Assembly: GCA_007695175.1 (NCBI GenBank) | Contig: REEH01000133.1 | Coordinates: 1 to 64,000 of the forward strand | Source of the DNA: Spirochaetaceae bacterium | Lineage (GTDB): Bacteria > Spirochaetota > Spirochaetia > DSM-27196 > Alkalispirochaetaceae | DNA length: 64,000 bases | Direction: 5' to 3' | In this document: in pieces, positions 1 through 64,000 of the stretch | Position numbering within the stretch: position 1 is the stretch's first letter | Layout: each line of letters opens with the position of its first letter | Position numbers and translations under genes: made by a program | The notes under the pieces: model-generated | The model's database searches: none | What the model saw: the letters and a program-made list of their open reading frames with translations, nothing else | What the model was told of the DNA's origin: nothing

Positions 1-2
1 TG

Positions 3-626
3 TACAATCCCAAGAATGGCGATGCTCGAATCAGCGGAACCGCCGCGAGTCTTGCCGGTATAGAAGCGGCGCTCGAAGCCGATGAGGCGGATCTGCTGGA
101 AAGAGCCATAGCGCGGCACCTGGCTTTGCACGCGATTGTCCTCTCCCTGGATGGAATACCGGTAATCTACGCCGGAGATGAGCTTGCCCTCTGCAACGAC
201 TACAGTTACACCGCTGAACCGCACCTGGCGGGGGACAACCGGTGGATGCACCGTCCCCGGATTACCGCGGAAGCGAGACGTGCCCGCACCCGGAGCGGCA
301 CCGTGGCGCACCGCGTATTCGGAAGCATCCGTTCCCTCCTGGAGGTACGGCGCCGGACCGCGGCACTCCGGGGAAATACGCTTCCCCAGGTCATAGGCGG
401 GGAGAACCCCCATCTTCTTTCCTATCTCCGGGTGGGACCGGAGGGTGCTTCGGTCCTGGTGGTCGTCAATTTTGACGAGGTTCCCCACACTGTGGGCCGG
501 GACGTCCTGGATCCGGCGGGGTTTCGCCAGGGAAGCGTGGATCTCGCTCACGATGTCGTGTATGGTCCGGGTCCCTTTCAGCTGGGACCGTGGGAGTTCG
601 TCTGGCTCAGCCGCCCCAGCGGGTAA
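3..626 (+). CDS. Amylosucrase, C-terminal part (5' truncated by window edge)
   Basis: The open frame runs in from the left edge (YNPKNGDARISGTAASLAG) through GIPVIYAGDE, NDYSY and DNRWMHRP to a TAA stop. This is the end of a GH13 (beta/alpha)8 barrel plus its beta-sandwich C domain. The combination of an NDYSY-type loop with an RW.HRP motif after the DEL segment is typical of amylosucrase, which builds alpha-1,4-glucan from sucrose and releases fructose, rather than of plain alpha-amylase. About 207 residues are visible out of roughly 640 in the family. The gene overlaps the convergent photolyase gene by 20 bases. Sucrose hydrolase is a close alternative that the missing N-terminus would decide. 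Confidence 0.8.
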   Translation, partial: YNPKNGDARISGTAASLAGIEAALEADEADLLERAIARHLALHAIVLSLDGIPVIYAGDELALCNDYSYTAEPHLAGDNRWMHRPRITAEARRARTRSGTVAHRVFGSIRSLLEVRRRTAALRGNTLPQVIGGENPHLLSYLRVGPEGASVLVVVNFDEVPHTVGRDVLDPAGFRQGSVDLAHDVVYGPGPFQLGPWEFVWLSRPSG

Positions 627-1977
627 CGTACCGGTCGATTCCCTTGAACTTGCGCTTCAGTCCGCGGTCGTTCATGTAACGGACTTTGCCGAATACCGGC
701 CGTTCCACCCAGGGGCGATCGTGTTTTCCGAAACACCAGGCAACGCCGGCATACCCGTTGGGGTCCCTGCCGTCAAGTTCGTACCGGTCGTTCAGTTCCA
801 GAGCCAGCTCGTAGGCATCCCGGGGATTCTGCGTCCATTCCAGAATCTTCTTGCCCCAGTACATGCGCATGTACCCGTGCATCATCCCGCTCTCCACCAT
901 CTGGTGCTGACAGGCGTTCCAGAAGGGATCGCCGGTCTCCCCCGCTTCCAGCTGTCGGGCGGTATAGATGGCGGGTCTTTCGTCGCCGCTGTGCTCCTCC
1001 AGAGTCGTTATCGCCCAGTTCGGGAGTGACCGGTAGCTGTCGTAGCACTCGTTGTACCAGGTGAAGTTGATGGCAAGCTCCCGCCGTACGATCAGCTCCT
1101 CCAGCAGTGTATCCACGCTGCCCGGCAGGGTCCCGTCGGACTGATTACCTTCCGATTCAGATGCCTCCGACAAAAGACGGTCCCTGTACTCCATGGCACG
1201 CAGCGCGATTTCCACAGGTGAGATGTTGCCGAAGTGCAGGTAGGGACTCATGCGGCTCGTCCAGTCCCGGTCGGGGGCGTTACGAAGCTCACCGTACTCC
1301 CGCAGGCGCAGGGAAAGGAACTCTCCCAGCAGTTCTCCGGCGCGATTCTCTCCACCGTGAAAGGATCCCGGTGCCGCCGCAGGGCCGGGCGGGCCGGGCC
1401 AGCGGGGTGGTTCCGTCACCGGTCCGGCGGCGTGATACGGAACGGGCTCGACCGGCTTGAGGAAGGCTTCCCACAGGCGGTGTATCTTCGGTCTGATCGT
1501 GGCGGCGCTGTACTCCTCTTTGGGACTGGTCACCTCCACGGGGACAACCGCATTTGTATCCACCAGTACTACCGGACAGGGTGCCTTTTCTACAAGCACC
1601 TCCCGCCACCGCCGCTGCGGACGGGTGTAACCCAGCTCGGTAACGATCGTTGACGCGCCCCGGGCTCGGGCAGCCGCAACTTCACCGGGGTTGCCCTCGC
1701 AAAGGGTGAAGGGGATACCCCGGGCGGAGAGGTTTTCCGCCGCATCCCGGAGACCCTCCAGGAGGAAGCGGTAATGGCGTTCCGTAGCTCCGGGATAATC
1801 GGGGGTCAGTACAAAAAAGACCGTCAGGGGTGCGCCGCGGTGATTCGCCAGGTGTATCGCGTACTCCAGGGCATGATTGTATCGAGTCCGGACCGCCGCC
1901 TGCATCCAGTACAGGACTGTTCCACCGGAAGCACCGGATTCTCCGGTGATAACCCGGATACGCTTTGCCTGATCCAT
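607..1977 (-). CDS. phr: Class II CPD photolyase (deoxyribodipyrimidine photo-lyase)
   Basis: This enzyme repairs UV-induced cyclobutane pyrimidine dimers in blue light using FAD. The N-terminus carries the class II signature VLYWMQAAVRTRYNHALEYA, and the C-terminus has NGYAGVAWCFGKHDRPW followed by ERPVFGKVRYM, the conserved FAD and DNA-binding end of class II enzymes. The length of 456 residues fits the family. I chose ATG 1977 (MDQAKRIRV) because a TATATT box ends six bases upstream; ATG 1983 (MKMDQ) is the alternative, and a longer frame to 2058 would overlap the divergent regulator. The gene is divergent from the sigma-54 activator and overlaps the end of the amylosucrase gene. Confidence 0.93.
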   Translation of the reverse strand: MDQAKRIRVITGESGASGGTVLYWMQAAVRTRYNHALEYAIHLANHRGAPLTVFFVLTPDYPGATERHYRFLLEGLRDAAENLSARGIPFTLCEGNPGEVAAARARGASTIVTELGYTRPQRRWREVLVEKAPCPVVLVDTNAVVPVEVTSPKEEYSAATIRPKIHRLWEAFLKPVEPVPYHAAGPVTEPPRWPGPPGPAAAPGSFHGGENRAGELLGEFLSLRLREYGELRNAPDRDWTSRMSPYLHFGNISPVEIALRAMEYRDRLLSEASESEGNQSDGTLPGSVDTLLEELIVRRELAINFTWYNECYDSYRSLPNWAITTLEEHSGDERPAIYTARQLEAGETGDPFWNACQHQMVESGMMHGYMRMYWGKKILEWTQNPRDAYELALELNDRYELDGRDPNGYAGVAWCFGKHDRPWVERPVFGKVRYMNDRGLKRKFKGIDRYVTRWGG

Positions 1978-1983
1978 CTTCAT

Positions 1984-2013
1984 AATATACAATTTGGAGT
2001 GTGCCAATGTACA
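1984..2013 (-). promoter_or_regulatory. Promoter of photolyase gene, leaderless type
   Basis: On the minus strand TGTACA (2013-2008), an 18-base spacer and TATATT (1989-1984) precede ATG 1977 by six bases. Transcription would start at or next to the start codon. No Shine-Dalgarno is visible. Confidence 0.5.
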
Positions 2014-2026
2014 TTGAGGAGGACCC

Positions 2027-3442
2027 ATGAGCAATCCCGGTCCGGCGATTCTCGTCATCGATGATGATCCGGTAGCAGTAGAACTGATTCAGGTAACGTT
2101 GCGTGCCAATGGTTTTGAAAACATCGAAACATGCACCGATTCCAGTAATGCCATGACGCTGATTCGGACGAAAGCGATCGCCCTTGTTCTCCTCGATCTC
2201 TTCATGCCGGAGGTTTCGGGTTTTGATATTCTGGAATACACCGTACAGAATCATCCGGGGCTTCCCGTGATCGTTCTCACGGCGGACGACAGCATTGATG
2301 CGGCGGTCCGGTGCATGCGCATCGGTGCGTTCGATTTCATGGTCAAACCCATGGACCGCAACCGTCTCGTAAGCGCCGTCAACCATGCACTGCGCGTACG
2401 GGAGCTGGAGAACCGGCTTGATCTGTTCGCGGCGGAGTCGCACGACATTGCGGGGCCTCAGAGGCGGGATCTCTTCGAGACGATCATCACCCGTTCGCCC
2501 CGCATGGCGGCGATATTCCAGTACGTGGAAGCGATCGCGCCAAGCCCGAAGGCGGTACTGATCACCGGTGAGAGCGGTACCGGCAAGGAGCTGCTCGCCC
2601 GGGCGATCCACGAGGCGAGTGTCCGACCGGGGGAGTTCGTTCCGGTCAATGTGGCGGGTCTTGACGATGTCATGTTCTCCGATACGCTCTTCGGTCACGT
2701 GAAAGGGGCCTTTACCGGAGCCGATCGCGTCCGGACGGGACTCGTTGAGAAGGCACGGCAGGGAACGCTCTTCCTGGACGAGATCGGCGACCTGGAGCTC
2801 TCGAGCCAGGTCAAGTTACTCCGCCTGCTCCAGGAGGGTGAGTTCTATCCTCTCGGCAGCGATGAGCCCAGCCGGGTATCCCTTCGCGTGGTGGCGGCAA
2901 CCAACGCTGATCTCGCTGAGAAGCAGATGGCCGGTACCTTCCGACGGGATCTGTACTATCGCCTTATCTCCCATCTCGTAAATGTGCCGCCCCTGCGGGA
3001 GCGGTCCGAGGACATACCGGCGCTGCTCGAGCATTACGTACGGGAAGCATCGGAGTCGATGAACCGTCCCGTCCCGAGAATACCCGTGGAAGTGTTGAAC
3101 GTGCTGGAGAGATACGCATTTCCCGGCAACGTGCGGGAGTTGCAGGCGATCGTGGCCGACGCGGTCAGCCGGACCCAGGGTTCGGAGCTGTCCATCGAGG
3201 TCATCCGCGGGTATCTGGGGAACACCGGCGCCGAGGCGCCGTTCCAGGGGGCCCGGGGCTGCGATGACCGATTTGTCTGGAATGGACCCTTTCCGACGCT
3301 TCAGGAGCTGGAGGATTACCTGATCCGGGAGGCCCTGGAGCGCTGCGACTGGAATCAGACCGCCGCCGCGCGGCTGCTCGGCGTTTCCCAGTCCACTCTC
3401 AGCCGGCGGGAGAAGAGGAAACGCGGTATGCAGAGTGCATGA
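2027..3442 (+). CDS. NtrC-family sigma-54-dependent response regulator
   Basis: This is a two-component activator of sigma-54 promoters. The receiver domain (about 7-120) has the acidic pair D13/D14 and phosphoacceptor D57 in LLDLFMP. The AAA+ domain (about 160-390) has Walker A GESGTGKE, the sigma-54 contact loop GAFTGA and the R-finger region FRRDLYYRL. The C-terminal Fis-type helix-turn-helix is [19 protein letters not shown]. The length of 471 residues is full. An AGGAGG Shine-Dalgarno precedes ATG 2027. No histidine kinase gene is adjacent. A perfect sigma-54 promoter with upstream palindromes lies directly downstream, so the next gene is its most likely target. The signal it senses cannot be read from sequence. 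Confidence 0.95.
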
Positions 3443-3473
3443 TTATGCGTTCTGCATGGGGTCCATCATGCAG
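3427..3473. promoter_or_regulatory. Candidate upstream activator sites (ATGCAG/CTGCAT palindromes)
   Basis: Two inverted repeats share a CTGCAT/ATGCAG half-site. The first is ATGCA-gag-TGCAT near 3428-3440. The second is CTGCATG (3452-3458) and CATGCAG (3467-3473), a perfect 7-base repeat with an 8-base gap. They lie about 150-190 bases upstream of the sigma-54 promoter, the usual distance for enhancer-binding-protein sites, and at the end of the activator gene itself. Confidence 0.5.
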
Positions 3474-3498
3474 ATAGAATAGCGAAACGGGGAAACCC

Positions 3499-3523
3499 GG
3501 TGACTCCGGGGAGTCTCCTTTTT
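3499..3523 (+). terminator. Rho-independent terminator after the activator gene
   Basis: A GACTCC/GGAGTC stem extended by flanking GG/CC (3499-3518) is followed at once by five T (3519-3523). It ends the activator transcript before the sigma-54 promoter. The 352-base gap 3443-3794 holds the palindromes, this terminator and the promoter; the rest is AT-rich leader. Confidence 0.6.
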
Positions 3524-3618
3524 CCCGCGAAGGGCTGTGAATTTATAAATCGTTCCGCGGAAACAAGTTAGAAATCATTTGGCACTCTTCTCATCGAAAC
3601 CTGACAGCGCCGAATCTT

Positions 3619-3634
3619 TGGCACGCTATTTGCA
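3619..3634 (+). promoter_or_regulatory. Sigma-54 promoter (-24/-12)
   Basis: TGGCAC-gctat-TTGCA matches the sigma-54 consensus exactly, with GG (3620-3621) and GC (3632-3633) ten bases apart. A partial second copy starting TTTGGCACT near 3580 lacks the GC element. The start of transcription would be near 3645, giving a leader of about 150 bases before the CheY-like gene. Confidence 0.85.
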
Positions 3635-3794
3635 TAACGTTTGTACAACAGGTAAAACCGAAGTAATAATCGGTTAAAAATTATTTAATTATTTAAAAAT
3701 AAAGTAAAAACGCATCGTTTTTTCACCGCCCCTTGAGGTGGAGTTGCAAACGGACGAAATTCCGGATATAAGACCAATAGAGGAGCGTATCCGG

Positions 3795-4229
3795 ATGAAA
3801 AGTAAAGGTGACTTTCCGAATTTGAACGAGAAGGATCCGGAAGGTCTGCGTCCTGACGGCACGCCCTACCGCGTTCTTGTCGTAGATGATTCCATGTTCG
3901 TAGCCAAGCAGTTGTCGCAGATACTCACGTCCGCCGGCTTCGAGGTGCTGGCCTCCGCCACCAACGGTGAAGAAGGGGTTGAGAAGTACAAGGAACTGCA
4001 TCCCAGGGTGGATCTGGTTACGATGGATATCACGATGCCGAAGATGGACGGCGTGACGGCACTTCAGAAGATCATCGAGTTTGACAAAGCTGCCCGGGTC
4101 GTGATGATCAGCGCTCTCGGCAAAAACGATCTCGTGAAAAACTCGCTCATGATCGGCGCCAGGAACTACATCGTGAAACCCCTTGACAGGAAAAAGGTGC
4201 TTGAGCGGATTACTCTGGCCCTGAGCTGA
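3795..4229 (+). CDS. CheY-like single-domain response regulator
   Basis: This is a stand-alone receiver domain of 144 residues with a 25-residue polar N-terminal extension. Acidic pocket D31/D32, phosphoacceptor D78 (VTMDITMPKMDG), the switch Ser in MISALG and the Lys in IVKPLD are all present. I chose ATG 3795 because GGAG lies nine bases upstream; a GTG at 3738 would add 19 residues with no ribosome site. It has no output domain, so it should act by protein contact, for example on the flagellar switch or as a phosphate relay. A sigma-54 promoter precedes it, which is unusual for a CheY and ties it to the upstream activator. The ABC transporter genes begin ten bases later and may be co-transcribed. 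Confidence 0.9.
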   Translation: MKSKGDFPNLNEKDPEGLRPDGTPYRVLVVDDSMFVAKQLSQILTSAGFEVLASATNGEEGVEKYKELHPRVDLVTMDITMPKMDGVTALQKIIEFDKAARVVMISALGKNDLVKNSLMIGARNYIVKPLDRKKVLERITLALS

Positions 4230-4238
4230 TCGACGCTG

Positions 4239-5165
4239 ATGGGTGTCCGATGGGTTGTATCTCTTCTCGCTCAGGCAGTGGCGGTCATTTTTCTCGTCGC
4301 CACATCGTCGTTTTTTCTGCTTCAGGTAATACCGGGAGACCCGGCATCAGTCGTGGCGGGTCTCGACGCTGATTCCGCAACCGTTGAACGCGTCCGCCAA
4401 TCCATGGGCCTGGACCGTCCGCTTCATCAGCGTTACTTCGAGTGGATCTCCGGAGTAAGCAGGGGAGAGCTGGGGGTTTCCCATGTTCAGAGACGTCCCG
4501 TGGAGGATCTGATTCGCGATCGCCTTCCCGTGACGATCAGGCTGGCCGGTTTTGCTCTCCTTCTCAGCCTTCTCCTCGGACTGGGTATGGCAGTTATAGC
4601 ATCAGCTCATTCCGCCGGGACCACCCTGACGCGGCTCCTGGAGTACGGAGCCTTCGCCTTCCCGCAGTTCTGGGTAGCCCTTATTCTGCTGTACTTTTTC
4701 TCCTTTCGCCTGGGGTGGCTGCCCATGTTCGGCGTGGAGGAACGGGGTTCCATGATTCTTCCCGCCGTCGCCCTGGCCCTTCCCAACGCGGCGGTGGTTT
4801 CCCGCACAGCCCGGGCGAGTCTGCGGGAGCTGCTCCAGGGTAACCACGCATTGGCGGCGCGTGCCCTGGGTATACCAAAATCAAGGGTTTTCCTGATTCA
4901 CCTGCTTCCTCTGGCGATGATTCCCGTTCTTCCCGTGCTGGCAATTCAGGCGGGATACCTGCTGGCGGGAGCGATCGTGGTAGAGCAGGTCTTCGGCCTG
5001 CCCGGTCTGGGGCGACTTACCCTGAGTGCCATCGTGCAGCGGGACCTGCCACTCATCCAGGGCATCATCGTCGTCTTTGGCCTCGCCTTCCCGCTGCTCA
5101 ATGCTTCCGCCGACTTCCTGGTGGGACTTCTGTGGCCCCGCCTTCGCCACGGGCAATCCTCGTGA
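4239..5165 (+). CDS. ABC transporter permease, DppB/OppB family
   Basis: This is the first inner-membrane subunit of a peptide/nickel-type importer. It has about six hydrophobic segments, beginning with WVVSLLAQAVAVIFLVAT, the family-typical N-terminal stretch GDPASVVAGLD and GLDRPLHQRYFEWI, and the EAA-like coupling loop around ARALGIPKSRVFLIHLLP. At 308 residues it is full length. Its TGA overlaps the ATG of the next gene (ATGA). It is the first of five overlapping transporter genes; substrate class cannot be decided beyond oligopeptide, opine or metal-chelate type. Confidence 0.92.
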   Translation: MGVRWVVSLLAQAVAVIFLVATSSFFLLQVIPGDPASVVAGLDADSATVERVRQSMGLDRPLHQRYFEWISGVSRGELGVSHVQRRPVEDLIRDRLPVTIRLAGFALLLSLLLGLGMAVIASAHSAGTTLTRLLEYGAFAFPQFWVALILLYFFSFRLGWLPMFGVEERGSMILPAVALALPNAAVVSRTARASLRELLQGNHALAARALGIPKSRVFLIHLLPLAMIPVLPVLAIQAGYLLAGAIVVEQVFGLPGLGRLTLSAIVQRDLPLIQGIIVVFGLAFPLLNASADFLVGLLWPRLRHGQSS

Positions 5166-6097
5166 TGACATCTCTCTCCATTCGGAACCTGATCGTGGAA
5201 AAACCGCGGCGGAGGGGAACGCTCACGCTTGTGGGTCCCCTGGACCTCGACCTCCGCCGGGGCGAGATCCTGGGCCTGGTGGGCGAGAGCGGAAGCGGAA
5301 AGACGCTCACTCTGCGCGCTCTCGCCGGTATTCCTCCCGCCGGTCTCGAGGTCCGGGACTCATCGGGTACGTACCACCCTCCCTGCAGAACTGCCATGGT
5401 CTTTCAGGATCCCATGGGGTTTTTCAATCCCCGCTGGCGTATTTCCCGCTCCCTGGAAGAAGTGCTCCGGGTCGTCCGGAGGGTTCCCGCGCCGGTTGCC
5501 CCCGCCCGCGCCGGGGAGCTCCTGGAAGCGGTGGGCCTCGCCCGGGAAGAGGGAAAGCTCTTCCCCTTCGAGATGTCCGGCGGAATGGTGCAGCGCTCGG
5601 CGATCGCCATGGCCCTGGCGGTGGAGCCGGAAGTGATGCTCGCCGACGAGGTTACGAGCGCTCTCGACCCTGCCACACGGGACAGGATACTGCAGCTCCT
5701 GTGCCGGGTCGGGCGGGAGAGGCAGGTGGCGACAATTGTCGTATCTCACGACTTGCCGAGCCTCGCGGCAGTAGCGGATCGTGTGATCGTACTCTACGGC
5801 GGGAGAGCGATCGAGGAGGGAAGCCCCGGGGAAATCCTGGGAAAACCGCGGCATCGCTATACGGACCTACTGGTCAGATCCCTGCCGGGCAGAGAGACGC
5901 GGGGAGCGCCTCTTCCCGAGATACCCCGGGACCCGGCGGGTGATCCGATTCTCTCCTCGTCGGCGGGAGGGTGTCCCTTTGCCCGGCGCTGTCCGGTGGC
6001 ATTGGCCCGGTGCCACGGGGAGTTACCGGATTGGTCCGGAGAGAAGAATCATCGTTTCCGATGCTTCGTCCCGGTGAGGGGAGAAGACCATGGATGA
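5165..6097 (+). CDS. ABC transporter ATP-binding protein, DppD/OppD type
   Basis: This is the first ATPase of the importer. Walker A is GESGSGKT, the signature is MSGGMVQR and Walker B is VMLADE followed by the D-loop SALD. The C-terminal extension has the OppD/DppD cysteine pattern CPFARRC...C...C, which in relatives can bind an iron-sulfur cluster. ATG 5165 is used because it overlaps the preceding stop; an in-frame ATG at 5132 would sit inside the permease gene. It has 310 residues and an eight-base overlap with the next ATPase gene. Confidence 0.93.
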   Translation: MTSLSIRNLIVEKPRRRGTLTLVGPLDLDLRRGEILGLVGESGSGKTLTLRALAGIPPAGLEVRDSSGTYHPPCRTAMVFQDPMGFFNPRWRISRSLEEVLRVVRRVPAPVAPARAGELLEAVGLAREEGKLFPFEMSGGMVQRSAIAMALAVEPEVMLADEVTSALDPATRDRILQLLCRVGRERQVATIVVSHDLPSLAAVADRVIVLYGGRAIEEGSPGEILGKPRHRYTDLLVRSLPGRETRGAPLPEIPRDPAGDPILSSSAGGCPFARRCPVALARCHGELPDWSGEKNHRFRCFVPVRGEDHG

Positions 6098-6770
6098 GGC
6101 GCGGGATCTGGTGATTCTGGAAGGCATCTCCCGGAGCTACCGGAGGGAGGGGGAGATGCGACTCGTACTGAACCAACTGGATTGTCGTGTGCAGTCCGGG
6201 GTCGCTCTGGGGATACAGGGTGCATCAGGGTCGGGCAAGACAACGCTGGCCAGAATCATGGTGGGCCTGGATCGTTCCTTTGAGGGGCGGCGCATACTCG
6301 ACCACGGGCTCGACCCGCGGCGAGTCCAGATGGTATTCCAGGATTCCCTGCAGGCCTTCAATCCGCGGCTGCCCCTGAGTGTTTCCCTGCGGGAGTCACT
6401 GGTGGCGAGTGAGGGGACAGGCTGGCTGCGTCGCGATTCGGCGGGAGTCCGGAATGTCCTGGAACGAGCCTTGACCGAGGTGGGCCTGGATGCGCATCTT
6501 CTAAGGCGAACGCCGGGCCGTCTGTCGGGGGGACAGCGGCAGCGTGCGGCAATCGCCCGGGCGCTCCTGATGCGACCGGCCGTGCTGGTTCTGGACGAAC
6601 CGGTAGCGGCGCTGGATCCCAGCATCCAGGCCAAAATTCTGAATGTGCTGCAACGGGTGCGGGAAGATTACGGGATCGCCCTGGTGATTATTTCCCATGA
6701 CCCCAACGTGCTTCTCCATATGTGTGAAGCGGTTTATACCCTTGAGGAGGGCAAGTTATGCGCAGTCTGA
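6090..6770 (+). CDS. ABC transporter ATP-binding protein, short DppF/OppF type
   Basis: This is the second ATPase of the importer, with Walker A GASGSGKT, signature LSGGQRQR and Walker B VLVLDE before PVAALD. At 226 residues it is about 90 shorter than a typical DppF: it ends soon after the H-loop (VIISHDPNVL) and lacks the C-terminal oligopeptide-type extension that its partner keeps. A GGGGAGA ribosome site precedes ATG 6090. The two ATPases would form a heterodimer, as is usual for this transporter class. Confidence 0.9.
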   Translation: MDEARDLVILEGISRSYRREGEMRLVLNQLDCRVQSGVALGIQGASGSGKTTLARIMVGLDRSFEGRRILDHGLDPRRVQMVFQDSLQAFNPRLPLSVSLRESLVASEGTGWLRRDSAGVRNVLERALTEVGLDAHLLRRTPGRLSGGQRQRAAIARALLMRPAVLVLDEPVAALDPSIQAKILNVLQRVREDYGIALVIISHDPNVLLHMCEAVYTLEEGKLCAV

Positions 6771-8287
6771 TTTCAGTCCTTCTGATAATCCTTCTTTCCC
6801 TTTTGGGAGGGATTCCCGATATCGTTGAAGCCGGCGGCCGCGGGGAGGTGCGAGAATCGGTTCGGGACCGGCTTGTGTTCGGATTGTCCGGAGATCCGAA
6901 CACACTGGACCCCCATGCCACCACCGGGACGCTTACCTTCCAGACGATGCGCAGCGTTTACGACACGCTGGTGGAACCGGACCCGGACGGACGTATCGTA
7001 CCGGCCCTGGCGGAGTCCTGGAGTATTAACGCGGAGGGGACACGATGGACCTTTCACCTTCGCGAGGACGTGCAGTTCCATCATGGCCGTGCCCTGACGG
7101 CGGAGGACGTTCGTGCTTCCATTCTTCGCCTCCAGGATCCGGGTTTTGCCTCGCCCAGCGCCCACGAGTACGCCCTTATCCAGGAGGTGCGGGTGCTCGA
7201 TGACCACACGGTGGAGCTGATCCTCTCGGGACCGCATGCGCCGCTGCTGGCAACGCTTGCCTCGGGGTGGTCCGCCATACTGCCGGCGGATCTCATCAGG
7301 GAGGGCCATGATTTTGACTCGGAGCCTCTCGGGACGGGTCCCTTCCGCTTTGAACGCTGGGTCAGGGATAGCGAGATTCGGCTGAGCCGGAACGAGAACT
7401 ACTGGCAGCCCGGTCGGCCGCTCCTGCGGGAGGTGCAGTTTCGCATAATTACCGAGCAGGCCGTAATGGCCCAGGCGCTTATGACGGGCCGGATCGACGT
7501 GGCGGACATCGTGGTCGAGCCGGAGCTCTCTCTCCTGCGGCAGTCCCCGGCGGTGCGGATATACGAGTCTCCCTCGGCGCTGGTCATGGTGCTGGCGATC
7601 AATACGCGCCGGGAGCCGCTGGATCGTCTGGAGGTGCGCCGGGGAATCAACGCGGCGATCGACAAGCAGGCGGTTATGGACACGGCCTACGCCGGCGGCG
7701 AGGTGGTGGGGACTTTCATGGATGTGGCGAACCCGTACTACCTGGACTTCACCGATCTTCATCCCCATGATCCGGAAATGGCCCGATCGGTGGCGGCGGA
7801 ACTCACCGGTGGTCGGGAGCTGGTGATTACGCTGCCGCAGAACTTTGAACCTCACGTGCGGGCGGGGGAGCTCTACCACGAAATGCTGCGCAACGCGGGA
7901 TTCCGTGTACGGACGCAACTCGTGGACTGGTCCACCTGGCTTTCCGACGTGTACAGGGAAGGCCGTTTCGATCTGACCGTCATCGGACACACGGGTAAAC
8001 TCGACCCTCACGGGCGGCTGGCCCAGTTTGGAACGGACCAGACCTACGTGGGCTGGGAAGACCCGCCCACGGTGGAAGCGATTGAGGCGGCCCGCGTAAC
8101 GCTTGATCCGGAGAAACGGTTTGAGCACTACGCGATCGCCCTGCGACGGATGGCGGAGCAGCTGCCCTTTGTGTTTGTGGGCAGTCCGGTTCGGTACGTC
8201 GGTCTCAATGCGGAGCTGAGGGGTTTCTACATGGATAGCCGGCTCGATACGGCGGACCTGAGAAATGTCCGATTTGAGGCGCCGTGA
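6758..8287 (+). CDS. ABC transporter substrate-binding protein, family 5
   Basis: This is the periplasmic solute receptor of the importer (509 residues). A Sec signal peptide (SLISVLLIILLSLLGGI) ends near residue 26. The mature part starts with the family 5 pattern LVFGLSGDPNTLDPH and continues with LAESWSINAEGTRWTFHLR and FHHGRALTAEDV. There is no lipobox Cys, so it looks soluble in the periplasm rather than lipid-anchored. A GAGGAGGG ribosome site lies within the preceding gene. The position between the ATPases and the second permease is unusual, because most dpp/opp operons put the binding protein first or last. Confidence 0.92.
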   Translation: MRSLISVLLIILLSLLGGIPDIVEAGGRGEVRESVRDRLVFGLSGDPNTLDPHATTGTLTFQTMRSVYDTLVEPDPDGRIVPALAESWSINAEGTRWTFHLREDVQFHHGRALTAEDVRASILRLQDPGFASPSAHEYALIQEVRVLDDHTVELILSGPHAPLLATLASGWSAILPADLIREGHDFDSEPLGTGPFRFERWVRDSEIRLSRNENYWQPGRPLLREVQFRIITEQAVMAQALMTGRIDVADIVVEPELSLLRQSPAVRIYESPSALVMVLAINTRREPLDRLEVRRGINAAIDKQAVMDTAYAGGEVVGTFMDVANPYYLDFTDLHPHDPEMARSVAAELTGGRELVITLPQNFEPHVRAGELYHEMLRNAGFRVRTQLVDWSTWLSDVYREGRFDLTVIGHTGKLDPHGRLAQFGTDQTYVGWEDPPTVEAIEAARVTLDPEKRFEHYAIALRRMAEQLPFVFVGSPVRYVGLNAELRGFYMDSRLDTADLRNVRFEAP

Positions 8288-9089
8288 GGGCGGTGGAGGG
8301 GCGATACTGGCGCTGACCGTTCTGGTCGCGCTGGGCGGCGCCGCTCTTCTGGCGGACCGAATCGTTCCGGATCCCCTCACACAAAACCTGGGAGCGATGC
8401 TCCTGGCGCCCTTCACGCAGGGGCACCTGCTCGGGACCGATCACCTGGGACGCGATGTGCTGAGCCGCCTCCTTCACGGCGCCCGGAGCTCCCTGATAGT
8501 ATCCATCGGCTCCGCCGGTCTGGCCGCCCTGATCGGAACGACGCTGGGCATGGTTTCCGCGGTGGACCGCCGGGGAGTGCTCGACCGGGCCCTGCAGATC
8601 GGCAACGATGCGATACTCGCCTTTCCCACGATCCTCCTGGCGATAACGGTAGCGATGGTGCTCCGTCCGGGACGCTACCAGGTGACGATGACCCTGGCCA
8701 TTGTTTTCTCGCCGGTGCTCTACCGTGTTTCAAGAGTTGAGGCGCGACGGGTCATACAGAAGGAATTCTACCAGGTCTCCCGCATGCTCGGGACGGGGCG
8801 GTTCATGCGGATCGTCCTGCACCTGCTGCCCAACGTACTCCCCCAGGTCCTGGTGCAGACGGCGAGCCTTGCGGCGATAGCCATCGGCACGGAAGCGGCC
8901 CTTTCCTTTCTCGGTCTGGGAACGCAGCCCCCGCACCCCAGCTGGGGGCTCATGCTCAGTGACGCGCGGCGGTACCTCGTACAGGCACCGATGCTCTCCA
9001 TTTTTCCCGGTCTCGCCGCGGCGATCCTGGCGTTCTGTTTTCAGTTTCTCTCCGATTATCTGGCGGAGCGCTTTCACGCCGTGGAGTAG
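8265..9089 (+). CDS. ABC transporter permease, DppC/OppC family
   Basis: This is the second membrane subunit of the importer (274 residues). It carries the DppC hallmark LLGTDHLGRDVLSRLLHGAR near residue 50, about six hydrophobic segments, and the coupling loop around SRMLGTGRFMRIVLHLLP. The C-terminal pattern LGTQPPHPSWGLML is strongly conserved in the family. It overlaps the binding-protein gene by 23 bases, so translation is probably coupled. It closes the five-gene unit 4239-9089. Confidence 0.93.
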   Translation: MSDLRRREGGGGAILALTVLVALGGAALLADRIVPDPLTQNLGAMLLAPFTQGHLLGTDHLGRDVLSRLLHGARSSLIVSIGSAGLAALIGTTLGMVSAVDRRGVLDRALQIGNDAILAFPTILLAITVAMVLRPGRYQVTMTLAIVFSPVLYRVSRVEARRVIQKEFYQVSRMLGTGRFMRIVLHLLPNVLPQVLVQTASLAAIAIGTEAALSFLGLGTQPPHPSWGLMLSDARRYLVQAPMLSIFPGLAAAILAFCFQFLSDYLAERFHAVE

Positions 9090-9101
9090 TCCTGCCGCGC
9101 C

Positions 9102-9131
9102 TTTACCCCGGTCCGGTCCTTGCACTACACT
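9102..9131 (+). promoter_or_regulatory. Promoter of TPR gene, leaderless type
   Basis: TTTACC (9102-9107), an 18-base spacer and TACACT (9126-9131) end six bases before ATG 9138. The GGAG between the box and the start is too close to the ATG to be a normal Shine-Dalgarno. Confidence 0.45.
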
Positions 9132-9137
9132 GGAGAT

Positions 9138-9950
9138 ATGTTCTTTTCCCGCAATTGTATGGCGGCTTTCGTGGCCGCGGCTTTTTTCGGAGTGCTGATT
9201 CCGCTCGCCGCCGATTTGCCCCGGGGGGATCAGGAGCGGTTTGAGGTATTGCAGGAGCGCGCCCGGGAGGCCGTCCGGGAAGGCCTGCCGGAGGACGCCC
9301 TCGAGTACTATGGAATGATGCACCGGATTGTCCCCGACAGTGGAGAAGTTGCGTACAACCGCGGTTCCCTGCTCCTGGATCTGGAACGGTACGAGGAAGC
9401 GCTGGAGGAGCTGAGTTCAGCCCTGGACCTGGAGCTTGCACCCGATATTGCCCGGGAGCAGATATACTTCAACCGGGGACTCGCCCTTGCCGCCCTGGGC
9501 GAATACGAACGGGCTCTCCTTGATTACGATCGCGCCCGGGATCTCGCTCCACAGGACGCCAGGACTCTCAACAACCGGGGTGTGGTCCTGGTGCAACTGG
9601 GTGAGCGGGACGAGGCAATACGCAGCTTCGAGCTCGCCCGGGAGCTGGACCCGGACTACCGGGACCCCCCGTTTCACCTGGGAAACATCTTTTACGACGA
9701 GGGACTCTTTGAGGAGGCAATCGAGCTTTATCGGTGGGTTCTTGAAATCGATCCCACCTTTCACCGGGCTCTTTTCAACCTTGGAAACGCTTTCTATCGC
9801 GCGGGCCGCTACGCCGATGCGGTGGATCGGTTTGTGCAGCTTTACCGGGAGAGGCCGGAGGACGGGGACGTGCTGTACAATCTCGGCTTGAGCGCTCTGG
9901 CTGCCGCGTCGGAGGACGAAAACGACGACGATCAGGGCGACGATTCCTGA
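9138..9950 (+). CDS. Exported tetratricopeptide-repeat protein
   Basis: A signal peptide or membrane anchor (MAAFVAAAFFGVLIPLAA, about residues 8-25) is followed by roughly six TPR units, recognisable by repeated AYNRG, YFNRGLALAALGEYERAL, LNNRGVVLVQLG, PFHLGNIFYDEG and LFNLGNAFYRAG segments. The tail is acidic (SEDENDDDQGDDS). TPR proteins are protein-interaction scaffolds; nothing here names the partner. The start ATG 9138 is chosen over a TTG at 9120. The next gene begins 11 bases after its stop, so the two are probably co-transcribed. Confidence 0.85.
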   Translation: MFFSRNCMAAFVAAAFFGVLIPLAADLPRGDQERFEVLQERAREAVREGLPEDALEYYGMMHRIVPDSGEVAYNRGSLLLDLERYEEALEELSSALDLELAPDIAREQIYFNRGLALAALGEYERALLDYDRARDLAPQDARTLNNRGVVLVQLGERDEAIRSFELARELDPDYRDPPFHLGNIFYDEGLFEEAIELYRWVLEIDPTFHRALFNLGNAFYRAGRYADAVDRFVQLYRERPEDGDVLYNLGLSALAAASEDENDDDQGDDS

Positions 9951-9961
9951 ACACCGCCGGT

Positions 9962-11584
9962 ATGTCCATTCTCACCGTGGCCGATCTGCTGCTCTGGAAT
10001 CGGTGCCGGCGCCAGTGGGTTCAGCGTTGCCGTCCTGAGGGGGGGGAGCGCTGGGCCGCTTTTCCGGAGGACCTGATAAGTCTGGCCAATCTCCGTGAGA
10101 CGGCCCGGGTGGTGGCTGTCGGCTGCCGCGTGTTCGGTCAGGACTGCGTCGATGCCTCGCCGCCCGGGGGCGTTCCCGCGGCAGTACGCGTCCTGGCGAC
10201 TGTCTCCGAGGAAAAGACCGCCCATGAGTGGCATGACCGCACGATGGGTCACATTTCCCGGGGCTCCTGCTTCGTAAATGGACTTCTCCTGGGTGACGGG
10301 ATCGCCTGTACAGTGGACCTGGCACGGTACCGTCCACGGCTGGGGGGCTGGGAGTTTTATCTTCTGCGTCCCGGCACCGGTCCGCGGGGTGTATTCGAGA
10401 CGGAGGGAAGCATCCTGAGCAACGTGATCCGGGAGTGCGGGATTCCGGTGGCGGCTCTCCATCTTCTCTACCTTGACAAGAAAACACGCAGACCTGACCC
10501 GGATACGGAGGAGAGCTGGAGACTGTTCTTTCGTGAAAGCAATATCACGGGACGGGCCGAGCGGGGATGGAAGGCCCTGGAGGGGGAACAGCGCGCGCTT
10601 CAGGACCATCTTGAAAAGGGAGACGCGATCGCCCCGGACTATCGCTGTCGCCAGGGCTGTCGCCTCTGTGAACCGCCCGGTGGCCCGGTTTCCGATCGGT
10701 ACGACGTCCTGACGCTCCACAAGGGACGTCATATCGGACGGGAGCTGCAGGCAAAAGGAGTGTTTGACCTGCGCCAGGTCGATCCCGCCTCCTGTCGCCT
10801 CACGGAACGGCAGATCATCCAGATTGAGGCCCTTCGGAGCGGCAGGCCCTATCTCGATCGAACGAGACTTGAGCGCTTTCTTGCGTCCCTGCGGTGGCCT
10901 CTCTCCTTTCTCGACTTCGAGGCCTATTCCCAGTCACTCCCACCCATGGAGGGCCTCACCCCGTACCAGCACGCTCCCGTCATCGCATCGCTGCACCGGC
11001 AGGGACGACCTCTGGAAGACCCGGAGAGCCATCTCTTTGTCGCTACTCCCGGACGGGACGAGCGGATATCTCTCTTCGCCTGGCTGGTGGAGCTGGCTGG
11101 AGAGGAAGGCACGATTGTCGTCTTCAGCAAACCTTTCGAATCGGCCATGGTTCGGCAGATAGCGGATGTGAGCGGTGCAGCCGGAGGGGGCGATGCCCTG
11201 GTTCAACGCATGGTAGATCTTCTCGTTCCCTTTTCGGAGTTCATGATCTATCACCCGGACCAGAGGGGCAAGGTTTCGCTCAAGCGTATTCTTCCAATAT
11301 TCACGGACAGCGGATACGACCACGTGGACGTACAGGACGGCATGCACGCCAACCTGACCTGCATGCGCCACGCCGACCAGGCCGTCGCCGCTGGAGAGGG
11401 CATTGGCGCGATCGGAGCGGAAGCGGCGGAAGAAGTCACCCGTTTCCTGGGAACTCGGGAGCTTGCCTCGATGGAGGACGTGGCGCGGTACTGCGCCATG
11501 GACACCCGGGCGATGGTGGAGCTCGTGGACGCGCTATATCATCTCGTCAAAGGTGGGCCGGAGGACGCGGCGGGGGTGGGATGA
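9962..11584 (+). CDS. DUF2779 protein: Cas4/RecB-like part joined to a DEDD-type exonuclease-like domain
   Basis: This 540-residue protein has two parts. The N-terminal part begins with a LWNRCRRQW motif like those opening RecB/Cas4-type nucleases and ends with clustered cysteines C229, C233 and C236 (YRCRQGCRLC), which together could hold an iron-sulfur cluster. The C-terminal part has D318/E320 in FLDFEAY, a middle block GKVSLKRILPIFT and Y510/D514 in YCAMDTRAMVEL, the three-motif layout of DEDD exonucleases. I place it in the DUF2779 family from memory. Function is unproven; nucleic-acid degradation or repair is an inference. No CRISPR array or cas1/cas2 is in the window. Confidence 0.7.
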   Translation: MSILTVADLLLWNRCRRQWVQRCRPEGGERWAAFPEDLISLANLRETARVVAVGCRVFGQDCVDASPPGGVPAAVRVLATVSEEKTAHEWHDRTMGHISRGSCFVNGLLLGDGIACTVDLARYRPRLGGWEFYLLRPGTGPRGVFETEGSILSNVIRECGIPVAALHLLYLDKKTRRPDPDTEESWRLFFRESNITGRAERGWKALEGEQRALQDHLEKGDAIAPDYRCRQGCRLCEPPGGPVSDRYDVLTLHKGRHIGRELQAKGVFDLRQVDPASCRLTERQIIQIEALRSGRPYLDRTRLERFLASLRWPLSFLDFEAYSQSLPPMEGLTPYQHAPVIASLHRQGRPLEDPESHLFVATPGRDERISLFAWLVELAGEEGTIVVFSKPFESAMVRQIADVSGAAGGGDALVQRMVDLLVPFSEFMIYHPDQRGKVSLKRILPIFTDSGYDHVDVQDGMHANLTCMRHADQAVAAGEGIGAIGAEAAEEVTRFLGTRELASMEDVARYCAMDTRAMVELVDALYHLVKGGPEDAAGVG

Positions 11585-11593
11585 AGGGAGGCA

Positions 11594-11626
11594 CAAAAAA
11601 ACCGGGCGTTCGCTGGAACGCCCGGT
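11594..11626 (-). terminator. Rho-independent terminator of the exported protein gene
   Basis: A perfect 11-base stem (ACCGGGCGTTC/GAACGCCCGGT, 11601-11626) is followed on the minus strand by seven T (11601-11595). It lies just beyond the stop of the minus-strand gene 11653-12438 and also separates it from the convergent DUF2779 gene. Confidence 0.9.
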
Positions 11627-11652
11627 AAAGGTGCAGCCGACCCGCCCCCGGG

Positions 11653-12438
11653 TCAGTCTACGGTGAAGTAGGGGAAGCTCGCCGCGAGCTTGTTGGTACG
11701 CAGCGAAACGTAGTCGCCCCGCAAAACCGCCGGATCCACCTGGAAGAAAAACCGGATCGGCGCCGTGGGATCGAGAACTCCGATCTCACCGGTCCGGGGA
11801 TTGACCCGGATATTAATCGGCACATCAAGATCAAGGGCCATCGCGAGGTCATGGACGGAAGCGTTTACACCCCAGTCCCGGAGCGCGCGAATGATATCAA
11901 TACTCATGTAGTCATCAACCACGTAGCGACTCAGTTCAGGATCGCGGCGGAGCGCCGGGTCCCGGGCAAGCGACATGGTCGAGTTGTCGGTGCTGCGGTA
12001 GAGCTGGGCCCGGAAACCGTAGTGCTCCGGACGATTGCGGCGCGTCTCGGGCCGCGTATCCAGGTTGAGCCAGAGCAGGTAGCTGTTTCCGCTTCCCCAC
12101 GCCTTGCGTCCCAGAGCAGGGTTCTCGACACCAAGGTGTATGCCGAAACCTGCGTGGTAGATGCCGTTCTCAAAGTCCGCCTGGTTCCGGAATCCGCCGT
12201 CCACGTATCGAATGGCAAACTCAAGTTCATAGGGGCTTCCCTGATTAACGCGGCGGTCAATCCGGGCAAGCGGCTCCTGCGCATTCTGCTGTACGAGCCG
12301 TCCCCCGCGGACAACCCAGTCGCCGGCGCCGGCGGTCCATCCGCGCATCGACGAAAAGTCATCGTTGACCGTCTGTGCGACAACTACCATTGATGCAGTG
12401 AGCAACAGGGCACCCATAATGAGCGCGATCTTCTTCAT
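11653..12438 (-). CDS. Exported protein of unknown function, lectin/glucanase-fold-like
   Basis: A clear Sec signal peptide (KKIALIMGALLLTASMVVVAQ, cleavage near residue 22) opens a 261-residue protein. The mature part starts DDFSSMRGWTAGAGDWVVRG, resembling the opening strand of concanavalin-like or DUF1080-type beta-sandwich domains that bind or cleave polysaccharide, and ends with a strand-like FPYFTVD. No catalytic pair is evident. A GGAGGATCGC ribosome site fixes the start. The gene stands alone between its own terminator and a divergent intergenic region. Periplasmic or surface location is likely; carbohydrate binding is only an inference from fold resemblance. Confidence 0.6.
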   Translation of the reverse strand: MKKIALIMGALLLTASMVVVAQTVNDDFSSMRGWTAGAGDWVVRGGRLVQQNAQEPLARIDRRVNQGSPYELEFAIRYVDGGFRNQADFENGIYHAGFGIHLGVENPALGRKAWGSGNSYLLWLNLDTRPETRRNRPEHYGFRAQLYRSTDNSTMSLARDPALRRDPELSRYVVDDYMSIDIIRALRDWGVNASVHDLAMALDLDVPINIRVNPRTGEIGVLDPTAPIRFFFQVDPAVLRGDYVSLRTNKLAASFPYFTVD

Positions 12439-12545
12439 GCGATCCTCCTGACTTGATTATTGATAGCATCACTTGAGTGCTATTCTATGCTTACGCCATA
12501 TGATAATGCCGTTTTCGCGAAGGTACAACCAAAAACAATGGCCAA

Positions 12546-12567
12546 TTTCGCCTGAAATGAGGCGAAA
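12546..12567. other. Inverted repeat in divergent intergenic region
   Basis: A perfect 8-base inverted repeat (TTTCGCCT/AGGCGAAA) with a 6-base loop lies in the AT-rich 211-base gap between the exported protein gene and yhbY. It has no T tract in either direction, so it is more likely an operator than a terminator. Confidence 0.4.
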
Positions 12568-12614
12568 AGAAGGTAAAAACGATTATAATAGCTAAAAAAT
12601 AGTAATAATTGGCG

Positions 12615-12643
12615 ATGACGAGAGCCTCCGTTTTGTGTAGACT
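12615..12643 (+). promoter_or_regulatory. Promoter of yhbY operon, leaderless type
   Basis: ATGACG (12615-12620), a 17-base spacer and TAGACT (12638-12643) end six bases before ATG 12650. No Shine-Dalgarno is present. Confidence 0.45.
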
Positions 12644-12649
12644 GTGGTC

Positions 12650-12967
12650 ATGGAAACCATTCAGAGGCTCGCCGGGTATCAGCGCGCGGCGTTGCAGCGA
12701 CAGGCGCACCACCTGGCGGCGGTCGCGACGGTCGGAAAGCAGGGCATTACCGAGCAGGTTGTCCTGCACGTGGAGAGAGAACTGACCAATCATGAACTGA
12801 TAAAAGTACGCTTTTCCGATTTCAAGGAGGAGCGGCGCCCCCTGGCGGAAATGCTTGCCGGGCGGACGCAGGCAGCGCTTGTAAGCGTGATCGGCCATGT
12901 GGCGATCCTGTACCGTAGTGCGCCGGACGCGCAGAATCGGCGAATCCATCTGCCGGAGCGGGCATGA
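12650..12967 (+). CDS. yhbY: YhbY-type CRM-domain RNA-binding protein
   Basis: This is a small (105-residue) RNA-binding protein that in other bacteria associates with pre-50S ribosomal subunits. The CRM core is visible: QRQAHHLAAVATVGKQG, then HELIKVRF, and GHVAILYR near the end, matching the order in YhbY. It is the first gene of a transcript that continues into the dehydrogenase gene through a 4-base ATGA overlap, an odd pairing of ribosome assembly with sugar metabolism. A GTG two codons upstream (12644) is the alternative start. Confidence 0.9.
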   Translation: METIQRLAGYQRAALQRQAHHLAAVATVGKQGITEQVVLHVERELTNHELIKVRFSDFKEERRPLAEMLAGRTQAALVSVIGHVAILYRSAPDAQNRRIHLPERA

Positions 12968-14157
12968 TGAAGGTGATGATGCCGGCGCAGCCGGAGCTGC
13001 TGATCGAAGCCGGATCCTTTCGCCGGCTTCCGGAACTGCTGCAGGCGGGTGGATACCGTTCGCCCGTCCTTGTGACGGGAGGGCGTTCGGTCAGAGGGCG
13101 CGACGAGTGGGGTATCGTTACGGAGGCATTGCTGGAGGCGGGATACCCCTTCCTGGAGTTTACCGTCCGCGGTGAGCCCTCGCCGGAGACTGTCAACGAT
13201 GCGATAGGGGAGATTCTCCGGGACGCGCCGGGAAGCGATGTGGTCGTCGCGATCGGCGGCGGCAGCGCTCTCGATACGGGCAAGGCGGTCGCCGCGGGGG
13301 CTGCCATGGCGGTGGCTGCCAAGGCGGCGGCCCCGGGAAACAAGGAGGGTACCTTCGACATATCCCGGTACCTCGAGGGCGTCGGTGATCGGGAGCCCTC
13401 CGGAGAAACACTCCCTCTGATCGCTTTTCCCACCACCGCCGGTACGGGGACGGAGGCCTCCATGAACGCCGTGATCAGCCGGATCGGGCCGGGAGGATTC
13501 AAGAAATCGCTTCGGCACCCCCGGTTCGTGCCAAGCATGGCCATAATCGACCCCGACCTTCACCAGGGATGCCCCCTGGAAGTGACCCGCGCCTGTGGTC
13601 TCGACGCGGTGACGCAGCTCCTGGAGGCCTATGTTTCGATCGCCGCAAGCCCCCTGACGGACGCACTGGCCGCTCTGGGGCTGCAGAAGGCCGGAGCTTC
13701 CTTCCCCAGGCTGATAGCGGGCGAGGACACCCCGGAGCTCCGCGCCGAAATGGCCCTGGCGGCGTACCTGAGTGGAGTGTGCCTGGCCGCGGCGGGACTC
13801 GGTCTGGTTCATGGCTTTGCTTCGCCCCTGGGAGCAATGCGGGACATACCGCACGGCGTTGTGTGTGGTCTCCTGCTGGGGCCAACAGTGGAGCACGCCC
13901 TGCGGAAGGATTCGGTTTCCCGAAGTCCGGCGGACCATCGCAGTAAATACGGGAATGCCGCGCGTGCCATGGGATTCACCTCCGCGGCAGCTATGGTTGA
14001 ACAGTTTTTCGACTGGGCTGAAGCGCTGCGCCGACTGGAAGAGTATCGTTTCACGCAGGCGGAGATCCCCCTCATCGCGCGGAATACAGGACTCAAGAAC
14101 CACCCCGTGAAGGTTGAGGAACAGGAATCAATCAGAATACTGGAATCCATACTGTGA
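12964..14157 (+). CDS. Iron-containing alcohol dehydrogenase
   Basis: This is an NAD(P)-dependent group III alcohol dehydrogenase (397 residues). The nucleotide-binding loop is AIGGGSALDTGKAVA, and the metal region includes TTAGTGTEASMNAVIS, the Asp of DAVTQLLEAY and the His residues of LVHGFASPLGAMRDIPHG. It overlaps yhbY by four bases and its TGA overlaps the GTG of the PfkB kinase gene, so the three are translationally coupled. The substrate is unknown; the sugar-kinase and aldolase neighbours suggest a sugar, sugar alcohol or aldehyde intermediate rather than ethanol. Confidence 0.88.
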   Translation: MMKVMMPAQPELLIEAGSFRRLPELLQAGGYRSPVLVTGGRSVRGRDEWGIVTEALLEAGYPFLEFTVRGEPSPETVNDAIGEILRDAPGSDVVVAIGGGSALDTGKAVAAGAAMAVAAKAAAPGNKEGTFDISRYLEGVGDREPSGETLPLIAFPTTAGTGTEASMNAVISRIGPGGFKKSLRHPRFVPSMAIIDPDLHQGCPLEVTRACGLDAVTQLLEAYVSIAASPLTDALAALGLQKAGASFPRLIAGEDTPELRAEMALAAYLSGVCLAAAGLGLVHGFASPLGAMRDIPHGVVCGLLLGPTVEHALRKDSVSRSPADHRSKYGNAARAMGFTSAAAMVEQFFDWAEALRRLEEYRFTQAEIPLIARNTGLKNHPVKVEEQESIRILESIL

Positions 14158-15059
14158 GTATCCTGGTAATCGGTCTGGATCCGCTGCTTGAACGGACGAT
14201 CCTCTTCGAGAGGCTGACGATTAACGAGGTAAACCGGGCCAAAGAGGTCCGCCTTGACGCGTCTGGAACCGGCCTTAACTGTGCGCGCGTACTCCTGCAG
14301 TTCGGGGCATCCCTCCGTCTCCTCAGTTCCTCCAGCGAGGAGGCAGCCCGCCGGTTCGCTGAGCTTGTACGATCAGAGGGGATGCCTGTGGAGTATACAC
14401 CCGCCGGAACCGCACCCGGTGAATGCACCACAGTAGTAAGTCTGTCGCAACACCGTACCGCACGGTTCACAACATATACCGGGACACCGAGCCAGGAGGC
14501 AAAGTCCCAGATCCTGTCCAGGTATCCGGATCTGTTACCGGGGTCCCGGTGCGTGATTATTACTGGTTCGGAACGCACCGGATTCGGTGAGGATTTCCTT
14601 GACAGCATTATTAAGGCGGCGCGCGACCGTGGAATTCGAACTATCCTGAGCATACACGACGCCGGGACCTATCGGCGCCGGGCGACCACCGGGAAGACCC
14701 GACCTGATTTCATCGTTGTAAGCGGAGACTCCTCGAATCGCATACCGGAAACAGCAGATATTCCCGGGGAACTGGAACAGCTAATGATCGAACTTCTGTC
14801 GGAGGGATCGGTGCCGGTGGTATACAGGGAGGGGGGTGCAACGCTATCCTTGTCCGGGACCGGGGAAGACTCTCTCCTGGAAATCGAACCGGTCGCGGTG
14901 ACACCGATCAACAGGAGCGGGTGCGGCGATGCCTTTCTGGCGGGATTTGCCATGGAAATCTCGGAGGGCGGCACTACAGCGGATGCAATAGAGCGCGGTC
15001 ATGCGGCCGCCGCGATGAACGCCGCTCAATTGAAGCCGGGCACCATCCGGCCGGAATAA
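14154..15059 (+). CDS. PfkB-family sugar (phosphate) kinase, 1-phosphofructokinase-like
   Basis: This ribokinase-fold kinase (301 residues) has the overall layout of FruK/LacC-type hexose-phosphate kinases: N-terminal SILVIGLDPLLERTI, the substrate-binding block GTGLNCARVLLQFG, and a C-terminal anion hole NRSGCGDAFLAGF. The catalytic Asp is near residue 259, and GCGD replaces the common GAGD. The start is a GTG overlapping the previous stop (GTGA). A paralogue with the same GCGD change lies at 15850-16776, so the cluster encodes two related kinases, probably acting on two intermediates. Substrate not determinable. Confidence 0.82.
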   Translation: MSILVIGLDPLLERTILFERLTINEVNRAKEVRLDASGTGLNCARVLLQFGASLRLLSSSSEEAARRFAELVRSEGMPVEYTPAGTAPGECTTVVSLSQHRTARFTTYTGTPSQEAKSQILSRYPDLLPGSRCVIITGSERTGFGEDFLDSIIKAARDRGIRTILSIHDAGTYRRRATTGKTRPDFIVVSGDSSNRIPETADIPGELEQLMIELLSEGSVPVVYREGGATLSLSGTGEDSLLEIEPVAVTPINRSGCGDAFLAGFAMEISEGGTTADAIERGHAAAAMNAAQLKPGTIRPE

Positions 15060-15096
15060 AACCGCAACAAGCGGGAAAGAATGACCGAAGGATGGG

Positions 15097-15125
15097 TTGC
15101 GTACGCAAGAGAGAATCGGTATAGT
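15097..15125 (+). promoter_or_regulatory. Promoter of aldolase gene with overlapping palindromic operator
   Basis: TTGCGT (15097-15102), a 17-base spacer and TATAGT (15120-15125) form a good sigma-70 promoter. The -35 lies inside the perfect 12-base palindrome TTGCGTACGCAA (15097-15108), a likely repressor site. Confidence 0.65.
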
Positions 15126-15211
15126 GCGAACCGACAGTAAACGATCGTAAAATAATAATATACGATGGTAGATGAAAGCAATACCGGGCGACCAGAGGAG
15201 ACGTAGATACC

Positions 15212-15847
15212 ATGAGTGATACAATGAGCGTGCGAACGATGATCGGCAGCAACAGAATCGTACCAGTGGTGAAAATCGAGGATGCGGACCGCGCCCCCGA
15301 TCTGCTGGAGGCGTTGAGACTCGGTGGAATAACCGTCATCGAGATCACCTTCCGTACAGCGACGGCCGGCGAAGCGATTCGGCGCTGTCGGAAAGCTCAG
15401 TCCGCCACCGTCGTTGGAGCCGGTACCGTCAGAACCATTGAGCAGGTTGATCAGGCGCTGGAAAACGGTGCGGAATTCATCGTGTCTCCCGGTTTCAACC
15501 CGACCATCGCGGAGTACGCGATCAAGAGGGGCATTCCCCATATCCCGGGTACGATCACGCCCTCGGAGATTGAACTGGCCGCTGACCTTGGTCTGAGGGA
15601 GCTGAAGTTTTTTCCCGCGGAAGCAGCCGGTGGAGTACCGTTCATCAAGTCGCTCGGAGCCGTTTACCCGGAAATCTCGTTCATGCCCACCGGCGGTATC
15701 ACCGCGGATAATCTGGGTGCGTATCTCGCGCTGAGCAACGTACTCGCCTGCGGCGGAAGCTGGATGGTAAAGCCGGAGTGGATCGCGGGCGGACAGTTCG
15801 ACCTCATTCGGGATACGGCCAAAGCGGCGGTGGAGATGACGGAGTAG
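15212..15847 (+). CDS. eda: KDPG/KHG-type aldolase
   Basis: This class I aldolase cleaves 2-keto-3-deoxy-6-phosphogluconate (or a relative such as KHG or KDPGal) to pyruvate and glyceraldehyde 3-phosphate. At 211 residues it is full length. Schiff-base Lys132 lies in LKFFPAEAAGG; Glu44 and Arg48 in VIEITFRT match the active-site acid and phosphate-binding positions. GAGGAG upstream supports ATG 15212. It has its own promoter with a palindrome. No 6-phosphogluconate dehydratase is in the window, so whether this serves the Entner-Doudoroff route or a related sugar acid is open. Confidence 0.9.
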   Translation: MSDTMSVRTMIGSNRIVPVVKIEDADRAPDLLEALRLGGITVIEITFRTATAGEAIRRCRKAQSATVVGAGTVRTIEQVDQALENGAEFIVSPGFNPTIAEYAIKRGIPHIPGTITPSEIELAADLGLRELKFFPAEAAGGVPFIKSLGAVYPEISFMPTGGITADNLGAYLALSNVLACGGSWMVKPEWIAGGQFDLIRDTAKAAVEMTE

Positions 15848-15849
15848 GT

Positions 15850-16776
15850 TTACGACGCCGGGATCTCGTAAAGCGAGGCCGGCTTGAAGACTTGTGCATT
15901 GCGGGCGGCACAGTCGTGACCGAGTAACAGTGCATCGACCAGGGATTTCCCTGCGTGCAAGCCCGCCGCGGTACCGGCCATGGTGGAGTCGCCGCAGCCG
16001 ATCGTGTTTTTTACCGGCACCAGCTGCACCGGGACCCGATTCACGGTACCGGCGCTTGCGAGAAAGCTCGCGTTTTTCCCGTGGGTGAGAGCGTACACGG
16101 TGGAAGTCGTGGTGGTAAGCGCAGCCAGTTCGGTCTGAACAAGCGCTTCCTCCTCCGCGTCAATGCCCTGCTCCAGAGCCTGGCGGCCGGAGAAAAACGT
16201 CGCGATAAACTCAGGGACATTGATTTTTACGAGATCCGGTTCAAAGGGCAGTGCTGCCTTTAGATCGGCCCCGCGGATGTCCAATCCGATCCGTTTTCCC
16301 GCCTTCCGGGCCGTTTCCACGAGAAAGGGTATCACTTCCGGGGTAAAACCGGGCGCCTTGCTCCCCGTCACAATCACCCAATCGATACCTGGCAACAGCT
16401 CCAGATACCGCCGTCGCAGCGCGTCCTCAACCTCGGGAGGTACGGGGACACCCTCTTCCACGAGTTCCGTGATTTCACCGGTCGAGCTGTCGAGGATAGT
16501 GTGGCAGTTGCGGATACCCCCGGGGGAGGGAATCCACTGGATATCAAGATCGTCGGACCCGGTGAGCCGCAGAAACTGCGGAGCCTCATCCTCCCCCAGC
16601 TGGCACAGATTAACGGCCTCTTCTCCCAGTTGGTGGAGTATGCGGGTGGTATTGGCTCCCTGTCCGGCCGCGTCGGTCCGGCTCCATTGCACGGTACTGT
16701 GGCCGTCCTGATGGAACTTCTCGAGGGAGATCGTCTTCTGAATGACCGGATTGAGGCCAACCACCAGGAACGCCAT
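15850..16776 (-). CDS. PfkB-family sugar (phosphate) kinase, second copy
   Basis: This is a 308-residue ribokinase-fold kinase like the one at 14154. It begins MAFLVVGLNPVIQKTISLEKF, has the substrate block GQGANTTRILHQLGEEAVNL, and ends with the anion hole NTIGCGDSTMAGTAAGL, again GCGD. I chose ATG 16776 because it starts the conserved first strand; the open frame continues upstream to 17109 without homology-like content. The gene converges on the aldolase gene with two bases between them and is divergent from the AraM-type dehydrogenase gene across a shared operator region. Confidence 0.82.
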   Translation of the reverse strand: MAFLVVGLNPVIQKTISLEKFHQDGHSTVQWSRTDAAGQGANTTRILHQLGEEAVNLCQLGEDEAPQFLRLTGSDDLDIQWIPSPGGIRNCHTILDSSTGEITELVEEGVPVPPEVEDALRRRYLELLPGIDWVIVTGSKAPGFTPEVIPFLVETARKAGKRIGLDIRGADLKAALPFEPDLVKINVPEFIATFFSGRQALEQGIDAEEEALVQTELAALTTTTSTVYALTHGKNASFLASAGTVNRVPVQLVPVKNTIGCGDSTMAGTAAGLHAGKSLVDALLLGHDCAARNAQVFKPASLYEIPAS

Positions 16777-16782
16777 GGGTAA

Positions 16783-16812
16783 ATTATCTCCCGAGGGTGC
16801 AGTGCAGGTCAA
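16783..16812 (-). promoter_or_regulatory. Promoter of second PfkB kinase gene, leaderless type
   Basis: On the minus strand TTGACC (16812-16807), an 18-base spacer and GATAAT (16788-16783) end six bases before ATG 16776. The left half of the inverted repeat at 16810-16845 touches the -35. Confidence 0.55.
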
Positions 16813-16845
16813 CGGATGTTGATGTATTGCAAATTCCATCCGTTG
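16810..16845. promoter_or_regulatory. Inverted-repeat operator between two divergent promoters
   Basis: CAACGGATG (16810-16818) and CATCCGTTG (16837-16845) form a perfect 9-base inverted repeat 18 bases apart. One arm overlaps the -35 of the leftward promoter and the other lies in the spacer of the rightward promoter, so one regulator could control both genes. Confidence 0.6.
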
Positions 16846-16855
16846 CCTGTACCTA
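16827..16855 (+). promoter_or_regulatory. Promoter of AraM-type dehydrogenase gene
   Basis: TTGCAA (16827-16832), a 17-base spacer and TACCTA (16850-16855) give a start near 16862. A further small inverted repeat, CTGTC-ctgt-GACAG, covers 16856-16869 at the expected transcription start. Confidence 0.45.
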
Positions 16856-16899
16856 CTGTCCTGTGACAGATTGTATTTGAAGACACTCAGAGGAAAGAA

Positions 16900-18159
16900 A
16901 TGACCAGAACAATAATCGAACCGAATTACGTTGGTGGTGAAGCAATCACGAAGCTGTGCGCGCACGTAGGCAATAGGCATTCGGGTCGGCTCGTAACGCT
17001 CGTGGCAGATAGCAACACCTACGCCGCGGCCGGAGAAGCGGTGCATACGGCGCTTCGTGATGCCGGTATATCCACGCACCTGATAGCACTGCGCGCGAAA
17101 GACCTGCACGCCGACGAGTCCTCACTCGCTCGCGTCCTGACCAGCAGCCCCCTGGAGGATAGCGTTTTTCTCGCCGTCGGCTCCGGCACGATCACCGATA
17201 TCACCCGGTATATCTCATTCCGCCTTGGAGTTCCTTTTATTGCTTTTCCCACAGCGTCCTCCGTGGATGGGTTTGCCTCAGGAGGTTGCCCCCTGGTGAT
17301 CGACGGAATTAAACGCACCTACTACGCCCGGCCACCGGAAGCGATTTTTGCCGATAGTGGCGTCCTTGCCGCGGCGCCTCCGGAGCTTACCGCCGCGGGA
17401 CTCGGTGACCTTCTCGGAAAGACAACTGCGATTGCGGACTGGCGACTGGGCGCACAGATTCGCGGTGAGCCTTTTGATGAGGAAATAGCAGCGCGGGTTA
17501 CCGCCGCCGTAAATCGTTGCATGCCCGTTATTGATTCGATTTCCCGACGGGACCCGGCGGGATTGCGCACGTTATTTGATTCTCTGACGGAAACGGGATT
17601 GTGCATGATCGATTTTGGCGACTCCCAGCCCGCATCCGGAGCGGAACATCACGTTTCCCACGTCTGGGAGATGATAGCGCTGCAAAAAGGTGCGCACGCC
17701 GCACTTCACGGGATCCAGGTCGGCATCGCTACGGAGTTCGTCGCGGGTATATACGAAACGATACGATCTCTGGACGTTGCTGATGTGCGGAAACTCTTAC
17801 GCAAACGCCTGCCTCTGTCCCGGGATACTCAGGAGAGGGAAATCCGGACGTTTTTTGGGCCGCTTGCGGAGAGCGTGGTAAGCGGGCACCGAGAGTTCCT
17901 TGATCTCACGGAGGAGCAGCAGTTGAGTATTGCCGATCGGGTTATCGAGTACTGGCCGGACATACAGGTCATCGCCGCCAGCGTTCCTCCCCCTGAATCG
18001 ATAAAACGTTCGCTGGAAATGGTGGGAGCACCAACGGGCCCCGGAGTCCCGGGCATGCCCGAACGTGACGTTGAGGCTGGAACCCGGGGTGGGCACTATT
18101 TGCGCAGCAGATTTACCGCGGCGAAACTGGCGCACATGCTGGGTATCCAGGGCGCCTAA
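16900..18159 (+). CDS. AraM/EgsA-type sn-glycerol-1-phosphate dehydrogenase family protein
   Basis: This metal-dependent dehydrogenase (419 residues) belongs to the family that interconverts dihydroxyacetone phosphate and sn-glycerol 1-phosphate. Hallmarks are VGSGTITDITRYISFRLG, FPTASSVDGFAS and the metal motif PASGAEHHVSHVWEM followed by KGAHAALHGIQVG. In Bacillus the homologue araM sits in the arabinose operon; here it also lies with sugar kinases and a DeoR regulator. AGAGGA precedes ATG 16900. It could make G1P for an unusual glycerolipid or act on a related sugar phosphate; the context favours catabolism. Confidence 0.85.
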   Translation: MTRTIIEPNYVGGEAITKLCAHVGNRHSGRLVTLVADSNTYAAAGEAVHTALRDAGISTHLIALRAKDLHADESSLARVLTSSPLEDSVFLAVGSGTITDITRYISFRLGVPFIAFPTASSVDGFASGGCPLVIDGIKRTYYARPPEAIFADSGVLAAAPPELTAAGLGDLLGKTTAIADWRLGAQIRGEPFDEEIAARVTAAVNRCMPVIDSISRRDPAGLRTLFDSLTETGLCMIDFGDSQPASGAEHHVSHVWEMIALQKGAHAALHGIQVGIATEFVAGIYETIRSLDVADVRKLLRKRLPLSRDTQEREIRTFFGPLAESVVSGHREFLDLTEEQQLSIADRVIEYWPDIQVIAASVPPPESIKRSLEMVGAPTGPGVPGMPERDVEAGTRGGHYLRSRFTAAKLAHMLGIQGA

Positions 18160-18170
18160 GAAGTAAAAAA

Positions 18171-18196
18171 CCGGCGCGCTTTTTTTAGAGCGCCGG
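18171..18196. terminator. Hairpin after the dehydrogenase gene, terminator-like
   Basis: A 10-base stem with one mismatch (CCGGCGCGCT/AGAGCGCCGG) has a loop of six T and is preceded by six A. A T tract follows only on the minus strand, although the plus-strand gene is the one that ends here; it may work as a partial or bidirectional terminator. Confidence 0.45.
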
Positions 18197-18323
18197 ACGG
18201 CGCCGCTTCTGCAACACTTCGGAATGTTCGCTATCAATACCATTTCGCCGCTCACTCTCGCAGGAGAAATCAGGGCACACATCGTGTCGTCTCCGGGGAG
18301 CGGCAGTGTTATAATCCCGGAAA

Positions 18324-19145
18324 ATGGTAGACTATATGAACAACAGGAATGAGAAGCCCATGTTCGCTGAAGAGCGCAAGATGGCGATCGTTGAAACTGT
18401 GGTACGAAACGGCTCCGTAACGGTAACCGAACTGTGTGACAGTTTTGAGGTCTCTCCCGCCACGATCCGAAACGACCTGAGAGATCTGGAGGTTGCGGGC
18501 AAGCTTGTACGGACCCATGGCGGGGCGATGGTTCGACAGCGGACGGGAAGCGAGACGACCCTGGCCGCGCGGGCGGTGGAGAATGTGGAGGCCAAAAAGG
18601 CAATCGCCCTGGCAGGGATAGAATGCGTCGAGGACGGGGACACGCTGATTCTCGACGTGGGTACCACCGTATACGAGCTGGCACGGCTGATCGTGGAGCG
18701 TCGTCAGACCAAAATCGTCACCAACGATCTCAATATCGGACTCCTGGCGGATGAATACCCCGGTACTGAGATCTACCTGCTCGGGGGACGCACCCGCCCG
18801 GGTTATCACTGCACGATAGGCCCGAGCGCGATCAGGGAGCTTGCGGATCTGGCGGTGGACAAGGCGTTCCTTGGAACGAACGGACTGGACGTCGAGTACG
18901 GGGCGAGCACGCCCGATCCCGGTCACGGAGAAATAAAAAAGGCGATGCTTGCGGCGGCGGCAAAGGTCTACCTTCTCTGCGATGCCACGAAGATAGGCCG
19001 CCGTGCTTTCTCGCGCTTTGCGGAGACCCGGGAGATCGACGTTATCGTGACCGACCGCATATCCAGGGCGCAACGGGAACAGTTTGAGGATTCCGGTATC
19101 GAGGTGATCGCCCGGTCCGTGCTCGAGGGGCCGAAGGAGTCCTGA
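18324..19145 (+). CDS. DeoR/GlpR-family transcriptional regulator
   Basis: This is a sugar-phosphate-responsive regulator. The N-terminal helix-turn-helix is VTVTELCDSFEVSPATIRND followed by LRTHGGA-like LVRTHGGAM; the C-terminal ISOCOT-type effector domain has LDVGTTVYELARL, VTNDLNIG and FLGTNGLD. ATG 18324 gives 273 residues; ATG 18360 (MFAEERKMAIVE) matches the usual family start and is a serious alternative. Its position at the end of the kinase/aldolase/dehydrogenase cluster makes it the likely regulator of the palindromes at 15097-15108 and 16810-16845. Confidence 0.9.
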   Translation: MVDYMNNRNEKPMFAEERKMAIVETVVRNGSVTVTELCDSFEVSPATIRNDLRDLEVAGKLVRTHGGAMVRQRTGSETTLAARAVENVEAKKAIALAGIECVEDGDTLILDVGTTVYELARLIVERRQTKIVTNDLNIGLLADEYPGTEIYLLGGRTRPGYHCTIGPSAIRELADLAVDKAFLGTNGLDVEYGASTPDPGHGEIKKAMLAAAAKVYLLCDATKIGRRAFSRFAETREIDVIVTDRISRAQREQFEDSGIEVIARSVLEGPKES

Positions 19146-19157
19146 AGGGGTGCTGAA

Positions 19158-19193
19158 GGGGCGGCCCCGCTCAAAGCGGGTGCGATCCGCCCC
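19158..19193. terminator. Nested hairpin between convergent deoR-type and pfp genes
   Basis: GGGGCGG (19158-19164) pairs with CCGCCCC (19187-19193), enclosing a second stem CCCGCT/AGCGGG with a three-base loop (19166-19180). There is no T tract. The position between two convergent stops suggests a transcription barrier in both directions. Confidence 0.5.
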
Positions 19194-19220
19194 GATTGAA
19201 CAGAACCACCCTCAGGAGCG

Positions 19221-20888
19221 TTACGCTTCCAGTCCCTGCTCCAGCCGCAGCGTCACGGTGGGCATATTACACACCTCGTCCGGCCCGAAGTACTGGATCG
19301 CCCCGGGATACACAAAGGAGGTGGTGCGGGCCCACTCCTCCCGGTGCTCCGCGAAGCGCCGGAAGGGTGCTCCCTCCAGTTCCACCAGGGCCTTCCTGAT
19401 CACCGGCTTCTTCTCGCCGTGCCGTTGTTCCATGGTCATCATCATCGTGAGCGGAATCCCTCCGGCAACCCATTTTTCCGCCGGCAGGGCGGTGTGGCGC
19501 ACGCTGGAAATGTATCCGGTCAGCCCGTTGGCGATGAGAAGAAAGGCGGCGTAACCCAGGGAGTAGCAGTAATCGGCGTCAAAGTTGCTCGGGAAGGCGC
19601 AGCGGCCCTCGTAGCCGAAAAAGTGGTTCTGCGTGCTGAACTTGCCCGCGTAGGTGCCCGCCTTCCCGCGGCGCTCAAGGTCTTCCCTCACCATCTCGAT
19701 GAGCATCTTTTCCGTCTCGATCAGGGATACCTGCACGTTCCCGTGGGGATCCCGGTCCATGAGAAGCTGTTTCCGGATGTCCCTCGGTAGGGACGCGAAG
19801 ATCGAGGCGTTCTCACCGGTGAGCTTTGTCCGCAGCCACTCATCCTGTGCTTCCGGTGTACCGGCCGCGGCAAAACCGGCGGCGTCCCGAGCCATGATAT
19901 CGTTGATTTCTCCGATCAGGAGACCCACCTCGGGGATGAACTCGATCAGTCCCTCCGGGACGAGGACGACACCAAAGTTTTCCCCCTTGCGGGCGCGCGC
20001 CGCCACTACGTCCGCGATTGCCCCCACGATTTCCTGCAGCGTCTGCTTCTTCTGCGCCACCTCCTCGGAAATGATGCAGAAGGTGGGTTGTGTCTGCAGG
20101 GCGCATTCCAGCGCGATGTGGCTGGCGGAGCGCCCCATGAGCCTGATGAAGTGCCAGTACTTTCGGGCGCTGTTGGCGTCCCGTTCGATATTGCCGACCA
20201 GCTCCGAGTAGGTTTTCACGGCGGTGTCAAAACCGAAAGAGGTCTCGATGTACTCGTTCTTGAGGTCACCATCGATCGTCTTGGGCACTCCGATCACCTG
20301 CGTCGTGTCGCCCTGGGCGACGAAGTACTCCGCCAGGAGCGCCGCGTTGGTGTTGCTGTCGTCACCGCCGATTACGATCACCGCGTCGATTTTATTGTCG
20401 CGGCACGTCTTGCGCGCCGCGGCGAACTGTTCCGCTGTTTCGATCTTGGTGCGGCCGCTTCCGATGATATCGAAGCCGCCGGTATTCCGGTACTGGTCCA
20501 TCACCTCCGAGGTGATCTCGATCTTCTTGTCTTCCACCAGTCCCGAGGGTCCACCGAGAAACCCGAGCAACCGGCTCCGCGGGTTGGCGCGCTTGAGCGC
20601 GTCAAAGACGCCGGCGATGACGTTGTGGCCCCCCGGAGCCTGGCCTCCCGAGAGTATGACTCCCACCGTGCGGGGCTTCTCTGCCGCACCGTTGGAACCT
20701 CCGGCCTGCAGCATCGCGATCGGTTTGCCGTAGGTGTGGGCGAAGGTTTTTCTCAGCGCCTCCCGGTCACTGAGCGCTTCAGTCGGGTCCCCCGGAGCAA
20801 GGGTTATCGAGGCGATATCACCCCGGATCGCCGGGGGAAGTTTGGGCTCGTACCTATAACGGATCGTCTGGAGATTTGACTGTTTCAT
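19221..20888 (-). CDS. pfp: Pyrophosphate-dependent phosphofructokinase (long type)
   Basis: This enzyme phosphorylates fructose 6-phosphate with pyrophosphate, reversibly, in glycolysis. At 555 residues it belongs to the long form found in spirochaetes and plants. Visible motifs are [16 protein letters not shown], the PPi-type [17 protein letters not shown], the catalytic [10 protein letters not shown] and [15 protein letters not shown]. The GGDD pattern is the one associated with PPi rather than ATP use. The gene has no Shine-Dalgarno; a promoter ends nine bases before the ATG. It is divergent from manA, another fructose 6-phosphate enzyme. Confidence 0.95.
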
Positions 20889-20897
20889 GGTAGTCTG

Positions 20898-20926
20898 ATT
20901 GTACCCGGTGCGCCCCGGGGAGGCAA
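20898..20926 (-). promoter_or_regulatory. Promoter of pfp, leaderless type
   Basis: On the minus strand TTGCCT (20926-20921), exactly 17 bases and TACAAT (20903-20898) end nine bases before ATG 20888. The predicted transcript starts two to four bases before the ATG. Confidence 0.65.
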
Positions 20927-20957
20927 CACGGGCGCCCGCTCCCTCGCGCTTTCCGGC

Positions 20958-20986
20958 TTGACCGCGGCGGGTCCGGGCGGTAGCAT
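20958..20986 (+). promoter_or_regulatory. Promoter of manA, leaderless type
   Basis: TTGACC (20958-20963), exactly 17 bases and TAGCAT (20981-20986) end six bases before GTG 20993. It is back-to-back with the pfp promoter, the two -35 boxes being about 30 bases apart. Confidence 0.6.
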
Positions 20987-20992
20987 CACCGG

Positions 20993-22276
20993 GTGGCTCT
21001 CTATCGGATGATCAATCCCGTGCAACCCTACGCATGGGGCAGCACCACCAAGCTTGCGGAGATTCAGCGCCGTGCTCCGGGGAATACGCCTCAGGCGGAG
21101 TTGTGGATGGGATCTCATCCGGTGGCTCCCAGCGCACTGCTCATGGGGAACGGCAGGGAACGGCCTCTGCCGGAGCATCTTGCTCTGCATGAGGGAGCTT
21201 TGGGCCCGCGCGCCGCCTTGCTCGGCCTCCCGGGCGATTCCGCACCGGATCTCCCCTTTCTTTTCAAGATCCTTGCCGTCGAGCGCGGTCTCTCGATCCA
21301 GGTGCACCCGGACCGCGGTCAGGCGGCGGCCGGATTTGAACGGGAGGAAGCGGCCCGCATCCCCCGCACGGCTCCCGTGCGCTCCTACCGTGACCGCAAC
21401 CATAAACCGGAGCTCCTGTGCGCTATCACGGAGTTCTCCGGTCTATGCGGTTTTCGCCCGGACAGGGAACTGGTAGAGGAAATGCGCACCTTCCGGGAGT
21501 TCCTGCGGGTCCAATGTGCGTTGGACCCGCCTGCGGCGCTGATCTCCGCCATCGGGCGCTACCTGAAGCGGACCGGGGAAGAGACGTGGCGCGCGGTCTT
21601 CCTGGAGCTGCTGCGAACGGGAGAGAATCCCGATTCGCGGGCGGGTCTTGTGGAGCAGGGCGCCGCCTACGTCGCGGCGCGCCTTGAGGGAGGCCTGCCG
21701 GAGGCGAGTATCGAGCGGTACCGCCGGGCGACAACGCTTCTGGAGCAGTATCCCGGGGATCCCGGAGCGCTGGCGCCCCTGTACCTCAACCTGGTCCACC
21801 TCCGGCCGGGAGAGGCGCTCTTCCTCGGGCCGGGGATTCTGCACGCCTACCTGAGCGGTGCGGCGGTGGAGATCATGGCCGGCTCGGACAACGTCGTGCG
21901 CGCCGGCTGCACGGTCAAGCACGTGGACGGGGAGGAACTGGCCAGGATCGTGCGATTTGAGCGCTCACGGCAGGAGGTGCTGAAACCGGTGATGCCCGGG
22001 GATCGTCCTGGTCTCCGTGTATACCGATCTCCCGCCGAGGAGTTTGAGCTCCTGCATATTTCCCGGGCGGGACGTTTCCTCAAGGGAGAGGGGCCGGCCA
22101 TTATTCTCAACCTGGGAGATCCCGTTGATTGTTCCTCCGGTGACCGGTCACTGGAGCTCCCTCCGGGGGAGTCACTTTTCGCGGATCACGAGACGACGTT
22201 CTGCGATGTGCACACCCAGGGACAGGGCACGGAGGTTTCTCTCTACGTTGCCGCCCTGCCGGGAGCGATCCGTTGA
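20993..22276 (+). CDS. manA: Mannose-6-phosphate isomerase, class I
   Basis: This zinc enzyme interconverts mannose 6-phosphate and fructose 6-phosphate. The N-terminus [14 protein letters not shown] and AELWMGSHP are typical; zinc ligands lie in IQVHPD and NHKPELLCA, and the later block is [28 protein letters not shown], whose HAYL His is a further ligand. Length (427) is normal. The start may be GTG 20993, where the promoter places the transcript start, or ATG 21008 five codons later. The next gene starts with a TTG inside its stop codon. Confidence 0.93.
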
Positions 22277-22764
22277 GCAATCCGGCGAACGCGGGTGTCA
22301 CGATCTGGGTGGACGGGGACTCCTGCCCCGTACCGGTGCGGGATCTGCTGCTCAGAGCGGCTCGGCGCGGCGTGGCCACCGTAATTTTCTGCGCCCGGCA
22401 GGGTTTGCCCCTGCCGGGGGACGTGACCGACTGCGTCGAGATGCGTCTGGTCCGGGATGTGACGGTGGACGAGTACCTTCTGGAACGGGTCGGCTCAGCG
22501 GGGACGCTGGTGGTGACGAGGGATATACCACTGGCGGAAGAGCTTCTGGAACGGGGAGTCGCCGTGATGAACGATCGCGGCCGCCTTTTTGAACGGGATT
22601 CGATACGGGAACTGCGCTCGCTCCGCGACGCGGCGGCGGCGATCCGGGCTCAGGGACTGGAACAGATGAATTCCGCCGTCACCTACGGGAAGCGGGAGCA
22701 GAAAGCCTTCGCGGACGCTCTCGACCGGTTTCTTGCCCGTCCCGGCCGGAGCGCAACCGGTTGA
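22273..22764 (+). CDS. YaiI/YqxD family protein (DUF188)
   Basis: This 163-residue protein belongs to the DUF188 (UPF0178) family. Family features are WVDGDSCPVPVRDLLLRAA at the N-terminus, VTRDIPLAEELLERG in the middle and FADALDRFL at the C-terminus. The conserved Asp residues in VDGDSCP and TRDIPLA recall PIN-like nuclease active sites, but no activity is established. The start is TTG 22273 overlapping the manA stop (TTGA), so translation is coupled. Role in the manA transcript is unknown. Confidence 0.85.
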   Translation: MSNPANAGVTIWVDGDSCPVPVRDLLLRAARRGVATVIFCARQGLPLPGDVTDCVEMRLVRDVTVDEYLLERVGSAGTLVVTRDIPLAEELLERGVAVMNDRGRLFERDSIRELRSLRDAAAAIRAQGLEQMNSAVTYGKREQKAFADALDRFLARPGRSATG

Positions 22765-22839
22765 ATGCAACCCGTGATCGGTACTATTTTAGGTGCCACA
22801 GCACGCCGGAAGAACCGGAAGAAACAGAAGGAAGTTGCT

Positions 22840-24072
22840 ATGCAGACGACACAGGTTACCACCGATACCTGGCGGCTTTCCGCCAATATCCACGACATCC
22901 TCTTTGAGGGAATGTGGCCGATACCGCACGGGTTCTCCATGAACTCCTACATCGTCAAGGGAGACAAGGTTGCGATCATTGACGGTGTCTGCGACTGGGA
23001 TGGTACGCCGGAGATACTTTTTGACCAGTTCCGGCAGATGAAAGTTGATTACAACGATATAGACTACGTTATCATAAACCACATGGAACCGGACCATTCC
23101 GGGTGGCTCAAGGACTTCAAGAAGATCCGGCCTGATTTCAAGATCGTCACCACCGCCAAAGCGCAGGCTCTTCTGCGCGCCTTCTTCGAGATAGACAACG
23201 AGGTCATGGTGGTCAAATCCGGAGATACCCTGGACCTGGGGAAGGGGCACCTCCTCGCCTTTGAGGAGATCCCCAACGTGCACTGGCCCGAGACGATGGC
23301 CACCTTTGATACGCTCACGGGCACGCTCTTTCCCTGTGACGCTTTCGGCTCCTTTGGCGCCATAGAGGAGTCCCCCTACGATGATCAGCTCACGCAGGAG
23401 CAGGTGGATTTCTATGAATATGAAGCAACGCGGTATTACGCCAACATTGTCGGAGCATATTCCGCTCCGGCAAAGAAGGCGGTGATCAAGACCGAGAGCC
23501 TGCCGGTGAAGATTATCGCTCCCGGTCACGGGATCGTGTGGCGTCAGAATCCCCGGAAGATCATCGACGACTACAAGCGCTATGCCGCGTACAGCAAGGG
23601 CCCGGCAAAGGAGGAGATTACCCTCATCTGGGGCTCCATGTACGGCAATACCGAACGGGGTCTGGAGCCCGTTCTGGAGGGTATCCGGAGCGAGGGGGTG
23701 AAGGTGAATGTCCACAAGATTCCCGACACGCACTACTCCTACATCCTCGGAGACGTGTGGAACTCCAGTGGAGTGGTTCTGGCCATGCCCACCTACGAAT
23801 ACAAGATGTTCTCGCCCATGGCGGCCGTCCTGGATGAGCTGGGCCGGAAGAAAGCCTTCAACCGTCGGGCGTTCCGGTTCGGCAGCTACGGCTGGTCAGG
23901 TGGTGCCGAGCGGGAGCTTGAGGAGCTCATGGCCCGCTACAAGATGAACTGGGATTTTCTGGAGTCGGTGGAGTTCCACGGGGCCCCCACGGAGGAGGAT
24001 CTGGCAACGATCCGCCTCCGGGGCGCGGAACTTGCCGTCCGCGTAAAGGAATGGGTGGCCGCCGGCGAGTAG
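22840..24072 (+). CDS. Flavo-diiron protein (A-type flavoprotein; O2/NO reductase)
   Basis: This two-domain enzyme reduces oxygen to water or nitric oxide to N2O and protects anaerobes. The N-terminal metallo-beta-lactamase-like domain has all iron ligands: H81, E83, D85 and H86 in NHMEPDHSG, H148 in NVHWPET, D167 in PCDAFG and H230 in PGHG. The C-terminal flavodoxin domain starts LIWGSMYGNTERG and includes FGSYGWSGGAE. ATG 22840 is supported by AAGGA seven bases upstream; an ATG at 22765 would add a basic stretch not found in the family. It needs an electron donor such as rubredoxin, not seen nearby. Confidence 0.95.
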   Translation: MQTTQVTTDTWRLSANIHDILFEGMWPIPHGFSMNSYIVKGDKVAIIDGVCDWDGTPEILFDQFRQMKVDYNDIDYVIINHMEPDHSGWLKDFKKIRPDFKIVTTAKAQALLRAFFEIDNEVMVVKSGDTLDLGKGHLLAFEEIPNVHWPETMATFDTLTGTLFPCDAFGSFGAIEESPYDDQLTQEQVDFYEYEATRYYANIVGAYSAPAKKAVIKTESLPVKIIAPGHGIVWRQNPRKIIDDYKRYAAYSKGPAKEEITLIWGSMYGNTERGLEPVLEGIRSEGVKVNVHKIPDTHYSYILGDVWNSSGVVLAMPTYEYKMFSPMAAVLDELGRKKAFNRRAFRFGSYGWSGGAERELEELMARYKMNWDFLESVEFHGAPTEEDLATIRLRGAELAVRVKEWVAAGE

Positions 24073-24096
24073 CGTTCGGCGCGGCCCTCCCGGATG

Positions 24097-25551
24097 TCAG
24101 AAGTCGGCGTTTCCGACGGCCCGCGGGAAGGGAATGACGTCACGGATGTTCTGCATGCCCGTCACATACCGCACGAGCCGCTCGAAACCGAGGCCGAAGC
24201 CTGAGTGCGGCACCGATCCGAAGCGACGCAAGTCCAGGTACCACCGGTACGTCTCCCTGTCGAGTCCGAGCCGGTCGATCGAGGCTTCCAGCGCATCCAG
24301 CCGATCCTCGCGCTGGCTGCCGCCGATGATCTCCCCCAGCCTGGGCACCAGCACGTCCATGGCCCGCACCGTCTTCCCGTCCTCGTTATGTTTCATGTAG
24401 AAGGCCTTGATCTCCCGGGGATAATCGGTGACGATCACCGGGCCGCCCGCGTACTTCTCCGTGAGATACTTCTCGTGCTCCGTCTGGAGATCGATCCCCC
24501 AGCTCGGGGCGTACTCAAAGGTTTCACCGCTCTTTTCCAGTGCTGATATCGCCTCGGTATAACTCAGGTGCCGGAATTGTGTTTCCGCTACGCCGCGAAG
24601 GCTCTCCACGATTCCCGGCTCAATCCGCTTGTCAAAGAAGGTCATGTCCTCCGGGCACTTTTCCAGAACATCCCGCAGGAGGTACCGCACGAACTGTTCC
24701 GCCAGTTCCATGTTTCCTTCCAGATCGCAGAAAGCCATCTCCGGTTCTATCATCCAGAACTCCGCCAGGTGACGCGTGGTGTTGGAGTTTTCCGCCCGGA
24801 AGGTGGGGCCAAAGGTGTAGACCCGGTCCAGGGCGGTAGCGTACGCCTCCGCGTTGAGCTGACCACTCACGGTGAGGAAGGTGCGGCTTCCAAAAAAGTC
24901 CCGGCCGTAATCAACCGGTCCGGCGGCGGCGCCGGACCGGGCGGCGTCCCCTGAGGTCGCACCGGCCGGCGTCGCGCTTCCGAGGCGCGGTGGATTTTCC
25001 ACGTCCAGGGTGGTTACCTGAAAGAGTGCTCCCGCGCCCTCCGCGTCACCGGCCGTAATGATCGGTGTATGGAGGTACAGAAACCCCCGCTCCTGGTAGA
25101 ACTGGTGTACCGCCCGGCTCAGGCAGTTTCTCACGCGCATCACCGCTCCGAAGGTGTTGGTGCGCCCCCGCAGGTGCGCGATCTCCCGGAGAAACTCGAA
25201 GCTGTGGCGTTTTTTCTGCAGGGGGTAGCTCTCGGCGGGGCACTCGCCCACCAGAGTGAGGTCCCTGCAGACAAGCTCCACGGACTGACCCGCGCCGGGA
25301 GACTCCACCAGATGTCCCCGGGCGATCACGGCCGCTCCTGTCTGAATGCGTTCGATCAGGGGCTGCAGGTCGGTCCCTTCCTTGTTGATGATCACTTGCA
25401 GACCGTTGAGGGAACTGCCATCGTTCAGCTCCAGGAAGCAAACGTTTTTGGAGTCACGCCTGGTTCGTACCCATCCGGGAACTTCGATTTCCTCCGCCGA
25501 GGGGCCCGACGCGAGAAGCGCGGCGATTCGTGTGCGTGAGAGGTAGTTCAT
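24097..25551 (-). CDS. asnS: Asparaginyl-tRNA synthetase
   Basis: This class II synthetase charges tRNA-Asn. The OB-fold anticodon domain ([24 protein letters not shown]) is followed by the catalytic core with [28 protein letters not shown] (motif 2) and [12 protein letters not shown] (motif 3). It has 484 residues. An alanine/glycine-rich insertion lies at about residues 187-214, between TLDVENPPR and VDYGRDFFG, where relatives have only a short link. No Shine-Dalgarno; a promoter ends seven bases before the start. Convergent with the flavo-diiron gene. Confidence 0.96.
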
Positions 25552-25558
25552 GGGAGCA

Positions 25559-25588
25559 TTGGTACCACGACGCGGGTACGCTGGACAA
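25559..25588 (-). promoter_or_regulatory. Promoter of asnS, leaderless type
   Basis: On the minus strand TTGTCC (25588-25583), 18 bases and TACCAA (25564-25559) end seven bases before ATG 25551. The same TTGTCC-18 spacing occurs at sufS. Confidence 0.45.
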
Positions 25589-25620
25589 GCCTGGGATTTT
25601 GCCCTTTTTTCCGGTCCGTC

Positions 25621-25650
25621 TCGACACCATTTGCGGGAGATTGTAATCTC
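25621..25650 (+). promoter_or_regulatory. Promoter and inverted repeat before DAHP synthase gene
   Basis: TCGACA (25621-25626) and TGTAAT (25642-25647) are 15 bases apart, a short spacer. The -10 lies inside the perfect inverted repeat GAGATT-gt-AATCTC (25637-25650). The -10 ends nine bases before ATG 25657, so the leader would be at most a few bases. Confidence 0.4.
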
Positions 25651-25656
25651 TCCGAT

Positions 25657-26727
25657 ATGGCAAAGACCAGCGACGTACGGATTGTATCCTTTGTTCCCCT
25701 TCTGCCTCCCCTGGAACTGAAAGAGCGCCTTCCCGCCGGCCGGGAGTCGACGGATACCGTGATCGGAAGCCGGGAAACGATTGCGGCAATACTGGCTGAA
25801 AGGGACCCGCGCCTTCTCGTGGTGGTTGGTCCCTGTTCAATTCACGATCCCCGCTCCGCTCTGGAGTACGCGCAGCGCCTGGCGGCGTTCCAGCCCGAGG
25901 TAGAGGATGTGTTTCTCCTGGTGATGCGGGTCTATTTTGAAAAACCCAGGACCGCCCTGGGATGGCGCGGGCTTATTCTCGATCCGAATCTCGACGGCAG
26001 TTACGATATTGACCTGGGGCTGCACACGGCGCGGGAGATCCTGCTGAACATAACCAGCCTCGGCGTACCGGCGGGGAGCGAGATGCTCGATCCGATCGTG
26101 CCCCAGTACATAGACGATCTCGTCTCCTGGGCGTCCATCGGTGCCCGAACGACGGAAAGCCAGACCCACCGCGAGATGGCCAGCGGCCTCTCCATGGCGG
26201 TGGGGTTCAAGAACGGCACCGACGGGAGCATTGAAACGGCGATCAATGCCATGACCAGTTCAGGCATACCCCACAGTTTTATCGGAATCGATCCGCGGGG
26301 CAACACGGCGGTGGTCAATACACGGGGTAACAGCGATCTTCACGTGATTCTGCGCGGTGGCCGTGGAGGCCCGAATTATCGCAGCTGGGATATTGTCCGG
26401 GTTGAGGAGATGCTTCGACACTACGATCTGCCCACAAGAATCCTCGTCGACTGCAGTCACGGAAACAGTGAGAAGGATCCCGCCCGACAACCCCTCGTCC
26501 TGGAAGATATCGTCACGCAGCGCCTGGCCGGGCGGCGTTCAATCAAGGGTTTCATGCTTGAAAGCAATCTCGTTGCGGGACGCCAGGATTTTGACGGCGA
26601 TCGCGATGCCCTGGTTTACGGGCAGTCGCTTACCGATGCGTGCATGGGATGGGACGAGACAGCCTCTCTTCTTCGAGGTGCGGCGGAACGTCTCCGGCGG
26701 GGAGCATCCCGGGGAGCGCCCCGTTGA
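25657..26727 (+). CDS. 3-deoxy-7-phosphoheptulonate synthase (class I, AroF/G/H type)
   Basis: This enzyme joins phosphoenolpyruvate and erythrose 4-phosphate as the first step to aromatic amino acids. Family motifs are [26 protein letters not shown], the [19 protein letters not shown] substrate loop, GFKNGTDG, and HVILRGGR, with the metal Cys in GPCSIHD. Length (356) matches bacterial class I enzymes. Which amino acid inhibits it cannot be told. The proA gene starts with a TTG in its stop codon, forming an amino-acid biosynthetic operon with proA, proB and folB. Confidence 0.94.
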
Positions 26728-28055
26728 GCGCCCGTAACGGCGGTGGCGCCGACACGGTGGAAATGCGGGCCCGGGAAGCGCGGCTTGCCTCACGTACCCT
26801 CGCTTCCCTCTCCGGAGAGATCCGAACGGCGGCCCTTGAGAGGGTGGCGGTTGAACTGGCCCGGCAAGGGGACAGGATAAGCGAATCCAACGCTACGGAC
26901 TGCACCCGCGCGGAGAAGGAAGGGCTTGCGGCTCCCCTCAGGAAGCGGTTGCGCTTTGATGGGGGAAAGCAGCTCCAGGCGATTGCGGGAGTGCGGTCCG
27001 TGGCTGCTCTCGCCGATCCGGTGGGGCGTGTCCTGGAGCGGCGTGAACTCGACGAGGGGCTGATCCTGACGCGCCGTACCACTCCGATCGGGGTGGTGGC
27101 CATGATCTTCGAGTCCCGGCCGGACGCGCTCGTACAGATCGCTTCCCTGGCGCTCAAGAGCGGAAACGCCGTCGTGCTCAAGGGTGGATCCGAGGCCCGG
27201 GATAGCAATCGTGTACTGGCTTCGGTGATACACGACGCAGCCTGTGCCGCCGGTGCGCCTCCGGGCTGGCTGCAGCTGATCGAGACGAGGGAGGATGTGG
27301 GCCGGCTCCTCGCGCTGGACACATATATCGACCTCGTGATACCCCGGGGGTCCAACGAATTTGTCCGCTATATCATGGACAATACGCGTATCCCGGTTAT
27401 GGGACACGCTGACGGAATCTGCCACCTGTTCCTTGACCGGGGGGCGGAACCGGAGATGGCCGTGGCACTGACCGTCGATTCCAAGACACAGTACGTGGCG
27501 GTCTGCAACGCGCTGGAGACTCTGCTCGTTCACGCCGATGCGGCGCCAGGGCTGCTGCCGGTGGTCGGAGAGGCCCTGCGGAAGAAAGGGGTTCTGCTGA
27601 GAGGGTGTCCGCGAACGCGGGAGATCCTGCCCGGAATCGACCCGGCCGATGAGTCCGACTGGGCCACGGAGTATCTTGACCTGCTGCTGGCGGTGCGGGT
27701 GGTGGACTCCCTCGATGAAGCGATCGCGCATATCAATCGGTGGGGCAGCGGACACACCGACGGTATCGTAACGGGTGATGCCCGCCGGGCGGAACGTTTC
27801 CTGCGGGAAGTCGATTCCGCCTCGGTCATGTGGAACAGCAGTACCCGATTTGCCGATGGATTCCGGTACGGCCTGGGCGCGGAGGTGGGAATCAGCACCT
27901 CCCGATTGCACGCCCGTGGTCCCGTCGGCGTTGAAGGACTCCTGAGCTACAAATGGATTCTGACGGGTCGGGGTCACGTCGTGGCGGACTACGCCGAGGG
28001 GGGCAAGGTCTTTACCCACCGTGATCTTCCCGGGGGAGACAATGAGATCCTTTGA
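26724..28055 (+). CDS. proA: Gamma-glutamyl phosphate reductase
   Basis: This is the second step of proline synthesis: NADPH reduction of gamma-glutamyl phosphate to the semialdehyde. Motifs are RRTTPIGVVAMIFESRPDA, KSGNAVVLKGGSEA, VIPRGSNEFVRYIM, the catalytic Cys region DSKTQYVAVCNALETLLVH and a C-terminal GLGAEVGISTSRLHARGPVG. The start is taken as TTG 26724, overlapping the DAHP synthase stop and preceded by GGGGAG; ATG 26763 is possible. Upstream frame to 26640 lies inside the previous gene. Order proA then proB is the reverse of the common proBA order. Confidence 0.94.
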   Translation: MSARNGGGADTVEMRAREARLASRTLASLSGEIRTAALERVAVELARQGDRISESNATDCTRAEKEGLAAPLRKRLRFDGGKQLQAIAGVRSVAALADPVGRVLERRELDEGLILTRRTTPIGVVAMIFESRPDALVQIASLALKSGNAVVLKGGSEARDSNRVLASVIHDAACAAGAPPGWLQLIETREDVGRLLALDTYIDLVIPRGSNEFVRYIMDNTRIPVMGHADGICHLFLDRGAEPEMAVALTVDSKTQYVAVCNALETLLVHADAAPGLLPVVGEALRKKGVLLRGCPRTREILPGIDPADESDWATEYLDLLLAVRVVDSLDEAIAHINRWGSGHTDGIVTGDARRAERFLREVDSASVMWNSSTRFADGFRYGLGAEVGISTSRLHARGPVGVEGLLSYKWILTGRGHVVADYAEGGKVFTHRDLPGGDNEIL

Positions 28056-29175
28056 TGAGATCCGTCGTGTTGTCGTCAAGGTGGGGACCAACGTCGTCAG
28101 CCGGGACGACCGGATCGACGAAGAGTACATTCGGGACCTGGCGAAGCAGATCGTGGCGCTTCGTGAAAAGGGCCGTGAGGTTTGCATCGTCACCTCGGGA
28201 GCGATTGGACTGGGTGCGCGCGAGCTGGGGATTGCCGGGCGGGTACAGGATGTGGTGCTGCGACAGGCCTGCGCCGCGGTGGGGCAACCCCTGCTCATGC
28301 AGGTCTATCGATCCGCCTTCGCGGAGTTCGGCCTCAGAACCGCGCAGGTACTGCTCACACGGGAGGTCCTGAATGATCGGGAAAGCTACGTTCGTCTTCG
28401 TAACGCCGTGGAGCGGTTGATGGACCTCATGGTGATTCCCGTCTTCAACGAGAATGACAGTGTCGCCGTAGCCGAGATAGGACGGAACTTCGGTGACAAC
28501 GATCAGTTGAGCGCCCTTATAGCCAGCAAAGTTGACGCGGGTCTCCTGGTGCTTCTCAGCGATGTCCAGGGGTATTACAACCGGGATCCCCGTCTGAACC
28601 CCGATGCGATTCTGCACCAGTCGGTCGAGACGGTAACGTCCTTGATGATTGCTGATGCGGGACGCGCCGGATCGGCGGTCGGGACGGGCGGGATGGCGAC
28701 CAAACTCAAGTCCGTCCGGATTGCCGCTGAAGGAGGTTGCCGCGTTGTCCTCGCTCACGGTCGGGAGCCTCGTGTGCTGCAACGCATACTGGAGGGGGAG
28801 CCTCTGGGGACCGTTTTCGCGTCCCGGAGAAAACTGAAAAACCGTTCCCGCTGGATTCTGCATAATGAGCCGCGGGGCCGAATTCTGGTGGATGAGGGAG
28901 CACTGGAGGCGATTCGTCGCCACAAGAGTCTCCTTCCCCGGGGAATCGTGGGAATCGAGGGCGTTTTTGAGGCCGGCGACGTGGTACAGGTCAATGAGTG
29001 TGCAAAACTGGTAAGCGCTTTTGACAGCCGTGAACTGGCTGCTCTGGCGGGAAAACATTCCTCCGAGGCCGGTTCCATTCTCAGGTCCCGCACCTCCCGG
29101 AAGATCATCGCCCGGCCGGAAGACATGGTTTTCTTTGATGACTACGACGATCCGGAGAGGGGAGACGAAGGATGA
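28042..29175 (+). CDS. proB: Glutamate 5-kinase with PUA domain
   Basis: This is the first step of proline synthesis, phosphorylating glutamate. The amino-acid-kinase domain has VVVKVGTNVVS, IVTSGAIGLGARELG, PVFNENDSVAV, FGDNDQLSALIASKVDAGLLVLLSDV and GTGGMATKLKS; the C-terminal PUA domain (about 275-360) has GRILVDEGALEAI and the RGIVGIEGVFEAGDVV core. 377 residues, full length. ATG 28042 has GGGGGAG just upstream and overlaps the end of proA by 14 bases. Feedback inhibition by proline is known in the family. Confidence 0.95.
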   Translation: MRSFDEIRRVVVKVGTNVVSRDDRIDEEYIRDLAKQIVALREKGREVCIVTSGAIGLGARELGIAGRVQDVVLRQACAAVGQPLLMQVYRSAFAEFGLRTAQVLLTREVLNDRESYVRLRNAVERLMDLMVIPVFNENDSVAVAEIGRNFGDNDQLSALIASKVDAGLLVLLSDVQGYYNRDPRLNPDAILHQSVETVTSLMIADAGRAGSAVGTGGMATKLKSVRIAAEGGCRVVLAHGREPRVLQRILEGEPLGTVFASRRKLKNRSRWILHNEPRGRILVDEGALEAIRRHKSLLPRGIVGIEGVFEAGDVVQVNECAKLVSAFDSRELAALAGKHSSEAGSILRSRTSRKIIARPEDMVFFDDYDDPERGDEG

Positions 29176-29543
29176 TCGGCACGGTGGGTTTTCGCGATCT
29201 CGAGGTTTCCTGTGTCATCGGTGTCAACCCGCAGGAGCGCATCGCGGAGCAGCGGCTGCTGGTAGATCTGTCGCTGGAATATGACTTTGCCCCGTCGCTC
29301 GCGTCGCACCGCGTGGAGGATGTCTTGCACTATGGTGAGGTGGCACGCGCCCTGACGGATCATCTGCGTGGAAACCGATACGGTCTGCTGGAAAGTGCCG
29401 CGGCGGGGTTGCTGGAAAGTCTGGTGAAGGAATTCCCCGCCCTTGTCCGGGCAACCGTGGAATTACGAAAGCCCGCGGCAATGGCGGGGCGGGCGGTACC
29501 CTACGTCCGGCTTGAGTGGTCTGAAAAACGTGCGGTTTCCTGA
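29172..29543 (+). CDS. folB: Dihydroneopterin aldolase
   Basis: This folate-pathway enzyme converts dihydroneopterin to 6-hydroxymethyl-dihydropterin. At 123 residues it has the FolB layout: DLEVSCVIGVNPQERIAEQ with the conserved Glu, VEDVLHYGEVARAL, GLLESAAAGLLESLV and a C-terminal ELRKPAAMAG with the catalytic Lys. The ATG overlaps the proB stop (ATGA). No other folate genes are near, so it is an isolated folB at the end of the DAHP synthase-proA-proB unit. Confidence 0.88.
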   Translation: MIGTVGFRDLEVSCVIGVNPQERIAEQRLLVDLSLEYDFAPSLASHRVEDVLHYGEVARALTDHLRGNRYGLLESAAAGLLESLVKEFPALVRATVELRKPAAMAGRAVPYVRLEWSEKRAVS

Positions 29544-29554
29544 AAAAACTGCTC

Positions 29555-29583
29555 TTGACTCCTTGCAAGAGCGTCCGTATTTT
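29555..29583 (+). promoter_or_regulatory. Promoter of the 56-residue protein gene
   Basis: TTGACT (29555-29560), exactly 17 bases and TATTTT (29578-29583) lie just after folB and give a start near 29590, with a leader of about 50 bases carrying GAGGAGG. Confidence 0.65.
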
Positions 29584-29639
29584 GCGATAGTACCGGGGCC
29601 TTATAGTTCTGTAAGGCCTGCACTGAGGAGGCAAGTACA

Positions 29640-29810
29640 ATGGCTGGAAAAATTTCCAAGAATGCCCGCCGTGAGGGTGCGCAGGAGCTCTTGAGCCGCT
29701 GGGGTGGCAAGATTGTGATGAAAAGCATCTTCGAGAATGGTCGGATGCGGCACCTGGCGGTCTGTGAGAAGACCGGACACCAGGGTCGACGGCCGAAGGA
29801 TCTCATGTAA
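29640..29810 (+). CDS. Small basic protein, 56 residues, unknown function
   Basis: ATG 29640 to TAA 29810 encodes a 56-residue basic protein beginning MAGKISKNARREGAQELLSR, with a central WGGKIVMKSIFENGRMRHL and ending CEKTGHQGRRPKDLM. A strong GAGGAGG lies ten bases upstream, a sigma-70 promoter sits 57 bases upstream and a hairpin-plus-T-tract terminator follows, so it is a self-contained gene. The charge and single Cys resemble small ribosome- or RNA-associated proteins, but I do not recognise a family. There is no membrane segment. Confidence 0.75.
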   Translation: MAGKISKNARREGAQELLSRWGGKIVMKSIFENGRMRHLAVCEKTGHQGRRPKDLM

Positions 29811-29819
29811 AACACGTTT

Positions 29820-29840
29820 CCGGGTCCCCCCGGGACCCGG
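29820..29840. other. Perfect hairpin downstream of the small gene
   Basis: CCGGGTCCC and GGGACCCGG form a perfect 9-base stem with a three-base loop. It begins nine bases after the stop and has no T tract; it precedes a second hairpin that does. Confidence 0.6.
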
Positions 29841-29849
29841 AGGATGCCA

Positions 29850-29878
29850 ACCCGCGGCGAGGCTGCGGGTATTTTTTT
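29850..29878 (+). terminator. Rho-independent terminator of the small gene
   Basis: ACCCGC (29850-29855) pairs with GCGGGT (29865-29870), followed by A and seven T (29872-29878). With the preceding hairpin it forms a tandem stem-loop end. Confidence 0.8.
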
Positions 29879-29939
29879 CGGTGCCTCGGACCGCGGGTGG
29901 GCGGCAGCGGAAAGAATACAGGTAGACCGGAGGCGCCGA

Positions 29940-30467
29940 GTGATTCTGTCGGGACGGGAAATCAGGTCGCATTTAGGCAAGCGGATCACGATCGAGCCCT
30001 ACAACGAGAGCCAGCTCAATCCGAACAGTTACAACCTCAGGCTCCACAACCAGCTGCGGGTGTACCGCAACCGTGTTCTGGATATGCGCGTGGAAAACCT
30101 CTCGGAGGAAATCATAATTCCGCCGGAAGGTCTTGAACTGGAGCCGCAGCGGCTGTACCTGGGGCGCACCGAGGAGTTCACCGGTACCGAGGGCTTCGTG
30201 CCGATGCTGGAAGGTCGTTCATCGATCGGTCGTCTGGGTCTTTTCGTGCATATCACGGCGGGATTCGGCGACGTGGGCTTCCGCGGGTTCTGGACGCTGG
30301 AGATGTTCTGCGTCCAGCCGATCCGCATCTACGCCGGGGTGGAAATCTGCCAGATCTTCTACCACGCCCTGCAGGGGGAATACGATCCCTACCGCAGCGG
30401 AAAATACCAGAACAACACCGGGATTCAGCACAGCCTGCTCTTCCGTGATTTTCAGGACCGGGACTGA
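29940..30467 (+). CDS. dcd: dCTP deaminase
   Basis: This trimeric enzyme converts dCTP to dUTP for thymidylate synthesis. The 175-residue protein has the dCTP-deaminase order ILSGREIRSHL, NPNSYNLRLHN, LEGRSSIGRLGLFVHITAG, the catalytic Glu in FWTLEMFCV and YDPYRSGKYQNNTG at the end. I use GTG 29940, which has GGAGG seven bases upstream and gives the usual Dcd N-terminus; the open frame further upstream runs through the terminator. The 3' end overlaps the convergent UDP-glucose pyrophosphorylase gene by 16 bases. A bifunctional deaminase/dUTPase is possible. Confidence 0.92.
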   Translation: MILSGREIRSHLGKRITIEPYNESQLNPNSYNLRLHNQLRVYRNRVLDMRVENLSEEIIIPPEGLELEPQRLYLGRTEEFTGTEGFVPMLEGRSSIGRLGLFVHITAGFGDVGFRGFWTLEMFCVQPIRIYAGVEICQIFYHALQGEYDPYRSGKYQNNTGIQHSLLFRDFQDRD

Positions 30468-31984
30468 GGACGCCAGCGGCTCCCCTCCAGGACCATCCCG
30501 TACTCTCCCTCCAGTACGCTTGTCAGCCCGCTTGAGAGCTGTTCCACCGTGGGTTGTATCGCTGCTGCCTCCTCCCGCCGGAGACCACTCGTCAGGAGCG
30601 TTTCCAGAAGCATCTTTGCCGCCAGAAAGCGGCGGTACTTGTCGATGCCGAAGACAAGCGGCCTGTCCAGCATGGCGATCACCTCCCACGTTACCTGCTC
30701 CGCCTGGCTGTAGCGGCCCGCATCCTTCTGCTGGTCCGATATGCGCATCGGCAGCTCCTGGACGATCTCCTCAAGGGAATCGCAGAGGCGGCGCAGATCA
30801 AAGAGACCGGTGGCGCAGTTGAAGAGGATCTTCTCGCCCCGCTTCTCGGCGGCCAGGACGTCTTCCCGGGATATCGCCGCGCCGATATCGGCGCAGTTAA
30901 GATTGTTCTCCTGGTCATACACCAGGACGCCCCCCTTCACGTCCAGGGGAGTGCGAAAGGCAAAATCGAACCCCGCCGGCGCGCCGCGCAGGGCGACGAT
31001 GGCCAGGGATACGGGATCGACGGTGAAACCAAGGTTGTCCACATTCCCCAGATAGATGAATCGCTTGCCCAGCTCCAGCAGGCGACGGTAGATCGGGGCG
31101 AGAACCTGAAAATTCTGTCCATGACCGCCCGGTAGGCCCAGGGGCTCGTTCTCCCGCCCCCAGGCTTCGGAAAAGATTCGCCGGGGCCGCCCCTCCTCGC
31201 TGTGGGTCAGCGCGGCCAGAAGCGGCTGCACAGCATGAAGCGTCTCCAGGGCCTGTTCCGCCTCGGGAAAACTACGGAGAAGCGGGCTTTCCCGGTACTC
31301 CCCGTAGGCGGAGCGGAGCAGATCCTCCGTGGCATTACTGGTCATCTCAAAGAAGGGAAGCAGCGGAGCGAGCCCTGCGGGGGCGGTGATGCCGTATTGC
31401 CGTGCGATCCGCCGGTACTCCTCCCCCTTGAGGAGCAGCATGCGGAACTTCAGTTCCAGGAAGCTTGCTCCCGGAGTACCGTCGGGATTTACCCAGGCCG
31501 GTGTTACGCCCTTGGGGCGCCCCGAGACCGTGGGCGCAAGGCGTTCAAAATCCTCCCGGTACAACTCCATCAGCGCCGGATCAAGGGATTCGTTCTTCTT
31601 CCGGTCGGCGTAGCTTGTCGCGCTTCCCCCGTTGAGAACACCGTAGGCGAGATAGGGGTAGAGGAGGATGCCGATCACGCGCAGTTCCTCCTCCCTTAGT
31701 GTCCGGGCCGGACCGGCGTCGCCCGGTACCGGTGTGCCGAACCGTTCCGCCCCTATTTCCGGCGCTATCTCGCCGATTCGGCGCTGGTACAGATCGTCCG
31801 GTATGGTGAGAGACGATGGTACTGTCCTGTCCAGTACGAGTTCCCCATCCACGACGGGAATGCCGCGGGGTACCACCGGTCTGATGCCGTCATAGGCACC
31901 GGCGTTGAGGCGATCCAGGATGTGGAGGGAACGGGTTGTATCGATTCCCAGCTCCTCCATGCGTCGCGGAAGCAGATCATTCAT
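30452..31984 (-). CDS. UDPGP-type UTP--glucose-1-phosphate uridylyltransferase
   Basis: This eukaryote-like UDP-sugar pyrophosphorylase (510 residues) makes UDP-glucose, or UDP-GlcNAc in some relatives, from UTP and the sugar 1-phosphate. The nucleotide loop is YGVLNGGSATSYADRKKN, followed by PGGHGQNF and IYLGNVDNLGFTVDP, the uridine and sugar-phosphate binding blocks of the UDPGP family. It is unrelated to the GalU type usual in bacteria. It starts in the stop of the glucokinase gene (ATGA overlap), so glucose phosphorylation and glucosyl activation share one transcript. Confidence 0.82.
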   Translation of the reverse strand: MNDLLPRRMEELGIDTTRSLHILDRLNAGAYDGIRPVVPRGIPVVDGELVLDRTVPSSLTIPDDLYQRRIGEIAPEIGAERFGTPVPGDAGPARTLREEELRVIGILLYPYLAYGVLNGGSATSYADRKKNESLDPALMELYREDFERLAPTVSGRPKGVTPAWVNPDGTPGASFLELKFRMLLLKGEEYRRIARQYGITAPAGLAPLLPFFEMTSNATEDLLRSAYGEYRESPLLRSFPEAEQALETLHAVQPLLAALTHSEEGRPRRIFSEAWGRENEPLGLPGGHGQNFQVLAPIYRRLLELGKRFIYLGNVDNLGFTVDPVSLAIVALRGAPAGFDFAFRTPLDVKGGVLVYDQENNLNCADIGAAISREDVLAAEKRGEKILFNCATGLFDLRRLCDSLEEIVQELPMRISDQQKDAGRYSQAEQVTWEVIAMLDRPLVFGIDKYRRFLAAKMLLETLLTSGLRREEAAAIQPTVEQLSSGLTSVLEGEYGMVLEGSRWRPQSRS

Positions 31985-33036
31985 GCCGTTTTCTCCTTGA
32001 GCAGCAAGAGGGCTCCATAGGCAGCTCCGTAGAGCGAAACCTCGTAGTCGCGAACGACGTACACCGGGATTCGCTGGAGCAATGTCTGGATATTGGGGCG
32101 GTAACTGATGCGGAAAGCCTTGAGAAAACGCTCCTTTGCGGTAAACCAGTGTTCGTTCTTGGTCACGATTCCACCGGCGAGATAGAGTCCCCCCAGGGGC
32201 AGAAAGTGAAGCGCAACGCCCGCGGCGACGCGGGCGTAATTCTCGACGAAGAACTCCATGATTTCCACCGCCAGGGGATCACCCGCGTGGGCAGCATCGG
32301 AAACGGTGCGCGCCGTATCGGAGTCGGGTTTGATATCCCGAAGAAGGGTGGATTCCCGCCCGATCCGGCCCGTCTCCCGGAAGAACTCAAGAATATTCCC
32401 GATTCCCCGGCCGGAGACAAAGCTCTCGGCTCCGGGAGAAGCCGATTCCCGGCGGGAAATAGAAGCCAGAAGGTTCCGGCTGCGCTCATCGTAGGGCGCG
32501 AACGGGGCGTGCCCCCCCTCCGAGGGAAGTGCAAGGTACTCCCGATGGTGGTCGATCACGTAGCCGACACCGAGTCCCGTGCCGGCGCCCACAACCGCCC
32601 GGACCGTACCCTCCGGCTCCGGCGGGGGAGTGGCAGCGGGTGCGAGCATTCCCAGCTTCGTTGTATCTTCCGTGTCCAGGAGGGGGATACCGTAACTGAT
32701 GGCCGTGAAATCGTTGATCACCCGGACGGGAAGTGCCAGGGCCTCCGCGATGCTGTCTCCCTCAATTGTCCAGGGCACGTTGGTCAGGTGGCAGGTGTTC
32801 CTCCTGACGGGACCGGCACCACTGATACAGAGTGCGCGGGGGAGCAGGTCCCGCCGCCCATCCTCATCCAGTTCATCCCGGACGTGGAAGAGCGCTTCCT
32901 CAAGGGATGCCAGCTCCTGCGTGGAAAAGCGGAACCTCCGGAGGATGAGAAAACGGCGGCCTTCGTTCCGCACCAGAGCGACGGATGTGTTGGTACCCCC
33001 CACGTCGCAAGCGAGGAGCAGCGTACTATTACCCAT
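31981..33036 (-). CDS. glk: Glucokinase (Glk family)
   Basis: This enzyme phosphorylates glucose with ATP. The N-terminal phosphate loop is LACDVGGTNTSVALV; other Glk features are VINDFTAISYG with the catalytic Asp, VGAGTGLGVGYV, PSEGGHAPFAP and SFVSGRGIGNILEF. At 351 residues it is slightly longer than E. coli Glk (about 320). It has no Shine-Dalgarno; TATAAC ends eight bases before the ATG. It overlaps the downstream UDPGP-type gene by four bases and is divergent from the DHH phosphoesterase gene. Confidence 0.9.
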   Translation of the reverse strand: MGNSTLLLACDVGGTNTSVALVRNEGRRFLILRRFRFSTQELASLEEALFHVRDELDEDGRRDLLPRALCISGAGPVRRNTCHLTNVPWTIEGDSIAEALALPVRVINDFTAISYGIPLLDTEDTTKLGMLAPAATPPPEPEGTVRAVVGAGTGLGVGYVIDHHREYLALPSEGGHAPFAPYDERSRNLLASISRRESASPGAESFVSGRGIGNILEFFRETGRIGRESTLLRDIKPDSDTARTVSDAAHAGDPLAVEIMEFFVENYARVAAGVALHFLPLGGLYLAGGIVTKNEHWFTAKERFLKAFRISYRPNIQTLLQRIPVYVVRDYEVSLYGAAYGALLLLKEKTA

Positions 33037-33044
33037 GTTTTTCC

Positions 33045-33073
33045 GTTATAGTACAAGGATCGGGCATTGTCCA
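33045..33073 (-). promoter_or_regulatory. Promoter of glk, leaderless type
   Basis: On the minus strand TGGACA (33073-33068), exactly 17 bases and TATAAC (33050-33045) end eight bases before ATG 33036. Confidence 0.65.
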
Positions 33074-33096
33074 TTCCTGCCTCTTCTTACATTTAC

Positions 33097-33125
33097 TTGA
33101 GAAAGCGATTAAACTCGGGTAGACT
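33097..33125 (+). promoter_or_regulatory. Promoter of DHH phosphoesterase gene
   Basis: TTGAGA (33097-33102), exactly 17 bases and TAGACT (33120-33125) give a start near 33132, leaving a short leader with CGGAGGG before ATG 33148. This is an ordinary leadered promoter, in contrast to its divergent neighbour. Confidence 0.65.
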
Positions 33126-33147
33126 GGGACACTCAATCGGAGGGACG

Positions 33148-34077
33148 ATGGCTTCTAGCGAGAGGAAATTTCGGCTGGTGACGCGCAGCGATTTCGATGG
33201 ACTCGTCTGTGCGGTCCTTTTACGCGAACGGGACATGATCGACGAAATCAAGTTCGTTCATCCCAAGGATATGCAGGACGGGCTGATAGCGATATCCGGC
33301 GATGATATCACGACAAATCTTCCCTATGTGGAGGGCGTCCACCTCGCCTTTGACCACCATTTCTCGGAAACCCTCCGGGTGGGGCAGGTGGACAACTACA
33401 TTTGTGATCCCGATGCGCCGAGTGCCGCCCGGGTAGTGTTTCGCCATTACGGTGGGAGAGAGGGCTTCCCCAACGTGAGCCTCGATATGCTGGAGGCGGT
33501 GGACAAGGGCGATAGCGCTGACTTTACCCGGGACGAGGTTCTCGACCCGGAGGGCTGGAACCTCCTGAATTTCATCATGGACGCCCGCACCGGTCTGGGG
33601 CGGTTCAGAAACTTCCGGATATCCAACTATCAGCTCATGATGGACCTGATCGACTACTGCAAGGATCACGATATCGACGACATCCTGCTGCTGCCCGATG
33701 TGGCGGAACGGGTCGAGCTGTACGAGGATCACAAGGAGCGTTTTCGTCAGCAGATGCTTTCCGTGGGCCAGCAGCAAGGCAACGTGCTGCTGGTGGACCT
33801 CAGGAGCCAGGAAACGATTTACGCGGGTAACCGCTTCGTGAAGTACGCGCTCTTCCCGGAGGCCAACGTCTCGGTTCAGGTGCTCTGGGGCTTCAAGAGA
33901 CAGAACACCGTTCTTACCGTTGGTAAATCCATCTTCAATCGCAGCTGCAAGACCAACATCGGCGAGCTGATGCTCTCCTACGGCGGGGGCGGACACGCTG
34001 CCGCCGGAACGTGTCAGGTGCCCAACGAGGACGCGGAGCGCGTCGTTCAGGAAGTTCTGACGGCGCTCGCGGAATAG
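33148..34077 (+). CDS. DHH-family phosphoesterase
   Basis: This metal-dependent phosphoesterase (309 residues) belongs to the family that includes exopolyphosphatase-like enzymes, nanoRNases and cyclic-dinucleotide hydrolases. The DHH domain has TRSDFDGLVCAVLL and the metal motif AFDHHFSE; the DHHA1-type C-terminus has LMLSYGGGGHAAAGTCQV. GGAGGG supports ATG 33148, and the open frame upstream to 33067 covers the promoter. The substrate cannot be fixed; the lack of extra sensory domains makes a NrnA-like or exopolyphosphatase-related role more likely than a membrane c-di-AMP hydrolase. Confidence 0.85.
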   Translation: MASSERKFRLVTRSDFDGLVCAVLLRERDMIDEIKFVHPKDMQDGLIAISGDDITTNLPYVEGVHLAFDHHFSETLRVGQVDNYICDPDAPSAARVVFRHYGGREGFPNVSLDMLEAVDKGDSADFTRDEVLDPEGWNLLNFIMDARTGLGRFRNFRISNYQLMMDLIDYCKDHDIDDILLLPDVAERVELYEDHKERFRQQMLSVGQQQGNVLLVDLRSQETIYAGNRFVKYALFPEANVSVQVLWGFKRQNTVLTVGKSIFNRSCKTNIGELMLSYGGGGHAAAGTCQVPNEDAERVVQEVLTALAE

Positions 34078-34144
34078 GCTTTTCCCAGGATTACGGCCGG
34101 GCCCACCGCCGGCGCACGGCCGGGGGCGCAACCCCCGCCGGCGC

Positions 34145-34180
34145 AACCCCCGGGATCATTGCTTCTCCCGGGGGTTTTTT
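34145..34180 (+). terminator. Rho-independent terminator of DHH gene
   Basis: AACCCCCGGGA (34145-34155) pairs with TCCCGGGGGTT (34166-34176), followed by a run of T to 34180. It is a strong terminator for the plus-strand gene; the minus-strand E1 gene ends 27 bases further on. Confidence 0.9.
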
Positions 34181-34206
34181 GACCGGCCGCCGCCGTACTG
34201 AATCCC

Positions 34207-36687
34207 TTACACGCCCTCCCGGTAGCGCCGGGCGAGTTCCCCGTTTGTCTGTACCGTCGTCACCTGGTGACCCGGCAGGGGCAGAATCTTCTCGTGTATC
34301 GCGTCCAGGAACCATTCCTTCTGCGGAAAGAAGAGATCCTCCAGCTCCGAGGCGGGGGTGATCCAGTTGCGTGAACCCACCACAACGGGAGGCGCGTCAA
34401 GATAATCAAAGGCGAGTTGTGTGACCACCCCGGCCAGGGAGTAGAGGAAGCTGCCCCGCTCAACCGCATCGGAAGCCAGCAGGATCCGTCCCGTCTTCCG
34501 GACCGACTCCAGTATTACCTCCGGATCGAGAGGATTGATGAAGCGTGCATCGATCACCTCCGCGGAGAGACCGTACTTCTCCTGCAGGATATCCGCCGCC
34601 TCCAGGGCGCGGTAAAGCGTCGCCCCCACCGTGAGGATCGTCAGATCCGTTCCGGCCCGCTTGATGTCCGGCTGTCCCTCGGGGATCTCGTAGTATCCCT
34701 CGGGGACGCCACCCTGGTGAAACAGTTCTCCCACGTCGTAGATGCGCTGGCTCTCAAAGAAGACCACCGGATCCGTTCCGGCCAGGGCGAGATTGAGCAT
34801 GCCCTTGGCATCGTAGGGGGTGCTGGGAAAATAGACCTTCAGACCAGGGATGTGGGCGGTGATGCTGGACCAGTCCTGCGAATGCTGTGCACCGTACTTG
34901 CTTCCCACCGAGACTCGCACCACCAGCGGCATCTTGAGAACCCCGGCGCTCATGGACTGCCACTTGGACATCTGGTTGAAGATCTCGTCTCCGGCGCGAC
35001 CCATGAAGTCGTTGTACATCAGTTCCACTACGGCGCGACCGCCGCAAAGGGCGTACCCCACGCCGCTGCCCACGATGGCGCCCTCGGAGATGGATGCGTT
35101 GAAGAGCCGGTGATAGGGCAGCGCCTCCGTAAGGCCCCGGTACACCGCAAAGGCACCGCCCCAGTCGCGGTTCTCCTCGCCGTAGGCTACCATGGTCGGG
35201 TCCTTGTAGAAGCGGTGGATCATCGCTTCAAAGAGACCGTCCCGGAGCTGATACGTTTTCATCCTCGAAACGGGTTTGCCCTCTCCGTCAAGGGCGAAGC
35301 GCTCCTTGCCGGCGAGCTGTTTCACCCGGGGGTTTTCCTCCAGCGGTATGAGCACTTCCGGTTCTGCCTCCGAGAGGGCCTCGGCTTTGGTGTTACTGAA
35401 CATGTAGCGCCCGATATCCTCGCCCTTCATGCGGGGACTCTTCTCCAGGTCCACCGCGAGACTCGTTGCCCGGATCAGTTTCTCCCGGATGCGGTTGTCC
35501 AGTTCCGACAGATCGGTTTCCCGGGCGATACCGTTTTTCAGCAGGTACTCCCGGTAGCCGGCGATGGCGTCCGTTTCCTTCCACAGCTCCAGTTCCTCCC
35601 GGGAACGGTAGGTGGATGCATCGGAGGGGGAGTGGCCGCTGACACGGTATGTTACCGTATCAAGCAGGACGGGACCCCGACCCTGGGCGAGAACGTTCTT
35701 TTTCCGCGTGATCGCGTCCGCCACCGCCAGCGGGTTGTACCCGTCCACCCGCTCCGCGTGCATGTTCTCCGGGTTTACTCCTGCCCCCAGTCGCGCCAGA
35801 ACCTGGAAACCCATCGTTTCGCCCACGGGCTGACCGCCCATTCCGTAGAAGTTGTTGAAAAAATTGAAGATCATCGGGGGTGCGCCGCCCAGATCTTCCG
35901 GCCAGAGCGTGCGGTACTGCTCCATGGCGGCGATCATCATGCCTTCCCAGACCGGTCCGCACCCGGCGGAGGCATCCCCGATGTTCGCGAGAACGACTCC
36001 GGGCTTGCGGTTGATCCGCTTGTAGAGCGCAGCTCCTACGGCGATATCGCCGCTTCCGCCCACTATGGCGTTGTTGGGCATGCTGCCGAAGGGGGCAAAG
36101 AAGGCGTGCATCGAACCGCCCAGACCGCGGTTGATACCGGTAACGCGGGCGAAGATTTCCGCCAGCGTGCCGTAGAGGATGAAATCCTCCGCCACGTCCC
36201 GGATGCTCCCCGCTTTTCCGGAATCGCCCGGGCCGCCGCGTCCCGACTCCACAACCCTCAGGATATCGCCGTCCAGGTACGTTTCCATCACCTGCTGCAG
36301 TGCTTTTTCGTCCAGTTTGGCGATGGCGGAGTAACACTTGGCGAGAATCTCTCCGTGACTGCGGTGGCTTCCAAAGATGAAGTCGCTCTCGTCCAGGTTC
36401 ATGGCGAGACCAACGGCGGCGCTCTCCTGCCCGATCGAGAGGTGGGCCGGCCCGGCGTGGTTGTATTCGATACCCTCCCAGGAGCCGGTCATCTTGATAT
36501 CATTCAGCATCGTCTCAAAGAGACGGATCGTAGCCATGTCGTAATAGGCGCGGACGAGTCGTTCCGTCCCGTAGGTCTTCTTTTCCTTCTCGATGTCCGG
36601 CTTGTACTGGTTGAGGGGAATCGGATCAATCTTGAGCTTGTCTCTCTTCCGTACCTGCTCGGGGCTGATTATCTGGTTCTTTGGCAT
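34207..36687 (-). CDS. 2-oxoacid dehydrogenase E1, alpha and beta subunits fused
   Basis: This is the thiamine-diphosphate decarboxylase of a pyruvate- or branched-chain-type dehydrogenase complex. Residues about 30-400 are an E1-alpha ([13 protein letters not shown], ThDP motif [13 protein letters not shown]...[19 protein letters not shown] phosphorylation-loop region); residues about 480-826 are an E1-beta ([39 protein letters not shown]). The fusion gives 826 residues. ATG 36687 has GGGAGAGAG upstream; the frame to 36735 is extra. It is the last gene of the DeoR-E2-E3-E1 operon. Substrate could be pyruvate, acetoin or a branched-chain keto acid. Confidence 0.92.
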
Positions 36688-36755
36688 CGTTCTCTCTCCC
36701 TGTATGTATTTGAATGCTCTCTCTCGCCACCGCAAACCGGGCGGCGCCTGCTTGT

Positions 36756-36800
36756 CTGTATTCGGTCTCCCTGCATCCGGCCCCCCTGCATCCGGCCCCT
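36756..36800. repeat. Three 15-base tandem repeats between E3 and E1 genes
   Basis: CTGCATCCGGCCCCC (36771-36785) is followed by a copy differing only in the last base (36786-36800) and preceded by a degenerate copy CTGTATTCGGTCTCC (36756-36770). The repeats lie in the 115-base spacer of the operon. Confidence 0.8.
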
Positions 36801-36802
36801 CA

Positions 36803-38275
36803 TCAGAGAGCGACCGCCCACGCAGCGTCGCGAATCGCCTCGCTGACCGTGGGGTGGGGGAATATAACCTCCCGGATATCCTGTACCCGCATACCTGCTT
36901 CGATCATCGCCGCGGCGCTGTGGATTATTTCTCCCACGCCGCTGCCGAGCATCTGCACACCCAGCAGGCGTCCGTCCCGCTCGTCCACGGTGATCGAAAC
37001 CGTTCCCTTCTCACGGGGGTTCTCCGCCAGATAGCGACCGCTCACCTGGAGGGGGAGGGTGGCTGTGCGCACGGGATATCCCTTTTCCCGCGCTTCTCCC
37101 GGGTTGAGGCCGCAACCGGCAACTTCCGGGGCGGTGAAAACGACCCAGGGGACCGCCTCGTACCGCATGCGGTTGGGATGGGGCGATCGATGGATGGTGC
37201 CGGAAGCGCTACCGCCGCCGGAGGCGCCGCCGCCTGACCTTGTCGTGACACCTTCTCCCGCTGCACCCTCCCGGAACATATGAGCCACCGCAACCTCACC
37301 CTGCCGGTACGCCACGTGCGCCAGGAGAATCCGGCCGGTTATGTCGCCGGCGGCGTACACGTCGGGCAGGTTGGTGCGCATGTACTCGTCCACCACAACG
37401 CTACCGTTCTGGAGAGCGACCCCTGCTTCCCCCAGTTTCTCCTCCCGCGCACGGGAGACGCGACCGGTGGAGAGAAGAATCAGGTCGGCCTCAATCGATT
37501 CGGTGTCTTTCCTGACCGCGCTGCCTCCGGCTTCCGAGATATGCACCGTTCCGCCCTCTATCCTGTCCACCCGGTACCCCAGGCGGTATTCCACGCCCCG
37601 AATGTGGCGTCGCAGATTCTGGGCCATCTCCGGTTCCAGCATGGGAATGATCTCCGGCATCATTTCCACCACCGTCACGGCGGAGCCGATCGAAGCGAAG
37701 AGGGAGGCAAACTCCATGCCGATGTACCCACCGCCGATGATCACCAGCCGTGCCGGGGTATGTTCGATCTCCAGAATCTCCCTGCTCGTGAGGACCCGGG
37801 GGTTGTCGGCCATACCGGGAATGGGGGGGCGGGCGGCGGAGCTGCCCTGGGCGAGCAGGATATTCCGGCCCCGGATCTCCTCTCCCTCCACCCGGACGAC
37901 GCCGGGCCGCAGGAATTCGCCCCGGGCGGAACGGACCTCCACGCGAGCGTGCTTCATCTGGCCCAGGATCCCCTTCTGCAGGGTGGCGATCACCTTGTTC
38001 TTGTGCTTCATGGCGGTGGCAAGGTCAAACCGGACGTTGTCCACGCTCACACCGAAGGTCTCTCCCGCTTTGGCCTGCTTGTAGAGCTTGGCTCCGTAGA
38101 GCAGCGTCTTGGTGGGGATACACCCCTCGTTGAGACACGTCCCGCCGATGGCTCGTTCCTCCAGGAGGAGCACCGATTTGCCCAGGGCTCCCGCCCGTTC
38201 CGCCGCGATGTATCCGGCGGGACCGCCGCCGAGGATTATCAGATCGTATTCTGAGGTCTTCACTGTTGAACTCAT
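36803..38275 (-). CDS. lpdA: Dihydrolipoyl dehydrogenase (E3)
   Basis: This flavoprotein reoxidises the lipoyl arms of the complex with NAD. FAD-binding [20 protein letters not shown] is followed by the redox disulfide C47/C52 ([14 protein letters not shown]), the NAD site [16 protein letters not shown], and the C-terminal HPTVSEAI with the catalytic His. At 490 residues it is about 25 longer than usual because of a Gly/Ser-rich insertion at about residues 338-372 ([14 protein letters not shown]) before [21 protein letters not shown] precedes the start. It lies between the E2 and E1 genes. Confidence 0.95.
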
Positions 38276-38332
38276 GGATGTACTCTTTCCCTTTCCTTTC
38301 CGTATTCCCTCGAGAATCCCTTCTCCCGGAAC

Positions 38333-39697
38333 TCAGCGTGCCAGGAGCAGATCGAACCGCGCGATCCGCCGGGAGAGTTCCTGCAGGAAGCGTGCCGCCG
38401 GTGCGCCGTCCACTGCCTGGTGGTCGACGGTGAGGGAGAGTCCGAGGTGGGGGACGTGGTCAACCGTACCCTCCCGCGTTGCAACCGCTTTCAGGGAGAT
38501 CGTGTTGATTCCCAGGATCGCCACCTGGGGCGGGTTGAGAACGGGCGTGAAGTACTCCACGCCGAACGATCCCAGGTTGGTAACGGTGAAGGTGCCCGGT
38601 GAGAGATCATCGGATGTAGCCTTCCCGCCGGTACAGCGGCCGGCCAGCTCCTTTATCCGGGTACTCAGCGCACCCAGGGAGATCGTATCTGCTCCCGCTA
38701 TGGTGGGCACCATCAGGCCCCGTTCCGTGTCCACCGCAAAGGACAGGTCCACCCGGGAGAATCGTCGGATAACCCTTTCCAGGAAATGAGCGTTCATCTC
38801 CGGAAAGTCCCGGAGCGTCCGGGCGGCGGCGTACATAACCATGTCGTTGATCGTCACGTTCTCGAGACCCAGAGAGGAGCCATCCTGCTTGAACCGTGCC
38901 CGCAGGGTCTGTAACGCCCGGGCGTCGGCGCTTCCGTGGAGCGTGAACTGAGCCGTGGAGGCGAGGGATGCGTGCATGCGCTCGGCGATCACCTTGCGGA
39001 TACCCTGCACAGGGAACTCCGTCACTTCCCCGGGGACGGAGGTCGGGGTGGCGCCCCTTTCCGGGGTGACCCGCTCACGTCCGGCCGCCTTATCGGCCGC
39101 CCTTTCCACACCGAGGGTGCCGCTCCGGAGGGCATCGTTCACGTCCCGTTCGATGACGCGGCCCCCAGGTCCGGTCCCGGCCAGGTTATTCAAAGCGCCG
39201 GAATCGACACTTGCCGCGGCGGCGCGCATTCTTGCCCGGGGCGAAGCGCCCGGGACTGATCGTGCCGCGTCCGTCGGAATCCCGGGAGGTGCCGGCGATT
39301 CGGCGGCGGGGGCGGACGCCGTGGCGGGGGCTCCCGCCGCGGGCGTCGCCGGCTCGGCAGGGGCCTCCGTCGCAGTGGCCGCAGGAGCCGCGGCCGGTGC
39401 CGGAGCCGCAGGAGCCGCGGCCGGCTCGCTACCCGAGGAAAACTGCTCAACGGACTCGCCCGGTGCACCGATTACGACTATCGCCGTCTTCACGGGGACC
39501 TCGTCACCCTCCTGTACGAGGTGCTTCAGTACGGTACCCGACGCGGTTGATTCAACCTCCATCGTGGTCTTGTCCGTTTCAACCTCGCAGAGGACCTCTC
39601 CCGTTTCCACCGTTTCGCCTTCCGCTTTGTTCCACTGCAGCAGGATCACGCTCTCCACGGAGTTTCCCTGTTGCGGAAGAAGTACTGTTTCAGCCAT
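38333..39697 (-). CDS. Dihydrolipoamide acyltransferase (E2)
   Basis: This is the core acyltransferase of the complex (454 residues). The lipoyl domain (1-80) has ETDKTTMEVES with lipoylated Lys43; a long Ala/Pro-rich linker follows (about 95-160); the peripheral-subunit-binding domain begins SPRARMRAAAASV; the catalytic domain ends with HQAVDGAPAARFLQEL, containing the active-site His and Asp. Its ATG shares an A with the DeoR stop (TAATG) and its GAGGGGG ribosome site lies inside that gene, so the two are coupled. Acyl specificity is not clear from sequence. Confidence 0.93.
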   Translation of the reverse strand: MAETVLLPQQGNSVESVILLQWNKAEGETVETGEVLCEVETDKTTMEVESTASGTVLKHLVQEGDEVPVKTAIVVIGAPGESVEQFSSGSEPAAAPAAPAPAAAPAATATEAPAEPATPAAGAPATASAPAAESPAPPGIPTDAARSVPGASPRARMRAAAASVDSGALNNLAGTGPGGRVIERDVNDALRSGTLGVERAADKAAGRERVTPERGATPTSVPGEVTEFPVQGIRKVIAERMHASLASTAQFTLHGSADARALQTLRARFKQDGSSLGLENVTINDMVMYAAARTLRDFPEMNAHFLERVIRRFSRVDLSFAVDTERGLMVPTIAGADTISLGALSTRIKELAGRCTGGKATSDDLSPGTFTVTNLGSFGVEYFTPVLNPPQVAILGINTISLKAVATREGTVDHVPHLGLSLTVDHQAVDGAPAARFLQELSRRIARFDLLLAR

Positions 39698-40485
39698 TAT
39701 TCCCCCTCGATTTTGCTTTTAGAATCCATGCCTGCCCGTATTACACGGGGGCCCTCGTTCTCGATCTCCCGGACCGCCTCCAGGGGCAGTCCGGCGTCCA
39801 CGATCAGAATATCCACCCTGCTGAGGGGCAGGACCGATACGAAACCGTTTCCGTTGTATTTGCTGCTGTCCGCGAGAAGAACTACCCTGTCCGCGGCGGT
39901 TGCCATAGCCTTGACGATTTCCGCCCCCTCCACGAGATGCGTGGAAAGACCGTTGCGGGGAGAAAAGCCGTCCGTTCCGACAAATGCGGTCCGTACGTGA
40001 AACCTGCGGATGTGCTCCAGGGCCAGGGGGCCCACGACGCTCTCCGTGGCGGGGCGGTACTCGCCGCCCACTACCTGCACCCGCAACCCGGGGTTTCCGC
40101 GGCTATGGGCGAGAGCAAGGGTATTGTTGGTAACCAGACTCACATCCCGCTTGCCCAGAAGATACCGCACCACCATAGCGGTGGTCGTGCCGGCCTCAAT
40201 CATTATCGTGTCCCCATCCGCGACGAGACCCGCCGCGGCCTCCGCGATGAGTCGTTTCTCCGGCTGCCGGCGCTGCTCCCGCTCGATTATTTCCGGGTGG
40301 ATCGTCGGAACGGCACCGCCCCGGACGCGGTAGAGATACCCCTTTTCTCCGAGCCCGTTGAGATAGGCCCGCATGGTGACGGTTGATACGGAAAGGCGGC
40401 CGGCCAGATCACCGACGCCGAGATTCGGATCCGCCACGAGCAGCGCGAGTATTTGCTCTTCTTTTTCGTTTAGCCGTGGTATCAT
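39697..40485 (-). CDS. DeoR/GlpR-family regulator, first gene of the 2-oxoacid dehydrogenase operon
   Basis: The helix-turn-helix (NLGVGDLAGRLSVSTVTMRAYL) is followed by YRVRGGAVP and an ISOCOT effector domain with IEAGTTTAMVVRYLL, VTNNTLALA, AFVGTDGFSPRNG and LLADSSKYN. ATG 40485 gives 262 residues starting MIPRLNEKEEQILALL, the usual opening; the frame to 40587 overlaps the promoter. It is co-transcribed with, and coupled to, the E2 gene. A 13-base palindrome between promoter and start suggests autoregulation, presumably by a phosphorylated sugar intermediate. Confidence 0.9.
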   Translation of the reverse strand: MIPRLNEKEEQILALLVADPNLGVGDLAGRLSVSTVTMRAYLNGLGEKGYLYRVRGGAVPTIHPEIIEREQRRQPEKRLIAEAAAGLVADGDTIMIEAGTTTAMVVRYLLGKRDVSLVTNNTLALAHSRGNPGLRVQVVGGEYRPATESVVGPLALEHIRRFHVRTAFVGTDGFSPRNGLSTHLVEGAEIVKAMATAADRVVLLADSSKYNGNGFVSVLPLSRVDILIVDAGLPLEAVREIENEGPRVIRAGMDSKSKIEGE

Positions 40486-40491
40486 AACTGA

Positions 40492-40504
40492 TAGTACCGT
40501 ACTA
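40492..40504. promoter_or_regulatory. Palindromic operator before the DeoR-type gene
   Basis: TAGTAC-C-GTACTA is a perfect 13-base palindrome located just downstream of the -10 box and seven bases from the start codon, a position fit for autorepression. A second inverted repeat, CCATA...TATGG (40522-40539), spans the promoter spacer. Confidence 0.6.
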
Positions 40505-40513
40505 CGTAAGGAT

Positions 40514-40542
40514 ACTATAAGCCATAAGAAAGTATATGGCAA
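40514..40542 (-). promoter_or_regulatory. Promoter of DeoR-E2-E3-E1 operon
   Basis: On the minus strand TTGCCA (40542-40537), exactly 17 bases and TATAGT (40519-40514) give a start near 40507 and a leader of about 20 bases that contains the palindrome. Confidence 0.65.
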
Positions 40543-40618
40543 GCCTACAGTAAGCAGTCTTCCGGAAATTCTCCTGAGCGTAGACATTTTCTCCGTCTCC
40601 TGTTACCAACAGGAACTG

Positions 40619-41881
40619 ATGAAACCCGGAGTACGTCGAGCGGTACTGGCCCTCTTCCTCTTTTTGCTGCTTTCCCCTTTCTCCACGGCCGACGAACGAG
40701 CGCCGGACGTCCGGGAGGAGACGCTTTTCGGAGTCGCCCCGCCGGAGATTGAATACGCTCCGGCAGCGGTTGTTATGGATTTCGATACCGGCGAGATACT
40801 CTATGCCCGCAATCCCGATGCACGCCGCGTTCCGGCATCCCTCACCAAACTCGTAACGATTTACACCGCCTTGAACGCATCCCGGGAGGGACGGTTCCCT
40901 CTGGAGGAGGCGCTGCCTGTTGATCCCCGCGCATACGCGAGCGCGATGGCTCCCGGAAGTTCGCTCATGTTCCTCGGTCCCGACCAGCTTGTCAGTGGCT
41001 GGGATCTTCTCCGCGGGCTTGCCGTATCCTCGGGAAACGACGCGGCAGTGGAGGTTGCTCTGCGCGTTTCCGGGTCCGTCGGGGCCTTTGCCGCGGCTAT
41101 GAACGGCGCGATGCACGCCCTCGGTCTTTCCTCACTCTACTTTGAGGAAGCGGCGGGGTTGAGTCCGGGGAACAGGGTCACTGCCCGGGAGATGGCGATC
41201 TTCACGCGGATCCTGATCGCGCAGTGGCCGGAGACGCTGGATACGCTTTTCACGCTGCCGCATTTTGCCTACCCCCAGGCGCACCACTATTCGCGATCGG
41301 TCATGCAGGGAGGGACGATCCTCCAGCACAACAGGAATGCACTCCTGGACCGGTATCCGGGAGCGGATGGGCTCAAGACGGGATACACCAGTGCGGCCGG
41401 GTACAATCTTGCCGCTACGGCGGTCCGTGAGGGCCGACGCCTCGTGGTGGTGGTTCTTGGTATCGATGCACCCGATCACATCGAGGGATCGCAGCGCCGC
41501 ACCGCCGACGCGATCACCCTCCTGGACTGGGGATTCGAGAACTTCCGGACCATCACGCCTGCGCGTCCCGACCCGGGAACACTGAAAGTGCTGGGAGGGA
41601 GAGAGCGGACGGTGGCCCTCGCTGTGCCGGAACCTCCCCCGCTGGTCCTGCCCTCAGAGGCCGTGGGTCTGCTCCGGGGCGAGATAGAGCTCCCTGACTA
41701 CGCGTGGGCTCCCCTGGGAGAGGGAGAACGGGCCGGTTCCGTCCGTTATCTCCTGGCGGATCAGGTTCTGGCGGAGATTCCGATCGTCTATCGCGTTCCG
41801 GTGGAGGAGGGGCATTTTTTCCGGCGTTTGTGGGACCGGCTCAGCCTCTGGTTTTCGGATCTGGCTGCACGATTTCGTTAG
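40619..41881 (+). CDS. D-alanyl-D-alanine carboxypeptidase (PBP5/DacA family)
   Basis: This exported penicillin-binding protein trims the terminal D-Ala of peptidoglycan stem peptides. A signal peptide (RRAVLALFLFLLLSPFSTA) is followed by the three catalytic motifs: S74-L-T-K77, SSGN (about residue 140) and LKTGYTSAAG (about 251). The C-terminal beta-rich PBP5-C domain and an amphipathic tail (HFFRRLWDRLSLWFSDLA) for membrane attachment follow. AGGA precedes ATG 40619; the frame upstream to 40373 covers the divergent regulator. 420 residues. Confidence 0.94.
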   Translation: MKPGVRRAVLALFLFLLLSPFSTADERAPDVREETLFGVAPPEIEYAPAAVVMDFDTGEILYARNPDARRVPASLTKLVTIYTALNASREGRFPLEEALPVDPRAYASAMAPGSSLMFLGPDQLVSGWDLLRGLAVSSGNDAAVEVALRVSGSVGAFAAAMNGAMHALGLSSLYFEEAAGLSPGNRVTAREMAIFTRILIAQWPETLDTLFTLPHFAYPQAHHYSRSVMQGGTILQHNRNALLDRYPGADGLKTGYTSAAGYNLAATAVREGRRLVVVVLGIDAPDHIEGSQRRTADAITLLDWGFENFRTITPARPDPGTLKVLGGRERTVALAVPEPPPLVLPSEAVGLLRGEIELPDYAWAPLGEGERAGSVRYLLADQVLAEIPIVYRVPVEEGHFFRRLWDRLSLWFSDLAARFR

Positions 41882-41891
41882 CAGCGCTCAC

Positions 41892-42854
41892 CTAATCGGC
41901 GGGGTTCTCCAGAGAGCTTGAACGCCGACTGTCGCTCAGTACGCCCCGGAAGTCGAAGAGGCTGGAATAACCCTTGCGTCGCATCCACCCGTGGAGCGTC
42001 GAGATGTGTTCCGTGACGATACTCCGGGCGCGTTCCTCCAGGGGCTGAGTTACCGGGAGGACCGCCAGCGTCGCTCCGGCGAGCACGCACTCCGTAAGCG
42101 CGCTGACCCTGTCCGCCGGTATCCGTGCCGCCAGGTGCGGCGTGACACGCCGATACAGAACGTGCAGCGCCGCCAGAGCGTTCATGTAGGCGGCATCACT
42201 CCTCCGACCCTCAAGCGATACGGAATCGGTGGTACCTGAATCCGCGTCGATCGTCGTGAGGTAGTCTGACCCGGTGAGCACCACGCCCTTGGCACTGCTC
42301 TCACCGAGGCTCTGCACGAGAGTCTGCATCCCGTAGGGAGCAGCCACGAGCCGAACCACCACGGGAGTGTCGATCCGCGTTGCTACGAGACCGGTGGTGC
42401 GAATAATTTCCTTCTCGATGCGATCGGAGCGGCTGGTACGCCAGTCCTTCTCCGAAAGGGGATGAAGTTCAATCGCCGATGCTCCGGCGTTGCTCATCAT
42501 GTGAGCTGTGTTCACCCACTGATTCCTGCGAGCGCACTGGAGGGACGCTATAACGGGTACGGAGGTCACCTCCGCGATCTCCGCGATTTTTTCCAGATAC
42601 GCGTCGCGATTCATATCGCGGCGGATTCTCTCGCTCTCCCGACGGGCGGCATCGTTTACGTTGTTCTCCGCCATCTCCGAAGGGTCAGCTTCCCAGTCCA
42701 GACGGGTTTCGTTCAATGGAGGGAGCAGAAAGGCTCCGATACCTGCTTCCGCAAGATCAGCGACGGTATCCTGCTGTGGTATCTCATCACAGAACTCCAC
42801 GATGAGGGGGCTTGCCAGGGCAAGTCCGGCGAACGTTACGTTGAGATCGGCCAT
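41892..42854 (-). CDS. Dihydroorotate-dehydrogenase-like flavoprotein
   Basis: This TIM-barrel protein (320 residues) resembles the dihydroorotate-dehydrogenase-like proteins of many bacteria: VTFAGLALASPLIVEFC at the start, SVPVIASLQCARRNQWVNTA, AGASAIELHPL and PVVVRLVAAPYGMQTLVQSL. It lacks the full set of pyrimidine-pathway neighbours and the classic substrate loop, so true orotate production is doubtful. ATG 42854 starts the first strand; the frame to 43004 crosses the promoter region. Convergent with dacA and divergent from sod. Confidence 0.7.
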   Translation of the reverse strand: MADLNVTFAGLALASPLIVEFCDEIPQQDTVADLAEAGIGAFLLPPLNETRLDWEADPSEMAENNVNDAARRESERIRRDMNRDAYLEKIAEIAEVTSVPVIASLQCARRNQWVNTAHMMSNAGASAIELHPLSEKDWRTSRSDRIEKEIIRTTGLVATRIDTPVVVRLVAAPYGMQTLVQSLGESSAKGVVLTGSDYLTTIDADSGTTDSVSLEGRRSDAAYMNALAALHVLYRRVTPHLAARIPADRVSALTECVLAGATLAVLPVTQPLEERARSIVTEHISTLHGWMRRKGYSSLFDFRGVLSDSRRSSSLENPAD

Positions 42855-42863
42855 TGCCCGCAG

Positions 42864-42892
42864 AGTATAGAGATGGACGATCCCTTCGGCAA
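42864..42892 (-). promoter_or_regulatory. Promoter of dihydroorotate-dehydrogenase-like gene, leaderless type
   Basis: On the minus strand TTGCCG (42892-42887), exactly 17 bases and TATACT (42869-42864) end nine bases before ATG 42854, where no Shine-Dalgarno is present. Confidence 0.6.
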
Positions 42893-42961
42893 GGTGAATT
42901 ATTGCCGGTAGGAAGAGAGTGTTAGTATTTTGCAGGTACAGTCCAACCTGAGGAGGAAGAA

Positions 42962-43570
42962 ATGGCTTTTGAAACACCGGCATTGCCCTACGCGTACAAT
43001 GCACTGGAACCGCACATCGACGAAGCGACGATGAAGGTTCATCACGATAAGCACCACGTGGCGTATACGACCAAGTTGAACGCAGCGGTGGAGGGAACGG
43101 AATTTGCGTCCATGGATGCGCTGGAGATCCTGACGCGGCTTGACTCGCTGCCCGAGAAGATTCGCGGCGCCGTACGAAATAATGGTGGCGGGCATGTCAA
43201 CCACATTCTCTTTTGGGAAATCATGTCACCCCAGGGTGGCGGTGAACCCACGGGCGAGCTTGCCGACGCCATAAAGAGCGCCTTCGGGAGCTTTGATGCG
43301 TTCAAGGAGCAGTTTTCCGCAGCCGGAGCCAATCGCTTCGGGAGCGGCTGGGCGTGGCTTGTAGTAGCGCCGGGAGGCAAACTGGAGGTGATGAGTACGC
43401 CGAACCAGGACAACCCGATCATGGAGGGCAAAAAGGCGATCCTCGGAATGGACGTGTGGGAACACGCCTATTACCTGAAGTACCAGAATCGTCGCCCTGA
43501 TTACATAAACGCCTTTTTCAACGTAATTAGCTGGGAAGAAGTAGCCCGGAAGTTCCGCGACGCGCGCTGA
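42962..43570 (+). CDS. sodA: Superoxide dismutase, Mn/Fe family (Mn-like)
   Basis: This enzyme dismutates superoxide in the cytoplasm. At 202 residues all four metal ligands are present: H27, H81 ([11 protein letters not shown]), D164 and H168 ([15 protein letters not shown]). The PNQDNP segment at 147-152 carries the Gln position characteristic of manganese forms. A perfect AGGAGGAAG ribosome site precedes ATG 42962, so this gene is normally leadered. It indicates regular oxygen exposure, in keeping with the flavo-diiron protein at 22840. Four large hairpins follow it. Confidence 0.95.
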
Positions 43571-43594
43571 GGGAAAGCGGTTTGGCCCGCGTTC

Positions 43595-43620
43595 CCTGAT
43601 GGGGTTTTCCCGGGATCAGG
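43595..43620. other. Hairpin 1 after sod
   Basis: CCTGAT (43595-43600) and ATCAGG (43615-43620) enclose GGGGTTTTCCC. It is a compact stem-loop without a following T tract, possibly the sod transcript end. Confidence 0.5.
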
Positions 43621-43665
43621 TGTTCTCAAAGTGAAGGGGACAAGTCCCCCTCACTTTGAGAACAC
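43620..43665. repeat. 46-base near-perfect palindrome (REP/MITE-like)
   Basis: TGTTCTCAAAGTGA (43621-43634) is the exact reverse complement of 43651-43664, flanked by one more G/C pair, and the inner GGGGAC/GTCCCC (43636-43641, 43644-43649) closes on a two-base loop. Only one position pair is mismatched. No T tract follows. Such hairpins are often dispersed repeats. Confidence 0.8.
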
Positions 43666-43710
43666 GCCATATCGAGGAGCAAAACCATGCATACCACGGA
43701 AGATTGGGGT

Positions 43711-43757
43711 GCAATTCTAAATGCGGAAGTCGTTCCGACTTTCACATTTAGAATTGC
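43711..43757. repeat. Second long imperfect palindrome
   Basis: GCAATTCTAAATG (43711-43723) and CATTTAGAATTGC (43745-43757) are exact reverse complements, and the interior AAGTCG/CGACTT continues the stem to a three-base loop. GGGG and CCCC outside extend the pairing. Its sequence is unrelated to the 46-base palindrome upstream. Confidence 0.8.
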
Positions 43758-43759
43758 TG

Positions 43760-43787
43760 CCCCGGGATAGTCTCGATTGTCCCGGGG
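43760..43787. promoter_or_regulatory. Inverted repeat overlapping the sufS promoter
   Basis: CCCCGGGA (43760-43767) and TCCCGGGG (43780-43787) form a perfect 8-base repeat. The right arm covers part of the sufS -35 box, so protein binding or cruciform formation here could block transcription. Confidence 0.55.
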
Positions 43788-43806
43788 CGCCCACACCCTG
43801 TATATT
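43777..43806 (+). promoter_or_regulatory. Promoter of sufS, leaderless type
   Basis: TTGTCC (43777-43782), 18 bases and TATATT (43801-43806) end seven bases before ATG 43814. The same TTGTCC-18 arrangement serves asnS. Confidence 0.65.
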
Positions 43807-43813
43807 AAAGAGT

Positions 43814-45049
43814 ATGACATCCTCTACTGACATCATCGGGATTCGATCCGATTTCCCCGCGCTGAATGGAACGATGCGCGGCAAGGATCTTGTGTATTTT
43901 GATAATGGAGCCACTTCTCTCAAGCCCCAGATCGTCATGGACGCTCTGGACGGGTACTATCGGGAGTACAGCGCCAACATTCATCGCGGCGTGTACGAGA
44001 TGAGCGAGCGGGCAACGGCGGCGTTCGATCGTGCCCGTGAGACGATGTACCGCTTCCTCGGCGTTGATCCGGAGAAGGGGGAGGTGATCTTTACCCGGGG
44101 GACAACGGAATCGATCAATCTCGTGGCCTACGCCTGGGGGATGAATGTGCTCGGTCCGGAGGACGAGATCGTGCTTACCGCCATGGAACACCATTCCAAC
44201 ATCGTACCCTGGCAGCAGGTAGCCCGCCGCACCGGCGCATCCCTGCGGTTTATTCCCCTTACGGAGGAGGGTACGCTCGAGGAAGATGGCATTACCGCCA
44301 CGATCGGTCCCCGCACACGGCTCGTGGCGATTACAGGCATGTCCAACGTTACCGGGTACGTACCGCCGCTGAAGACGATCCGCCGTGAAGCGCGACGGCA
44401 TGGCGCACTGGTCCTCCTGGATGGAGCACAGTATGTTTCGCACCATCCCGTGGACGTGCAGGACCTGGATTGTGACTTCCTGGCCTTTTCCGGCCACAAG
44501 CTGTGCGGTCCCACCGGGATAGGGGGCCTTTACGCACGGCGAACGCTCCTGGAACAGATGGAGCCCTTCCACTTTGGCGGGGACATGATCCGGGAGGTGC
44601 ATTTGCGGGAGAGTACCTGGGCGAATGTTCCGGAGAAGTTTGAGGCAGGCACTCCCAATATCGCGGGAGCGATAGGGATGGCCGCCGCGGCGGAGTACCT
44701 GATGAATGTGGGCATGGAATCGATCGCGCGGCATGAGCGGGAGTTGAACGCATACATGTACGATGCCCTGAGCACGCTCGACTACGTTACGCTCTACGGT
44801 CCCGTCTCGGACAGCGAGCGGGGCGGGATTTTCTCCATGAATCTCGAGGGTGTCCACGCCCACGACGTGGGCAGTCTTCTCGATCAGCAGGGCGTAGCAG
44901 TCCGGACGGGTTTTCACTGTGCCCAGCCCCTGATGGCGCATTTCGGGATAACCGGTACGGTGAGAGCTTCCTTCTATCTGTACAATACTCCCGATGAAAT
45001 AGACCTGTTCGTCCGGGCCCTGGAGCGCCTGTACGGGATTCTCCGGTAA
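43814..45049 (+). CDS. sufS: Cysteine desulfurase, SufS type
   Basis: This PLP enzyme takes sulfur from cysteine for iron-sulfur cluster assembly. Motifs are YSANIHRGVYEMSERAT, EVIFTRGTTESINLVAYAWG, the PLP Lys229 in FSGHKLCGPTG and catalytic Cys369 in RTGFHCAQPLMAHFG, the short SufS-type active loop. 411 residues. ATG 43814 starts MTSSTDIIGIRSDFPAL; the frame upstream to 43721 runs through a palindrome. The scaffold gene sufU follows after two bases. The sufBCD genes are not in the window. Confidence 0.95.
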   Translation: MTSSTDIIGIRSDFPALNGTMRGKDLVYFDNGATSLKPQIVMDALDGYYREYSANIHRGVYEMSERATAAFDRARETMYRFLGVDPEKGEVIFTRGTTESINLVAYAWGMNVLGPEDEIVLTAMEHHSNIVPWQQVARRTGASLRFIPLTEEGTLEEDGITATIGPRTRLVAITGMSNVTGYVPPLKTIRREARRHGALVLLDGAQYVSHHPVDVQDLDCDFLAFSGHKLCGPTGIGGLYARRTLLEQMEPFHFGGDMIREVHLRESTWANVPEKFEAGTPNIAGAIGMAAAAEYLMNVGMESIARHERELNAYMYDALSTLDYVTLYGPVSDSERGGIFSMNLEGVHAHDVGSLLDQQGVAVRTGFHCAQPLMAHFGITGTVRASFYLYNTPDEIDLFVRALERLYGILR

Positions 45050-45051
45050 CC

Positions 45052-45585
45052 GTGAGGGAGAGGGAATCCCTGGAGTCGGAAGACCCCTCGACGGAGTGGC
45101 GGGAACTGCTCATCTCGCTGGTTAAGCGTTACCACCCGGGGGAACGGAGAGACCTGTCGGGAGCGACGCTGCTCCGAAGGGAAGTCAACCGATCCTGTGG
45201 TGATACGGTTACTGTATACAGAAGGGCGGAGGAGAGCCCGCCCAGGGAACCGGTACTCCTGCTGGAGGTGCAGGGTTGCGCCGTATGCAAGGCCTCAGCG
45301 GCGATCGCCGAGAAGGTGCTGCCCCTGCTCCCGGCGACGCAGGGAGGGGAGTTGTGTCGGGATGTCCTGCGCTGCATCGAGGGGAAAGACCCCGGTGACC
45401 GGCTCCGTATTCCTTCCGAGCTTCCCGAGGACCTGGCCCGGGACCTGCTTGATCTTCTGGCAGTGCGCCGCGCGCCCGCCCGGAGGCGGTGTGCAACGCT
45501 CGGTTGGGAAGCGGCGCTGGCGGCACTTGCGTTGACACCCCCTGACCCATCAGGTACTCTTCCCCGACACGAAACAAGGGAGTAA
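45052..45585 (+). CDS. sufU: SufU-type iron-sulfur scaffold / sulfur acceptor
   Basis: This 177-residue IscU-like protein would accept sulfur from the adjacent SufS. The three conserved cysteines are at C49 (NRSCGDTV), C76 (QGCAVCKAS) and C147 (RRRCATLGW), and D51 completes the metal site typical of zinc-containing SufU. The start is GTG 45052, two bases after the sufS stop. Extra cysteines (C79, C102, C108) are not part of the standard set. The C-terminal 20 residues are proline-rich and overlap the gpmA promoter. Confidence 0.85.
   Translation: MRERESLESEDPSTEWRELLISLVKRYHPGERRDLSGATLLRREVNRSCGDTVTVYRRAEESPPREPVLLLEVQGCAVCKASAAIAEKVLPLLPATQGGELCRDVLRCIEGKDPGDRLRIPSELPEDLARDLLDLLAVRRAPARRRCATLGWEAALAALALTPPDPSGTLPRHETRE
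45532..45560 (+). promoter_or_regulatory. Promoter of gpmA inside the end of sufU
   Basis: TTGACA (45532-45537), exactly 17 bases and TACTCT (45555-45560) lie in the last codons of sufU. The start near 45567 leaves a short leader with AAGGGAG before ATG 45589. Confidence 0.7.
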
Positions 45586-45588
45586 GGG

Positions 45589-46335
45589 ATGTATAAACTC
45601 GTATTACTACGCCACGGCGAGAGTGAATGGAACAAGGAAAATCGGTTCACCGGCTGGACCGATGTGGGTCTTACCGAGCAGGGCACGCGGGAGGCGCTGG
45701 AATCGGGCAAAACCCTGAAGGCGGAAGGATTTGTCTTTGATATCGCCTACACCTCCGTTCTCAAGAGAGCCATCAATACGCTGCATATCACTCTGAACGA
45801 GATGGATCTGGTCTGGATTCCCGTGGAAAAAGACTGGCGCCTGAACGAGCGCCATTACGGAGCCCTTCAGGGCCTCAACAAGGCGGAAACGGCGGAACAG
45901 CACGGAGAGGAACAGGTCAAGATCTGGCGGCGCAGCTACGATACGCCCCCGCCCGCACTGGATCCCTCGGACGATCGGTTTCCCGGCAATGACCCCCGGT
46001 ACGCCGATCTGAGCGAAAGCGAACTCCCCCGCACGGAGTGTCTCAAGGATACGGTTGAACGGTTTCTTCCGCTCTGGCATGAAACGATAGCACCCATGAT
46101 CAGGACAGGCAGGCGCGTGATAATTGCCGCCCACGGCAACAGTCTGCGGGCACTGGTAAAGTACCTGGACAATATCAGTGACGAGGATATCCTGGGCCTC
46201 AACATTCCAACCGGTGTTCCTCTCGTCTACGAGCTTGATGGTGATCTGAAACCGATCAGGAGTTACTACCTGGGGGACCAGGAGGCGATAGCGGCCAAGG
46301 CGAACGCGGTCGCCAACCAGGGAAAAAAGAGCTGA
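45589..46335 (+). CDS. gpmA: 2,3-bisphosphoglycerate-dependent phosphoglycerate mutase
   Basis: This glycolytic enzyme interconverts 3- and 2-phosphoglycerate through a phosphohistidine. The N-terminal [18 protein letters not shown] carries R9 and the catalytic H10; [18 protein letters not shown] and [13 protein letters not shown], with the second His, follow. The 248 residues match the dPGM type. It has its own promoter and ribosome site, though it may also be read from sufS. The CYTH gene starts ten bases after its stop. Confidence 0.96.
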
Positions 46336-46345
46336 ATCCTCGGCC

Positions 46346-46915
46346 ATGACGGGGACGGAGGTCGAGATCAAGGCGGTTGTGCTCCATCCGCGGGAACTTG
46401 CCCTCCGCCTCCGCCGGCTGGGCACGTTTATCCGTCCCTTCACCAAGGTCGACCGGTATTTCGGTTTCGCCCGGGAGCTGCCGGAGACGCGGTTTCGCCT
46501 TCGCCGGGACGGTGAATCATGGATCTGTACGCGGAAAAATAAGATTCTTCGGGATTCGATCGAGGAGAGCCGGGAAGAGGAGTTTTCCGTTTCCGACGGA
46601 GAGCTTTTTGAACAGTTTGTCCGTGAAGCGGGTTTCCAGTTGCTCTTTGAGAAGGAAAAAGTCGGTGAGCGATGGGAGGTGGATGGAACCACGGTGGAGG
46701 TGAGCCGGGTCAACGACCTGGGCACCTACGTGGAGGTGGAACTCATTCTGGACGACGATGCATCCCTCCCGGCGAGGGATGATGCGCGCAATCGCGTTCG
46801 CACGGTTCTTGACCGGCTGGGCGTGCCGGAGTCGGCCGTGGAAGAGCGTACCTACACCCAAATGATCTATGAAAACCTTTCCCGCATCAAAACCAGTCCG
46901 AGCCGTTCTCTTTGA
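46346..46915 (+). CDS. CYTH-domain protein (CyaB / triphosphatase family)
   Basis: This 189-residue protein opens with the signature EVEIKA (ExExK) of CYTH triphosphate-tunnel enzymes, followed by alternating charged strands (RFRLRRDGESWICTRKNK, EEEFSVSDGEL, YVEVELILDD). Members hydrolyse inorganic or organic triphosphates or make cAMP (class IV cyclase). The sequence does not settle which; a triphosphatase is the commoner bacterial role. The last 47 bases overlap the HAD gene, which must start inside it. Confidence 0.85.
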   Translation: MTGTEVEIKAVVLHPRELALRLRRLGTFIRPFTKVDRYFGFARELPETRFRLRRDGESWICTRKNKILRDSIEESREEEFSVSDGELFEQFVREAGFQLLFEKEKVGERWEVDGTTVEVSRVNDLGTYVEVELILDDDASLPARDDARNRVRTVLDRLGVPESAVEERTYTQMIYENLSRIKTSPSRSL

Positions 46916-47519
46916 CATAGACAATACGCTGTACCGGCACAAGCGGTACGTCTTTTCCCAGGTGGATCTGCTGATCCACCGTCTCGCGGAACACCGGGGG
47001 GAAAAGCCCGAGCGGACCCGCGCGCTCGTTACGCGCACGAGGGAGCAGATAATCGCCCGTACCGGCCGCAAGCCCTCCCTGGGAAACACCTTTGTGGCCC
47101 TCGGAGTACCGATTACCACGAGTGTGGCCTGGCGCAAGGAACTGATTCATCCCGAAGCGTTTCTCCACCCGGATCCGGCTCTGCAGGAGCTGCTGTGCAA
47201 GCTTGCCGGGGATTATCGTCTCGGCGCGATCACGAATAACCCCGAGGAGGTGGGAATGAAGACACTCGATGTGCTGGGGGTATCACAGTATTTTGAAACG
47301 CTGGTGGGGCTGGACACCACGATGCATTCGAAACCCGCCTGGGAGCCTTTTGCCTTCGCCCTCGCCAGGCTGGGCGTTGCTCCGCACGAAACGGTCGTGG
47401 TGGGAGACAGGTACGACGTCGACCTGGAACCGGTCATCTGCCGCGGCGGGGGTGGGGTCCTCATTGAGGAGGATGCCGACCTGCCACGGATTCTTGACCT
47501 CTTACCGGAAATGGTTTGA
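46869..47519 (+). CDS. HAD-family hydrolase
   Basis: This haloacid-dehalogenase-fold phosphatase (216 residues) has motif I FDIDNTLYRH near residue 15, motif II in GAITNNPEEVG, the Lys region SKPAWEPFAFALARLG and motif IV VVVGDRYDVDLEPV. It resembles pyrimidine 5'-nucleotidase or phosphoglycolate-phosphatase-like members; the substrate is unknown. It begins 47 bases inside the CYTH gene: motif I lies so close to the start that a later start is impossible. The lipid-kinase-like gene follows after three bases. Confidence 0.85.
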   Translation: MKTFPASKPVRAVLFDIDNTLYRHKRYVFSQVDLLIHRLAEHRGEKPERTRALVTRTREQIIARTGRKPSLGNTFVALGVPITTSVAWRKELIHPEAFLHPDPALQELLCKLAGDYRLGAITNNPEEVGMKTLDVLGVSQYFETLVGLDTTMHSKPAWEPFAFALARLGVAPHETVVVGDRYDVDLEPVICRGGGGVLIEEDADLPRILDLLPEMV

Positions 47520-47522
47520 TCG

Positions 47523-48569
47523 ATGCAGTACCGTGATGCGCTGCAAACGCTCGCCGACCACGTGGTGTTGTCCCTTGCCACGGCTTTCCCCGGTCATCCC
47601 GTGCTGGGTGTTATAAACGGGCGGGCCGGCACCGCCGCGCGACACCACGCGCTGCTTCGCACTGCCGCTTCGCTTCCCCGCCATCCCCGCGTGGAATCCT
47701 GGCCGGAGCAGTCCCGATCCTCCGTTTCCACCGTGTGGACCGATTCCGTGGAGGCGTTGCACGATGTCATGAACAACTGGATCGAACGCTTCGACGGGGA
47801 TCGCGGAAGCAGAAATCATACGCCCATCATCGCCAGTTTCGGTGGCGACGGTACGCATAACCAGGTTCTGCGCGCCGTTCCGGCGGGTCGGGATGGTGGC
47901 GTGCGGGACGTCTGGTTCTTTCGGGTCCCCCTGGGCAGCGGTAACGATGCCGTAGGAATCTCCTCCCTGCCGGAGGTGCTGGGTTCCATATCCTCCCGTC
48001 TCGTCCCGGTGTGGATTCCGGAAGTGGAGGTGCAGAGTCCGCGACGAACCCTGAGGGCTTTCAATATCGCCTCCGTGGGCATCGATGCTTTTGTTACAAT
48101 GATGCACCATCGCCTGAGAGTCGCTCTTCCCGGTAATACGTACCGGATTATCGCGAATCTGGCTCTCCTGATCTACGAGCGTCTGGTAAAGCTCGGTCCC
48201 ATTTCGGTCGTGACGGACCAGGAGGATCTGGGGACCCGGGAACGCGTCCTGATAGCCTTCGGGGTACACGGTCATCTCACCTATGGAGATCATATCAGAA
48301 TCCTTCCGACGGAGGAGAATCTCTGCCTTTTCGACCGCGTTTCACTGTGGGGAAAAATCCGGATGAAGCGCCTGCTCATGGAGGGCAACCATGTGCATGA
48401 AGCGATTACGACGATGCGCAGAGCCGGCGAGATGCGCCTGAGCTACGAAGGCAGACTCCCGGTACAGGTGGACGGAGAAGCGGAGTGGCTTGAAGCGGAG
48501 GATTTTCCCCTGGTGATGCGCACCCGGGAACGATCCCGGCTTGTGCTGCAGGAGCCCGCACCCCCTTGA
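47523..48569 (+). CDS. Diacylglycerol-kinase catalytic-domain protein (YegS/DgkB-like)
   Basis: This lipid-kinase-like protein (348 residues) has the nucleotide loop ASFGGDGTHNQVLRAV, PLGSGNDAVG and a C-terminal PVQVDGEAEWLEAEDFPLV block, all standard in the DAGK-catalytic family that includes YegS and DgkB. Its likely role is phosphorylation of diacylglycerol or another lipid at the membrane; a sphingosine-kinase-like activity cannot be excluded. It sits in a gene string with gpmA, CYTH and HAD genes that have at most ten bases between them. Confidence 0.82.
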   Translation: MQYRDALQTLADHVVLSLATAFPGHPVLGVINGRAGTAARHHALLRTAASLPRHPRVESWPEQSRSSVSTVWTDSVEALHDVMNNWIERFDGDRGSRNHTPIIASFGGDGTHNQVLRAVPAGRDGGVRDVWFFRVPLGSGNDAVGISSLPEVLGSISSRLVPVWIPEVEVQSPRRTLRAFNIASVGIDAFVTMMHHRLRVALPGNTYRIIANLALLIYERLVKLGPISVVTDQEDLGTRERVLIAFGVHGHLTYGDHIRILPTEENLCLFDRVSLWGKIRMKRLLMEGNHVHEAITTMRRAGEMRLSYEGRLPVQVDGEAEWLEAEDFPLVMRTRERSRLVLQEPAPP

Positions 48570-48600
48570 CCGGGATCGAGAAATACAGCACTCATGGAAC

Positions 48601-50634
48601 ATGCGAGAAAAGCAAACCCCGAATAAGAATAGTCGCAACGACGCGAACTCTCCCGGACGTTCCCTGACGGTGAGAGGAACCCTCTCGACCACCGCCCGGG
48701 GTTTCGGATTTGTTCATCCCGAGTCCGGACCGGATGTCCTGATACCCTTTGATCACCTGGGTGTCGCCGCTTCAGGCGATACCGTCCGGGTCGAGCTCTT
48801 TGCCGAGACCCAGGCGGACAAGCCGGCGGGGAAGATCGTGGAGGTGCTGAAGCGCAACGATGCCCCCCTGGTGGGACGCATCCGACGTCGCCGGGATGAA
48901 GTCCGGGTGTATCCGGAGGATCAGCGTGTTTCCCGGGCCCTGGTTCTCGACGGCGGGAGCGTGAAACGATTCGAGAAAGGTCTCCCCGGGGGAGCTCTCC
49001 GGGACGGAGACGTGGTGCGCGCTCGCCTCGTGGAGTGGCGTGATCCGGGAAAGCATCCCCGGGGGGAGTTGCTGGAACTGGTCGGACGGGCCGGAGAGCC
49101 AGGCCTGGAGTTGCAGATCATAGCGATTGCCCGTGGTTTTTCCCTGACCTTTCCTCCCGGCCTGGAAGAGGCCGCCCGGGAGGTGCGTATGCCGCCACCG
49201 CGCAAGGTGTTGCGGGGCACGTCCCGGCGGGATCTGCGGAATCTTACCTGCTTTACGATAGATCCCGCTACGGCCAGAGACTATGATGACGCACTCTCCA
49301 TCCGGCAACGGGATGATGGCCTTTTTGAGCTGGGCGTTCACATAGCGGACGTTAGCCACTTCGTGCCCGAGTCGAGTCCGCTGGACCGGGAGGCACGGTC
49401 CCGGGCAACGTCGGTCTACCTGGTAAACGAGGTGCTCCCCATGCTCCCGGAGCATCTTTCCAACGGCTTGTGCAGCCTCGTACCCGGCACGCCTCGTCTG
49501 GCTTTCTCCGTTCTGATCGTACTGGACAGTACCGGATCGGTCCACGACCTGGAAATACGGGAGAGCCTCATTCAGAGCACTCGCAGGTTTACCTACGAGG
49601 AAGTGGAGGAAATACTTTCCGGCGAGATCGATCCGCTCGCACGGGAGCTGCACCTGCTGCACCTGATTGCACAGATGCTCGGTCGCCGTCGCCGGGAAAA
49701 CGGAAGCGTGGATATGGATCTCCCCGCCGCTACCATCTCCCTCGACGAGGAGGGCGTTCCCGTCTCCATCAGGCCGGTGGAACGGCTGAATGCCAACCGC
49801 CTGGTGGAGGAATGCATGCTTCTGGCGAACCAGCAGGTAGCCGCGTTCATCGCCGGCGGTGCCGGTGGATCCGGCGGTGCCGCCGGCGGGGCGATTCCCT
49901 TCGTGTACCGCGTCCACCCGCAGCCGAAACCGTCCGACGTTGCCCAGCTGCTGGAACTGCTGCAGCATCTGGGTATCCGGTACCGGATCGATGAGAACGT
50001 GCAGCCCGAAGACTATCGGAATATACTGGCTCTGATCGAAAACCTGGAGTTCAAGGATCTTGTTGAGAAGCTTGCACTGAAATCACTGCCCAAGGCGGTG
50101 TACAGCACGGCCAATACGGGGCACTTCGGGCTTGCTTTTGAGGCCTACACGCATTTTACCTCCCCGATCCGGCGGTATCCCGACCTTGTGGTGCACCGTA
50201 TTCTGAAACGCTGCATTGCGCGGAACGACGCGGGGAAGGAATCACGGACGCTCATGGAGGAACTGGAGGAAGTCTGCATCCACGCTTCGGAGCGGGAGCG
50301 CTCAGCCACGGAAGCGGAGCGGGAATATACGCGCCTGAAGAGCCTGGAGTATCTCTCGGAGAAGATCGGCCGCACCTACGAGGGGGTGATTTCCGGTGTC
50401 GCCGCGTTCGGGGTCTTCGTACAGTTGCACCGGTATCTCGTGGAGGGACTCGTCCACGTCTCGAAGCTCGGCAAGGATCGCTTCCAGTTGAACCGCGACG
50501 GGTATCAGCTGGTAGGTACCGAGACGGGAACGGCCTATACCCTGGGGGACAGGGTGCGGGTACGGCTGAAATCCGTCAACCTGGCGGAACGGAAGGCGGA
50601 TCTTGACCTTGTACCCTTCTCGGAAGGTGAGTAG
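48601..50634 (+). CDS. rnr: Exoribonuclease R (RNB family)
   Basis: This 3'-5' processive exoribonuclease degrades structured RNA. The cold-shock domain (GTLSTTARGFGFVHPE), the RNB domain with catalytic aspartates in TIDPATARDYDDALSI, HIADVSHFV, AYTHFTSPIRRYPDLVVHR and a C-terminal S1 domain (YEGVISGVAAFGVFVQL) are in the normal order. It has 677 residues from ATG 48601; no Shine-Dalgarno or promoter is clear there. A Gly/Ala-rich insertion, AGGAGGSGGAAGGA, lies at residues 418-431 before PFVYRVH. Confidence 0.95.
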   Translation: MREKQTPNKNSRNDANSPGRSLTVRGTLSTTARGFGFVHPESGPDVLIPFDHLGVAASGDTVRVELFAETQADKPAGKIVEVLKRNDAPLVGRIRRRRDEVRVYPEDQRVSRALVLDGGSVKRFEKGLPGGALRDGDVVRARLVEWRDPGKHPRGELLELVGRAGEPGLELQIIAIARGFSLTFPPGLEEAAREVRMPPPRKVLRGTSRRDLRNLTCFTIDPATARDYDDALSIRQRDDGLFELGVHIADVSHFVPESSPLDREARSRATSVYLVNEVLPMLPEHLSNGLCSLVPGTPRLAFSVLIVLDSTGSVHDLEIRESLIQSTRRFTYEEVEEILSGEIDPLARELHLLHLIAQMLGRRRRENGSVDMDLPAATISLDEEGVPVSIRPVERLNANRLVEECMLLANQQVAAFIAGGAGGSGGAAGGAIPFVYRVHPQPKPSDVAQLLELLQHLGIRYRIDENVQPEDYRNILALIENLEFKDLVEKLALKSLPKAVYSTANTGHFGLAFEAYTHFTSPIRRYPDLVVHRILKRCIARNDAGKESRTLMEELEEVCIHASERERSATEAEREYTRLKSLEYLSEKIGRTYEGVISGVAAFGVFVQLHRYLVEGLVHVSKLGKDRFQLNRDGYQLVGTETGTAYTLGDRVRVRLKSVNLAERKADLDLVPFSEGE

Positions 50635-50644
50635 AGTAGATACC

Positions 50645-52159
50645 GTGGAAACGACGGAGAATGTCAGGGATTTTGACATACTGGCAATGTGCAAGTGCGG
50701 GAATCTCGCGCGCCTTTGCCGGTACGTCCTGGAGTGCACGGAGAGTGGAGAACCGATAGCGCGGAATCCCCTGAGTGTGTTTGTACAGGAGACGCGGCGC
50801 AGTGAGGAGTTTCTGGACGCGTACGGCGCCAAGCACAACACGTACTGGGGGCCGTTCCGGGCGATCATTGCGGCGGGCAAGTTTGCGTCCGACGTCCTCT
50901 ATAAGGCTCTGCACCTCAAGTACGCCGCGCCCTTCTACCATCTTTATCCGGTGGAGGGAGACTTTATCGGGGCTACGGACGAAGCGGTCAGGGCATTGAC
51001 GGCCGTCCTCGCGGATGTATCCAGGGAGTTCCTCTCCGTCGCCGCGGAGATGGAGCTTGATCTGCCCTCGGGAATCTACAACGACTACTGTCCGGAGAAC
51101 GAGTTGCCCCGATTCTTCCTCCCCTGGGACACCGGTACGCGCAGGAACCCGGAAGCGGGCCGTACCGTCGTGAACATAGCGACAGCGTTCCTCAACCAGC
51201 TGGAATCGAGCGATATCATCGGCACCTATCGGGTAGCGCGGGAGCGCCCGCTCCGGGACTGCGTGCCGGACCTTTTCTGTGAACGGCAACTGCGACGCTA
51301 CGAAAACGAGTTTCACAACCTGCAGGCGATGTACGACACGGCCCTCACTGGAACGGACACGGAAAGCGCCGACCGGGATCTGCCTTTTCTCCGGGGCCAT
51401 ATCACGGTCGTTTTCCACCTGCTCGAGATTGCGACGGCGGTCGGTCACTACCAGGAACGGCACGTCCGGTCCTGCCAGGAGGAAAAGGGTTTGCCCCTGC
51501 GATTCCTCTCGGAGGAGCGGGCCCGTACGCTTCTGCTGGACTACAGCATGGCCTATGTGGTGCGTTACCTGGAAAAGGCGCGCGACCTGTGCCGCTCGCT
51601 CCTGCAGAAATATGCGGAAAACGCTGAAATCTCAGTCCCCGCCCCGGTATACCGCGGTTTTCACGTCCGCCCCTCGTCGCTGGTGGCAAAGATCGTCCGC
51701 CATTACGGTACGACCGTGACCATGAGCCTGGACGATGATACGTGCGACGCTTCCTCTGCCATGGACATAATCCGCTTCAATGAAAAGATCTATGCCATCA
51801 AGCGCCGGAGGATAGCACAGGAGGTGGCGCGCACCACCGACCGTATTGGCGGGGAGGAACTCATGCCGGTCTTCCTATCGCTTCTGGAGGAACGGAAGAT
51901 CGTCCTCTATTCCGGCGGCCTGCAGCTTGAGGATTTTCCCCGTGTTCCGGGAGAAACGCTCGCGGAGTATGCCAACCGCGGCCTGGCGCGTCTCCTCGCG
52001 ACGGGAGCCATCGATATCCGTTCCGATATCGAAATACGGCTTCACGGAGATATCCGGGTACTGGAGGATATACGAATCCTCGCGATGCACGGGTACGGTG
52101 AGGACAGCATGGGAAATAACGTGACCCTCCCGGTGGAGCTGAGCTACCTGCGCCGTTAA
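50645..52159 (+). CDS. Protein of unknown function with an internal HPr-like domain
   Basis: This about 504-residue cytosolic protein has no family I recognise in its first 330 residues, which are helical and acidic (YNDYCPENELPRFFLPWDTG, CERQLRRYENEFHNLQAMYD). Around residues 332-420 it contains an HPr-like segment: GFHVRPSSLVAKIVRHYG with His340 at the phosphorylation position, then CDASSAMDIIRFN, the counterpart of the HPr regulatory-Ser region. The last 80 residues are again unassigned. GTG 50645 is tentative; GTG 50627 is possible. It follows rnr closely and overlaps the convergent sugar dehydrogenase gene by four bases. Confidence 0.6.
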   Translation: METTENVRDFDILAMCKCGNLARLCRYVLECTESGEPIARNPLSVFVQETRRSEEFLDAYGAKHNTYWGPFRAIIAAGKFASDVLYKALHLKYAAPFYHLYPVEGDFIGATDEAVRALTAVLADVSREFLSVAAEMELDLPSGIYNDYCPENELPRFFLPWDTGTRRNPEAGRTVVNIATAFLNQLESSDIIGTYRVARERPLRDCVPDLFCERQLRRYENEFHNLQAMYDTALTGTDTESADRDLPFLRGHITVVFHLLEIATAVGHYQERHVRSCQEEKGLPLRFLSEERARTLLLDYSMAYVVRYLEKARDLCRSLLQKYAENAEISVPAPVYRGFHVRPSSLVAKIVRHYGTTVTMSLDDDTCDASSAMDIIRFNEKIYAIKRRRIAQEVARTTDRIGGEELMPVFLSLLEERKIVLYSGGLQLEDFPRVPGETLAEYANRGLARLLATGAIDIRSDIEIRLHGDIRVLEDIRILAMHGYGEDSMGNNVTLPVELSYLRR

Positions 52160-53295
52160 TCCGGGCGAATCCTGAAGATCCCTGCGTCTCTCTCGTCGTT
52201 GATTACGTAAAGGTATCCATCGGAGCCAACCGTAACGTCCCTGATTCGCCCTATCGTGCCATCCAGCAGCACCTCCTGGTGAACGACCTGATCCTCCTCT
52301 ATCACGAGACGCCGCAGGTGTCGTGCCACGAGAGATGCGACAAAGAGGTTTCCCTCCCATTCCGGAAAGGCGTCACCGAAGTAGAAAGCGATTCCCGAGG
52401 GGGCTATCGCGGGACTCCAGTGTTCCCGGGGCTGCTCCAATCCCGGCGCGTGGGTGCCTTCCCCGATGGGTCGGCCGGTCCGGTAGTCCACTCCGTGGCT
52501 GATGCGGGGCCAGCCGTAGTTCAGACCGGGTTCAATTATGTTCAGTTCGTCGCCACCTCGCGGACCGTGCTCGCTCTGCCAGACCGTGCCCGTTTCCGGA
52601 TGAACGGTCATTCCCTGGGAGTTCCGGTTGCCGATCGTGTACAGCTCCGGCCGGTATCCGTCGCGGTCCAGAAAGGGATTATCCTCCGGCACCGTACCAT
52701 CAATATTGAGCCTGAGCGTCGACCCTGCGTGGTCCATTGTATCCTGAGCGGAATCGGGCCAACCCCGGTCTCCAATCGTCAGGAGCAGTGTTTCGTCCGG
52801 AAGAAATGCCAGCCGGGACCCGAAGTGCTGTCCTCGCCCCGTCTTGGGTTCCAGGGAAAATATCGTCTCCACCTCACGCAGAGAATTGCCCTGGAGGCGC
52901 GCCCTGGCCACGGCGGTACCGGCGCCGCCGTTACCCGGCTCCGAGTAGGTGATAAAAATGAGGCCGTTCCGGGAGAACCGGGGATGCGCAATCACATCGA
53001 GCAGCCCCCCCTGGCCCATAGGGGCGACCCCGGGAAGCCCATCTACCGGCGTCAGGGTGGAACCGTCAAAGGTATGCATGCGCCCCGGTCGCTCAGTGAC
53101 GAGCATCCTTCCGTCGGGCAGCGGCGTGAGAGCCCAGGGGTTCTCCAGGCCCCGGGCCACCTGCTCGATCCGCAGCGTTCCCGCTTCGTGCGCCTCGGAG
53201 CGACTCAGCATGCGTCCCTGGGCCGATACATCCGGTGCGGGGACAAACAATCCCGGCAGAACGGCAGCCATTATCATAATTACTGTTTTAGTCAT
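52156..53295 (-). CDS. PQQ-dependent aldose sugar dehydrogenase (GSDH family)
   Basis: This periplasmic six-bladed beta-propeller oxidises aldoses. The signal peptide (KTVIMIMAAVLPGLFVPA, cut after VSAQ) is followed by the family hallmark LENPWALTPLPDGRMLVTERPGRM, GQGGLLDVIAHPRFSRNGLIFI, GRGQHFGSRLAF, RNSQGMTVHP, WQSEHGPRGGDELN and GYLYVINDE. 379 residues. GGGAGGC precedes ATG 53295; the frame beyond to 53391 is promoter region. No pqq biosynthesis genes are in the window, so the cofactor would be scavenged or made elsewhere. Confidence 0.92.
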   Translation of the reverse strand: MTKTVIMIMAAVLPGLFVPAPDVSAQGRMLSRSEAHEAGTLRIEQVARGLENPWALTPLPDGRMLVTERPGRMHTFDGSTLTPVDGLPGVAPMGQGGLLDVIAHPRFSRNGLIFITYSEPGNGGAGTAVARARLQGNSLREVETIFSLEPKTGRGQHFGSRLAFLPDETLLLTIGDRGWPDSAQDTMDHAGSTLRLNIDGTVPEDNPFLDRDGYRPELYTIGNRNSQGMTVHPETGTVWQSEHGPRGGDELNIIEPGLNYGWPRISHGVDYRTGRPIGEGTHAPGLEQPREHWSPAIAPSGIAFYFGDAFPEWEGNLFVASLVARHLRRLVIEEDQVVHQEVLLDGTIGRIRDVTVGSDGYLYVINDERDAGIFRIRPD

Positions 53296-53312
53296 GTAGC
53301 CTCCCGGACAAA

Positions 53313-53341
53313 AAGGTAGGGAAATGGACCCGGAAAGACAA
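53313..53341 (-). promoter_or_regulatory. Promoter of the sugar dehydrogenase gene
   Basis: On the minus strand TTGTCT (53341-53336), exactly 17 bases and TACCTT (53318-53313) give a short leader that carries GGGAGGC before ATG 53295. Confidence 0.45.
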
Positions 53342-53538
53342 GGATGTCTCGGAGATCGGGGCGGAACCGTGCAATAATCGGAGGGTATCAAGAAGGTTGC
53401 CGTGTCCAGACGTACCCGAGGTGCCGATCCTCTTTCTCTTCCATTGCCGCGGCACCACGCCGGTTGCCGGTTCCGGCCGTTCTAGATGGTATTCCGGGTA
53501 CTGCCGTGGTCCTGATCCTGCAGCGATTGTTCCGATCC

Positions 53539-55491
53539 ATGTACAGGCATGTCCTTTCTCCCACGATAGGAAAGCGAATCCTGGGGCCAATTCTCGGGGT
53601 GGTGCTCCTGGCTTTGGCCTTGAACACCTTCTACGCGTACCGGAGCCAGCATGCTATCACGCTGGAAACGATGGAGACCGTTACCCGAAGCAACCTGGGT
53701 GAAATGATACGACAGATCCGGGAAGCCCAGGATGCGGTGGATCTGCTGACGGAATCGCTGAATACCAACTATCTGCGCATTGCCCGCCTTCTGGCGGCGC
53801 ACATCGCGCGACATCCTCCTGCCCTGGAGCCGGAAGCGATGATCGCCCTGGCGGAACAGACGGGCATACCGGAGATACACGTATCCGATTCGGCAGGTAT
53901 TCTGGTAACGGGAAATGTCCCCGACTTTTTCGGGTATTCCTTTGACTCGGAGGCCCAGTCCGCGGCCTTCATGCCTGCTATCACCGATCCCCGGTTTTCC
54001 CTGGCCCAGGAACCGACTCCCCGCGGAGTGGATGCGGAGCTGTTTCAGTATATCGGAGTCGCCAGAGTGGACGAGCCGGGCATCGTCCAGATCGGCCTAC
54101 GGCCCCTGGAGCTGGAGAAGCTCATCGCCTCGACGCAGCCCGGCCGGTTGGCCGCGGGAAGTCGGTTCGGACGGGAGGGGTTCTTTCTCGTCACCGACGG
54201 GGAGGGGCTCATCCTCCACCACCCGGAGGATGAGCTGAACGGAGCAAATCTGGCGGATCTCGCCTGGGCTCGGCCCCTTCTCGAAGAGGAGCAGGGGAGC
54301 GCGCTACTCTCGATTGCGGGGCGTGACATTTTTGCCGCCTTTCGGAAGATTGAGGGATATCGCGTCGTTGCCATGATTCCCGCCGGGGAGTTCACCGGCC
54401 CCCTGGGGCGAATGCGGATAACCCTGGCGGGTCTCCTCCTGATAGCTCTGTCCCTCTCGGCCGCCGCGGTCTATACGGTGGTGCGTCGGAGCATTCTCAC
54501 CCCGGTGGAGCGGCTGAACGCGAGTCTGACCCGGATGGCTGAGGGCGATCTGGATTGCCGGCTGGAAATCACCAGCCAGGATGAGTTCGGCGTGATTGGG
54601 GAGCACTTCAACGCGGTCGTGAGCAGCCTGGAATCGTTCACGGAGAAAATCCGGAATATGCTTGCCGTTCTGACCGAGTCCATCACTGCTCTCGCCACCT
54701 ACTCGCTCCAGACTTCAGCCACCTCATCGGAACAGTCCTCGGCCGTTGCGGAGATCATGAGTACCATGGAGGATGTGAACACCCTCTCCAAGGCGATCGA
54801 GAAGCGCATTCTGGAGGCGTCGGAGACTGCCACGGGGACGCAGCACACGGTCAACGATGGATTCGCCAGGGTGAAGGAGAACCCTTCAAAGATCGAGGAG
54901 ATCCACAACGCCAACACCACGACGATACAGGGTATCACCTTCCTGGGCGAAAAGATCAAGAACATCGGTGATATCGTAAACGTGATCAACGCTATCGCCG
55001 ACCAGACCAAGATCATCGCGTTCAACGCGGAACTGGAAGCGTCCTCCTCCGGAGAGGGAGGGGAGAACTTCCAGATCGTGGCCACGGAGATTCGGCGCCT
55101 GGCTGATTCCACCGTGAAGGCCACCAGAGATATACGGGAGCGGATCACCGAGATCCAGGCCTCCTCGGACAAGCTGATCGTAGCCTCCCGGGAGGGTACC
55201 GCACGGATACGGGAAGGCCGGGTACTGACGGGAGAGATTCAGGAGCTCTTCCAGGATATCCTGGCCACGGCAGAGACTTCAGGTGAATCGACGCGGCAGA
55301 TTGCGGGCTCCGTAAACAAACAGGTTTCCACCTTTGAACAGGTGCTCCTGGCGATCCAACAGATTTCCGCCGGGGTCAACAACATCACGGCGGCCGCGGA
55401 CAATACAGCAGAAACCGCCGGATCCCTGGATGGGGTTTCCGACAATTTGAAGCAGATTCTCAGTATGTACGACAACGGCTCATCGGAGTAA
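53539..55491 (+). CDS. Methyl-accepting chemotaxis-type receptor with divergent signalling tip
   Basis: This is a membrane receptor of about 650 residues. TM1 (about 12-34), a periplasmic sensor of about 255 residues (Cache-like, HVSDSAGILVTGNVPDFFGY), TM2 (about 293-317), HAMP (about 318-370) and a cytoplasmic coiled coil follow in order. The hairpin tip reads IADQTKIIAFNAELEASSSG then GENFQIVATEIRRLADS instead of the usual QTNLLALNAAIEAARAGE...GFAVVA, so it is recognisable but altered at CheA/CheW contact positions. ATG 53539 is the first Met before TM1; no good ribosome site is visible. Two small unknown genes follow within 12-13 bases. Confidence 0.85.
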   Translation: MYRHVLSPTIGKRILGPILGVVLLALALNTFYAYRSQHAITLETMETVTRSNLGEMIRQIREAQDAVDLLTESLNTNYLRIARLLAAHIARHPPALEPEAMIALAEQTGIPEIHVSDSAGILVTGNVPDFFGYSFDSEAQSAAFMPAITDPRFSLAQEPTPRGVDAELFQYIGVARVDEPGIVQIGLRPLELEKLIASTQPGRLAAGSRFGREGFFLVTDGEGLILHHPEDELNGANLADLAWARPLLEEEQGSALLSIAGRDIFAAFRKIEGYRVVAMIPAGEFTGPLGRMRITLAGLLLIALSLSAAAVYTVVRRSILTPVERLNASLTRMAEGDLDCRLEITSQDEFGVIGEHFNAVVSSLESFTEKIRNMLAVLTESITALATYSLQTSATSSEQSSAVAEIMSTMEDVNTLSKAIEKRILEASETATGTQHTVNDGFARVKENPSKIEEIHNANTTTIQGITFLGEKIKNIGDIVNVINAIADQTKIIAFNAELEASSSGEGGENFQIVATEIRRLADSTVKATRDIRERITEIQASSDKLIVASREGTARIREGRVLTGEIQELFQDILATAETSGESTRQIAGSVNKQVSTFEQVLLAIQQISAGVNNITAAADNTAETAGSLDGVSDNLKQILSMYDNGSSE

Positions 55492-55503
55492 GGAGGCAGA
55501 GAG

Positions 55504-55731
55504 ATGCTACCAGACAAGGCGGACAAGCGATGGGAAGATCTTGTGACGGGAAAGATCAAACATGAATTCAAGTCCGTGCCGGCGGCGATGTGCGTCGCCC
55601 GACACGTTCGCGCGCTCGCTCAGGGTGCGGACAAGTCAGCGGTGGAAAAGAGTGTCGAGGACGTGTACGCTTTTTTCATTAAGTACCAGCCGATCCTCAA
55701 GGAAGACATCCAGGCCGTATTCGGTCGCTAA
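55504..55731 (+). CDS. Small protein of unknown function, 75 residues, in receptor operon
   Basis: This 75-residue, predicted helical, mildly basic protein (WEDLVTGKIKHEFKSVPAA, ARHVRALAQGADKSAVEKSV, YAFFIKYQPILKEDIQAVFG) has no signal peptide or membrane segment. GGAGG stands seven bases before ATG 55504. It lies 12 bases after the receptor gene and 11 before the next gene, so all three are almost certainly co-transcribed. I do not recognise its family; a cytoplasmic adaptor for the receptor is one inference. Confidence 0.7.
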   Translation: MLPDKADKRWEDLVTGKIKHEFKSVPAAMCVARHVRALAQGADKSAVEKSVEDVYAFFIKYQPILKEDIQAVFGR

Positions 55732-55742
55732 AGGAGAAAACT

Positions 55743-56717
55743 ATGCTGAAAACGATAGGGGAAATGGAGCAGGAACTGCAGGCGGGTAAGGCGTTCTTTA
55801 TTGCCGGGGAGGAGGAGCTGCTCAAGAAGCTCCCTCGCGGAAACTGGATCGGAGGTACGATCCCCTACTTCATGGCCGAGACGGGCGGTGTCGTAACACA
55901 GGAGAAAGTGTTTGCCACGGAGGTCCCCCCGGGAACAGTGGAAACCTCCATATCCTGGTACACGGAGAAATCCCTTCCCCGACTACCTGGTGATTCTCCT
56001 GACAACGGATTTACCTTCGTGATTATTCCCGCCACAAGTGCAACCCATGTCTCCTTCGCCCAGAACGCACCGGAATACGAGGGGAACTTCCTCAAGAATC
56101 TGATTGGCTGGATTTCCGGGGTGCACCTGAATGATCTGGGCAGTAAAGCCCCGAAAGTTTTTAACGGGAAGACGGGAGAGAACTCCGCGCAGGATACGAT
56201 ATCCATGCATTGCACCCTGGAGGAGGGGAGAATTCCCACCATCGGCATCATCAACCTCTTCCGGCAGGGCGATGGAGATACCATAACCTTTGATGAGACG
56301 GGGTTTTCGGTCGGGGAGTGCCGGATCAACGGCGAGCGGGAGAACTTCGCGAAGTACCTCACCCGGATCGAGGCGGATACGCGCTTGCCCCTGGTGGCCA
56401 ACTACAGCGGCGCCATGGTCAACGTGAGTTTTCAGGCCGTGAAGCCCGAGGAGGGAGTAGTGGACCTCTACGCCCCGGTCTTCAGCGGAGTGGAGTACCG
56501 GATAGCGGCTCCCGTCGGTGACTATGTGACGGAGTTTTCCCGATTGCTCCCTTCCGGCCTCGATACGGCCTTTTCCTGTAACTGTATCCTGAACTTTCTC
56601 TACTCGGAACTGGAAGGGAAGGTAACGGCGGGGATGGCGGGACCGGTTACGTTCGGCGAAATCGCATACCAGCTGCTCAATCAGACGCTGGTGTACCTGG
56701 AGATCCGCTCGGCCTGA
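55743..56717 (+). CDS. Unknown protein, possibly FIST-like, in receptor operon
   Basis: This 324-residue soluble protein begins MLKTIGEMEQELQAGKAFFI and has GNWIGGTIPYFMAETGG near residue 35, a central HLNDLGSKAPKVFNGKTGE and a C-terminal SCNCILNFLYSELEG then GPVTFGEIAYQLLNQT. The C-terminal Cys-containing region and final TFGEIAYQ resemble FIST-type sensory proteins, and I recall similar proteins labelled DUF6976, but neither match was tested. AAAGGAG precedes the start. Its fixed position after the receptor and the 75-residue gene points to a shared sensory function. Confidence 0.6.
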   Translation: MLKTIGEMEQELQAGKAFFIAGEEELLKKLPRGNWIGGTIPYFMAETGGVVTQEKVFATEVPPGTVETSISWYTEKSLPRLPGDSPDNGFTFVIIPATSATHVSFAQNAPEYEGNFLKNLIGWISGVHLNDLGSKAPKVFNGKTGENSAQDTISMHCTLEEGRIPTIGIINLFRQGDGDTITFDETGFSVGECRINGERENFAKYLTRIEADTRLPLVANYSGAMVNVSFQAVKPEEGVVDLYAPVFSGVEYRIAAPVGDYVTEFSRLLPSGLDTAFSCNCILNFLYSELEGKVTAGMAGPVTFGEIAYQLLNQTLVYLEIRSA

Positions 56718-56805
56718 CAAATGCGCGGCGCGTTGCGTTTTCCGACCGGTCCGAACCCGTAAACAGGGGTATGCTTCCTGTATGGAACCCTAAAGGAGGC
56801 CCCCT

Positions 56806-58314
56806 GTGTGTGCCGATGATCAATGCAGAGGTGCTATCGTGATGAGAACCGGTCGGATCTTTATTCTCTCGGTAACTGTAATCGCCCTGTGGGCGGTGCA
56901 GGCCCTGCCGGCGCAAAGCACCTGGGCGGGCTCCGCGGTTGTCGGACGATATGGCGAATTCCCTCCCGGTGGTCTCTTTGCCGCTTCAAACTCCTTTCCG
57001 CTCAACTCGATGGTGGATGTGACCAACGACGCCACGGGTGATACGGCGCGCCTCATCGTTGTCCGCCGGATCGAGGACCCCGGCGTCTTCATGCTCCTCT
57101 CCGAGGAAGCGGCGGACCAGTTGCGCATTCGTCGCGGAAGCAGCGGCTCCGTGAGCGTTCAGCCTGTACTGATGCCCGGTCTCACCGCAATAGGCCCCAA
57201 CCAGGATCTCCCCTTTCACCCGGACCCGGACATCAATCCCGCGGCTATTCTGGGCGATCCCAATGCGGCTCTTCTGATGGCACCCGATGAAACGGCCCTC
57301 CTTGCGGCGGATCTGGAGCCGGAGCCGGAGCCGGAGCCGGAACCGGAACAGGAGCCTGAGCCTGCCCCGGAACGAGCACCCACCGATACGGTGGTGGAAG
57401 CGCCCCCGGCGGAGAGACCTCCCGTGGGACCGGACCTTCTTGTGGTTGGCCCCGATCTGGAGCTTCCGCCGGTGCAGGATCCGGCTATTCTTGAGCAACC
57501 CCTTCCACGGATCTCGCCGCCGGCGCAGCCTCCCCTTGTTGTTACCCTGGGATTGCCCGGTGATCCCAACGGAACGGAGCCGCGCTTCGTACGGCCCGAC
57601 GACCATGCTCCGATTACGGACCCCCTCCAGGCCCGGATCGAGGAGATCGAACGTACTCTCGGAAGTGAGCGGGTAAGCATGGTGCCCCTGGAACGCGCGC
57701 CGGTGAACGGCCTCTTTCCGATAGCACCGTCGGTGGCGGTTCTCGATCCGGATCCGGCGTTGCCCCTGGCGACGATCGGGGAGGATCCGGAGGTTGCCGA
57801 CCCGGTACCGGCCCCTCCGGAGGAGGAGCCCCTGATCGTCGAGCTCCCTCTGGTTCCGGTGCCCGGCGAAGATCCCTCCCGGCCGGTCAGGCCGGAACGC
57901 ATTCCCGACGATGCTGTCCTCGCCCTGGAGCCGGCGGAGTTCCGGGCGCCGGAGGCCCCTGTGCCCGAGCCGGAGCCGGAGCCCGAGCCCAAACCCGAAC
58001 CCAAGCCCGAACCGGAGCCGCCGGCGATCGCCGAGCCCGTTCCCCCTCCCTCATTGCCTTTGGTGGAAGATCTTGACCGGGGAGCGTACTACGTACAGGT
58101 TGCGGCACTCAGCAACCCCGAAAGCGCTGCCCGCACGGTGGAACGGCTGAACGGCACCGGCGAGGGGTTGCCCGTAGCGGTCACGTCGCGGCGGAACGGT
58201 GATAAGGATATCTTCCGAATCTATGTCGGTCCGCTCAGCGAGGATGAACGCGGAACGGTGCTCCATACCGTCAGGAACGAGGGCTTTCGCGACGCCTTCC
58301 TGCGTCGGGAGTAG
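56806..58314 (+). CDS. Exported proline/glutamate-rich protein with C-terminal SPOR domain
   Basis: After a signal peptide (ILSVTVIALWAVQALPAQ) the mature N-terminus (TWAGSAVVGRYGEFPPGGLFAASNSFPLNSMVDVTND) resembles a double-psi barrel of the RlpA type. A long low-complexity middle follows with Pro-Glu repeats (about 166-185 and 385-405), then a SPOR domain at about 425-502 (GAYYVQVAALSNPESAARTV, FRIYVGPLSEDE) that should bind denuded septal peptidoglycan. GTG 56806 has AGGAGG six bases upstream; ATG 56842 would remove 12 residues before the signal. RlpA catalytic residues are not evident. Confidence 0.8.
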   Translation: MCADDQCRGAIVMRTGRIFILSVTVIALWAVQALPAQSTWAGSAVVGRYGEFPPGGLFAASNSFPLNSMVDVTNDATGDTARLIVVRRIEDPGVFMLLSEEAADQLRIRRGSSGSVSVQPVLMPGLTAIGPNQDLPFHPDPDINPAAILGDPNAALLMAPDETALLAADLEPEPEPEPEPEQEPEPAPERAPTDTVVEAPPAERPPVGPDLLVVGPDLELPPVQDPAILEQPLPRISPPAQPPLVVTLGLPGDPNGTEPRFVRPDDHAPITDPLQARIEEIERTLGSERVSMVPLERAPVNGLFPIAPSVAVLDPDPALPLATIGEDPEVADPVPAPPEEEPLIVELPLVPVPGEDPSRPVRPERIPDDAVLALEPAEFRAPEAPVPEPEPEPEPKPEPKPEPEPPAIAEPVPPPSLPLVEDLDRGAYYVQVAALSNPESAARTVERLNGTGEGLPVAVTSRRNGDKDIFRIYVGPLSEDERGTVLHTVRNEGFRDAFLRRE

Positions 58315-58354
58315 GGCCGGCCCGGTGGTCCTCCCGGGGCGCGCGACCGCTCTC

Positions 58355-58777
58355 TCATGATGCGGGCGCGTCGCCCACGAGGCACATCCATTCAGCTTCA
58401 CAGGCAACTTCCCCGTCCACCGTTGCGACGCCGGACTGCCGTATCATGCGTTCACTGACACGAAGGTTCTTTATCGTCAGCCGGACCGTTTCACCGGGTA
58501 GAACCTGTCGCCGAAGCTTGACGTTATTCACGGCGGCCAGAAAAAACAGTTTGTTTCCCAGGCTCCCCATTTCGCGTACGCCCGCGCCACCGCACTGGGC
58601 CATGCTTTCCACCAGGATCACTCCGGGTACCACCGGATACTGCGGAAAATGGCCGGCAAAGAAGGGTTCCTCCGCGCTGAAAGTCCTCACACCCCTGATT
58701 ACCTCCGGGGAAACTTCCTCCAGATGATCCACGAAGAGAAAGGGATCGCGATGCGGTAACAGATCCGTTATGTTCAT
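58355..58777 (-). CDS. fabZ: 3-hydroxyacyl-ACP dehydratase, FabZ type
   Basis: This fatty-acid elongation enzyme dehydrates 3-hydroxyacyl-ACP. The 140-residue hot-dog protein starts MNITDLLPHRDPFLFVD and has active-site H43 in GHFPQYPVVPGVILVE with E57. AAGGAG precedes ATG 58777. It stands alone, convergent with the SPOR gene and divergent from the flagellar operon, apart from other fab genes. The Met-rich C-terminus is short but complete. Confidence 0.93.
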   Translation of the reverse strand: MNITDLLPHRDPFLFVDHLEEVSPEVIRGVRTFSAEEPFFAGHFPQYPVVPGVILVESMAQCGGAGVREMGSLGNKLFFLAAVNNVKLRRQVLPGETVRLTIKNLRVSERMIRQSGVATVDGEVACEAEWMCLVGDAPAS

Positions 58778-58847
58778 ATCTACTCCTTCAGGCGACTATT
58801 ATGACATTCCGCGACGGAACCCACAATCACGGGATCGATAATCCTGT

Positions 58848-58874
58848 TAACAACGCTTCTTCGGGCGCCGATAC
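58848..58874 (+). promoter_or_regulatory. Sigma-28-like flagellar promoter
   Basis: TAACAACG (58848-58855), 11 bases and GCCGATAC (58867-58874) fit the sigma-28 pattern TAAA-type, N11, GCCGATAA with one mismatch in the -10 element. It lies directly before the flgN-flgK-flgL-fliW-csrA genes. An overlapping TACAAT could also serve sigma-70, but no matching -35 is at 17 bases. Confidence 0.7.
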
Positions 58875-58892
58875 AATAAATGGAGGTAACCG

Positions 58893-59387
58893 GTGATAAC
58901 GAACACGCGGATGGAGACGTTTCTTGTACTGCTCAAGCAACAGACGGAGTTGATAGAGATCCTGGCTCAGCAGGAGACCGAACTTCAGCAACGCGTAGCG
59001 GACCGGGACTGGGAATCGGTAGAGACGCTTGTCGGTGAGATGACCTCCGTCAGCGAGGCGATTTCCCGTGTCGAGGAGGACCGCAACGCCCTTTTTCTGG
59101 AGATCGCCTGTGAACTCGGAGGCGAGACGGATTTTGCGGTGGTACTCTCCCGCATGCCGATGGAGATCAGGACGTTACTCTCGCAACGGTACCGGGAACT
59201 TAAAATCGCCGTTCTGCGGCTGCAGAGTCGCACGGCCAATATGGATGCCTACCTCCGGTCGTCCCTCGCCACAAACCGGAGTGTCCTGCGTGAGCTTTTT
59301 CCGGAGCACGCTACGCCCGGATATTCCAGCGACGGACAGGGACGACTTCAGGCGGGGACTGCCTTGATGGTCAACAGTCACCACTGA
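58893..59387 (+). CDS. flgN: FlgN-like flagellar export chaperone
   Basis: This 164-residue, highly helical acidic protein (QQTELIEILAQQETELQQRV, LVGEMTSVSEAISRVEEDRN) has the size and coiled-coil character of FlgN, the cytosolic chaperone that delivers the hook-filament junction proteins FlgK and FlgL to the export gate. The identification rests largely on its position immediately before flgK. GGAGGT lies five bases before GTG 58893. It is the first gene behind the sigma-28-like promoter. Confidence 0.75.
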   Translation: MITNTRMETFLVLLKQQTELIEILAQQETELQQRVADRDWESVETLVGEMTSVSEAISRVEEDRNALFLEIACELGGETDFAVVLSRMPMEIRTLLSQRYRELKIAVLRLQSRTANMDAYLRSSLATNRSVLRELFPEHATPGYSSDGQGRLQAGTALMVNSHH

Positions 59388-59418
59388 GCAGCCCCGGGAT
59401 CCGATCAGGGAGGAAGTG

Positions 59419-61338
59419 ATGCAATCAACCTTTTCCGGACTGGAGATGGGCAAGCGGGGGGTCATGGCCCACCAGCGCGCACTTCAGACCGTGGGACACA
59501 ACCTGACCAATGCCTCGACCGAGGGGTACAGCCGGCAGCGGATCGAACTGCACGCTACGCCCCCCCTCTACCGGCCTGGCCTCAACCGGGCGGAGACGCC
59601 GGGGATGATCGGGCAGGGTGTGGATATTGCCCGTATCGAGCGGGTCCGGGACTTCCTTCTGGACAAGCGCATCGTTACAGCTCTGGGGGACGAATCGTAC
59701 TGGCAGACACGGGAGCGTTATACCCTGCAGATGGACCAGGTCTACAATGAGCCGGGAGAATCCTCCGTCCGGAGCCTGATGGACCGTTTCTGGGACAGCT
59801 GGCAGGAGCTCTCTCTCTATCCGGAACAGCGCGCGGCCCGGGAGGCGGTTCTCCAGCGTGGAGAGGCCCTGGTGGAGGGGATACGCAACCGGTACAACAA
59901 CCTGGATCGTATTCGCAGTATGGTGGAGGATGAGATCCAGGGTGGTGTGAAACAGATCAACACCCTTATCTCGGACCTCACGGATCTCAACCGTGAGATC
60001 GTGCGCGTCAAGGGAGCGGGGGACAACCCCAACGACCTCATGGATCGGCGGGACCTGCTGGTGGACCGGCTCGGCAAGCATCTGGATATAACGATCGACG
60101 ACCGCAATCCCGACGAGTTCAGTATCTATACCGCCGGGTATCACATCGTGCAGGGTCGGATCGGGCGCCCCTTCGATCTGCAGCCGAACAGGGAAAACAA
60201 CGGATTCAGTGAGGTGGTCTGGTCCCACAGCGGCGAGGCGATCCAGTTCCGGGGCGGGAGTCTGGGAGCTCTGCAGGAGTTGCGTGACCAGGACCTGCGC
60301 ACGGAAATCCAGGCGCTGGATACGCTGACGATCAATGTGGCGGATCTGGTCAACGAGATTCACCGTGACGGCTATGGAATCAACGGCCGCACGGGACAGG
60401 ATTTCTTCGTGGAATACCCGGTTGTCCTCGACGCGCAGGGCAACATCGATACCAACCAGGACGGTCAGCTCGACCGGAGCTATATCTTTCGCATCCATGG
60501 ACGCAACGAGCTGGATCTTCAGGCCCAGGTCGGCCTGGAGGGTACCCTGCGCCTCTCGGCGGACCCCGCACTGGCAACCAGCCAGGACAACGGCGGTGTG
60601 ATAGATATTGCCTATCGCGCCCGGGATACGGTGGAGGACCTCATAAAGAGGATCAACAACTCCGGTGCGGAGGTTGTAGCCCGGCTGAACCGCGAGGGTC
60701 GGCTCGAGTTGAAAGCGACCACCGCGGCCAACCGGGATCATCCGGACTTTGTCCTGCGCCACGTGGAGGACAGCGGCCAGTTCCTCAGCGGATATGCGGG
60801 CCTTCTCACTGAGAGTGGTCCCGCCGGAGCGTTCAGCTGGAACCAGGCCGACGCCGTACAGGTGCTCCGGGGCGAGAACGAGTCGGGATTCCGGGCGGAA
60901 TACGCGGTTGCTCCGCTTATGAACCCCTCCGGATGGATCGGGATAAACCGGGATATCATCAGGGAACCGGCGAGCATCGTCAGTTCCTTTTCCGTAGCGG
61001 GAGCGCCGGGCGAAACGGGGGATGGGCGCGCTGCATTGGCCATTGCCGGTATCCGAAATACCCCCGTCGGAATCGGCCGGACGGAAACGCTGGACGACTA
61101 CTTTGCCGATTCCGTGGCACGGGTTGGACTGAAGGGTGAACAGGCGGAAATAGCTCTGAGAACGAGCGAGCGTATCCGCAAGGATCTGACCGACCTGCGA
61201 CAGTCCATCAGCGGGGTAAACCTGGACGAGGAACTGGCCCAGATGATCAAATTTCAGCACGGGTACCAGGCGGCGGCCCGTTTCATCACCACCGTGGACC
61301 GGATGCTGGATACGATCATCAACCGCCTCGGCACGTGA
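59419..61338 (+). CDS. flgK: Flagellar hook-associated protein 1 (FlgK)
   Basis: FlgK is the first junction protein between hook and filament, in spirochaetes within the periplasm. The N-terminal STFSGLEMGKRGVMAHQRAL and VGHNLTNASTEGYSRQRIEL and the C-terminal GVNLDEELAQMIKFQHGYQAAARFITTVDRMLDTIINRL are the conserved coiled-coil ends of rod/hook proteins. Central domains of about 450 residues are variable. ATG 59419 has GGGAGG upstream; a GTG just before it is the alternative. It has no signal peptide, as expected for type III export. Confidence 0.96.
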   Translation: MQSTFSGLEMGKRGVMAHQRALQTVGHNLTNASTEGYSRQRIELHATPPLYRPGLNRAETPGMIGQGVDIARIERVRDFLLDKRIVTALGDESYWQTRERYTLQMDQVYNEPGESSVRSLMDRFWDSWQELSLYPEQRAAREAVLQRGEALVEGIRNRYNNLDRIRSMVEDEIQGGVKQINTLISDLTDLNREIVRVKGAGDNPNDLMDRRDLLVDRLGKHLDITIDDRNPDEFSIYTAGYHIVQGRIGRPFDLQPNRENNGFSEVVWSHSGEAIQFRGGSLGALQELRDQDLRTEIQALDTLTINVADLVNEIHRDGYGINGRTGQDFFVEYPVVLDAQGNIDTNQDGQLDRSYIFRIHGRNELDLQAQVGLEGTLRLSADPALATSQDNGGVIDIAYRARDTVEDLIKRINNSGAEVVARLNREGRLELKATTAANRDHPDFVLRHVEDSGQFLSGYAGLLTESGPAGAFSWNQADAVQVLRGENESGFRAEYAVAPLMNPSGWIGINRDIIREPASIVSSFSVAGAPGETGDGRAALAIAGIRNTPVGIGRTETLDDYFADSVARVGLKGEQAEIALRTSERIRKDLTDLRQSISGVNLDEELAQMIKFQHGYQAAARFITTVDRMLDTIINRLGT

Positions 61339-61371
61339 CGCGGGGTGTAGCGGTATGCACAGGAGTACGGT

Positions 61372-62619
61372 ATGGAACGGATAAGTACGAATCTGCCCAA
61401 CGATAACATGCAGTTTTACCTGCGTGAACGGAACAGGGCGATGCAGCAGCTTCAGAACCAGGTGGCCACTCAGTCCCGGATCACAAACCTCCGGGACGCC
61501 CCACTCGCGGCGGCCCACGCCACACGGTACCGTTCCTATCTGGCCCGGCTGGAGCGGTTTGGTACCAACATCGGTACGATCCAGGATCGCAACAATATCG
61601 CTGAGGGACATCTCAGACACGCTACGGATATGCTGCAGCGTGCGCGGGAACTGGCGGTGCAGGGTGCTCACGGTACGTACGCACCGGAGGACCTGCGTCA
61701 CATGGCGGTTGAGATAAACGAGATTCTCCGGGAGATGGTCGAGCTGGGGAACGCCCGAGGTTCCGACGGTACGACCATATTTGCCGGAGACCGGAGCAAC
61801 CAGCTGCCTTTTCGGGCTCTGACCGGCATGACCGCCGGAGAGAATCAGCCCATGATCACGGAAGTACTGTACCAGGGGACGATCAACCGGCAGTCCGCGG
61901 AGGTGAGTGATAATGTCTTCGTCGAGACGAGCTTCCCGGGGAACTCCACCTTCTGGGCCGAGCACCAGCAGGTCCAGTCCCGCCTTGATGCCCGGGACTA
62001 TCAGGTGGATCAGCACGGCCACTTCATGATCAACGGTAAGGAGGTGCCGGTCCGGGAAGGGGACACCGTTTTCTCGGTGATACAGAAAATCAACGAGTCC
62101 GGAGCAGGGGTCAAGGCGCGTCTGGACCCGGTCCATGCGGGAATAGTACTGGAGACGACGACCCCCGGACAGATCTGGATGCAGGATGGCCCCGGTTCCA
62201 CCGTTCTACAGGACCTGGGCCTGATTTCCGGTCCTGACGCCCGGCCTCCCCAGAATATCGCTACCGCCGCCCGCGTTTCCGGAGGTTCGGTCTTTGATGC
62301 TCTCATCACGCTCCGGGATCAACTCATGGCGGGCGACCAGGAAGCGATCGGTTCCCGCGGTATCCTCGCCATGGACCAGGCACTGGACAATATGTTTGGT
62401 ACTCTGGGGCGGCTGGGCGCGGTGAACGCCCGCCTGGACGGGACCTACCGCAGGACTGACATGGAGATGCTCCACGTGAGTTCCCAGGACTCCCGGAACA
62501 CGGACATCGACTTTGCTGAAGCGATCACGCAACTGCGCATGCTGGAAATGTCGCACCGCGCCGCCCTGGGCGTTTCCGCCCGGGTTATACAGCCGACGCT
62601 GCTCGACTTCCTGCGTTAG
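61372..62619 (+). CDS. flgL: Flagellar hook-associated protein 3 (FlgL)
   Basis: FlgL is the second hook-filament junction protein (415 residues). It has the flagellin-like N-terminus (MQFYLRERNRAMQQLQNQVATQSRITNL, then AAHATRYRSYLARLERFGTNI) and C-terminus (DIDFAEAITQLRMLEMSHRAALGVSARVIQPTLLDFL). GGAG precedes ATG 61372. It follows flgK by 33 bases in the usual flgKL order. Confidence 0.95.
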   Translation: MERISTNLPNDNMQFYLRERNRAMQQLQNQVATQSRITNLRDAPLAAAHATRYRSYLARLERFGTNIGTIQDRNNIAEGHLRHATDMLQRARELAVQGAHGTYAPEDLRHMAVEINEILREMVELGNARGSDGTTIFAGDRSNQLPFRALTGMTAGENQPMITEVLYQGTINRQSAEVSDNVFVETSFPGNSTFWAEHQQVQSRLDARDYQVDQHGHFMINGKEVPVREGDTVFSVIQKINESGAGVKARLDPVHAGIVLETTTPGQIWMQDGPGSTVLQDLGLISGPDARPPQNIATAARVSGGSVFDALITLRDQLMAGDQEAIGSRGILAMDQALDNMFGTLGRLGAVNARLDGTYRRTDMEMLHVSSQDSRNTDIDFAEAITQLRMLEMSHRAALGVSARVIQPTLLDFLR

Positions 62620-62643
62620 GAAGAGGAAAGAGGACAGGTGGTG

Positions 62644-63084
62644 ATGACCGACGTTACGATTCAGAGCAAACCCTATGGAGAGGTGACGGTGAAGGAGCAG
62701 CAGCTCCTGCATTTCCCGGTGGGACTATTCGGGTTCGAACGGATGCAGCATTACGCGCTGCTCGATTCCACGGCTCCACCCTTTTTCTGGCTTCAGAGTC
62801 TGGATGACCCGGGTCTTGCCTTCATTCTCGTCAACCCGTACCTGGTGGTGCCGGACTATGTGCTCGATATTGATCCACATGAGCTGACGGAGATAGGCGA
62901 GCCGGCCGAGGATGATCTGCTCGTCTTTGCCGTGGTTACGATCGCTCACGACGAGAATCGCGTAAGTTGCAACCTTCAGGGACCGGTAATGATCAACAGA
63001 AAGGCTCGACTTGGCCGGCAGGCGATCTCGCTCGATGCACGATGGAGTATCCGCCATTCCCTGCTGGAGAATGGGCAGGGATAG
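62644..63084 (+). CDS. fliW: Flagellar assembly factor FliW
   Basis: FliW binds both flagellin and CsrA, freeing flagellin translation from CsrA repression. The 146-residue protein has [53 protein letters not shown] and the C-terminal [14 protein letters not shown], all standard FliW blocks. The start is one of GTG 62638, GTG 62641 or ATG 62644 preceded by AGGACAGG; I use the ATG. csrA follows after two bases, the classic partner-switch pair. Confidence 0.95.
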
Positions 63085-63086
63085 GA

Positions 63087-63332
63087 ATGCTCATACTGGC
63101 GCGGAAGTCCAACGAGAGGATCATGATCGGCACGGATATCGAAATATCCGTGGTGGAGATCCGGGGAGACCAGGTCAAGCTCGGGATTGTCGCACCGGCT
63201 TCCGTCAAGGTGTATCGGCGCGAGGTTTTCGACGCGATCCAGGCGGAGAACCAGGAAGCGGCCCGTACCGCTCCCCGGGACCTCTCGGAGTTGTCCGGTC
63301 TTATCCCGAAGAAGGATCGCGGGACGGAGTGA
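63087..63332 (+). CDS. csrA: Carbon storage regulator CsrA
   Basis: CsrA is a dimeric RNA-binding protein that represses translation of targets such as flagellin by binding GGA motifs near ribosome sites. The 81-residue protein has [33 protein letters not shown] and [16 protein letters not shown] with the RNA-contacting Arg in YRREV. The tail after residue 60 is longer than in E. coli CsrA (61 residues). The ATG follows fliW by two bases. Its last 32 bases overlap the convergent tsaB gene. Confidence 0.97.
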
Positions 63333-64000
63333 ATCCCGGGTATTTCCGGGGAGCACCCACGTCGGCGCTCCGCAGGTAGTTCGGTCCCGTCCAGGGGTCG
63401 TCAAAACGCCCTTCCTGAAGGGCACGGGAGCCGAGTCGGGCCACTCCCCGCACCGCCGACGCGGCGGAGACCGCGATCACCGTCATTGGTATGACCGCCG
63501 CCAGGTGTTGTATGAGAGCCGCCGTATCTCCCGGGCCGACGGCGACGCAGATCCGCCCGGGTGTGCTGTTGCTGCTTTCCGACCCCGATACGGAAACCCC
63601 GGTAATGCTGCTCCCCAGGACTTCCGCCAGCGATTCCAGTTCCACATCAAGGTTCTCCAGGACCCTTCGGTTCCCCGGGCAGGTGCCGCCGGCTTCCTTC
63701 GAAAGGGGTTCAAAGAGTGCCGTATAGAACCGTCCCTTCCGGGCGTCGATTATCGGGAGGATGAGGTCCGGTACCGACGGGACCTCCCGCAACCGGCGGG
63801 AGCGGGAATCGAGCAGCACGATGTGGGCGAACGCTTCCAGGGAATCGATTGACGCGAGCGGGCAACCCACTGCCATGGCTATGCCCTTGGCCGCTGCGAG
63901 GCCGACCCGCAGCCCGGTAAAGCTTCCCGGTCCCGCCCCGGCGACTACGCCCTCCAGTGAAGAGGGAGTCCAGTCAAGCTCCGAGAGCAACTCCTCCACG
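63301..64000 (-). CDS. tsaB: tRNA threonylcarbamoyladenosine protein TsaB (5' truncated by window edge)
   Basis: TsaB is a scaffold partner of TsaD in making the t6A modification of ANN-decoding tRNAs. The visible 232 residues contain [42 protein letters not shown], the strongest TsaB/TsaD hallmark, and [18 protein letters not shown]. The start is beyond the right edge; about 45 residues are probably missing, so the GTG at 63999 is unlikely to be the real start. The C-terminus overlaps csrA tail to tail. Confidence 0.93.

Follow-up and report, generated by a model that had tools for sequence, protein, structure and literature searches.

Inverted repeats in the gap between sod and sufS

Between a superoxide dismutase gene and a sufS-like gene of a Spirochaetaceae bacterium, within a stretch of 64,000 nucleotides (the window), a preliminary description had noted an array of four large inverted repeats and had likened them either to REP/MITE-type mobile repeats or to a structured regulatory RNA next to iron-sulphur genes. 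The question raised by this locus is thus what these palindromes are and whether they serve the genes beside them. The four repeats do exist: three were recovered by inverted-repeat search, at 43620-43641/43644-43665 (arms of 22 nt, 95%), 43706-43732/43736-43762 (27 nt, 85%, enclosing the 47-mer 43711-43757) and 43759-43772/43775-43788 (14 nt, 86%), and the 26-base hairpin at 43595-43620, CCTGAT...ATCAGG, was confirmed by direct reading of the sequence. Folded as single-stranded DNA, the 143-bp stretch from 43617 to 43759 reached -40.3 kcal/mol against a shuffle mean of -14.6 (z -10; 0 of 200 shuffles), and because this far exceeds the shuffles, the palindromes are not a product of chance. The preliminary description had also reported that no repeat has a T tract, and a scan of the forward strand for terminators likewise returned none. 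The names given to the two genes hold at the level of the family (superoxide dismutase, and class-V aminotransferase, a family that includes SufS), and the reported overlap of the fourth repeat with the sufS promoter agrees with the promoter scan. Four palindromes are therefore real as structures but not independent of one another: two are the ends of a single element, and the remaining two reach across its borders. A further hairpin right behind the sod stop codon was absent from the earlier description. The features of the locus are as follows.

42962-43570, forward strand: sod, Fe/Mn superoxide dismutase (family-level match)
43570-43597: extra hairpin right behind the sod stop codon, host sequence, arms 43570-43580/43587-43597 (inverted-repeat search)
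43595-43620: first hairpin, in which host CCTGAT pairs with ATCAGG; its last four bases are the element's CAGG, and it arose at the left insertion junction (sequence against element border)
43608-43616: left copy of the target duplication, 9 bp, TCCCGGGAT, 8 of 9 positions identical to the right copy
43617-43759, forward strand: complete 143-bp MITE-like element, CAGGTGTTCTC...TTTAGAATTGCTG (dispersed near-identical copies; 9-bp duplication)
43620-43665: left terminal palindrome, 46 bp, with the left terminal inverted repeat as its outer arm (inverted repeat, fold and copies; arm covariation in relatives)
43666-43710: spacer between the palindromes, carrying a GAGGAG...ATG motif (sequence and copies)
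43711-43757: right terminal palindrome, 47 bp, with the right terminal inverted repeat as its outer arm (inverted repeat, fold and copies)
43760-43768: right copy of the target duplication, 9 bp, CCCCGGGAT, 8 of 9 positions identical to the left copy
43759-43788: fourth repeat, a GC-rich stem older than the insertion, which struck its 5' arm; the duplication then restored that arm (inverted repeat; empty-site fold)
43777-43806, forward strand: promoter-like site 5' of sufS, TTGTCC-18-TATATT, host sequence downstream of and outside the element (promoter scan)
43814-45049, forward strand: sufS-like class-V aminotransferase of the cysteine desulfurase type (family-level match)

Dispersed copies, target duplications and the empty site

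The preliminary description had proposed a search of the genome with the palindromes. When positions 43560-43800 were compared with the organism's own assembly (G000; 3.72 Mb in 256 contigs, 97% complete, the window being contig C256), dispersed copies were indeed found: the segment 43617-43759 recurs at many sites with 94-100% identity, which breaks off sharply at the same two borders, and the flanks differ. The ends of the element were set by comparing such copies. Its plan is CAG, left palindrome, a spacer of ∼45 bp, right palindrome and CTG, so that the two ends begin CAGG/CAGC. The outer arms of the palindromes, CAGGTGTTCTCAAAGTGAA and CAGCAATTCTAAATGTGAA, are related (14 of 19 positions identical in G000, by manual count) and therefore serve as terminal inverted repeats, each directly trailed by its own inverted copy. 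The one mismatched pair of the left palindrome is private to the copy in the window. The element is without a transposase gene, its longest internal frame from an ATG being about two dozen codons.

Counting in G000 gave 18 left and 19 right ends. Most of them sit at contig ends with ∼50-60 bases of the element each and interiors not read there, the pattern that assembly breaks at a repeat would give; with ends paired and two truncated copies allowed for, we estimate 20 to 24 loci. A 9-mer shared with at most one mismatch pairs 13 of the 18 left ends with a right end (8 exact, 5 with one mismatch), compared with 0 exact and 2 one-mismatch matches in 6840 control comparisons at other offsets in the same flanks. 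Four of these pairs lie on single contigs (C256, which is the window, C103, C202 and C177) and the remainder join C239/C24, C1/C173, C84/C51, C19/C39, C87/C235, C5/C119, C47/C98, C56/C120 and C246/C248; a fourteenth match with one mismatch, C255/C120, was left uncounted because it competes with the exact pair C56/C120. The length of the target duplication is thus fixed at 9 bp.

When the element and one of the two 9-mers are deleted from the window, the empty site is restored, and the target then falls within a GC-rich stem, CCCGGGATAGTC...GATTGTCCCGGG, in its 5' arm; therefore, the duplication rebuilt this stem to the right of the element, where it now appears as the fourth repeat. A preference for hairpin targets, suggested by the window copy, was dropped, as the mean fold of 33 reconstructed sites (-17.7) did not differ in that direction from that of controls (-18.9, p 0.9).

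Among 100 related genomes searched, 4 matched, namely the organism's own and 3 of 6 congeners; the other 93 gave no match. When 392 genomes of the phylum, a sample that did not include G001, G002 and G004, were scanned for the exact end motif, matches came from the own genome and otherwise from just two stray sites, neither with a hairpin. Searches of plasmids and phages gave no match, and the single match in a viral contig was without a hairpin. Rather than the single-copy sequence with no counterpart in relatives that the preliminary description had named as the contrary case, we therefore find many copies in G000 and relatives of the element in half of the congeners. Complete copies measure 143 bp in G000, 142 bp in G001, 141-144 bp in G002 and 145 bp in G004. 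The duplication has at most one mismatch in all 10 complete G002 copies given (6 exact), is exact in G004 and is poorer (2 of 9 positions mismatched) in G001. At the locus itself, in 6 of 6 congeners, sod adjoins sufS and the element is missing, as seen directly in four of them and as follows from the spacing of both matches in two. A 111-bp copy in G002 (L217, contig C127, 4011-4121) belongs to the own-genome subtype, unlike the other copies in G002. Its left palindrome is longer, and its 9-bp duplication is exact.

Concerted arms, inverted loops and shortened copies

The left hairpin was aligned over 14 of the 18 left-end rows of G002 (L216, L217, L219 and L228, damaged or hybrid, were left out), and 95.2% of the cells were paired. 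Two-sided changes were present at 6 pairs, in 15 cells, a level reached by 0 of 500 shuffles; slid versions of the structure gave at most 3 such pairs, and a one-sided change that keeps the pair was seen in two cells only. Read from the alignment, this pattern is explained no less well by one arm serving as the template for the other than by slow selection for the structure; template-switch correction of imperfect palindromes is described as a known type of mutation (PMC3820800). For the right hairpin, 13 distinct G002 right ends (identical copies taken once) were aligned together with C190, leaving out L218-4194, L219, L227, L228, L235 and L239, which are hybrid, damaged or of other length. 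Here, two-sided changes were not above shuffles (353 of 500 reach the observed level), and covariation is therefore established for the left hairpin only. The loops occur in both orientations at both ends: of 18 G000 copies, 12 have AA and 6 have TT as the left loop, and GGAAC replaces GTTCC in the right loop in 2 of 21 intact G002 rows (manual count). Together, the concerted arm changes and the loop inversions make the formation of hairpin or cruciform DNA at such ends testable in the cell.

Shortened copies of 111, 66, 54, 53, 53, 51, 51, 48 and 27 bp lie within 9-bp duplications, with at most one mismatch in all nine and none in 4. In G000, the copy on C230 has lost the right palindrome and that on C189 part of the left. 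Single hairpins usually combine the outer arm of one end with the body of the opposite end, the product expected of slippage between GTTCTCAA-type motifs common to both. Three of them (L253, L097 and L270) have no duplication at the hairpin edges and look, from their sequence, like one end of a longer copy that has decayed. Two G002 copies (L221 on C126 and L234 on C181) have the same internal deletion junction, GGTGGC/AATACCTG, keep only ∼8 bp of one terminal repeat and are flanked by exact 9-bp duplications that differ from each other, which hints that a shortened form has moved, or else that the same deletion arises repeatedly. The shortest remnant, 27 bp in G004 (L278, contig C335, 859-885), is little but the two terminal repeats within the exact duplication ATGACGGGC.

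A non-autonomous transposon and the alternatives to it

Overall, the results identify 43617-43759 as a non-autonomous, MITE-like transposon with an unusual end structure. It lies at many unrelated sites, is flanked by a 9-bp target duplication, has related ends of CAGG/CAGC type and no transposase gene, and its site is empty in congeners. What is unusual is that its terminal inverted repeats are palindromic, with concerted changes in the left arms and loops in two orientations, and that REP-like remnants (48-66 bp, and one of 27 bp) stand within 9-bp duplications. We put a probability of roughly 0.87 on the full account, according to which the segment is one copy of a MITE of this Spirochaeta-like genus, moved in trans by a DDE-type transposase, with palindromised ends and erosion after insertion. 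The transposase is most likely of DDE type, an assignment that rests on the fixed 9-bp duplication, and would act in trans. Such an enzyme would bind the outer arms, cut at CAG...CTG and join the ends to target cuts staggered by 9 nt, the repair of which would yield the duplication. Each end would have become a full palindrome through an inner arm that copies the terminal repeat in inverted orientation, and hairpin or template-switch repair may keep the arms alike and would also invert the loops. After insertion, slippage between arms would delete parts of the element and leave REP-like single hairpins. The copy in the window simply inserted into the stem that follows sod, in its 5' arm; the promoter-like site of sufS is further downstream.

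No parent insertion sequence sharing the ends of the element was found among the loci of two transposase families, PF01609 and PF00872. G000 has two DDE_Tnp_1 genes, whose loci end differently from the MITE. The PF01609 loci L284-L291 were scanned for CAGG-type ends and showed no element-like pair. One of these loci, L287 on G000 contig C73 (47-2069), is an IS-like element of ∼2 kb with a DDE_Tnp_1 frame of 585 codons and terminal inverted repeats of 26 bp (TATTTTAAGCCGAACTTCTCAAAGAA), in which nine bases, TTCTCAAAG, are in common with the MITE end. It was rejected as the partner, since its ends otherwise differ from those of the MITE and no 9-bp duplication was seen; the nine-base match is probably due to chance, yet it is the nearest thing to a partner seen. 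IS256-type transposases (PF00872) are absent from G000 and were found only in G004, and a search for PF06782 (UPF0236, ISLre2-type) gave no match, but its controls gave none either. Wherever the contig at a G000 left end reaches further inwards, what follows is the 143-bp interior or a truncated version of it, and therefore no autonomous copy is visible in the assembly.

A variant of this account holds that the hairpins are the working part: the transposase might act on extruded hairpins or re-copy them, which would keep the arms matched, flip the loops and leave the 9-bp duplication, and single-hairpin derivatives would be mobile too. The common junction of the C126 and C181 copies within different exact duplications is a hint of such mobility. 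We consider this variant unlikely; if true, it would mean that 'orphan' REP palindromes without a RAYT are still being derived from a DDE-type MITE.

Of the REP/MITE-type mobile repeat proposed at the outset, the MITE part stands on the dispersed copies and the 9-bp duplications. The REP part, that is a REP or REPIN whose two inverted tagged hairpins are mobilised as single strands by a RAYT, a Y1 HUH transposase, is highly improbable. Y1 elements are not known to make a target duplication, and here duplications of 9 bp are found; the tag at the hairpin foot is CAGG/CAGC, not GTAG. A profile search of G000 (97% complete) for a REP-associated tyrosine transposase, a check that the preliminary description had suggested, returned 0 matches: PF01797 (Y1) is lacking in the own genome and occurs in only 1 of 8 genomes searched (G004), controls matching in 6 of 14. 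The resemblance is nevertheless close in plan, a tagged hairpin, a spacer and an inverted tagged hairpin, and extends to single-hairpin derivatives and to two-sided arm changes, which REPINs are described as showing too (PMC3116915, PMC8266576 for the plan and remnants; PMC3116915 for the changes). REPINs, as described there, belong to RAYTs, in contrast to the present element with its CAGG tag, its target duplication and a genome without a Y1 transposase.

The suggestion of a structured RNA that was selected here as a regulator or attenuator of the sod-suf region is not supported, and we regard it as very unlikely. In its favour, the RNA fold of 43571-43812 is very stable (-121.9 kcal/mol, z -9.3) and the element sits between sod and sufS. 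Against this, the same sequence adjoins surE, miaA-like, SDR, M20, M23 and response-regulator genes, the congeners lack it at sod-sufS, the element is upstream of the promoter-like site of sufS, and no Rfam family scored above its gathering threshold. The sole Rfam match, to mir-627 (25.4 bits against a gathering score of 86; 43605-43681, reverse strand), reflects the chance resemblance of a perfect palindrome to a microRNA model. Placement of the copies was judged by position relative to open frames, a test of gene avoidance by open frames being too blunt in GC-rich DNA. Of the 13 paired G000 sites (window included), 11 are intergenic, or no more than about a dozen codons from a gene end, or about thirty codons before a start, and 0 are clearly mid-gene, placement being readable for 11. 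Flanking fragments passed the Pfam cut-offs for SurE, IPP transferase (MiaA type), short-chain dehydrogenase, response regulator and M20_dimer and fell just under them for M23 and SBP_bac_5; one fragment had no Pfam match. Given this variety, the element is not tied to iron-sulphur or oxidative-stress genes, and its presence at about twenty other sites in the same bacterium marks it as a genomic parasite, not a control switch of iron-sulphur genes.

The reading as terminators and protein-binding palindromes clustered by chance, for which one host hairpin behind sod and the terminators that congeners carry in the same gap could be cited, is refuted for 43617-43759 by identical dispersed copies with target duplications and deserves next to no credence, although it remains true of the two flanking host hairpins.

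The short length, lack of a transposase gene, terminal inverted repeats and fixed 9-bp duplication are features of MITEs. MITEAba12 (113 bp) is moved by ISAba12 and likewise is small and non-coding, with terminal inverted repeats, a 9-bp duplication, tens of copies and no transposase of its own; it is described with terminal repeats of 16 bp and weak folding, in contrast to a palindrome of 46-47 bp at each end here (PMC6382973). The CIR elements of Caulobacter and Brucella are alike in that their 5' and 3' parts each have a long stem-loop of their own; they are set apart, by their description, by TA termini, no listed terminal inverted repeat and a duplication given as '?', whereas here there are terminal inverted repeats, 9 bp and CAG...CTG (PMC2229807). 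YPAL/RU-2 of Yersinia (∼168 bp, not AT-rich) has duplications and targets near dyad symmetry, as in the window copy, but its duplications are described as 3 to 26 bp and it has internal repeats (PMC2229807), and our 33 sites show no preference for hairpin targets. None of the titles listed by our literature searches concerned MITEs in spirochaetes. The analysis names such a family, and the striking structure between sod and sufS is a transposon scar, not regulation. The series from the full element through hairpins of 48-66 bp to the 27-bp remnant shows how REP-like single palindromes can come about without a RAYT, which bears on REP classes described as having no dedicated transposase, such as the CGTC REPs (PMC3733652).

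Two open frames begin within the element. One (43721-43813) has its start in the right palindrome; sharing the reading frame of sufS, it would add 31 codons to that gene. Its use is doubtful because the promoter-like site of sufS falls inside the extension. In copies of the own-genome type, GAGGAG and ATG precede a frame (MHTTEDWGAILNAEVVPTFTFRIA...; 43687-43770 in the window) that runs through the right end into the flank and soon stops. This frame is not conserved, because the G001 copy has a stop in it; judged by its sequence, it could produce small fusions.

What the first reader, a model, noticed from the sequence alone, without database searches (positions are those of the whole stretch)
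50645..52159. HPr-like domain inside a large protein of unknown function
GFHVRPSSLVAKIV with His340 matches the HPr active-site pattern (G-x-H-x-R-P), followed by a CDASSAMDII segment resembling the region around regulatory Ser46. HPr is normally a free protein of about 85 residues; here it lies between a 330-residue unknown N-terminal region and an 80-residue tail. Spirochaetes often keep HPr and HPr kinase for regulation without sugar transport, so this may be a phosphorylation-controlled switch, close to RNase R.
Basis: partly seen in the sequence, partly recalled or inferred. Interest (0 to 1): 0.65.

Follow-up and report, generated by a model that had tools for sequence, protein, structure and literature searches.

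The report
Split HPr domain in spirochaete helical protein
A 504-residue protein of a free-living spirochaete carries a complete but interrupted copy of the bacterial phosphate-relay protein HPr, with its active-site histidine kept in all 31 homologues examined, fused to a helical domain of unknown role; this points to an undescribed PTS-linked switch or enzyme.

Summary
The ORF at 50645-52159 encodes a 504-aa protein whose residues 326-487 form an HPr domain. All 18 homologues scanned match the HPr profile, the window's own protein below the curated cut-offs. The predicted fold superposes on solved HPr over 80 of 87 residues (Z 9.6, rmsd 2.1 A). The domain is split: beta1-alphaA-beta2-beta3-alphaB, an insertion of about 75 residues, then beta4-alphaC.

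His340 (HPr His15), Arg342 and Pro343 are invariant in 31 of 31 homologues. The Ser46 position is not conserved (Ser in 16 of 31), so a conserved HPr-kinase switch is not supported. The family adds an invariant active-site fringe (R337, R377, N379, E380) and a two-bundle helical N-terminal domain with invariant His, Arg and Lys, found only together with this HPr domain.

The family is patchy across Spirochaetota; the RNase R neighbour is conserved only within one genus. The genome also has free HPr, HPr kinase, enzyme I and sugar PTS parts.

Best reading: a PTS-linked regulatory or enzymatic protein, phosphorylated on His340 by an enzyme I, whose phospho-state acts on the helical domain. Fold and conservation are supported; phosphorylation and its effect are inferred.

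The parts
50645..52159 (+). CDS, 504 aa, GTG start, 10 nt after the stop codon of the RNase R gene (48541-50634); an in-frame TTG at 50603 would give 518 aa
   Evidence: full-length homologues of about 500-580 aa open frame
50645..51619 (+). N-terminal domain, residues 1-325: all-helical, two bundles (about 7-139 and 168-325); invariant W68, R72, K79, H224, Q227, D231, H268, R272, H273 among others
   Evidence: model (block pLDDT mostly 75-92, lower near 1-10, 60-70, 140-170 and 270-280); conservation; no Pfam or PDB family
51620..51796 (+). First part of the HPr domain, residues 326-384: beta1, active-site loop, alphaA, beta2, beta3, alphaB
   Evidence: sequence; fold
51662..51664 (+). His340, equivalent of HPr His15 (phosphoryl acceptor); R342 = Arg17, P343 = Pro18
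   Evidence: invariant in 31 of 31 homologues
51755..51757 (+). Ser371, equivalent of HPr Ser46; not conserved in the family
51797..52021 (+). Family-specific insertion, residues about 385-459, between alphaB and beta4: end of a lengthened alphaB, two further helices, short strands
   Evidence: DSSP of the model; exact borders approximate
52022..52105 (+). Second part of the HPr domain, residues about 460-487: beta4 and alphaC, ending in the conserved G-Y-G-E-D
   Evidence: VIA-align rows spanning model residues 3 to 160-173; weak by sequence alone
52106..52156 (+). C-terminal segment, residues 488-504, with invariant G490, L495, P496, L499, Y501

Best explanation
A PTS-linked regulatory or enzymatic protein. 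An enzyme I (using PEP), or a free phospho-HPr, transfers a phosphoryl group to His340 of the C-terminal HPr domain. The phospho-state changes how the HPr domain, with its inserted arm and its extra invariant Arg, Asn and Glu around the active site, packs on or feeds the N-terminal two-bundle helical domain. That domain holds conserved His, Arg and Lys, probably a pocket, and carries the output by binding or acting on an anionic metabolite or a partner. Supported here: HPr fold (predicted), split architecture, invariant His15/Arg17/Pro18 equivalents, constant coupling of the two domains, presence of enzyme I in the genomes. Inferred: phosphorylation itself, the donor, the pocket, and the regulatory effect.
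For: HPr homology by sequence profiles and fold: Z 9.6, rmsd 2.1 A, 80 of 87 residues; the top 35 rows are all HPr, Crh or NPr and the next, unrelated row is Z 4.9. H340, R342 and P343 invariant in 31 of 31. Enzyme I N-domain present in all 41 genomes tested, with and without the family. The N-terminal domain was never found on another protein among 393 genomes. Polar invariants of the N-terminal helices fall on single faces by i+3/i+4 spacing (R217, E220, H224, Q227, D231; R72, K79; H268, R272; residues).
Against: Positions near His15 differ from free HPr (R at 12, R at 52, N at 54, E at 55), and the insertion sits in the alphaB-beta4 loop, which in known HPr complexes lies beside the docking face (background knowledge), so docking of a standard enzyme I could be altered. 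The active-site loop is the least confident part of the model (residues 339-341 below pLDDT 50). No conserved operon ties it to PTS genes. Enzyme I also occurs where the family is absent, so co-occurrence is uninformative.
Confidence: 0.5

Rival explanations
1. Repurposed HPr fold: His340 is not a PTS phosphoryl acceptor but a catalytic or ligand-binding residue of an enzyme whose active site is formed between the HPr domain and the helical domain.
For: The invariant polar set is much larger than HPr needs (R337, R377, N379, E380, K386, R387, D457, D469, E486, D487 plus N-terminal H224, H268, R272, H273). Ser46 is lost in half the family. There is no operon link to PTS genes.
Against: The whole His15-x-Arg17-Pro18 set is invariant, which would be a coincidence if phosphorylation were not the role; Crh, an HPr homologue not phosphorylated there, has lost the His (background knowledge).
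Confidence: 0.25
2. HPr-kinase-controlled switch: Ser371 phosphorylated by HPrK/P.
For: HPr kinase is present in the genome, and this protein and its closest congeners have Ser at the Ser46 position.
Against: Ser in only 16 of 31 homologues; Ala, Arg, Val, Leu, Met, Ile or Thr in the rest. The HPrK gene lies beside a free canonical HPr with Ser46, a more obvious substrate.
Confidence: 0.08
3. Intramolecular relay like HPr to PRD or EIIA domains: phospho-His340 passes the group to a His of the N-terminal bundles (H224, H258, H268 or H273), which sets the activity of the protein.
For: Several invariant or nearly invariant His in the N-terminal domain and constant fusion of the two domains.
Against: No sequence match to PRD or EIIA domains; no fold match beyond generic helical bundles.
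Confidence: 0.15

Closest known systems
HPr / PtsH (Pfam PF00381, TIGR01003)
   Same: Fold, His15-x-Arg17-Pro18, spacing of the first 50 positions
   Different: Interrupted by about 75 residues between alphaB and beta4; fused to a 325-residue helical domain; Arg at 12 and 52, Asn at 54, Glu at 55; Ser46 not kept; below curated profile cut-offs
Multidomain PTS proteins with HPr domains (FPr/FruB, DhaM-type; PMC2405797)
   Same: HPr domain within a larger chain, in some at the C-terminal end
   Different: Those are joined to EIIA or enzyme I domains; here no EIIA, enzyme I or PRD domain is detected
Crh and NPr (regulatory HPr paralogues)
   Same: HPr fold used for regulation rather than transport; both appear among the structural matches
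   Different: Both are free single-domain proteins; Crh lacks the active His (background knowledge), which is invariant here

Membership tests
HPr domain family (PF00381 / TIGR01003) | Open-faced beta-sandwich beta1-alphaA-beta2-beta3-alphaB-beta4-alphaC | tested here: met
   Predicted model, mean pLDDT 80.8; Z 9.6, rmsd 2.1 A, 80 of 87 residues of 3le1, with an insertion between alphaB and beta4
HPr domain family (PF00381 / TIGR01003) | Active-site His15 with Arg17 and Pro18 | tested here: met
   H340, R342, P343 in 31 of 31
HPr domain family (PF00381 / TIGR01003) | Score above the curated cut-off of the profile | tested here: not met
   27.7 against 47.9 bits (NCBIfam), 18.3 against 23 (Pfam). 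A curation threshold rather than a biological feature: of three insertion-free constructs of homologues two pass the Pfam cut-off (24.9 and 23.1) and one does not (20.9)
HPr domain family (PF00381 / TIGR01003) | Phosphorylation on His by enzyme I | not testable with these tools
   Needs a biochemical assay
HPrK/P-regulated HPr | Conserved regulatory Ser46 | tested here: not met
   Ser in 16 of 31 homologues; the window's own protein has Ser371
HPrK/P-regulated HPr | HPr kinase in the same genome | tested here: met
   C233:56-424, E 4.3e-41, beside a free HPr at C233:508-750
Multidomain PTS phosphoryl-transfer proteins | HPr fused to EIIA and/or enzyme I domains | tested here: not met
   No such Pfam match in any of 18 members at E up to 10
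CHAD (helical polyphosphate-binding, PF05235) | CHAD profile or fold in the N-terminal domain | tested here: inconclusive
   Z 8.4 to 6qva for one bundle, within the noise of helical bundles; no profile match in this protein or genome

The most novel reading that the evidence does not exclude
A previously undescribed class of PTS output protein in Spirochaetota: an HPr domain split by an inserted arm and fused to a novel His/Arg-rich helical domain, in which PEP-derived phosphate on the HPr His gates or drives chemistry in the helical domain (a one-protein phosphorelay or enzyme).
Probability: 0.3. Interest if true: 0.75.

Novelty: new variant of a known kind. Interest (0 to 1): 0.5.

Why it matters
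HPr is one of the best-studied bacterial phosphocarriers. An HPr domain that tolerates a 75-residue insertion beside its docking face, keeps its active His, does not conserve the Ser switch and is always joined to an unknown helical domain would show a new way of coupling PEP/PTS state to another function. It also gives a sharp, cheap test (enzyme I labelling of one purified protein) in a phylum whose PTS regulation is little studied.

Tried and rejected
Conserved operon: 26 neighbourhoods compared. RNase R lies directly upstream only in the window and three congeners, and no other gene is shared widely; the commonest neighbour cluster, 6 loci, had an ABC-transporter-type ATPase as its example protein.

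CHAD-like N-terminal domain: suggested by a VIA-align row, but the score is in the helical-bundle noise and no CHAD profile occurs in the genome.

PRD, EIIA or enzyme I domain in the N-terminal part: no profile match.

N-terminal domain on other proteins: none in 393 genomes.

Plasmid-borne copies: none.

Fold of the N-terminal domain: only designed bundles and other generic helical matches, none with E below 0.001; a relative is not excluded, since it was not folded and searched alone.

beta4-alphaC by sequence alone: the tail profile gave no match to HPr, and cutting out the insertion extended the alignment to 81 columns but did not raise the raw score; the case rests on the predicted fold.

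Full report
OBSERVATION. Pfam PTS-HPr matches residues 337-377 with 18.3 bits (cut-off 23, E = 0.0024) and NCBIfam TIGR01003 with 27.7 bits (cut-off 47.9, E = 2e-6). Single-protein annotation by curated cut-offs would therefore miss it. Across 18 homologues every member matches TIGR01003, best E = 1.1e-7. Profile-profile alignment of the C-terminal domain with 12 free spirochaete HPrs gives 97.3% probability and E = 2.5e-11 over 49 columns; a reversed alignment gives 0.2%. A phylum search with the whole-protein profile picks up free HPrs of 93-98 aa at the same columns.

FOLD AND ARCHITECTURE. AlphaFold2 on the whole protein (three sequences; mean pLDDT 70.8) gives an all-helical region 7-324, then beta-alpha-beta-beta-alpha, extra helices, and a final beta-alpha. 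The C-terminal part alone (residues 324-504) reaches pLDDT 80.8 and pTM 0.73. Foldseek's top 34 matches in the PDB are HPr, Crh or close kin, but with E-values of 0.01 or weaker because it mostly aligns only about 50 residues. VIA-align 2, which can span the gap, superposes 80 of 87 residues of HPr 3le1 at Z 9.6 and rmsd 2.1 A, using model residues 3 to 173. Thirty-five HPr/Crh/NPr rows precede the first unrelated one at Z 4.9. The HPr domain is thus complete but interrupted between alphaB and beta4 by about 75 residues (roughly 385-459). By sequence alone the second half is not recognisable, so this step rests on the predicted fold. The active-site loop itself is poorly modelled (pLDDT under 50 at 339-341).

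CONSERVATION. In 31 homologues R337, G338, F339, H340, V341, R342, P343 and S344 are invariant, as are R377, N379 and E380 (HPr positions 52, 54, 55), K386, R387, D457, G468, D469, Y484, E486 and D487. The free HPrs shown do not carry this Arg52-Asn54-Glu55 combination. The active centre is therefore HPr-like with a family-specific polar fringe. In the N-terminal domain W68, R72, K79, H224, Q227, D231, H268, R272 and H273 are invariant. Spacings such as 217-220-224-227-231 (invariant or nearly so) place them on one helix face, suggesting a polar pocket (inference).

DISTRIBUTION. The closest named relatives are Alkalispirochaeta alkalica (66%) and a Spirochaeta MAG (74%). Of 61 genomes searched (the window's own included) 22 match, one of them only in a free HPr-sized ORF (G056), leaving 21 with the family. 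An even draw of 393 genomes of the phylum adds members in several other families; the N-terminal domain is found in 12 of 393. It was never found on another protein; in G092 the two halves lie on separate contig fragments, and in G103 only a 195-aa C-terminal piece near a contig start was seen. The gene tree is mostly congruent within families, but one congener (G004) groups with other genera, and two genomes (G045, G428) have two copies, so transfer or old duplication is likely. No plasmid copy was found.

CONTEXT. RNase R lies directly upstream in the window and three congeners (G002, G005, G006), not elsewhere. No PTS gene was seen as a conserved neighbour. The genome has other HPr domains at four places, three in small open frames of 100-130 aa and one in an 853-aa frame. 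One free HPr lies beside an HPr kinase. It also has five enzyme-I-type N domains, one EIIC of the PF02378 family and 11 EIIA_2 domains. Enzyme I was found in all 41 genomes tested, with or without the family, so it could serve as donor but its presence is no evidence of a link.

MECHANISM. Most likely His340 is phosphorylated through enzyme I (directly or via free HPr), and the phospho-state is read by the N-terminal domain, to which it is always fused. In known HPr complexes the loops before alphaA and after alphaB flank the docking face (background knowledge), so the insertion after alphaB and the invariant R377/N379/E380 should either narrow the choice of partner or let the domain clamp onto its own N-terminal domain. 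Supported: fold, split, invariance, fusion. Inferred: phosphorylation, donor, output. The main rival is an enzyme that has turned the HPr fold and its His to another chemistry; the many invariant polar residues fit that too.

KNOWN OR NEW. Known multidomain HPr proteins join HPr to EIIA or enzyme I domains (PMC2405797). Papers found under the searched terms were judged from titles, abstracts and, for PMC2405797, passages; none of what was read describes an HPr domain with this insertion or this helical partner, but the library lacks most subscription journals. I file it as a member of the HPr fold family and a new variant of multidomain HPr proteins, not as an HPrK-controlled switch.

Noticed in passing
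window 55743-56717 +: A DUF6976 protein (E 1.2e-135) about 250 nt downstream of a large ORF (53344-55491) that reads like a methyl-accepting chemotaxis protein; a pairing that may be worth a neighbourhood survey.
   Followed up: partly
window 52156-53391 -: A glucose/sorbosone dehydrogenase-type protein (PF07995, E 1.2e-126) convergent with the HPr-like gene; the two coding regions overlap by 4 nt at their stop codons.
   Followed up: partly
L051, L052, L058 (genus g138, same phylum): Free HPr proteins with the motif HARPSSxIxE...ADASSxM, which share the DASS signature with the split HPr domain and may be its nearest free relatives.
   Followed up: no
L017/L027 (G045) and L047/L063 (G428): Two copies of the split-HPr protein in one genome; the G428 pair is deeply diverged (separate parts of the tree).
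   Followed up: partly
window 46346-46915 +: CYTH-domain protein (E 7e-12) in the same gene neighbourhood; no CHAD partner in the genome.
   Followed up: partly
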